This document shows, piece by piece, positions 1 through 28,075 of a DNA stretch of 28,075 nt. Location of the stretch: IMG/VR virus record IMGVR_UViG_3300025636_000025, positions 1-28,075 of that record; one strand, 5' to 3'. The position numbers and the translations under genes were made by a program. The stretch comes from a virus. Under the pieces are notes generated by a model that saw only the letters and a program-made list of their open reading frames with translations, did not search any database and had not been told where the DNA came from. The first letter of the stretch is position 1; every line of letters starts with the position of its first letter.

Positions 1-1
1 A

Positions 2-334
2 GAATCTGAAAAAGTAGCAGTTATAGATTATACTCTTATTAAAAGCAAATTAATTAAGGCAGATCCTTATGAGAATATACCACATGATTCAATTATTGGA
101 TTAAATATTATTAATATGCTAAAATCTTGTTTTTCAGGTAAAAAGGAAATAGATACTATAGTATATTCATTTCTAAATATGAATTTAGAAACTGTAACTA
201 ATTTTAAAGATTTGATTAATACACATACTGATGGTAAACACACTATGGTTTTAAATGTATTAAACATGGATCAAGTACCCGATAAAAACATTTTAAATAA
301 GTTTGACTGTGTTAAATTTATAGACAATGATTAA
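2..334 (+). CDS. Unknown phage protein, 5'-truncated by the window edge
   Basis: An open frame runs from the first complete codon at position 2 to the TAA ending at 334, giving 110 residues with no stop, so the gene very probably begins upstream of the window. An internal ATG at 116 exists, but there is no reason to prefer it because the frame stays open to the edge. The protein is mixed charged and hydrophobic, with no signal peptide, membrane segment or motif I recognise. Its stop overlaps the next gene's start by 8 bases, which suggests translational coupling. Its position just before tube and hub genes fits a tail-assembly or chaperone role, but that is inference from context only. Confidence 0.7.
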   Translation, partial: ESEKVAVIDYTLIKSKLIKADPYENIPHDSIIGLNIINMLKSCFSGKKEIDTIVYSFLNMNLETVTNFKDLINTHTDGKHTMVLNVLNMDQVPDKNILNKFDCVKFIDND

Positions 335-917
335 ACATAGACTTTTCAGTAAGGGTGAATATATCCACGCCCTTATTTCAAATGCCAGACATTCTAACAT
401 AGTTTTCCCTGTTCGAGCACTCATATATGACGTTAAGTTTGACGATATAATGCCACAATATAAGATTAAAATAGTTAAGTTTTATGATGATCTTAATTTT
501 TTAAAGAGGTATTTATTTGGCATGAAATTTAATAGAGATTTTGATAGTAATAGTATTACTAAATTTAAATTAAATAGGCAAAAATACAAAACACGAGAAC
601 AGTTTCAAAAACATATTGATGCCAATGAAGAAACCTATTTCGTTGTCGTAGATTCTGTGATGTGTACCAAATCATATAACCAAATTTCAGAGTTATATAA
701 TAACATACAAGACTTTTTAATTGAAAAGTCAATCAAAGATCTTTATGAAATGGTTAATAGATCATCATATTCTAAAGGTCAATATCACTATAAATCTAGG
801 GGTATTTTCGAAGCACACTTAAAAAAGTTTCTAGGTGATCGAGTTCCAGAGGATCCAAAATATTTTGATAAACTATTATTTAGACCTGATAGCAAAGAGT
901 TGGATGAAACTGACTAA
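327..917 (+). CDS. Unknown 196-residue phage protein
   Basis: The ATG at 327 overlaps the end of the preceding gene by 8 bases (ATGATTAA), so the two are probably translated together. The protein is soluble-looking, basic and aromatic-rich. Residues about 30-70 look beta-rich (a VRALIYDVKFDDIMPQYKI stretch) and residues about 115-175 look helical. I see no catalytic signature, signal peptide or membrane helix and do not recognise the family. It ends 41 bases before the next gene, a gap holding a candidate promoter, so it may close an upstream transcription unit. The gene is certain; the function is unknown. Confidence 0.75.
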   Translation: MIKHRLFSKGEYIHALISNARHSNIVFPVRALIYDVKFDDIMPQYKIKIVKFYDDLNFLKRYLFGMKFNRDFDSNSITKFKLNRQKYKTREQFQKHIDANEETYFVVVDSVMCTKSYNQISELYNNIQDFLIEKSIKDLYEMVNRSSYSKGQYHYKSRGIFEAHLKKFLGDRVPEDPKYFDKLLFRPDSKELDETD

Positions 918-925
918 ATAAACTA

Positions 926-936
926 GAATATATACA
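926..936 (+). promoter_or_regulatory. Candidate phage late promoter (GAATATATACA)
   Basis: This is one of six similar ATATATA-type motifs in short intergenic gaps of this window. It lies 22 bases before the ATG at 959, in a gap that separates the two unknown genes from the baseplate module. It resembles in style, though not in exact sequence, the short AT-only late promoter of T4 (TATAAATA). The AT-rich background weakens the inference. Confidence 0.4.
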
Positions 937-958
937 ATAAAATAAGTTGTATATTAAT

Positions 959-2632
959 ATGAGTATTTCACTACCTAGTTTTGATTTAGAAAATCCAGAA
1001 GGTGCTAACCAAGAATTTTTAGATGGAATTTTAGAACCATTACGTGATAAAACTAATGAGTTGAAATCTGAAAATCCACCTAGCAATGGTGAAGTCGCAG
1101 GTACGAGTAATACTACTAGTCAGACAAATACTCCTGTTAAAAATGAAGAGATTTATTATACTGATGAATTTGAATCGGTTTCATATAAAACACCAGAAGG
1201 CGCAGATGTTAGTATGGGTAAAAAACCCACATCTACTTTTAATAAATTTGCACTTATTGACTTTAGAGGAAATCCATTAATTGCTGAAGGTGGTAAAGGT
1301 GAAAACTCTAAATTTTACAATAAAATAGATTTAAATACTTTACAAAACCCAACTGCTACTAATATAATTACAACTACTAGTAAATGTGGTGGGAAGGGAT
1401 ATAACTATAGTTACTCTGATTTTGCATTGGCTAAATATTTTGGTAAAATACCTAACAATATGATGATAACACTAAGGCGTTTTGCATATCCAGCACCTGA
1501 TGATATTATTAGCCCAAAGGCAACCAATGGTAAAGGTGAAACCAATATTGATGTTTCACAACCGGATTTAGCCAGAGCTATTACATTTTTAGGAGAAGAA
1601 CCTGGAAATAATTTAGCAGATATTATTAAGTTTTCACACGGATTTAATTGGAAAAATGCAGAAGCACAAGTTCAAACATTACAATCACAGCGAGGTGCTC
1701 GTAGTGGTATTCTTGGAAATAAAATTAATTCAAACAGATTTTTAAGAGCAGCTGCAAATTCTGCAAACGGTAAATCTGGATACGATGATGCTGTTTCAAA
1801 GGCAAACGCGGGTTTTGATGCTTTTAGTAATACATATCCAAACCATGTATATGGTCCTCTTAATGTTATAAAAGAAGTAGTTGTTAGAGAGCAAGGTTTA
1901 ACATTTTCACAAGAATTTACACTTAAATTTCAATATAATTTAAAATCTTTAGAAGGTGCTAATCCTAAAATTTTAATGTTAGATCAATTAGCAAATATTT
2001 TAGCACTAACATATAATAATGCACCATTTTGGGGAGGTGATGTTAGATATATTGGCGACGGTAGTGTTGCAAAACCCCTTGGTGATATTAAGAAAATACA
2101 ATCTGGTGATTTTGGTGGATTTTTAGCTGGTGTTATGAAAGATTTAGGTGGTACTGCTAAGAACTTATTTAATGATGCTAAAAAAATTACTTCGGGTGAT
2201 AGTAAATTTTTAAACAATATAGTTGGAGGTGGTTTAATGGAACTTTTAAATTCACCACAAGGTGGACAAGCAGTTCAATCACTTTTAACAGGTGATCCTA
2301 CTGGGCAATGGCATGTTACTGTTGGAAATCCATTAAATCCAATTATGGTTTTAGGTAATTTAGTGTGTACTAATACTGAAATTAATTTTGAAGGACCAAT
2401 GGGAATTCAAGATTTTCCAGAAAAATTAGTAGTATCAATAACTTTAAAACCTGGGCGCCCTAGGGATAAAGCAGAAATTGAAAGTATGTTTAATGCCGGT
2501 CGCGGTAGATTTTATATCCAACCAGCAGATGCACCTAGTTTAGATCAGGTTACAGATATTAGTGCATACGGTAATGCAGATAGAACAAGTGATAAATACA
2601 CTAATGAATTCAAAAAAATTGGTTTAGGATAG
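959..2632 (+). CDS. Baseplate/tail-tube-associated structural protein (gp48/gp54-type tube initiator candidate)
   Basis: The frame stays open back to a TTG at 947, but the ATG at 959 is the likelier start, giving 557 residues. The first ~65 residues are acidic and rich in Ser, Thr, Asn and Pro, probably disordered. Two conserved-looking stretches stand out. Residues ~312-360 contain GLTFSQEFTLKFQYNLKSL and an aromatic NAPFWGG segment. Residues ~444-520 contain WHVTVGNPLNPIMVLGNL followed by a DFP...GRPRDKAEIESMFN segment. I associate this last arrangement with baseplate or tube-cap proteins of large contractile-tailed phages. Its place at the head of the hub module supports a role at the tube/baseplate junction. 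The structural assignment is fairly secure; the exact T4 equivalent is inference. Confidence 0.6.
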   Translation: MSISLPSFDLENPEGANQEFLDGILEPLRDKTNELKSENPPSNGEVAGTSNTTSQTNTPVKNEEIYYTDEFESVSYKTPEGADVSMGKKPTSTFNKFALIDFRGNPLIAEGGKGENSKFYNKIDLNTLQNPTATNIITTTSKCGGKGYNYSYSDFALAKYFGKIPNNMMITLRRFAYPAPDDIISPKATNGKGETNIDVSQPDLARAITFLGEEPGNNLADIIKFSHGFNWKNAEAQVQTLQSQRGARSGILGNKINSNRFLRAAANSANGKSGYDDAVSKANAGFDAFSNTYPNHVYGPLNVIKEVVVREQGLTFSQEFTLKFQYNLKSLEGANPKILMLDQLANILALTYNNAPFWGGDVRYIGDGSVAKPLGDIKKIQSGDFGGFLAGVMKDLGGTAKNLFNDAKKITSGDSKFLNNIVGGGLMELLNSPQGGQAVQSLLTGDPTGQWHVTVGNPLNPIMVLGNLVCTNTEINFEGPMGIQDFPEKLVVSITLKPGRPRDKAEIESMFNAGRGRFYIQPADAPSLDQVTDISAYGNADRTSDKYTNEFKKIGLG

Positions 2633-2633
2633 G

Positions 2634-3143
2634 ATGGATTTTAAAATATTAAATAATAAGCAGATACTTGGAGATAAATTGAGAATGACTGAACCTATCA
2701 TTATTTTTAATGATAATACTCAAGTTATAGCAACACATACTGTAACTCAAGATGAAATAGGTAGAATTGATTTAATCGCTAATGCTTATTATAGAGATAT
2801 TGATAATGCTGAATTAATATTAAAGTATAATAGCATCTCTAATCCATTTTCAATAAATGAAGGTGATGTTTTATTAATACCAGATGATCAATTCCCATTA
2901 GTAAAATGGAAGCGAGTAAATCCAATGGCCTCTGAAGAGATTTCAGAACTAGATATACGTGATCAATTTATTAATAGTAAAAGATTAACTGAGCGTGATG
3001 CAAAAAGAGTTGAATACTTGAAACGAAAAGCAGCTCAAAAAGCAAATGGGTCTAAAGAAATAGTACCACCTAATATTTTAAAACCAGGTGAGAAGAATAT
3101 CATAATAGAAAACGGTAAGATAAACATTAATGGCACTAGGTAA
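2634..3143 (+). CDS. LysM-like baseplate protein (gp53/gpX-like)
   Basis: Residues ~34-84 have the shape of a LysM module: a THTVTQDE start, a helix with IANAYYRDIDNAELILKYN, then NPFSINEGDVLLIP. This matches the usual pattern of GD...IA..YY, a helix ending in a KYN-type motif, and a closing IxxGxxLxIP strand. Small LysM-bearing proteins are standard in contractile baseplates, for example T4 gp53 and P2 gpX. The C-terminal half is charged and probably extended. The start lies one base after the previous stop, and the end overlaps the hub gene by 14 bases, implying tight coupling. It probably binds other baseplate subunits rather than peptidoglycan, as known for tail LysM proteins; that part is inference. 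Confidence 0.75.
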   Translation: MDFKILNNKQILGDKLRMTEPIIIFNDNTQVIATHTVTQDEIGRIDLIANAYYRDIDNAELILKYNSISNPFSINEGDVLLIPDDQFPLVKWKRVNPMASEEISELDIRDQFINSKRLTERDAKRVEYLKRKAAQKANGSKEIVPPNILKPGEKNIIIENGKININGTR

Positions 3144-4611
3144 TCATATACTTACAATAACAGAACCTACAATTAAATTAGATGAACTTGAATTTGAATC
3201 ATTTAATGAAGAGGGTGGTGATAATAATACGAGCCGTGGTTACGGATTTGATGGTACTCCGTTTATAATGATTAATGGGTACGATTTTAGAGATGAAGCT
3301 ATTAAAAGCTTAGAAATTAGAGTTGATGGAATGATCCCTACAATTGAATTAACAATCGTAGATACTGAAGGTCAATTTAATATCGATACATTTCCTAGAG
3401 ATGGTGATGTTATTAATCTAAGAATAGCAGCTAGGCAAGAAGAACAATATAAGGATATGCGAATAGACTTTGATATTGATCGAGTTGATAGTCCTAAACG
3501 TTCTGCAGTTGAACAAGGATTGGGTGGTGGAAAATATAGTTTCTCTGGGAGAATGAAAGTTCCTGGTTTATATGCCGAGGATTGCAAGAGCTACGATGCT
3601 GGAACTTCGTTAGATCACTTAGAGATGATAGCTACTGATTTAGAATTAGGTTTAGCTACTAATATAGATGCATCAGATGACTCTATGAATTTAGTAGTTG
3701 CATATGAACCGATAATTGAAACGATACAAGATTTAGTGAAACACTCTTATGTTGGTGAAGAAAGCTTTCAAACAGTCGGAATAGATCCTTATTACTATAT
3801 AAACTATGTAGATATGAATGCTCTTTTAAATTCAGAAGAAGACTTTGAAGATATTATTATGAATAATATTGAAAACTTTAATGATACCCTTAGAGATGAT
3901 AATAGTTCAAATGAAATTAAAGGTGAGTTATTATTAAGTAATCATCCAAAATATGAATCAACAAATGCACATATTTTAAGATTTAACTTAAATAATAAAA
4001 GTGGTTCTAAAGTTAAAAAGAACGGTTATAAAAGAACGTTGCAATTTTTTGAAAATGATTCAGAAGAAGGTTTAGTTAGTTTTGATATTGAGCCATTAAG
4101 CTCTAATCAAATGAAAGATATTGAAGAGCCGTTAAAAGGTCGCCGAGATGAAGAGCGATATAAAAAGGAGGTTAAATTCAAGTATATGGGTAGAAAAAAC
4201 ACAGATCCAGATACTTCAAATACTCATTTAAATTATACATTTGCTGAAATACATAATAAACAAAATTTAGAAGAGTTAGATAAACTATCATTAACAGTTG
4301 AACTACCAGCTTTTAATCCATCATTGCACAGATTTCAAAAAGTACCGGTAGCAATTTATAATGGTACTGATTCTCAAGTACGAGCAGATGCTTTATTAAA
4401 AGAAGGTAAAAGTGAAAGGGGATTTGAGTCACAGCCAGCAACCGATGATTCAGATAAATTATCTGATGGAACTGCAATAGATAGTTTTTTAAGCGGTTTT
4501 TATGTAATTGGTAGTATCATTTATAGATACAGTAGTAAAACCCAAAAGATATCACAAGAATTGAATCTATTAAGAAGAGAATGGCCAAGTAGAAGTAATA
4601 ATCTTGGTTAA
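3130..4611 (+). CDS. Baseplate hub protein (gp27 / gpD-like)
   Basis: This 493-residue protein has hub-like features. Residues ~45-100 (FIMINGYDFRDEAIKSLEIR, then IPTIELTIVDTEG and a GDVINLRI strand) match the first beta-barrel of gp27/gpD/VgrG-type hubs. There, a small deviation from the tube axis and a displacement term set up the central ring. Residues ~160-235 hold a helix-rich section with EPIIETIQDLVKHSYVGEES and a tyrosine-rich strand, as in the second hub domain. The C-terminus continues with beta strands and an RYSSKTQKISQELNLLRREW tail. The gene directly precedes a tube-like protein and the OB spike, the expected hub-spike neighbourhood. It overlaps the LysM gene by 14 bases. Confidence 0.75.
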   Translation: MALGNHILTITEPTIKLDELEFESFNEEGGDNNTSRGYGFDGTPFIMINGYDFRDEAIKSLEIRVDGMIPTIELTIVDTEGQFNIDTFPRDGDVINLRIAARQEEQYKDMRIDFDIDRVDSPKRSAVEQGLGGGKYSFSGRMKVPGLYAEDCKSYDAGTSLDHLEMIATDLELGLATNIDASDDSMNLVVAYEPIIETIQDLVKHSYVGEESFQTVGIDPYYYINYVDMNALLNSEEDFEDIIMNNIENFNDTLRDDNSSNEIKGELLLSNHPKYESTNAHILRFNLNNKSGSKVKKNGYKRTLQFFENDSEEGLVSFDIEPLSSNQMKDIEEPLKGRRDEERYKKEVKFKYMGRKNTDPDTSNTHLNYTFAEIHNKQNLEELDKLSLTVELPAFNPSLHRFQKVPVAIYNGTDSQVRADALLKEGKSERGFESQPATDDSDKLSDGTAIDSFLSGFYVIGSIIYRYSSKTQKISQELNLLRREWPSRSNNLG

Positions 4612-4631
4612 GAAAAAGGAATAAATAATAC

Positions 4632-5816
4632 ATGGCAGATTTTAAAAACATCACAGACTTTAGAAAAGCAAAGACTAGTCAGTTCCCATACCAGGATCCG
4701 ACTTATTTGTCATTTGTTATCTTGTTTGATTATAATGATAGATCAAATTCACCTCTTTTTTCAGGACCTGCTGAAGATTTTTTAAAAAAATTAGCTGATG
4801 GGAATGATAATACTGCATCATATTATGCTGGTAAACTAGCAGCCTTTAGAGAATTTAAAAAAGCTTTAAAAACTATTAACACTGAAATGCCATGGTATTG
4901 GCAAAGCTTAGGTGGATTGGAAAGATTACAACAATTTGATCCAATGAACGCTTATTGGGGAGGCGATGATGCTAAATTAACTATCGGGACTTTAGAATCA
5001 TTAAATTTACCAATCGCAGGTTTAATGCATTTATATAGAAAGGCTTGTTTTGATGAAAATAAATGGAATTGGGTAATACCAGGAAACTTACGTAAATTTA
5101 GAATGTACGTTTATGTAACCGAGGTTCGTAAAATTAAAAATCTATCTAAACCAACACTTAACGGTATTAAGGCTAATACTGCTTTAAAGAATTTCCCTGA
5201 TAATATAAAACCTAGTATTGATATTGAAAATGCAAACGCAGGTATATCTGGTTCTGCCGGTAGACCTTTTTTCATGTTTGGATTAGGTCACTGTGAATTT
5301 GATATAGCATCTGGTGTTACTCCATTTGCAGATTTACAAAAATCACCAACCGATAGTGCTGTAAATGAGGTTGTAATTAGTTATGAATCATCTAACCCTA
5401 TTGAAGCTCGTGTTTTAAATGGTATTATAGAAGATTTAAAACCAGATAATCTTTCACCTGCCCATGAAAGTGAAGACTATTCAGCCGATAATTTAAATGA
5501 TTATGTTAATGATAAAATTAATAAAAAGGCGGGTGAATTAAAAGATAGAGCAACACAAGATTTAAAAATACTTGGAGAACAAAAAAAGAATGAATTAGTT
5601 CAAGCTGCTAGAAATTTAACAGTTAACAGAATACCTAGTATTGACAATATTTATCAAAATGTAGTTAGAGGTATTGACGGGGCGACCGATGTGACTGGTT
5701 TAAGAGGAAACATTGGAACTAACATTCAAGAAAACCTTTTTGGTAAATCAGGTGATTCTATTAGTGATTCTTTAAATAATGCAGCACAGAACTCATTAGG
5801 TAATGTATTTGATTAA
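4632..5816 (+). CDS. Tube-fold baseplate protein (second gp48/gp54-type candidate)
   Basis: The protein has 394 residues. Residues 25-34 (YLSFVILFDY) begin a beta strand. PWYWQSL (87-92), DDAKLTIGTLESLNL (112-126) and PGNLRKFRMYVYVTEVRKI (150-168) form a pattern I associate with tube-like proteins of large contractile phages. The C-terminal third (~285-345) is charged and helical, a possible coiled coil, followed by a Gly/Asn/Ser-rich tail. It sits between hub and spike genes. An AAGGA 11 bases before the ATG is one of the very few Shine-Dalgarno-like sequences in the window, though the spacing is long. Its stop overlaps the next start in TAATG. Tube initiator is inference; structural protein is secure. 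Confidence 0.6.
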   Translation: MADFKNITDFRKAKTSQFPYQDPTYLSFVILFDYNDRSNSPLFSGPAEDFLKKLADGNDNTASYYAGKLAAFREFKKALKTINTEMPWYWQSLGGLERLQQFDPMNAYWGGDDAKLTIGTLESLNLPIAGLMHLYRKACFDENKWNWVIPGNLRKFRMYVYVTEVRKIKNLSKPTLNGIKANTALKNFPDNIKPSIDIENANAGISGSAGRPFFMFGLGHCEFDIASGVTPFADLQKSPTDSAVNEVVISYESSNPIEARVLNGIIEDLKPDNLSPAHESEDYSADNLNDYVNDKINKKAGELKDRATQDLKILGEQKKNELVQAARNLTVNRIPSIDNIYQNVVRGIDGATDVTGLRGNIGTNIQENLFGKSGDSISDSLNNAAQNSLGNVFD

Positions 5817-6532
5817 TGAACGATAACGAACTATATAAAGACAATTTAAGAGATACTCATTGGTTAGGTGAGGTAGTTGATAATGCAGATCCTAAAAACT
5901 TAGGACGTTGCCGTATTAAAGTATATGGTAAATTTGACCAATTACCAGATGAAGCTATTCCATGGGCCACTTCAATGACTCGAGATCATGTTGGTTCACA
6001 TGCAATTCCTAATATAGGAACTATTGTGGCAGTTCGTTTTGACAATGGTAATTTATATCACCCAGAATATTGGTTTCAAATTAATCAAAGTAAAGCATTA
6101 AAAGAGGATATACTAGATCAATCAGAAGCTGCTCAAGATGTAGTTTCATTAGTTTATGATGAAGTTCGTAACATTAGAATCTATCATTCACCAGAAGATG
6201 GACTGGTAATTGCTAGAGGGTCTGGTGCTAAAGAGCGACCATTGATTCAAATTGATGAACAAGGCTTTATCAAAATAACAACTGATGAAAAGATATTCTT
6301 AGATGCTGGTAATGTATTTCTTTCTAATACAGGTGAAGATTCTGAAGATGAAACTGAACCAGTAGTTCGAGGTGGATCATTACAAGAATGGTTACAAAAA
6401 TTATTGGATGATTATCAAAATCACTTTCATCCAACCGGTGTTGGTCCTTCTGGACCTCCAGCCGCTCCAACTCCTATTACTATTAGTGAATTGAGTAGCA
6501 CACATGAAGATTATCAGCAGCGAAATAAGTAG
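5816..6532 (+). CDS. Baseplate spike, gp5/gpV-like OB-fold protein without a lysozyme domain
   Basis: Residues ~15-88 form the phage spike OB domain: WLGEVVDNADPKNLGRCRIK, an IPWATSM strand, then IPNIGTIVAVRFDNGNLYHPEYWF. This matches gp5/gpV N-terminal domains (VxDxxDPxxLGRxRV...P..GtxVxvxF.dgd...P). Residues ~115-180 are short alternating strands, as expected for a trimeric beta-helix needle. Near the end, GGSLQEWLQKLLDDYQNHFH is followed by PTGVGPSGPP. The His-Phe-His at 203-205 could bind a metal ion near the tip, as in other spikes. At 238 residues there is no room for the lysozyme domain of T4 gp5, so wall digestion must come from elsewhere. The start overlaps the previous stop by one base. 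Confidence 0.85.
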   Translation: MNDNELYKDNLRDTHWLGEVVDNADPKNLGRCRIKVYGKFDQLPDEAIPWATSMTRDHVGSHAIPNIGTIVAVRFDNGNLYHPEYWFQINQSKALKEDILDQSEAAQDVVSLVYDEVRNIRIYHSPEDGLVIARGSGAKERPLIQIDEQGFIKITTDEKIFLDAGNVFLSNTGEDSEDETEPVVRGGSLQEWLQKLLDDYQNHFHPTGVGPSGPPAAPTPITISELSSTHEDYQQRNK

Positions 6533-6545
6533 TATATATAATCTA
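6533..6545 (+). promoter_or_regulatory. Candidate phage late promoter (TATATATAATCTA)
   Basis: This motif starts directly after the spike stop codon at 6530-6532 and lies 15 bases before the ATG at 6561. It shares the TATATA core and a following A-N-C/T with the other five motifs. The gap is short and AT-only, so chance is a real alternative. Confidence 0.35.
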
Positions 6546-6560
6546 TAAAATCAATATATC

Positions 6561-8360
6561 ATGCCGGCACAATGGCCCAAATTTGTAAATAACGTCTCTA
6601 AAAAATTAGAATCTAGGAGCGCAGAGAGTATGGGATTTCCCCCAAATACTCCAGAAATAGGAGACTTCGCTATTTTTTTAGCCAATGAATATTTTACAGC
6701 CGTTGGTCAATCTCAAACTACTTTTGGAAATACACATGTTGCTGGACAAAAGCCTATTTTAGAAAAGGGATTCGATAAAGCCTTCAAAGAAATTTATGAA
6801 AATGAAACAATTAAGTTTGAGGATAAATTTGAAATGAATTCCTTTGCTGATTTTTTTGAACCGCTTCCTAATATTGATTATGATTTTGATCCACTTTGTG
6901 AAATAGAAGAATGGACCAAAGAAAACCAAGATACTTTAACCAAATTTAAATTTTATTCACTTTTTTCATCAACATGCCCAGTATCTAAAGAACTTGATTT
7001 TTATGCGGGTATTGATTTTAACAAGATGATAGAACAAAATAGTTCGGATGCAAATTTAGCTATTCAAAATAGTAATGATGGTATTTTATATGCTACTATG
7101 ACTATTTCAAACTTTACTAAAGATGTTGGATACGATTTTAGATTTGATATAAATGGTGTAATACAACCTGTTTTAAGTCCAGATTCTGATGGTGTTTTAC
7201 AAGTTAGAATAGACAATACACCAGGGACATATACATATACATTTAAGGATGTTTTAGACAAAGATGGTAAGATTATTAAAGAAATAAATAAAAGTGCCAC
7301 AGTTGAAATAAATGATAGCGGTGAAGTTGTAAATACCACTGAAATTACAGATCCAGGTGCTGGTAGAGAACCTAGACCATTAATACCTGAAATGACCAGA
7401 GAAGAAATAATAGAAATATTAGCTACTAGAATTTTATATCAAAATGATAATACTACTGATTTTAGAGATTGGGTAGATCGTTTAGATATTGGTCCTAATA
7501 ATAAATTAGGTAAAGATATTATTAAAAAAGTTAATGAATTAATAGAAGATTACTACCAGGCTCAAGAAAAACTATTAAATGCAATACTTACAGATGTAGA
7601 TGCTTTTAATAGATTAAAAGCTACTCAAAATCAACAAGTAACTGCTCGAAAAAAATTAGATAAATTACGAGATAAGATTCCTACACTTCAACAATTAGGA
7701 TTAGCTATTGAAAATCCACTAAATGAATATATTTTTCAAAGTGAACATAAAGATGCACCAGATAATATTCCAGATTGGCTAACACCAGAAAATTATATTT
7801 GTAAATTTACATATATTAAATCCATAGATGGTAATTTAAATACTACCGGTAATAATAATTTAAATTATGTGGGTGAAGCTCGTAGGCTAAATCAGAAGGT
7901 AAAAGCATATAAAGAGGAAAAAAAGAAATGGTGGGATTTACTCAGAAAATGGGGTAATTCAAAAAATACCACCACTGAGAATGAAACTATAATAAATGGT
8001 GATGGATATAATATGATGGCCAAAGCAATCATAGATTATTGGAAAAGTACAGCCGTGCAGCCATTTAAGAATTCACCGCCAGTACCTCCATGTAATGTAC
8101 CACCACCATTAGGTGGAATTTACGCTCCAATATATTATGGTTCTGAATCTGCTTTAGCAAATGATTTAAGAAGAGCTTGGAATACTGGGAAAAGTTTTGG
8201 TAAATTACCATTAACTCCAGTGGCTTCAAAAGCAGTAGCTTCGGCAGTTTCAGTGGCTTGTGCTAAACATTTATTACAATTAAAATTTTTATATCTAGGA
8301 GGTATATCTACTCCAGTAGGTCCAGTTCCTATGGTTGGCTTTGTACCACTAGTAATTTAA
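6561..8360 (+). CDS. Large baseplate/virion structural protein with an Ig-like insert
   Basis: The protein has 599 residues and I do not recognise its family. It has several regions. Residues 1-165 are acidic and aromatic-rich. Residues ~177-250 form an Ig/PKD-like beta sandwich (YATMTISNFTKDVGYDFRFD, ending in a TPGTYTYTFKDV strand). Residues ~320-365 form a coiled-coil-like helix, and a charged linker follows. At ~505-528 is a proline-rich segment (SPPVPPCNVPPPLGG). The last 30 residues are a hydrophobic Gly/Pro/Val-rich tail with no charged residues. Position between spike and wedge modules makes a baseplate component likely. Ig-like inserts are common on exposed phage surfaces, where they are thought to bind weakly to sugars; applying that here is inference. 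Confidence 0.6.
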   Translation: MPAQWPKFVNNVSKKLESRSAESMGFPPNTPEIGDFAIFLANEYFTAVGQSQTTFGNTHVAGQKPILEKGFDKAFKEIYENETIKFEDKFEMNSFADFFEPLPNIDYDFDPLCEIEEWTKENQDTLTKFKFYSLFSSTCPVSKELDFYAGIDFNKMIEQNSSDANLAIQNSNDGILYATMTISNFTKDVGYDFRFDINGVIQPVLSPDSDGVLQVRIDNTPGTYTYTFKDVLDKDGKIIKEINKSATVEINDSGEVVNTTEITDPGAGREPRPLIPEMTREEIIEILATRILYQNDNTTDFRDWVDRLDIGPNNKLGKDIIKKVNELIEDYYQAQEKLLNAILTDVDAFNRLKATQNQQVTARKKLDKLRDKIPTLQQLGLAIENPLNEYIFQSEHKDAPDNIPDWLTPENYICKFTYIKSIDGNLNTTGNNNLNYVGEARRLNQKVKAYKEEKKKWWDLLRKWGNSKNTTTENETIINGDGYNMMAKAIIDYWKSTAVQPFKNSPPVPPCNVPPPLGGIYAPIYYGSESALANDLRRAWNTGKSFGKLPLTPVASKAVASAVSVACAKHLLQLKFLYLGGISTPVGPVPMVGFVPLVI

Positions 8361-8363
8361 TTA

Positions 8364-8376
8364 GATATATAATCAT
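8364..8376 (+). promoter_or_regulatory. Candidate promoter of the bS1-like gene (GATATATAATCAT)
   Basis: The motif begins three bases after the stop of the 599-residue protein gene and 53 bases before the ATG of the bS1-like gene, leaving the longest leader of the six candidates. The next gene ends in a strong terminator, so this motif and that terminator would bracket a one-gene transcription unit. An AT-only inverted repeat (TTAATA at 8385-8390 and TATTAA at 8394-8399) lies in the leader, but it is too weak to call a structure. Confidence 0.42.
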
Positions 8377-8416
8377 ATAATAACTTAATATTTTATTAAC
8401 CTTTAAATTAAAAAAA

Positions 8417-9682
8417 ATGTCAAACGACGTTGCAACAAAAAAAAGAATTTCACTAAAAAACGAAAACGTGGAATCACAAGAAGTAAAAACTGTAGAAACT
8501 ACAAATGTTAATCAACCATTAGAAAGTTTCGATTGGGATGCATACGCATCAGATTGCCCTTCTAGAAATAGAACGGTAAATGAAAGAATTAATGCACCTT
8601 CCGGTTGGAGAGTATTCTCTAAAGAACCATATGCTGGTGAGTTACTAGATTTAATGCTAGAGCATGAGAATAAAAAACCTTCTCAATTTAAAATTAATGT
8701 AGGTACAACATATACTGGTAAAGTACATAGTGTATCAACTGAGTGGGCATTGATCGATATCAATTATAGAGAAATGATATATGTTGATATGTCTAAAGAA
8801 GATGTTGGGATTAAAGATCAAATCTTACCAAACAGCGAAGTAGATATTCAAATATTGGATAATGGATCTTCAAACAGACGTGGTTTTGTTTTAGGTTCTG
8901 TTAGTGCTGGTATTAAAACTGCTAATTTCAGAGAAATTATGGCATCTATTGAAGATGGATCTACAGCATATACTGGTAAAGTAGGTCAAACTATTCCAGG
9001 CGGTGGATATATCGTAGAAGTTCAAGGAATTGAATGTTTTATGCCAGGTTCACTTGCAGGTATAAATAAACTTGCAGATTTCGAATCTATCGTAGGAACT
9101 GAATTATATGTAGTACCTATGAGTTTTTCAGAACGTAGAGGAACTATTGTAGTTTCACACCGTGAATATTTAAAAGCGATGATTCCTTCTAAAATAGAAG
9201 AATTAAGAGAAAGCTCAGCTGGTCAAATGACTGGTAAAGTAACCGGGACAACTAAGTTTGGTGTATTTGTAGAATTTAACCAGTGTTTAACAGGGATGAT
9301 TCACGTTAATGATTTAACACCAGAACATCTTACAAAACATAAGAGTAGAGAAATAGCACCAGGTGATGATATTACATTTTATGTAAAAGAAATCATTAAT
9401 GATAATAAAATTATATTATCACAGGTTGAAGTTAAAGTAAAAGTAGATCCATGGCGAGATATTGAAGAAAGAATTAAAACTCCAGTTGAAATACAAGGTA
9501 CTGTTAAATCGGTTAAAGATTATGGACTTTTTGTTGAAATTGAAGAAGGTGTTACAGGTTTATTACACGTTTCTGAAATTCAAGATATTATCGATCTTAA
9601 AGATGTTAAATCTGGAGATCCTATTACAGTTCAAGTAACTAGAATTGAATCATCAACTCGTAAAGTATTTTTAAAATTGTAA
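8417..9682 (+). CDS. Ribosomal protein bS1-like RNA-binding protein (rpsA homologue) with four S1 domains
   Basis: The 421-residue protein has a charged tail with an FDWDAY motif, then four S1/OB repeats at ~95-165, 181-255, 266-341 and 355-421. Repeat 2 contains GGYIVEVQGIECFMPGSL, closely resembling domain 2 of bacterial bS1 (GGFTVELNGIRAFLPGSL in E. coli). Repeats 3 and 4 carry classic RNA-binding strands (FGVFVEF...GMIHVNDL and YGLFVEI...GLLHVSEI). In bS1, domains 1-2 dock on the 30S subunit and later domains bind mRNA, so this protein looks like bS1 without domains 5-6. That makes it more specific than a general S1-fold nuclease or exosome factor. It lies alone between a candidate promoter and a terminator. 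Probable roles are directing host ribosomes to phage mRNA or acting with a phage RNase; both are inference. Confidence 0.92.
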   Translation: MSNDVATKKRISLKNENVESQEVKTVETTNVNQPLESFDWDAYASDCPSRNRTVNERINAPSGWRVFSKEPYAGELLDLMLEHENKKPSQFKINVGTTYTGKVHSVSTEWALIDINYREMIYVDMSKEDVGIKDQILPNSEVDIQILDNGSSNRRGFVLGSVSAGIKTANFREIMASIEDGSTAYTGKVGQTIPGGGYIVEVQGIECFMPGSLAGINKLADFESIVGTELYVVPMSFSERRGTIVVSHREYLKAMIPSKIEELRESSAGQMTGKVTGTTKFGVFVEFNQCLTGMIHVNDLTPEHLTKHKSREIAPGDDITFYVKEIINDNKIILSQVEVKVKVDPWRDIEERIKTPVEIQGTVKSVKDYGLFVEIEEGVTGLLHVSEIQDIIDLKDVKSGDPITVQVTRIESSTRKVFLKL

Positions 9683-9706
9683 ATTATAATCTAATATAAT
9701 TATTTT

Positions 9707-9735
9707 AAAAGGCATCATTTTATGATGCCTTTTTT
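9707..9735 (+). terminator. Strong intrinsic terminator after the bS1-like gene
   Basis: A perfect 12-bp inverted repeat, AAAAGGCATCAT at 9707-9718 and ATGATGCCTTTT at 9722-9733, encloses a TTT loop. The T-run extends from 9730 to 9735. The GGCATCAT/ATGATGCC core stands out in this AT-rich sequence. It lies 24 bases after the stop codon and is the only clear terminator seen in the window. Confidence 0.92.
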
Positions 9736-9750
9736 ATTTAAAATAAATTT

Positions 9751-9763
9751 GAATATATAAACT
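9751..9763 (+). promoter_or_regulatory. Candidate promoter of the amidoligase-like gene (GAATATATAAACT)
   Basis: The motif lies 15 bases after the terminator and 23 bases before the ATG at 9787. Transcription must restart here if the terminator is efficient, which makes this the best-supported of the six promoter candidates. The adjoining TAAATTTG at 9744-9751 also matches the TAnnTTTG -7 element of Bacteroidota primary-sigma promoters. No clear -33 TTG element stands at the right distance. Confidence 0.5.
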
Positions 9764-9786
9764 AACTTAAGTTTAATTAAATACGT

Positions 9787-11079
9787 ATGGATAATTTTAA
9801 TAATGCTAATATATTAAAGAATGCACTAGTCGGTGTTGAGTTTGAATTCTATTCAAATTTACCAATTGATGAGACTGCCAAGCAGTTAAAAATAATATTA
9901 GGTAAAAAAATAAGAGTTGAGAGCAAGGCACATAGTGACTTTGAAGTTACTAAAGATGAATTCAAAATAGAACCAGATATGAGTGGTGGTGCTAAACTAA
10001 TGGAATTAGTTACAGGTGCAATACCATATTTTGAAGCTCGTTTGATGATTATCAATGTTTGTAAATGGATTGAAGAAAATGGATATACTAATGACAGGTC
10101 ATCAATACATCTTAATCTATCATTTGATAAAGATAAAATAGGAGATAGATATAGAATTTCTAAAATGAATGTGCTTAAGTTTATTTTAGATTTTAAAGAA
10201 GAGCAAGTATTTAAATTATTTCCAAGTAGAAAAGACTCTGCATACGCTAAATCTATTAAATTTGTATTACCTCGTGAAGATACTTATTTTTTTGATGGTA
10301 ATTATATTAGTGAGAAAAACTTTATATTCCCAGATTCTAAATACTATGGTGTTAATTTTGATAAAAGACATAAAAACTATTTAGAATTTAGATATATCGG
10401 AGGTAAAGATTGGGAAAAGAAGACTAACAATATTTTATATATGTTAGATCAATTCTTAATTCAATTATGGAATTCAACATCCTCTAAAAATTTTACTAAT
10501 TTAAATTCACTTGAATTAAAAAAAATACTGGCAAAAAATAAAAGGATTATTGATGCTAGATTGGATTGGAGTGTGATAGAAAGAGAGTGGAAAAACGTTG
10601 AATTTACAGTTGATTTAGTAAAAGTACCTCAAATTATAAATATATATTGGGCAAATATTAAAGATAGAGTCATTAAGCTTTTTACACATGGTGAATTAAC
10701 AAAAGGCCATATTAATTATGATACAGATCTTGGTAAAGTACAGGTTAATGGTGGTAAATTAAATTATTGTGTAGAAATTACAGGTTATGACTTTTTAGAA
10801 TGTGATCTGGCGGGTGAATTTTCATATTGTGATATTTTTAGATCTAATATTAATGGATCAGATATTACTGATTGTAATTTCTACGATTCTACAAAAATTA
10901 ATTCATCTAAAATTAAAAGTTCATATGTTAATAGAAGCTGTGAACTAGATGACTGCTATGTCTATGGTAATGGTGTTATGAAGGGTAAAATGACTGGTGG
11001 TATTTTTAGAGAAGGTAATTATGATAAAAAAACAGCTAGGTTTGACGGTACTGAAATTATATTGTCAAACGAAATATAA
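9787..11079 (+). CDS. Amidoligase-like enzyme fused to C-terminal pentapeptide-like repeats
   Basis: Residues ~13-215 carry the pattern of the amidoligase (COOH-NH2 ligase, glutamine-synthetase-like) family: VGVEFEF (15-21), IEPDMSG...MELVTG (61-77), SSIHLNLSF (105-113) and NYLEFRYIGG (197-206). The acidic residues E18, E20, E62, D64, E73 and E200, with H108 and R202, are candidates for Mg-ATP and substrate binding. This family joins carboxylates to amines using ATP. Residues ~215-315 form a helical linker. Residues ~318-425 are short imperfect repeats (YDFLECDL, FRSNI, NGSDI, TDCNF, KIKSSYV, DDCYV) typical of a pentapeptide beta-helix, perhaps a protein-binding scaffold. The substrate is unknown; peptide, protein and cell-wall targets are all possible. 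The next gene follows 15 bases later and is probably co-transcribed. Confidence 0.75.
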   Translation: MDNFNNANILKNALVGVEFEFYSNLPIDETAKQLKIILGKKIRVESKAHSDFEVTKDEFKIEPDMSGGAKLMELVTGAIPYFEARLMIINVCKWIEENGYTNDRSSIHLNLSFDKDKIGDRYRISKMNVLKFILDFKEEQVFKLFPSRKDSAYAKSIKFVLPREDTYFFDGNYISEKNFIFPDSKYYGVNFDKRHKNYLEFRYIGGKDWEKKTNNILYMLDQFLIQLWNSTSSKNFTNLNSLELKKILAKNKRIIDARLDWSVIEREWKNVEFTVDLVKVPQIINIYWANIKDRVIKLFTHGELTKGHINYDTDLGKVQVNGGKLNYCVEITGYDFLECDLAGEFSYCDIFRSNINGSDITDCNFYDSTKINSSKIKSSYVNRSCELDDCYVYGNGVMKGKMTGGIFREGNYDKKTARFDGTEIILSNEI

Positions 11080-11094
11080 AAATAAAATATAAAA

Positions 11095-11925
11095 ATGAGT
11101 AATATATTTGTAGGAGACGAATCATATCAGCAAGAACCGGAATATAGTTCTGAATGTTTTGCTAATTTCGTAAATGAATTAGCAGATGAAATTACAGGAT
11201 CTTGTATGATTCCAATGAATTTACCCAGAAAGGAAGTTCAAAACATCGTAAAAAGAGCTAAAAAATGGTTTTATAAAAACTATGAATACTCTATGCAAGA
11301 AAGTTTTGCAGTTTTACCAAAACATCTTTTTGAAACTGAATATTTTAAACAAAAAAGAAGTTTTACATTTCCTAAAATGGACCCAGTAACTGGCGGTAAT
11401 GAAGTATATTCTATTTTTGGAGTTTTTGAAGCGGGTACTAGATGGGGTGGATCTATGGATATTAATTTTACACAAGGTGATTTTTCAGCTGAAAGAATTT
11501 TAATGAACAACATGTACAGTGGATCTCATACTGCAGCCGGTGCAGAAAACTTACAATATTATGTAGTTCAAGAGAAATTTTACGATTTAGCTCGACAAAT
11601 TATAGAAAATCCGTTAAGTTTTCATTATAATCAACTAACACATGAATTAAAATTTATGGGAGAAACTCCAAAGCGAGATGTAATTTGTGAGATTTACGAA
11701 ACTATTCCGGAATGTGCTCTTTTTGAAGATGAAGCATTCTTTAGATATTGTGCAGCTAAAATTAAAATTTCATTAGGACAAAAAATGGGAATATTTGGTT
11801 TTACATTACCTGGTAATATTCAAGTTAATCCTGATTTAATTCAAGGTCTTGGTGAAACAGAATTAGAACAAGTAATTGAAGAAATAAAATCTGATGAGGG
11901 AACTGATTGGATGATGCATAGTTAA
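11095..11925 (+). CDS. Uncharacterised probable virion-associated protein (276 residues)
   Basis: I do not recognise this protein with confidence. The N-terminal half has a helix with LPRKEVQNIVKRAKKWFYKN followed by a strand-rich region containing FTFPKMDPVTGGNEVYSIFG. The C-terminal half is helical and ends with AAKIKISLGQKMGIFGFTLP, GNIQVN and an acidic helix (GLGETELEQVIEEIKSDEG). That ending recalls proteins encoded beside neck or baseplate genes of large myoviruses, so a neck, connector or baseplate component is possible. The gene begins 15 bases after the amidoligase-like gene and ends 16 bases before gp25, so it may be a partner or substrate of the enzyme. There is no signal peptide or membrane segment. 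Confidence 0.55.
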   Translation: MSNIFVGDESYQQEPEYSSECFANFVNELADEITGSCMIPMNLPRKEVQNIVKRAKKWFYKNYEYSMQESFAVLPKHLFETEYFKQKRSFTFPKMDPVTGGNEVYSIFGVFEAGTRWGGSMDINFTQGDFSAERILMNNMYSGSHTAAGAENLQYYVVQEKFYDLARQIIENPLSFHYNQLTHELKFMGETPKRDVICEIYETIPECALFEDEAFFRYCAAKIKISLGQKMGIFGFTLPGNIQVNPDLIQGLGETELEQVIEEIKSDEGTDWMMHS

Positions 11926-11927
11926 AA

Positions 11928-11940
11928 GAATATATAAGTA
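11928..11940 (+). promoter_or_regulatory. Candidate phage late promoter before gp25 (GAATATATAAGTA)
   Basis: The motif shares GAATATATAA with the one at 9751. It fills almost the whole 16-base gap and ends one base before the ATG of the gp25-like gene at 11942. If it is a promoter of T4-late type, the start site would fall inside or next to the start codon. That would give a leaderless or nearly leaderless gp25 transcript, or show this copy to be a chance match. Confidence 0.33.
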
Positions 11941-11941
11941 T

Positions 11942-12295
11942 ATGGAATTTTATGTAAAAAATATAGGTGATCCTAAATATCAAAGTGATAAACTACAACA
12001 AGATAATGAAATATCTATGCTATTATCACAGATAGAAACTGTTCTTTTTACAAGAAGAGGTGATGTATTAGGTAAACCAGAATTTGGTACAAATTTAGAA
12101 GATTATGTATACGAGTTACAATATAATAATTATCAAATTAAAAATATAGTTAGTAAGCAAATATCATCATATATTCCACTTGCTAGTAAATATAACGTTG
12201 CAGTTGAGGTTGATTTTATAGAAGATTCAACTAGATATGTGATGTTTTTAGACATTACCGTAGATGCTACAATAAAAATGGGTATTTACATTTAA
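11942..12295 (+). CDS. 25: Baseplate wedge protein gp25-like (sheath-initiator)
   Basis: The length (117 residues) and sequence fit the gp25/GpW-type wedge family. After an N-terminal helix (NEISMLLSQIETVLFTRRG, 22-40) come PEFGTNL (46-52) and DYVYE, aligning with T4 gp25 LLGIITTRKG...PEFGCDLSDQLFE. The second half has the helix KNIVSKQISSYIPLASKYNV and two strands, as in the family. In T4, gp25 joins gp6 and gp53 in the wedge core and nucleates the sheath; despite an old 'lysozyme' label it is structural. It is followed 17 bases later by the gp6/J-like gene, the conserved order in contractile systems. This is the most secure marker that the tail is contractile. Confidence 0.93.
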   Translation: MEFYVKNIGDPKYQSDKLQQDNEISMLLSQIETVLFTRRGDVLGKPEFGTNLEDYVYELQYNNYQIKNIVSKQISSYIPLASKYNVAVEVDFIEDSTRYVMFLDITVDATIKMGIYI

Positions 12296-12312
12296 AATAT
12301 TAGAATAAACCA

Positions 12313-14133
12313 ATGGCAGAATTTAAATTCTTATCAACAGCTAGAGTTAAGGCGAATGAAATGATTAATGACACTCGTACTTATATTACTCGACTATACG
12401 GAAGAACTGGTGAACTTTTTACCACAGCTTCACCGTTTTCTCAAATATTAGAGGTATTGAGTGATATATCTAAATTGATATTATTCTATGTTGAAGATGC
12501 AACGGTTGAACAAAATATATTAACAGCACAACAGCCTGAATCTATATATGGACTATCTAGATTAACTGGACATGATGCTTTTAGAGGTGCAAGTGCTATG
12601 GGTGAAATTAAAGTTCGTTTAAACGTTACTTCATCAATAGAAATTGCAGGTGATGCACTTAATATTCCAGCAAATACTATAATAAAATCTAATACTAACG
12701 GTTTAAAATATATTTTAAAAACAAATAGTGATCAATTTAGAATTGATAAGAGTAATGCCGAATACATTTATATTCCAGTTATCCAGGGTGAAATAGAAAC
12801 ACAAACTGTAACCGGAACAGGTGAAAAATTACAGTCATTTAATATTATAACTAGAAAGGCAACCGATCATCATTCAGTTAAAGTTAGTGTTAATAGCGAA
12901 TTATGGACCAAATATGATTCATTATACGATATGAAACAAGATACTAGAGGATATTTAGTTAAAACTGGAATTACAGGAGGGTTAGATATTTATTTCGGTA
13001 ATGGTTCTTTTGGTATGATACCAGTTGAAGGTGCATCTATTACTATAGAATATTTAAAAACTGATGGAACTTTAGGTGATTTATCAGGTTCTAAAGATTT
13101 AGTTTTTAAATTTGAAACTGAAGGTTCAGATTCTTTAGCTAATGTATATGATTTAAATGAAGTGTTAGAATCTTCATTTACAGTAGCTCCAAGATTAGGT
13201 GCAAATCCTGAAAATATAGAGTTAACTAAATTAATTGCACCACTACAATCAAACTCATTTGTGTTAGCAACTCCAGACAATTACGAACACTTTTTATCTA
13301 GATATGGTATGTTCTCTTATTTAGATGCATATAATACAACCGATGATGGTTATTTAGATGATGATAACGTGATTTATTTGTTTATGTTACCAGATACTAA
13401 AAGAAAATTAACTAAAAATAAAGACTATTTTAATTTAGATTTAAATGAATTTTTCTTTTCTAGTGATGAAAAGAATGGTATTTTACAATTACTTGAAAAT
13501 TCTGGCCAACAAATGGTAACTACTGAAGTTAAAATAGTAGAACCGAGCCTACAATATTTTAGAATGGATATTAAGGTAAGATATTTTGAAGGTTTTGAAA
13601 AATCTAATTTGTATAATGAAATTAGATCTAGAATTTCTAATTATTTAATTAATATTACTAGACGTGATCGACTACCAGCATCTGATATTATTGCATTATT
13701 AGAAGGAATTGAAGGAATTGATTCTGTAAATGTTAAATTTACTTCAAAGGCAGAAGAAGATGCTAGAAGAAATGGGTATTATATAAACAAGACAGTAACT
13801 GTAACTCCGTCAACGCCAGTATTAGAAGATATTGGAAATGGTAAACAGAAATTTGTTTTCTTTAAAAGAACAGTAACTGAACAAAAAATTAATATAGAAC
13901 CTGGGCAGGCAATGCCTGAAAATGTAATTAACTTAGATTCTTTTGGCGATATACTATTAGAAAAAGAAGAAGTTGCACTTTTTAGAGGCGGTTGGCAAGA
14001 CAGAACTGGAGCTGAAGTACTAGATGATGTAAAAATGGGTGAAATGGCAGCTCTTTCAGTTTATTTTGATGAACCTGCAGTTAAAAATACTATATTTACA
14101 CAAATACAAGCAAAAAATAGAAGAGCATTATAA
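12313..14133 (+). CDS. Baseplate wedge protein gp6 / baseplate-J-like
   Basis: This 606-residue protein lies directly after gp25, the expected gp6/J position. Residues ~20-95 (TRLYGRTGELFTTASPFSQI, then LFYVEDATVEQN) form the helical N-terminus that in gp6/J packs against partner wedge subunits. A beta-rich centre follows, including a GGLDIYFGNGSFGMIP segment (~218-235). Residues ~410-475 contain the typical J-like tail domain: two strands (LQYFRMDIKVRYFEG), a helix with LYNEIRSRISNYL, then SDIIALLEGIEGIDSVNVKF. Length is close to T4 gp6 (660 residues). In the family this protein forms the ring holding the baseplate and triggering sheath contraction. It overlaps the next gene by one base. Confidence 0.88.
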   Translation: MAEFKFLSTARVKANEMINDTRTYITRLYGRTGELFTTASPFSQILEVLSDISKLILFYVEDATVEQNILTAQQPESIYGLSRLTGHDAFRGASAMGEIKVRLNVTSSIEIAGDALNIPANTIIKSNTNGLKYILKTNSDQFRIDKSNAEYIYIPVIQGEIETQTVTGTGEKLQSFNIITRKATDHHSVKVSVNSELWTKYDSLYDMKQDTRGYLVKTGITGGLDIYFGNGSFGMIPVEGASITIEYLKTDGTLGDLSGSKDLVFKFETEGSDSLANVYDLNEVLESSFTVAPRLGANPENIELTKLIAPLQSNSFVLATPDNYEHFLSRYGMFSYLDAYNTTDDGYLDDDNVIYLFMLPDTKRKLTKNKDYFNLDLNEFFFSSDEKNGILQLLENSGQQMVTTEVKIVEPSLQYFRMDIKVRYFEGFEKSNLYNEIRSRISNYLINITRRDRLPASDIIALLEGIEGIDSVNVKFTSKAEEDARRNGYYINKTVTVTPSTPVLEDIGNGKQKFVFFKRTVTEQKINIEPGQAMPENVINLDSFGDILLEKEEVALFRGGWQDRTGAEVLDDVKMGEMAALSVYFDEPAVKNTIFTQIQAKNRRAL

Positions 14134-14399
14134 TGTTAGTAACTAATTTATTTAAATCTAGGAGAAAACGTAACTATGATGTTCGAAAGAGTATTGTTGA
14201 TGATAGAAAGCATTTAGGAAATCCATATAGAAATAACTTATTAAAGAATTCGTTATCATCTTATATTTTTAGAAATGCTTATATGAATGATTTTGTAATT
14301 ATGATACAACAAGTCCTATCAGATTTAGTAGATAGTGTTGGGAGATTAAAATCATACAAATCATATACTATTAAAAAAGAAGACAGTCGAGTTAGATAA
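14133..14399 (+). CDS. Small basic protein between wedge genes (88 residues)
   Basis: The start codon shares one base with the stop of the gp6-like gene (TAATG), and its own stop shares one base with the next start, so all three are tightly coupled. The protein is strongly basic at the N-terminus (FKSRRKRNYDVRKSIVDDRK) and has a hydrophobic helical centre (IFRNAYMNDFVIMIQQVLSD) that looks amphipathic rather than membrane-spanning. I recognise no family. Strict retention between two wedge genes suggests a small wedge linker or assembly factor, which is inference only. Confidence 0.7.
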   Translation: MLVTNLFKSRRKRNYDVRKSIVDDRKHLGNPYRNNLLKNSLSSYIFRNAYMNDFVIMIQQVLSDLVDSVGRLKSYKSYTIKKEDSRVR

Positions 14400-17116
14400 T
14401 GGCATACAATAAATTAAGATTTTACGATAGTGATTCTAATGAATTGAACCTGGTCCAAAATAATGGCATCTGGGAAGGTACTGTATATTTACCATTAGTT
14501 TCTACTGGACTTTATGAAACGTTGACTCTACATATCTTAGAAGAGGTCAAGGGTGATCTTGGCGGTACTCAATATGTTAAACCGATTGCAGAAACACCTG
14601 GTAATTTTAAATTTGAATTTGAATTTAAATTAAATTACGGTGATAGTGAAGACATATACTTATATAGTGCCAAATCTGAAATGGGTGAATTATATGTTAG
14701 CATAGATAAAACTCAATCTGAAGATATTTTACCATCTACCACTGCTATTTCAACTGATAATGGATTTAAAGTTGTTGATAGTAATCTAAAAGCACTTCCA
14801 ATAATTTCTAGGATGACATTAAGTTCTGAAGTTGAAGGTTTTCATATTAGAACACTTAACATCTATGAAAATTTAAATGGTGTTAGAGGTGCTAAAATAG
14901 CTAGTATTAAAGTTTACGGTGAAGTTGAAGGTGAAGATGAAAGACTAAAGGTTTTATTAACCAATATGGGAATGAACCTAGATACCACAGACTTTTATAT
15001 TTTTAAAAGCTCAGATATACAAGAAGGTTCTCCGGATTTTACGATCTTAAATGAAAAACGTAAAGAATTACTATTACAAGCCTCACAAATCAAACCATTT
15101 ATTGGAACTTACAAAGCTCTATTACATGCAATTGATTTTTTCGGATATGATAAATTAACTCTAAAAGAGTATTGGTTAAACATTAATGAAAATGCAGAGA
15201 ACTTTGGTAAACTTAAAGCCGTTGCAGTTCCAAACCAAGATGTAGTTGGATTTTTAGCTGATAAAAATAAAGGTAACGATTTACCAAATAGTAATCAAAA
15301 GAAAACTTCTAGATTTTCATTAGTCTATCGAATCAATGCACCAACCGGGGAGTTTGATGAATGGGATATTCCTCGAGTTGAAGAGACTTTAGATTTTTCA
15401 CCAGATGAAGTATTAATTAAACTATACGGTTTAAAGAATAAACTACAACGTCAATATTTACCACTACAAGCAAAAATTGTAGATATTACAGGTGAAGCTG
15501 ATTATTTTTCACAGTTTAATCAAAATATATGGAATAACCAACATGCTATTAAAAACCAACAAGCCGGTGTAGAATTTGATTTTGACTTAACACCGAGTGG
15601 CAGAAATATATTTATCGAAGATTTACGTAAAGTTGATTATAGATTAACTGGACTTTCGCAAGATTTTAATAATTTAAATGAACGACCTGAAATTAGCGAG
15701 TCGATTAAAGACTTTTATAGTACTTATTATAATGAACCATTAGATACTTTTAATACTGTAGATGGAATTCCAATTGGAGCACCTATTGTTTTAGAATTAA
15801 CAGAGATGGGTGATACTTGGGATGATGCTAAATTTACATGGATGGATGCTGAAGATACTGGTAATCATCATTTGCAATGGAATAACTGGTGGCATCGTAA
15901 TGTATATGAGGTTGAATGGGTTTTAAGAGGTCCAAGAAACTATTTTAAAGCCTTTAGAGGAGCTATTGAAGATTATAAAGTATTTCCATTAGTCTTACCA
16001 TTTGATGGGACATATACAGTTGATGCTAACTTATACGATCTATATAATGTTAAAAGTACTAAAACTAAAAAGGATCTAATTGAAGTTAAAAATAAAGCTG
16101 TTGAAGTCTATGGACTAACACAATTTGCCGGTAAGAAATTAAACTGGAATGAATACAAATACACTTGGAATTCTGCTGGTGGTTCTTGGGATTGGAGTAG
16201 AGTAAATACTTCTACCGTAGAAGATTCTATTGCTACTTATTATTTAACACTAGATCGTGCTAATTATATCACAGATGATTCTAAAGGTGCTGAATTTTCA
16301 ACAGTTCGTAGATTTTTAGATTCAACTCAACCTAGTGGATTTAATGAAACACCAGGACCATACCAATGGCGAGAATTATTAGAACATGTTTGGAACGATG
16401 GACCTGAGGTAACTTGGAACATGACGAGAGTTGGTGGTGATATTAATTCATCTTTTAAAATAAAATTAAATGGTTATTCAAACGGTTATAATTTAGAAAT
16501 TACACAGATTAATTCGGTTAATAATGAAATATCATCAGATTCTTATAAAATACAAGCAACATATCCAGTTGATAATCTAGATTTAGCAGCTTGGCAAGCG
16601 ATTGCAATTGAATTAAATAGCCTAGATCCAATTCAACATCCAATCTTAAGTAGATTTAACTATAATGAGATACTAGTTGATAATGTGTCTGGCGGTGCTG
16701 GCCCACAAGAAGAAGATATATGTGAATATATTTTAGCCGTAGGTAAAGAACCGAGTAGGAGTTATGATTTTAATACTGTTTCATTTAATACCACACTCGG
16801 TGGTGAAATAACAGATAAAATTAACTTCACCAGCTATAATCCAAGTTTTGATGATACATATGTTATAAATTCACAGGCAACATTACACATATTGAATCAT
16901 TTAACGTTTTCGTATGATTTAAGTAATATGCCAGGTATAGTTGCTCAACAATGGAGATTAATAAATAACACCTTAAATAAAGATGATATATATTATAATA
17001 ATCAATGGTTGACTTATTTGTTTAAGTACAAAGGTGATTATACAATTGAATTAGAATTGACTGATTCAAATGGAAATAAGAACAAAACAACTAAAAATAT
17101 TTTAAAAATAGTTTAA
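14399..17116 (+). CDS. Large gpI/gp7-like wedge protein with Trp-rich segments and PKD-like domains
   Basis: The protein has 905 residues in the slot where phages with gp25-J order carry the I/gp7 subunit. The N-terminal ~200 residues are beta-rich. Residues ~218-258 hold a helical segment (EKRKELLLQASQIKPFIGTY, then FFGYDKLTLKEYW) resembling the conserved helical part of I-type tail proteins. Three Trp-rich stretches follow at ~471-505, 582-603 and 655-675 (TWDDAKFTW...WNNWWH; NWNEYKYTWNSAGGSWDW; QWRELLEHVWNDGPEVTW). PKD-like beta sandwiches seem to lie at ~500-560 (LPFDGTYTVDANLYDLYN) and at the C-terminus, ~805-905 (YKGDYTIELELTDSNGN). Exposed PKD and Trp-rich parts suggest sugar or surface contact. 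The wedge role rests on position and the helical segment. Confidence 0.6.
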   Translation: MAYNKLRFYDSDSNELNLVQNNGIWEGTVYLPLVSTGLYETLTLHILEEVKGDLGGTQYVKPIAETPGNFKFEFEFKLNYGDSEDIYLYSAKSEMGELYVSIDKTQSEDILPSTTAISTDNGFKVVDSNLKALPIISRMTLSSEVEGFHIRTLNIYENLNGVRGAKIASIKVYGEVEGEDERLKVLLTNMGMNLDTTDFYIFKSSDIQEGSPDFTILNEKRKELLLQASQIKPFIGTYKALLHAIDFFGYDKLTLKEYWLNINENAENFGKLKAVAVPNQDVVGFLADKNKGNDLPNSNQKKTSRFSLVYRINAPTGEFDEWDIPRVEETLDFSPDEVLIKLYGLKNKLQRQYLPLQAKIVDITGEADYFSQFNQNIWNNQHAIKNQQAGVEFDFDLTPSGRNIFIEDLRKVDYRLTGLSQDFNNLNERPEISESIKDFYSTYYNEPLDTFNTVDGIPIGAPIVLELTEMGDTWDDAKFTWMDAEDTGNHHLQWNNWWHRNVYEVEWVLRGPRNYFKAFRGAIEDYKVFPLVLPFDGTYTVDANLYDLYNVKSTKTKKDLIEVKNKAVEVYGLTQFAGKKLNWNEYKYTWNSAGGSWDWSRVNTSTVEDSIATYYLTLDRANYITDDSKGAEFSTVRRFLDSTQPSGFNETPGPYQWRELLEHVWNDGPEVTWNMTRVGGDINSSFKIKLNGYSNGYNLEITQINSVNNEISSDSYKIQATYPVDNLDLAAWQAIAIELNSLDPIQHPILSRFNYNEILVDNVSGGAGPQEEDICEYILAVGKEPSRSYDFNTVSFNTTLGGEITDKINFTSYNPSFDDTYVINSQATLHILNHLTFSYDLSNMPGIVAQQWRLINNTLNKDDIYYNNQWLTYLFKYKGDYTIELELTDSNGNKNKTTKNILKIV

Positions 17117-17118
17117 AA

Positions 17119-17667
17119 ATGGCGACAATTACACAAATTTTAGGAACAGATAGCCTTTCATCATCAAGAATCGTGTTAAATGATAACTTTACAGCAATAA
17201 ATGATCAAGTAGAAGATATTGCTGGTTTATTGGATGTTAATACACAAACCTTAACATTGACAGGTAACTTAAATGCTGATGGGATTCAATTAACAAGTGG
17301 TAAATTTACTGTTAATTCATCTGCAATTACATTAGGATTAGAAACAACAGTAGGAAACACATTAATATTAGGAGGTGGCTTAGTACATTCAGTAACACCG
17401 AGTGAAGAGACGTCAATGCCTACAACTGGATATGCTTTAGATACTTATAAATTAGCAGTAGATGATATTACGATTTCAAATGCAAATAGAATTGGTCAAG
17501 AAATTACATTATTTGCAGCATCTGGAAATACTAATATTACAAACGCCGAGACTAATATAGCAGGTGTAACATCTGTATTTATAAATGAAAATGGTACATT
17601 AACACTTAGGTATATTGATACTGATTTGTGGTGTATCATATCATCATTTAATTGTACAATAGCATAA
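17119..17667 (+). CDS. Small tail-fibre-like structural protein
   Basis: The protein has 182 residues and is rich in Thr, Asn, Ser, Ile and Leu with few aromatics, a composition typical of beta-stranded fibre proteins. The N-terminus (LSSSRIVLNDNFTAINDQVE) looks like the 'start then short helix' attachment region of phage fibre components. It is followed by regularly spaced short strands (TLTLTGNLNADGIQLTSGKF). The C-terminal third (GQEITLFAASGNTNITNAET, then NENGTLTLRYIDTDLWCIIS) resembles a small beta-sandwich tip. No intramolecular chaperone motif is visible. It begins two bases after the stop of the 905-residue gene, opening the fibre section. Confidence 0.6.
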   Translation: MATITQILGTDSLSSSRIVLNDNFTAINDQVEDIAGLLDVNTQTLTLTGNLNADGIQLTSGKFTVNSSAITLGLETTVGNTLILGGGLVHSVTPSEETSMPTTGYALDTYKLAVDDITISNANRIGQEITLFAASGNTNITNAETNIAGVTSVFINENGTLTLRYIDTDLWCIISSFNCTIA

Positions 17668-17686
17668 TAAATAAAACTTAAATTAA

Positions 17687-19624
17687 ATGGCAACACCATT
17701 AATTAGATTACCACAAGAACAAGGAGGTACAATGTATGCTTTCTCTAGTGCTGCTAGAGATCTTACTCGTGCTTATTATAATCCTGACCTTGTATTTGAA
17801 TATTCAAAATTTGCACTACTAGATTTACCAGTAGTATCAGTGCCTGCACAGGGTTCAACAAACAATTATATACAATTTGATAATTTATTTGACGGAGGTG
17901 TGCCGTATGACGGTAATGACCCAGATGATAATGCAAATCGCCATTTTGCACAAACATTTCAAAATTACGCATTAAATTTAGAAGACTTTATCTTAAACGA
18001 TGATGACTTCGATTCTACATTATATTCATCAGATTCAGAAAAAATATTATTCAAATGGTTAAACCATATTGGAGCATTTAGGGTTAGAAACGCAACTAGT
18101 CAAGAAGCTGCTACTGGATTTCCAAGAGCAATTGAAGAAAATAATTCAGAATTGACAGGTTCTGAATATAGCAGATTAGTACAGTATATCGGTGATATTG
18201 ATGTTTCTAATGATAAAAACTATCAAGGTAATACTTATAATGAAATATTTATAAATGTTCCTTCTAGTGTTGGTTATACACCTGAAGTTTTATTCAAGTC
18301 ATCAGAATATAATACAACCGCAACTCAATACCCAATAAATACTAATTATATTAATGGTAGAGATGGACAAACACATCCAGATCCTAATATAAATTTAGAT
18401 CCAATATCTGATAATGTTGATAGTACAATTAACTTAGATGTTAATGAAACATATAATTACGGAATTGATTTCGATGAAGCAGCATATGCTAAAATTGTTA
18501 ATGATAGCACATTAAATAATATATTTGATTATTCAAAAAGAGGTGGTGATTTTAGATTTAATGCGATCTTAGTATATTATGATGTATATTCAAAATCAAA
18601 TGGTGGTAATAAAAGTACTAATTTATATGGTATTATTTTATTAGACAACTGGAAACAAGATCCTGGATCGAGTGGATGGTACATACCAGAATTTACAAAA
18701 TATAAGCCAAATGATGTTACTGGATTAAATGGTAACGCGTATGCCTTAAAATTAAATGTTAAATTTAATTCTTCATTAGATAATGTTGGAGTTGAGAAGA
18801 ATATCAATGATTTTTCTACATTTTCAATGGATATATTCTTTGATACCACATCATCTTTAGAAAATGCTTCAAAAATATTAATAGAAGCTAATAAAAATTA
18901 TTCTGATTTAGTAAGTCGTTTTGAAGATTTAGAAACTTTATTTTTAACACAATTAGAACAAGAAGATTTAGTAAGTAGGATTAATACTTTAGAAACTGCA
19001 ATTGAAAACGCGGCTTTAAACTTTAGTAGCTCTAGCGATATTTTAGATATGCTTAGTTCTACTAACCAAAGGCTAAATCAAATAATTAATGGTGAAATCC
19101 CTACAGAAGTTCAATATAATACAGATGTTTTAAGAGCTGGTGATGGGATTAAAATAGATAAATCATCTAAAAATGCTATTAAAGTACATAATACTAACTA
19201 TGGATATAGTTTAAATGAATTATATTCATATAAAATTGCAAACGGACAAATTATATCAAACTTAAATAGTGAAACGCCGTTTAATCCATCGTATAGTGAC
19301 AAAGATTCAATCTGGACACGTATTAAGAAATACGATAATTTGGTTAGGATTTATTTAGAAGAAATCGCATTCAATAATAATCTAAATATATACTTAGATG
19401 ATAGTGTTACTACATTTAAAAAAGGTCAAACTATTAAATTTACATTTAAAACACCTATTTTAAATTTAAATAACCATAAAATAAATATTTACACAGATAA
19501 ACAAAACGGTTGGATTTTAAAAGCTAGTATTCCTTCAACTGATTTACTAAGCAATAAACCATATATCGAAATGATATGTGTTGATGAAATAAACAAGACC
19601 TTTGAACTTGAAATTATAAGATAA
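17687..19624 (+). CDS. Tail fibre / structural protein with trimeric coiled-coil stalk
   Basis: This 645-residue protein has a conserved-looking N-terminus (PLIRLPQEQGGTMYAFSSAA followed by RDLTRAYYNPDLVFEYSKFA), probably its attachment domain, then a long acidic Asn/Asp-rich region. Residues ~388-443 form a clear coiled coil with two similar 20-residue units (DLVSRFEDLET and DLVSRINTLET). A fibre-like segment follows (VLRAGDGIKIDKSSKNAIKV), and a beta-rich C-terminal domain of ~130 residues may be the distal tip. This head-stalk-tip layout suits a trimeric fibre or whisker. The exact role and receptor are unknown. It ends one base before the next gene. Confidence 0.6.
   Translation: MATPLIRLPQEQGGTMYAFSSAARDLTRAYYNPDLVFEYSKFALLDLPVVSVPAQGSTNNYIQFDNLFDGGVPYDGNDPDDNANRHFAQTFQNYALNLEDFILNDDDFDSTLYSSDSEKILFKWLNHIGAFRVRNATSQEAATGFPRAIEENNSELTGSEYSRLVQYIGDIDVSNDKNYQGNTYNEIFINVPSSVGYTPEVLFKSSEYNTTATQYPINTNYINGRDGQTHPDPNINLDPISDNVDSTINLDVNETYNYGIDFDEAAYAKIVNDSTLNNIFDYSKRGGDFRFNAILVYYDVYSKSNGGNKSTNLYGIILLDNWKQDPGSSGWYIPEFTKYKPNDVTGLNGNAYALKLNVKFNSSLDNVGVEKNINDFSTFSMDIFFDTTSSLENASKILIEANKNYSDLVSRFEDLETLFLTQLEQEDLVSRINTLETAIENAALNFSSSSDILDMLSSTNQRLNQIINGEIPTEVQYNTDVLRAGDGIKIDKSSKNAIKVHNTNYGYSLNELYSYKIANGQIISNLNSETPFNPSYSDKDSIWTRIKKYDNLVRIYLEEIAFNNNLNIYLDDSVTTFKKGQTIKFTFKTPILNLNNHKINIYTDKQNGWILKASIPSTDLLSNKPYIEMICVDEINKTFELEIIR
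18905..18999 (+). repeat. Imperfect 60-bp period tandem repeat in the coiled-coil coding region
   Basis: Two copies begin at 18905 and 18965, each opening with the identical 12 bases GATTTAGTAAGT and containing TTTAGAAACT 22-25 bases further on. They encode DLVSRFEDLET and DLVSRINTLET, so the unit is 20 residues. This looks like a duplication that lengthened the stalk. Confidence 0.6.
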
Positions 19625-19625
19625 T

Positions 19626-22600
19626 ATGAGTGCAAACAATTCAATATCACAATTACTTGAACAGTTTCTAGAATTAAATACTAATTCTCTAGAAACTTTC
19701 AATCGTATTAACGAGGCTATTACAACTGATAAAGAAACAGTTGCTTTAGATTTATTCGATACAAATAACCAAACTATGCGAACGGTTCAAATACCAGCAT
19801 TTGGTTATTTAAAAAGAGAAATCGATAGACTTAATAAAAATGTACAGCAGATTAGTGGTGTTGAAGGTTCTAGTGCTAATGTTAGATTAAAAGATGGTTC
19901 GTTTAGAAAAATACATACTACTCGTTTAAAAGGTCCTTCAAAGCCTATTACATCTTTAGCAGCTCCAACTCAATTTAATACTAAGTTGAATGAGTTTTTC
20001 GAAGATTTTTTAAACCCATTATTAACCGTTCGTTTAGATGTTAGTGGTCAAATTCCAGTAGAAACTGAAAGAGTTTATATTGAAAGATTTATTATTGATA
20101 ATGATGACCCTAACTCGATTGATGAGTTTGAAGAAAGCTATAGAGGTCAAAGCGAGATTGATTATGATACTTTCTCGAATGAACTAATAAATAATAATAT
20201 AAAATATTACGTTGACTCAGAAGTCATTGAAATGCCTATTAGAACTATTCAGTATAATGGTAATTTTGATGTAACTAAAGTTAGTAATGAACAAAGAACA
20301 CAAATAGTTGATGGTGTTTCTCAAACTAAAACTATAAAACTATTTACTTTAAATAAGTTAACATATAGTGATAGTGCTAAAAATTTAAAAGACACTGAAG
20401 TTTTAAAAACTAATGATTCTTTAATAATTAATTCAGGTGAATATAAAACACGTTATTTAGTTAAAGGTATCGATGTTTCTACGAGTCAGGTTGAATTAGA
20501 ACTATTAGAAGGTTATGAACCAATCAATGTTGGTGCTGCACAATTATCTATTTATAAAGATATTGATACAGATTTAGATATTGAAATTAAAATAGGATTT
20601 GATGAAAGACAAATAGTTTTTGTAAAACCTATTGATTCTGTTTCAAATATTCCAGCTAATGTATATTCTCCTGGTATTGGATTTTATTCAAATGATTTAA
20701 CATTAACTCAAGTTGATGGAACTCAAGTTAGTTTAGCTAAATATTATAAGGATGAAGTTGCTGATTTCGGTCAGTTTATTAAATCATTAAAGGTTGATTA
20801 TATTCCACCGGCAAGTGTTGGATTAGTTCCAAATACGCCAGTGCTTGAAGATGATAACTTTAAAGTAATACAAATAAACAAACATTTAACTGATAATTCA
20901 ACAACACAAAAGATTAAAAGGTTAAAATCTGATAAAATTGCATCTGAACAAACTTTAAAACAGTTAGATGAATCAATACGTCAGAAAAAAGCTGAACTTA
21001 ATACTCGTAAATTTAAATCTCAAATTGAAAAGGATAAACAAAAGAATGAATTAAATTCATTAATATCCGAAAGAGATTCAGAAGCTAAATTATATGCTTC
21101 ATTAGTAACTGATATTAAGGCTAGTGCTGAATCTTCAGATATTGCAAATGTTTCTCCTAAATTTAGAATTCGTGGTTTTTGGTCAGTGCCAGAACCTAGA
21201 ATCGTAGGTGAAGAAGTTTTACAAGAAGTTGTTCAATTTAAGATTAGATATCGTTATGTATCAACCAATGGTAAAACTAGTCAAATCGAACAAATTAAAT
21301 TTAACGATGGTGTAAATAATACTGAAAAAACTGCAGCATTTTCAAACTGGGTAGAAGTTGATGGTCCGGTTAGAAAACGTGGTAAAAATGATAATGGAGT
21401 TTATACATGGATGTCAGAGAGTGAGGAAGACGCTCAAGCAGTTAACTTTAATTCTTTAGATATTCCTATTAGTAGCGGTGAAATTGTAGAGGTGATGGTT
21501 AAATCTGTTTCTGAAGCTGGATTCCCGGCTAATCCAGTAGTAAGTGACTGGTCAGAAATAAGTAGAATAGAATTTCCAGAAGGAGAATTAGCAACAGACT
21601 CGTTAAGTGGTGTTGTATCTTCTAATGAAATTGATAATATTAAAGTACAAATAGAATCTGATTTATCTGCTAATGGGTTATATCAACACATTGGTGATGG
21701 TTTTACAACTAACGATAAGTTTTTTGCACATACTGCAACTGGAATTGCTTCTGGGTTTTTAACTAACGAACAAGCACCGATTTCAGTTTATGATAAATTA
21801 GTACAATTACAAGAAGAAATTTTAAGATTAAGAGCACAAGTTGAAGGTACTATCGGAGAATTACAAGTACGTATTATTGATGAAGATGGTAACGTAACTC
21901 AAGTAACAAATAACTCTAAAGTTGAATTGTTTGCCGGTTATTATATTAATGAATTACCTGAAACTAATTTTAAAGGACATATTGTAACTAAAAACTTTAA
22001 GGTTGAACTTTCTAATACTAAAGCATCTAATTTAGAATTAATTGCACGAATTATAGGAGATAGAACTCAACCAGCATACACTTCATCTAATGGTAGTTAT
22101 TTTGGATTAGGTAGTACTATAGATCCTAAGGTAAATGATAACACATATTATACTACTGAAGGTAAATATGATTTAGTGCCTGTGGTTTATCAGAATTTAA
22201 ATGCCGAAGATATTATTAATTATGAATGGTTTAATTCAAGCCCAGAGCAATCATCTCAGTTAAGAGGCCAATTTATTAACTCTAGATTTACTAACTTAGC
22301 TAATGACAAAAAATTTTATGTGACCGAAAATATTGATGGGGATGATACCGGATATACTTTATATGAATATGGTTTAAATTATAATATTACCGGTGTAACA
22401 TCAAACGCTGACGGTTCTAGGAACTATACAGGCTCTAATGTTAGTGTTTATTCAACCAGTAATGTTGATCCATCCGTTGATTTTATTTGGAATGGTGGAT
22501 CTACCACTGAAGGACCTCAATTAACAACTTTAGCTGCTGTAACTAACGAAAGGTACAATAAGGGTATATTAATGCATATAGACCACCCATTATTAGAATC

Positions 22601-23261
22601 TAATACAAACATCTTAAATATCCAAAGTAATGGTTATGTTGGGTTTCCAAAAACTACACCTAAAAGATCGGATATTATATATGGTAAACAACAAACGGCA
22701 TTTAAATTAACAAATACCATAAATAAAGCAGGAGGTGCTGGAACTAGAAAAACTCTTAAAAATTCCTTTGAACCAAATGACCAATATTTATTAGGTGGTT
22801 ATTCATGTGGATCTTTCTTATTTGTATCACCATTAAATAAAGAATCTTTAGTTGTAGATGCAGATAATAAAACAGGTAAAACTATAATACCAGGTGGTAA
22901 TGCAAATGCAATTACATTAGATATTGTATTCCAATATAGAATGACCGATTATTATGGTCCTGGTGATTCTGGAATTGGAAGAATTGGTGGAATTGTTAGT
23001 GGTGATTTTAATAAAAATATAACTTATTCTAAAGAATTAGGACTTGATATTCTAGATTCAAACGGTAATGATTTTAAATTTGATTTATCTGTTTATGCTA
23101 AATATAGACCTTTAGGTAAAAATATAAATTCTATTGATGCCTCATTATTAACTAACTATAACACATTTGCTTCTGGATCATCATCTAACAGCAACGCTAG
23201 AAATGTATTTTTATCAGATGCTGTAGATTTCGGGTTGCCAGATAGTTATGATGTTAGATAA
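19626..23261 (+). CDS. Very large structural protein with coiled coils and an FN3-like region (1211 residues)
   Basis: The N-terminus is helical (LEQFLELNTNSLETFNRINE) and is followed by VQIPAFGYLKREIDRLNKNV, which looks like an oligomerising or docking segment. A beta-rich region spans ~120-420. Residues ~425-497 form a highly charged coiled coil (KIKRLKSDKIASEQTLKQLD). Residues ~503-648 look fibronectin-III-like (RIRGFWSVPEPRIVGEEV, later VMVKSVSEAGFPANPVVSDW), similar in style to domains of tail-tip proteins. A short coiled coil follows at ~721-752 (KLVQLQEEILRLRAQVEGTI). The C-terminal ~160 residues hold a Gly-rich region (GGYSCGSFLFVSP, then YYGPGDSGIGRIGGIVSG). I do not recognise the family. 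Position and build suggest a peripheral baseplate or tail-tip protein. Confidence 0.6.
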   Translation: MSANNSISQLLEQFLELNTNSLETFNRINEAITTDKETVALDLFDTNNQTMRTVQIPAFGYLKREIDRLNKNVQQISGVEGSSANVRLKDGSFRKIHTTRLKGPSKPITSLAAPTQFNTKLNEFFEDFLNPLLTVRLDVSGQIPVETERVYIERFIIDNDDPNSIDEFEESYRGQSEIDYDTFSNELINNNIKYYVDSEVIEMPIRTIQYNGNFDVTKVSNEQRTQIVDGVSQTKTIKLFTLNKLTYSDSAKNLKDTEVLKTNDSLIINSGEYKTRYLVKGIDVSTSQVELELLEGYEPINVGAAQLSIYKDIDTDLDIEIKIGFDERQIVFVKPIDSVSNIPANVYSPGIGFYSNDLTLTQVDGTQVSLAKYYKDEVADFGQFIKSLKVDYIPPASVGLVPNTPVLEDDNFKVIQINKHLTDNSTTQKIKRLKSDKIASEQTLKQLDESIRQKKAELNTRKFKSQIEKDKQKNELNSLISERDSEAKLYASLVTDIKASAESSDIANVSPKFRIRGFWSVPEPRIVGEEVLQEVVQFKIRYRYVSTNGKTSQIEQIKFNDGVNNTEKTAAFSNWVEVDGPVRKRGKNDNGVYTWMSESEEDAQAVNFNSLDIPISSGEIVEVMVKSVSEAGFPANPVVSDWSEISRIEFPEGELATDSLSGVVSSNEIDNIKVQIESDLSANGLYQHIGDGFTTNDKFFAHTATGIASGFLTNEQAPISVYDKLVQLQEEILRLRAQVEGTIGELQVRIIDEDGNVTQVTNNSKVELFAGYYINELPETNFKGHIVTKNFKVELSNTKASNLELIARIIGDRTQPAYTSSNGSYFGLGSTIDPKVNDNTYYTTEGKYDLVPVVYQNLNAEDIINYEWFNSSPEQSSQLRGQFINSRFTNLANDKKFYVTENIDGDDTGYTLYEYGLNYNITGVTSNADGSRNYTGSNVSVYSTSNVDPSVDFIWNGGSTTEGPQLTTLAAVTNERYNKGILMHIDHPLLESNTNILNIQSNGYVGFPKTTPKRSDIIYGKQQTAFKLTNTINKAGGAGTRKTLKNSFEPNDQYLLGGYSCGSFLFVSPLNKESLVVDADNKTGKTIIPGGNANAITLDIVFQYRMTDYYGPGDSGIGRIGGIVSGDFNKNITYSKELGLDILDSNGNDFKFDLSVYAKYRPLGKNINSIDASLLTNYNTFASGSSSNSNARNVFLSDAVDFGLPDSYDVR

Positions 23262-23288
23262 TAATGTATATTAGCTCTACATAAAAGT

Positions 23289-23301
23289 TGATATATAGAC
23301 T
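23289..23301 (+). promoter_or_regulatory. Candidate phage late promoter (TGATATATAGACT)
   Basis: The motif lies in the 59-base gap after the 1211-residue gene and 19 bases before the ATG at 23321. It keeps the ATATATA core and the A-C-T end seen at 9751. The gap is one of the few unlinked junctions in the window, which supports a new transcript starting here. Confidence 0.42.
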
Positions 23302-23320
23302 AAAGAAAAATATCACTTAG

Positions 23321-26300
23321 ATGGCTACAACTAAATTCAATATTTCTAATAATATAGTTGATAATGCTTCATTTGCTTTATTAAGAACTAATCCTAAGTT
23401 TACTAGTAATATTAAATTAGTAGTAGATTCAAACGAGGATTTGTTTTTAAGCTCTTTTAAAGCTAATAAATCATTATCTAAGATACAATATCAAAAGTTT
23501 GATATTAAATCTAGCGGAACTTATTCTAATGATGTAAGTAGATTTTATAATAATTTACCTTTAAGTGAAAGATATTTCACCTTAAGAAAATTATCAGATT
23601 TAACAGCTTACGCCGAATATAGCAAACAATTTGAAGATCAATATAATTATGGTGCATCATTTAATTCTACAAAATTATATGATGAGCAATATAAATTATT
23701 AGCCCCGATATGGTTAGATAAAAAATTACCTTCTAATTTTATTATTTATAGAATAAAAGATGTTGATTATTCAACACAGTATTCTGAAGATATTGAAGGT
23801 CAAAATAATAGAATTCTAGAGCTTTTAAAAAATGCAACCATAATAAAAAATTATGATCTAAAAAGAGGTTCTAATTTAGGTGATTATTTACACAACCATG
23901 TATATTCTTCTGGGTTTCCAGTATCTCCAATATCATTTAATTTCGATTCTAATAATACAGCATCTTATAATGGTATTGATACTATAAACGGTGGATTTGT
24001 TAGTAAAAACGTAAACATAACTAAAGATTATTTAATAGTTGATCAGCCTGAAATTATTTCTAATGAATATTTAACTAGTGGTTTTGAAAAGAACGGAATA
24101 ATCTCAGCTAACTTAATCAACCTAGAGTTTTTATTTGATGATACTACAGCGGATGATTATAATATTTATAGATACTTTGGATTGTATGTTGATGAAATTG
24201 AAGAAGGTTCTTTTGATATAGATAAAATTAATAACGATGGTTTAATATACATTAGACCTGATAGTTACGAAACACACTATAATTTAGATGATACATCATT
24301 GACTGATGAGGATATGTTACCAATCTCTAATGATTTGAAAATACCAACTTTAAATTATATCAAGGATAAATCTGGTAGATTTCACCATATTAAAAATGAT
24401 ACTAATTTTGGTAATTTAAGATTGCCAACATCTTCTACAAATAGTTTAGAAGAACTGACGGGATACGCATCAACTGGGAATATAGTCGAAGCTTTACCGA
24501 AAAAACCATCAACTAAAGGATTTTTAAAAATAACTATTAAAGATACACCGTCTCCTAATGATAGAGTTTTTATTGCTGATAAAACAGAACTTAAAATTTC
24601 AAAATATAATTTAGGTGATTACACAATTTTAGCCGATACCACATTATCAGTTGGTGTTGGTGTTAAAGGTAGATTCTCACCACATGGGACTGTAAGCCAA
24701 ATTGCAATTGCTCTTGCTAATTCAATAAAATTAGGTGAGGTAATAACATATAAAACAACAGTTATAAACAACTCTATAATTATTGAAGATAATAGTTCTG
24801 GATATAATAGAAGAAGAACTGCGTTTGGTATTTTTAAGACAAATCTTATTGATTTTATAGACCTTGAAGCTGGTAATTTAGATAATATTGGCTTAGTAGA
24901 TGGAAATTCCGAGATTCAATCAATTCTTACTAGCAATACTGAGTTTAGTGATTGGAATATATTTACACCAGTCGGTGGGGCTAAAGAAGGTGCTGCATTT
25001 ATGGTTAATAAAAATGAATTAGGTGATATTAAAATCGGTCAATGGTTAAAAGTAAGAAAATTAAATCAATATTCTCAAATTAAAGAAATAATACAAGATC
25101 CATATGATATTAATAGCTTTAGAGTTATTGCTAATAAACCGATCAATGCATCTAATGATAATTTAATAGAAGTATATGAATTACATAAAATGAAACATGG
25201 TAAATTCAGTGCTTACAATTTAAAAGATTTTAACTTTGATTTTTATGACACTTCTAATTCAAACTTAGGAGATTTGTCATATGAAATTAATAATACCCAA
25301 TTAGAAACCATTGAACCTACTGATTATTTTAGTGGATTAACGCCAATTTTAAATGCCGATAATATTGATGGTGATATTACTAGTGAATACATTCAATCTG
25401 AATATGATAGATTAGATGAAAATAACTTAAAAGAAACTGCGGTTAGAAGTAGAGTTTTACCTACTATCATGAAATTTGCATTAAAAAATGCAACCAATGC
25501 TAGAAATTTACCTTATATTTTAAATGTAAACGAAGCGTTTGGTAGTGATAACCTATCACCGAACACAACTATTACTTCTGGTAGAAATCCAGAATATTTA
25601 AATATGGAACATTTCCATATAAATAAAATACCTAGTTATTTTTATACAGAAGATACACTTACGGGATTAGATTCTTACACTTCATTCCAGGGCGGAGATA
25701 CTAATGGTATTACGTTAGACCAGTTAAAATCAAAGGATGTAGATTATTTTACTCTTTATTTTAGTAGAAGTGGTAATTTAAATAGTCAGAGTGATATATG
25801 GATTGATGATAGTTCTAAAAAATTATACAGTGTATTTAGCGGTGGTAATAATGTTTTAAATCCATCTAACGTTTTTAGAGGTTTAAGATATATTTATAAG
25901 AAAAGAAAAGAATATTCAAAACAAATACCAACTGAATTTATTAACTCTACAGAAGTTAATGATTATAGATTTGGAGTTACCTTTGATTATAAATTTGGAG
26001 AAAGTAATTTAGTAACTTATGATGTAATTAAAAATGATATTCATGGATTTATATGTGTGGTTATTACCTTAACAGTCATTGAAAATACTAAAGTTATAGA
26101 TATAGATCGACATGCGTGTTATGTGTTAGATGATATTTTAGAAGAAACCACAAACCCAGAAGATGATATTATAGAAGATACTAATATTCCATTTTTAATT
26201 AGATTGGGTTATGATTCTGATGATAATCCTATTACGTGGAATCCAGATGGTGAAAATATATTATATGCTGCAGCTGCATCATTAAGTAGTGGTGCAAATC

Positions 26301-27838
26301 CACCAAAATTTACAGATTACATAAAACTAAACAATGAAGGTGTATATTCTTGGATTGTATTTAAAGGACCTTCACAAGCCTATGGTATGAAAGTTATTAA
26401 TATAATTGATGATACTAAAGTAATAGTAGAAGGTTTACCAAAGGCATTTGCTACAGATGGAAGTGGAAAAATAACTGGCTTAGCTCCAGGTGTATCACCT
26501 TTAGCGGCTGAGGATTTAAGATCTATACCTTTAAATACAGAGTATTTTTACTGGAAAGGTGGTGCTGGTGGTTATACTAATATGTTTAATGAAATCGTAG
26601 CTTATAACTATATAGATAGATTTAATAAATTAGGAAATATTAATTATTTAACAATTGATGAAACTGGTGAATACCAAAATAGGTTTGTTTTAGAAGTTGA
26701 AGATGGTACTGAAATTATAAAAGCTTCATTGACTACTAAAAAGTCTGATGGTGATCGACCAAAATCGTATCAATTATCATCTGATGAAATTGGTAAAGTT
26801 ATTGCAATAAGAGATGACGGTGGTTACTTTACAAAATTAAGAAGAATGAATGGTGATTATGTCCCGTTATTTAGAGATGTTGTAACATTTGGGGATATAT
26901 TCTCAAACCAAAAATTAATAATTCCAAGTAAAGATAGTGTAGAACTTAATGAAGTGACATTTAATGATGAAAGAACTTATTTAATCTATAATAAATTTAA
27001 TAATTTAGGAATCTCATTTGAATCATACAAATTAATTGGTAATGAATCAACTGATTATGGTTTCTTAAAAAATGTATTCTATCATAAAGTAAATGATGAA
27101 AATGTTAAGAACTTATTAAAATTATCACAAACATCAGATAAATTACCACTATACCCTGCAATTGGGGAAATAGCAATTGATAAAAAGGATTTGAATGTTT
27201 TTAGATCTAAATATTCTCCAATATATTTTACTAAGAACTTACCAGCAAGTCGTAGTGTTGAAGCACATGGTACTTTAAGCCCTGTTGAAGTTAAATCTTT
27301 TATGGCATCGACTGTAATGAAAGTAAATGATATTTATGAATTAACATCATTCACATCATTTAATGAAGCTTCGTTAGAATCATTAGATTATATTAGAATT
27401 AATCTACTTAATAAAGCATCTATCCACTGGAGCGAAACAGATAGCCAGATTCTAGCTGATTTTTATTTACCAACATCTATTATGGATGAATTATTAGAGG
27501 ATGGTATACGTAACGTATTTAAGAATTATGTGAAGGCCGAAAACTCTTTTGGTGAAAAGGATTCTATCGATGATGACTTAGAACAATATGTTTATAACAA
27601 TATAGTAAATAGATTTATTATAGACCAGATAGAATTATATGGTATTGAAGGTAAAAATATAGGAACTGAGTTTGTTTCTGTAACAACACCAGATGATTTA
27701 TTAACTGATAGTTATGTAAGTTTAACTAATTATGAAATACAAAAATATCAGAATGACCGCTTAAGTTTTAGGCTAATATATAATAAAAAAATAGGCTATC
27801 AGTATAAATTGAAAGCTTATGTGAAAATACAAGCATAA
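23321..27838 (+). CDS. Giant structural protein of unknown family (1505 residues)
   Basis: This is the largest gene in the window. The N-terminal ~150 residues (KFNISNNIVDNASFALLRTN, later KLYDEQYKLLAPIWLDKKLP) are compact-looking. The rest is dominated by Asp/Asn-rich beta segments without obvious tandem repeats. I see no protease, lyase or hydrolase signature, no signal peptide and no membrane helix. The C-terminal ~200 residues are more helical (IMDELLEDGIRNVFKNYVKA, then LEQYVYNNIVNRFIIDQIEL) and end in YKLKAYVKIQA. It is too beta-rich and lacks the long helices of a tape measure. Size and position among fibre genes suggest a peripheral tail or fibre-anchoring protein, by inference. It has its own candidate promoter. 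Confidence 0.55.
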   Translation: MATTKFNISNNIVDNASFALLRTNPKFTSNIKLVVDSNEDLFLSSFKANKSLSKIQYQKFDIKSSGTYSNDVSRFYNNLPLSERYFTLRKLSDLTAYAEYSKQFEDQYNYGASFNSTKLYDEQYKLLAPIWLDKKLPSNFIIYRIKDVDYSTQYSEDIEGQNNRILELLKNATIIKNYDLKRGSNLGDYLHNHVYSSGFPVSPISFNFDSNNTASYNGIDTINGGFVSKNVNITKDYLIVDQPEIISNEYLTSGFEKNGIISANLINLEFLFDDTTADDYNIYRYFGLYVDEIEEGSFDIDKINNDGLIYIRPDSYETHYNLDDTSLTDEDMLPISNDLKIPTLNYIKDKSGRFHHIKNDTNFGNLRLPTSSTNSLEELTGYASTGNIVEALPKKPSTKGFLKITIKDTPSPNDRVFIADKTELKISKYNLGDYTILADTTLSVGVGVKGRFSPHGTVSQIAIALANSIKLGEVITYKTTVINNSIIIEDNSSGYNRRRTAFGIFKTNLIDFIDLEAGNLDNIGLVDGNSEIQSILTSNTEFSDWNIFTPVGGAKEGAAFMVNKNELGDIKIGQWLKVRKLNQYSQIKEIIQDPYDINSFRVIANKPINASNDNLIEVYELHKMKHGKFSAYNLKDFNFDFYDTSNSNLGDLSYEINNTQLETIEPTDYFSGLTPILNADNIDGDITSEYIQSEYDRLDENNLKETAVRSRVLPTIMKFALKNATNARNLPYILNVNEAFGSDNLSPNTTITSGRNPEYLNMEHFHINKIPSYFYTEDTLTGLDSYTSFQGGDTNGITLDQLKSKDVDYFTLYFSRSGNLNSQSDIWIDDSSKKLYSVFSGGNNVLNPSNVFRGLRYIYKKRKEYSKQIPTEFINSTEVNDYRFGVTFDYKFGESNLVTYDVIKNDIHGFICVVITLTVIENTKVIDIDRHACYVLDDILEETTNPEDDIIEDTNIPFLIRLGYDSDDNPITWNPDGENILYAAAASLSSGANPPKFTDYIKLNNEGVYSWIVFKGPSQAYGMKVINIIDDTKVIVEGLPKAFATDGSGKITGLAPGVSPLAAEDLRSIPLNTEYFYWKGGAGGYTNMFNEIVAYNYIDRFNKLGNINYLTIDETGEYQNRFVLEVEDGTEIIKASLTTKKSDGDRPKSYQLSSDEIGKVIAIRDDGGYFTKLRRMNGDYVPLFRDVVTFGDIFSNQKLIIPSKDSVELNEVTFNDERTYLIYNKFNNLGISFESYKLIGNESTDYGFLKNVFYHKVNDENVKNLLKLSQTSDKLPLYPAIGEIAIDKKDLNVFRSKYSPIYFTKNLPASRSVEAHGTLSPVEVKSFMASTVMKVNDIYELTSFTSFNEASLESLDYIRINLLNKASIHWSETDSQILADFYLPTSIMDELLEDGIRNVFKNYVKAENSFGEKDSIDDDLEQYVYNNIVNRFIIDQIELYGIEGKNIGTEFVSVTTPDDLLTDSYVSLTNYEIQKYQNDRLSFRLIYNKKIGYQYKLKAYVKIQA

Positions 27839-27841
27839 TTA

Positions 27842-28075
27842 ATGTCAATACCTATTAAAAATATATTCGAATCAGATAGCAACCGAACCGGCGTTTATAA
27901 TATTATTAATGTTAACACAGGTGTATATCTAGGTGCAGCTCCAGCTTCATCAGAGCCAGCAATTGCTCGATCGAGCGACATAGATAATAGTACTAAATGG
28001 TCATTGATATTAAATAGCGATGGTTATTATAATATTGATTCTTTAGATAATGGTGTTTTAAGAGCAACCGGACCA
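27842..28075 (+). CDS. Ricin-B-type (beta-trefoil) lectin protein, 3'-truncated by the window edge
   Basis: The ATG at 27842 lies three bases after the preceding stop, and the frame is open for 78 codons to the window end. Residues ~17-78 show a beta-trefoil lectin pattern: GVYNIINVNTGVYLGAA, a variable loop, then TKWSLILNSDGYYNID and SLDNGVLRATG. This matches ricin-B/RICIN-like repeats (YxIxNxxSGxxL...W.l...dGyYxI.n). The usual Gln-x-Trp is here Thr-Lys-Trp. Such domains bind sugars, so a tail adhesin recognising host glycans is likely. Whether an enzyme or fibre domain follows cannot be seen. Confidence 0.72.
   Translation, partial: MSIPIKNIFESDSNRTGVYNIINVNTGVYLGAAPASSEPAIARSSDIDNSTKWSLILNSDGYYNIDSLDNGVLRATGP

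Follow-up and report, generated by a model that had tools for sequence, protein, structure and literature searches.

Amidoligases of the Amidoligase_2 family are known from LUZ24/phiEco32-like phages. In UFV-P2 and LUZ24-like phages, the gene lies in an early module together with glutamine amidotransferase, ATP-grasp and GGCT-like genes (PMC3890496), and passages of two reports propose a role at the cell wall or cell surface for the phiEco32-type enzyme (PMC10580990, PMC11318856). A precedent for protein targets is provided by the Pup ligase PafA, a carboxylate-amine ligase derived from glutamine synthetase (GS) that acts on proteins (PMC3511204). In the titles, abstracts and selected passages of the open-licence literature, no paper was found that links an amidoligase to virion assembly.

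Here, we describe an amidoligase-like gene in a 28,075-nucleotide stretch of viral DNA (hereafter, the window), which comes from a genome recorded as a fragment of 28 kb. As with the LUZ24/phiEco32-like proteins, its product matches PF12224 above the cut-off, and the motifs GxExE, D...E, HxN and ExR are near invariant among its relatives. Different here are the fusion to a predicted beta-helix, the setting in a late structural module and the existence of syntenic orthologs that have lost the active site. PafA differs in having a small C-terminal domain and in using the peptide Pup as its partner. Inspection of the window by eye revealed no gene resembling Pup.

Another point of comparison is AUZ94978.1 of Agrobacterium phage Atu_ph07 (L061, positions 14467-15969), annotated as hypothetical, which is 26% identical over residues 42-227, carries an Amidoligase_2 domain and is encoded two genes from the portal gene. 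It differs in its length (500 aa), in its C-terminus, where no beta-helix was detected, and in lying on the strand opposite to the portal gene. Its number, which we infer to be gp196 by counting from the portal protein (gp198, AUZ94980.1), falls inside the CDS 170-215 cluster; this cluster is reported to be rich in virion proteins, and the virion proteome comprises 131 proteins (PMC6102473).

Domain architecture and predicted fold

The gene and the predicted parts of its product are as follows.

9787-11079, plus strand: amidoligase/beta-helix protein gene (ORF call, ATG start, 430 aa; Amidoligase_2 above the Pfam cut-off; AlphaFold2 model m28cf1b53ca1d)
9787-10491, plus strand: glutamine-synthetase-fold domain, about residues 1-235 (Foldseek and VIA matches, residue conservation)
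9838-9840, 9844-9846, 9976-9978 and 10003-10005, plus strand: catalytic-type codons E18, E20, D64 and E73
10108-10110, 10114-10116, 10384-10386 and 10390-10392, plus strand: catalytic-type codons H108, N110, E200 and R202
10498-10686, plus strand: helical linker between the two domains, residues 238-300 (DSSP of the model)
10693-11076, plus strand: right-handed pentapeptide-type beta-helix, residues 303-430, with near-invariant N310, K375 and R408 (separate model mffe837cbc978, lag-5 periodicity)

Residues 13-66 of the window protein match Amidoligase_2 (PF12224) at 26.3 bits against a curated Pfam cut-off of 22. Six close relatives score from 17.8 to 32.6 bits, the best match spanning residues 13-213 and some falling just under the cut-off, and a match at E <= 0.01 is seen in 16 of 41 diverse members that are 30-84% identical to the window protein. 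Applied alone to whole genomes, PF12224 overlooks most members of the family, so absence by this profile is uninformative. PHROGs yielded no family for the window protein, and for its relatives weak or unknown ones only.

Structure prediction with AlphaFold2, using an alignment of the 41 family members, gave a model of the full 430 aa with a pLDDT of 90.8 and a pTM of 0.81. Foldseek searches of the PDB returned glutamine synthetases with a probability near 1.0, and all 50 of 50 VIA-align rows were glutamine synthetases or GS-type amide synthetases (Z 10-11 over about 190 residues, rmsd 3.2-4.2 A). The catalytic-domain fold is thus common to this family, glutamine synthetase and the gamma-glutamyl-amide synthetases. 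Because the alignment begins at about GS residue 105 and runs onward from there, the N-terminal beta-grasp domain of GS is apparently lacking. A profile comparison between the family and E. coli GlnA gave no signal, and the relationship to GS therefore rests on Pfam and fold. Judging from the Pfam match and the model, the protein is almost certainly a relative of the glutamine-synthetase-fold amidoligases.

The C-terminal 128 residues, modelled alone, reached a pLDDT of 95.8 and matched beta-solenoids including AlbG, MfpA and Qnr (Z about 8-10), with short strands about every five residues. Hydrophobicity across residues 318-412 shows a lag-5 autocorrelation of 0.34 in the family (P = 0.0005; P = 0.002 for the window protein alone), and no such period is found in the N-terminal domain. 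Periodicity, model and structural matches all point to a right-handed beta-helix with 5-residue faces. Sequence profiles are less emphatic: Pentapeptide_4 matches 21 of the 41 relatives at E <= 0.01 (best E 8.7e-7), below the Pfam cut-off wherever one is shown. The best pentapeptide scores in relatives are 26.8 against 38 bits for PF13599 and 17.3 against 20.2 bits for PF00805, and the window protein itself has no Pfam pentapeptide match at E 1. Residues 303-430 are predicted to share the fold of MfpA, AlbG and Qnr (Z about 9) and differ from these proteins in their irregular repeats, sub-cut-off Pfam scores and fusion to an enzyme. A role as a gyrase mimic of the MfpA/Qnr type was considered and rejected, having fold similarity in its favour but no support from context.

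In the BFVD database, one viral protein matches both domains together over its full length (TM 0.82), which argues that the fusion is a trait of the family; dozens of phage proteins named "amidoligase enzyme" were matched as well.

A preliminary description, made from the letters of the window, had proposed that about 200 N-terminal residues keep the acidic, His and Arg positions of an ATP-dependent ligase and that the C-terminus consists of pentapeptide-like repeats. Both proposals are borne out by the Amidoligase_2 score, the confidently predicted folds, the lag-5 period and the conservation described below, with the qualification that the pentapeptide profiles detect the repeats in about half of the relatives, at sub-cut-off scores wherever a cut-off is shown, and leave the window protein unmatched.

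Conservation of the active site

Across the 41 diverse sequences, G16, E18, E20, D64, S66, G68, E73, N110, E200 and R202 are invariant, as are K131, E138, R148, K185, Y186, Y187 and N190, while H108 is present in 40; E62, also named in the preliminary description, is almost invariant. The order of these residues (E-x-E, D...E, H-x-N, E-x-R) is that of the known GS metal and phosphate ligands. In a larger set of 183 distinct members, derived from 305 matches, the eight core residues are retained in about 175. Wherever the sequence is complete and aligned they are kept, with five exceptions: L228 (H108Q), L267 (N110S), L280, L303 and L304. Conservation and fold together make it highly probable that the protein is catalytically active in most lineages.

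Among the exceptions, L228 (positions 1560-2963) is a phage fragment that has been binned as a Deltaproteobacteria MAG; it carries the S1, amidoligase, adaptor, gp25 and gp6 genes, and the Q at the H108 position of its amidoligase is perhaps halfway to loss of activity.

Genomic neighbourhood and transcription unit

The gene is surrounded by the following features.

8417-9682, plus strand: upstream neighbour, multi-S1-domain protein, ribosomal-S1-like (Pfam S1; NCBIfam ribosomal S1 models)
9707-9733, plus strand: intrinsic-terminator-like hairpin in the gap between the S1 and amidoligase genes (12 pairs, then T residues)
9754-9761, plus strand: late-promoter-like TATATAAA element, ending 25 nt before the start codon
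11095-11925, plus strand: downstream neighbour, head-tail adaptor, Ad2-like (phrog_211, E 9.7e-11)
11942-12295, plus strand: gp25-like baseplate wedge (phrog_43; Pfam GPW_gp25 below cut-off)
12313-14133, plus strand: gp6-like baseplate wedge (phrog_219, E 2.8e-34)

The gene had been placed between hub and wedge genes; wedge genes do lie downstream, but its immediate flanks are the S1 and adaptor genes, and hub-like genes are found further upstream. In marine relatives, the order S1, amidoligase, adaptor, gp25, gp6 is constant. To gauge core status, 80 loci were chosen by their gp6 wedge gene rather than by the amidoligase, and the amidoligase was found in its expected place in 74, which are all of the loci that reach that place. 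Of the six loci without it, five have their first base within the adaptor gene or beyond it, and one, L230, represents the LR756500-type genome, whose amidoligase gene is known to lie just upstream. The L062-led neck alignment was set aside because its sequences diverge too far for scanning.

Huge phages retain the gene as well: each of five genomes between 462 and 735 kb has it once, at full length, and the four largest agree in size with those given as the largest phage genomes in PMC7162821. Structural genes are scattered in these genomes, up to hundreds of kb from one another (in LR756501, adaptor at 455 kb, gp947 at 634 kb and gp25 at 705 kb). In four of the five, the amidoligase nevertheless lies within 3 kb of a homolog of the adaptor, gp25 or gp947. 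A rough calculation puts some 4% of a genome of this kind that near to the three markers, and the genomes are related and thus not independent. The exception is LR756501 (735 kb), where the amidoligase is not near any of the three. Fixed adjacency to the adaptor gene was rejected for huge phages, being broken in three of the five genomes, and the claim is therefore limited to nearness to some structural gene.

A separate feature of the huge-phage loci (L063-L066 and L147-L189) is a leader of the MKYLKTFEDF or MKIKKFNEF kind at the N-terminus of many otherwise unrelated ORFs, found in 63 of 889 there versus 2 of 1887 in marine loci. By analogy with T4 capsid-targeting sequences, of which it is reminiscent, this leader could mark proteins packaged in the head.

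At least 562 relatives were confirmed in viral contigs, compared with two matches in 84,980 prokaryote genomes, at least one of which is itself a piece of phage DNA that carries the usual flanking genes. Taken as a whole, the gene is very probably a core late-module gene in large T4-like myophages of one widespread lineage.

The immediate upstream sequence suggests that transcription is organised accordingly. The hairpin is notable for its position and not its count, since one was found in the 6.2 kb region against 1.1 expected from shuffles; similar hairpins are visible upstream of the gene in several relatives. The TATATAAA element and its TATATAA form resemble TATAAATA, the late promoter of T4. 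In 96 of 149 distinct relatives, TATATAA is present in the 70 nt that precede the gene, against a mean of 18.7 and a maximum of 26 in 50 dinucleotide shuffles, and its positions peak some 23 and 36 nt ahead of the start codon. TATATAA also precedes 81% of S1, 61% of gp947 and 57% of gp25 genes, compared with 1-6% for most internal genes. With hairpin and element upstream and a gap of only 15 nt to the adaptor gene downstream, the amidoligase gene appears, from these sequence signals, to head the adaptor/wedge transcription unit. Its position and the common promoter-like element suggest co-expression with the structural genes, which is distinct from physical presence in the virion. As TATATAA marks the starts of several structural units, it could also help to map the late regulon of the lineage.

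The S1-like neighbour is an unusual protein for the structural cluster of a phage. Residues 80-420 of its 421 match NCBIfam ribosomal S1 models (E 5.9e-45, far under the equivalog cut-offs), and its gene usually has a TATATAA of its own in relatives. RimK glutamylates ribosomal protein S6, and a RimK-like modifier of the translation machinery, partnered with the S1-like protein, would fit the constancy of this upstream neighbour in the marine lineage. We regard this as very improbable, given that the S1 gene has its own element, that a terminator-like hairpin separates the two genes in the window and that the S1 gene lies away from the amidoligase in the majority of huge phages.

Metabolic partner genes were also sought and rejected: GATase_6 is absent from six related whole phage genomes, and GGACT is present in three of the six, far from the amidoligase in each. 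This bears on the proposal, published for other phage amidoligases (PMC10580990, PMC11318856), that such enzymes place amide-linked groups on cell-wall or surface peptides of the host, for example to exclude other phages. Membership of the same Pfam family as the phiEco32-type proteins speaks for a host-surface enzyme here. The early-module setting in UFV-P2/LUZ24-like phages (PMC3890496) contrasts with the head of a structural unit in the present lineage, GATase_6 and GGACT are missing or distant in the six genomes, and orthologs maintained by purifying selection after loss of the active site are hard to fit, all of which leaves a surface role improbable. Invariant position, late-type element, restriction to phages and the lack of a GATase companion in six genomes instead amount to the behaviour of an assembly gene. 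The function appears tied to the late/virion module rather than to metabolism.

Orthologs without the active site

Three full-length orthologs (L280, L303 and L304; HMM E 5e-77 to 8e-84) lie between the S1 and adaptor genes yet lack nearly all of the catalytic-type residues. E18 is replaced by T or I, E73 by T, H or R, H108 by Y or F, N110 by D or I, E200 by R or V, and R202 by Q or K, with E20 and D64 retained or lost, varying by case; the Amidoligase_2 domain is no longer recognised by Pfam. Assemblies of two samples contain the L304 type, which is joined by one 91% identical variant, which argues that these dead orthologs are real. The set is small (three distinct sequences plus this variant), and its tree, with support of 91/86 for one clade and long branches, is compatible with one or two losses. 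No second amidoligase copy was found in the contigs concerned, which are partial genomes of up to 254 kb.

Between L304 and L312, dN is 0.056 and dS 0.80 (dN/dS about 0.07 within that lineage), and for the catalytically dead GS core alone the values are 0.033 and 0.67. Such strong purifying selection argues that the dead fold is still useful. A non-catalytic function thus exists and catalysis is not the whole story, although the dead orthologs could act by binding a nucleotide or other ligand rather than by building anything.

Retention of dead orthologs in place, next to adaptor and wedge genes, would also suit a purely structural protein, in which the GS fold would serve throughout the family as an exapted component of the virion, its conserved residues merely binding metal or nucleotide. 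This is nevertheless unlikely, because some 175 distinct relatives, with identities as low as 30%, retain eight catalytic-type residues that a mere building block would not need.

The opposite possibility, in which catalysis serves small-molecule metabolism, is a gamma-glutamyl amide or polyamine ligase acting late in infection on nucleotide, DNA-modification or glutamate pools. Its fold, shared with glutamine synthetase and the gamma-glutamyl-amide synthetases, would suit such chemistry. Invariant linkage to assembly genes, the fused beta-helix, the near absence of cellular relatives and the retained dead orthologs make this reading quite improbable, and the preliminary view that a glutamate-pool role was equally open has lost ground.

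Loss of the active site is accompanied by changes elsewhere in the protein. In all dead orthologs, 21 amidoligase columns that are invariant in live members are altered, against 0-2 per adjacent gene at comparable loci. These 21 include the active site as well as K375 and R408, two beta-helix residues that hardly vary elsewhere, and their joint disappearance suggests that the beta-helix is coupled to catalysis or to the substrate. E76 of gp6 was considered as a target residue lost along with the active site and rejected; it is altered in all dead lineages, but is N, A or V in live ones too.

Proposed function

It is likely that the protein has a role in the virion or its assembly. A dual role, in which a late protein of virion assembly doubles in most phages as an active amide ligase driven by ATP, stands at about an even chance. 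In its non-catalytic capacity, the folded protein would most likely bind or scaffold a neck or baseplate component, either during assembly or by staying in the virion. In most lineages, it would additionally form an amide bond at the expense of ATP, via an acyl-phosphate in the manner of glutamine synthetase, so that an amine becomes linked to a carboxylate (that of Glu, Asp or a C-terminus). The likeliest target would be a protein of the virion or of its assembly, and the beta-helix may take part in the reaction or hold its target. That the ligation target is specifically a virion protein is plausible, if slightly short of an even chance. The ligase reading of the preliminary description stands as regards an amidoligase of GS fold, but not as the whole function, in view of the dead syntenic orthologs under purifying selection. 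For most phages, we favour an active ATP-dependent ligase whose partner probably belongs to the virion or to its assembly.

More speculatively, and somewhat doubtful at present, neck and baseplate assembly up to the largest phages may include an enzymatic, ATP-dependent amide-bond step (a tag or cross-link) made by a ligase docked through its beta-helix, with a few lineages keeping a docking or scaffold pseudoenzyme only.

Conclusions

The usual classification of phage amidoligases is with auxiliary metabolic genes or genes for the cell surface. The gene described here instead belongs consistently to a late structural module, in a lineage that spans marine T4-like phages and genomes of up to 735 kb. 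The dead orthologs of its product signify a function beyond catalysis and, together with the live ones, constitute a natural experiment for finding the substrate. If the protein does modify or scaffold a part of the virion, it would represent an unrecognised step in the assembly of contractile-tailed phages and a rare viral pseudoenzyme series.
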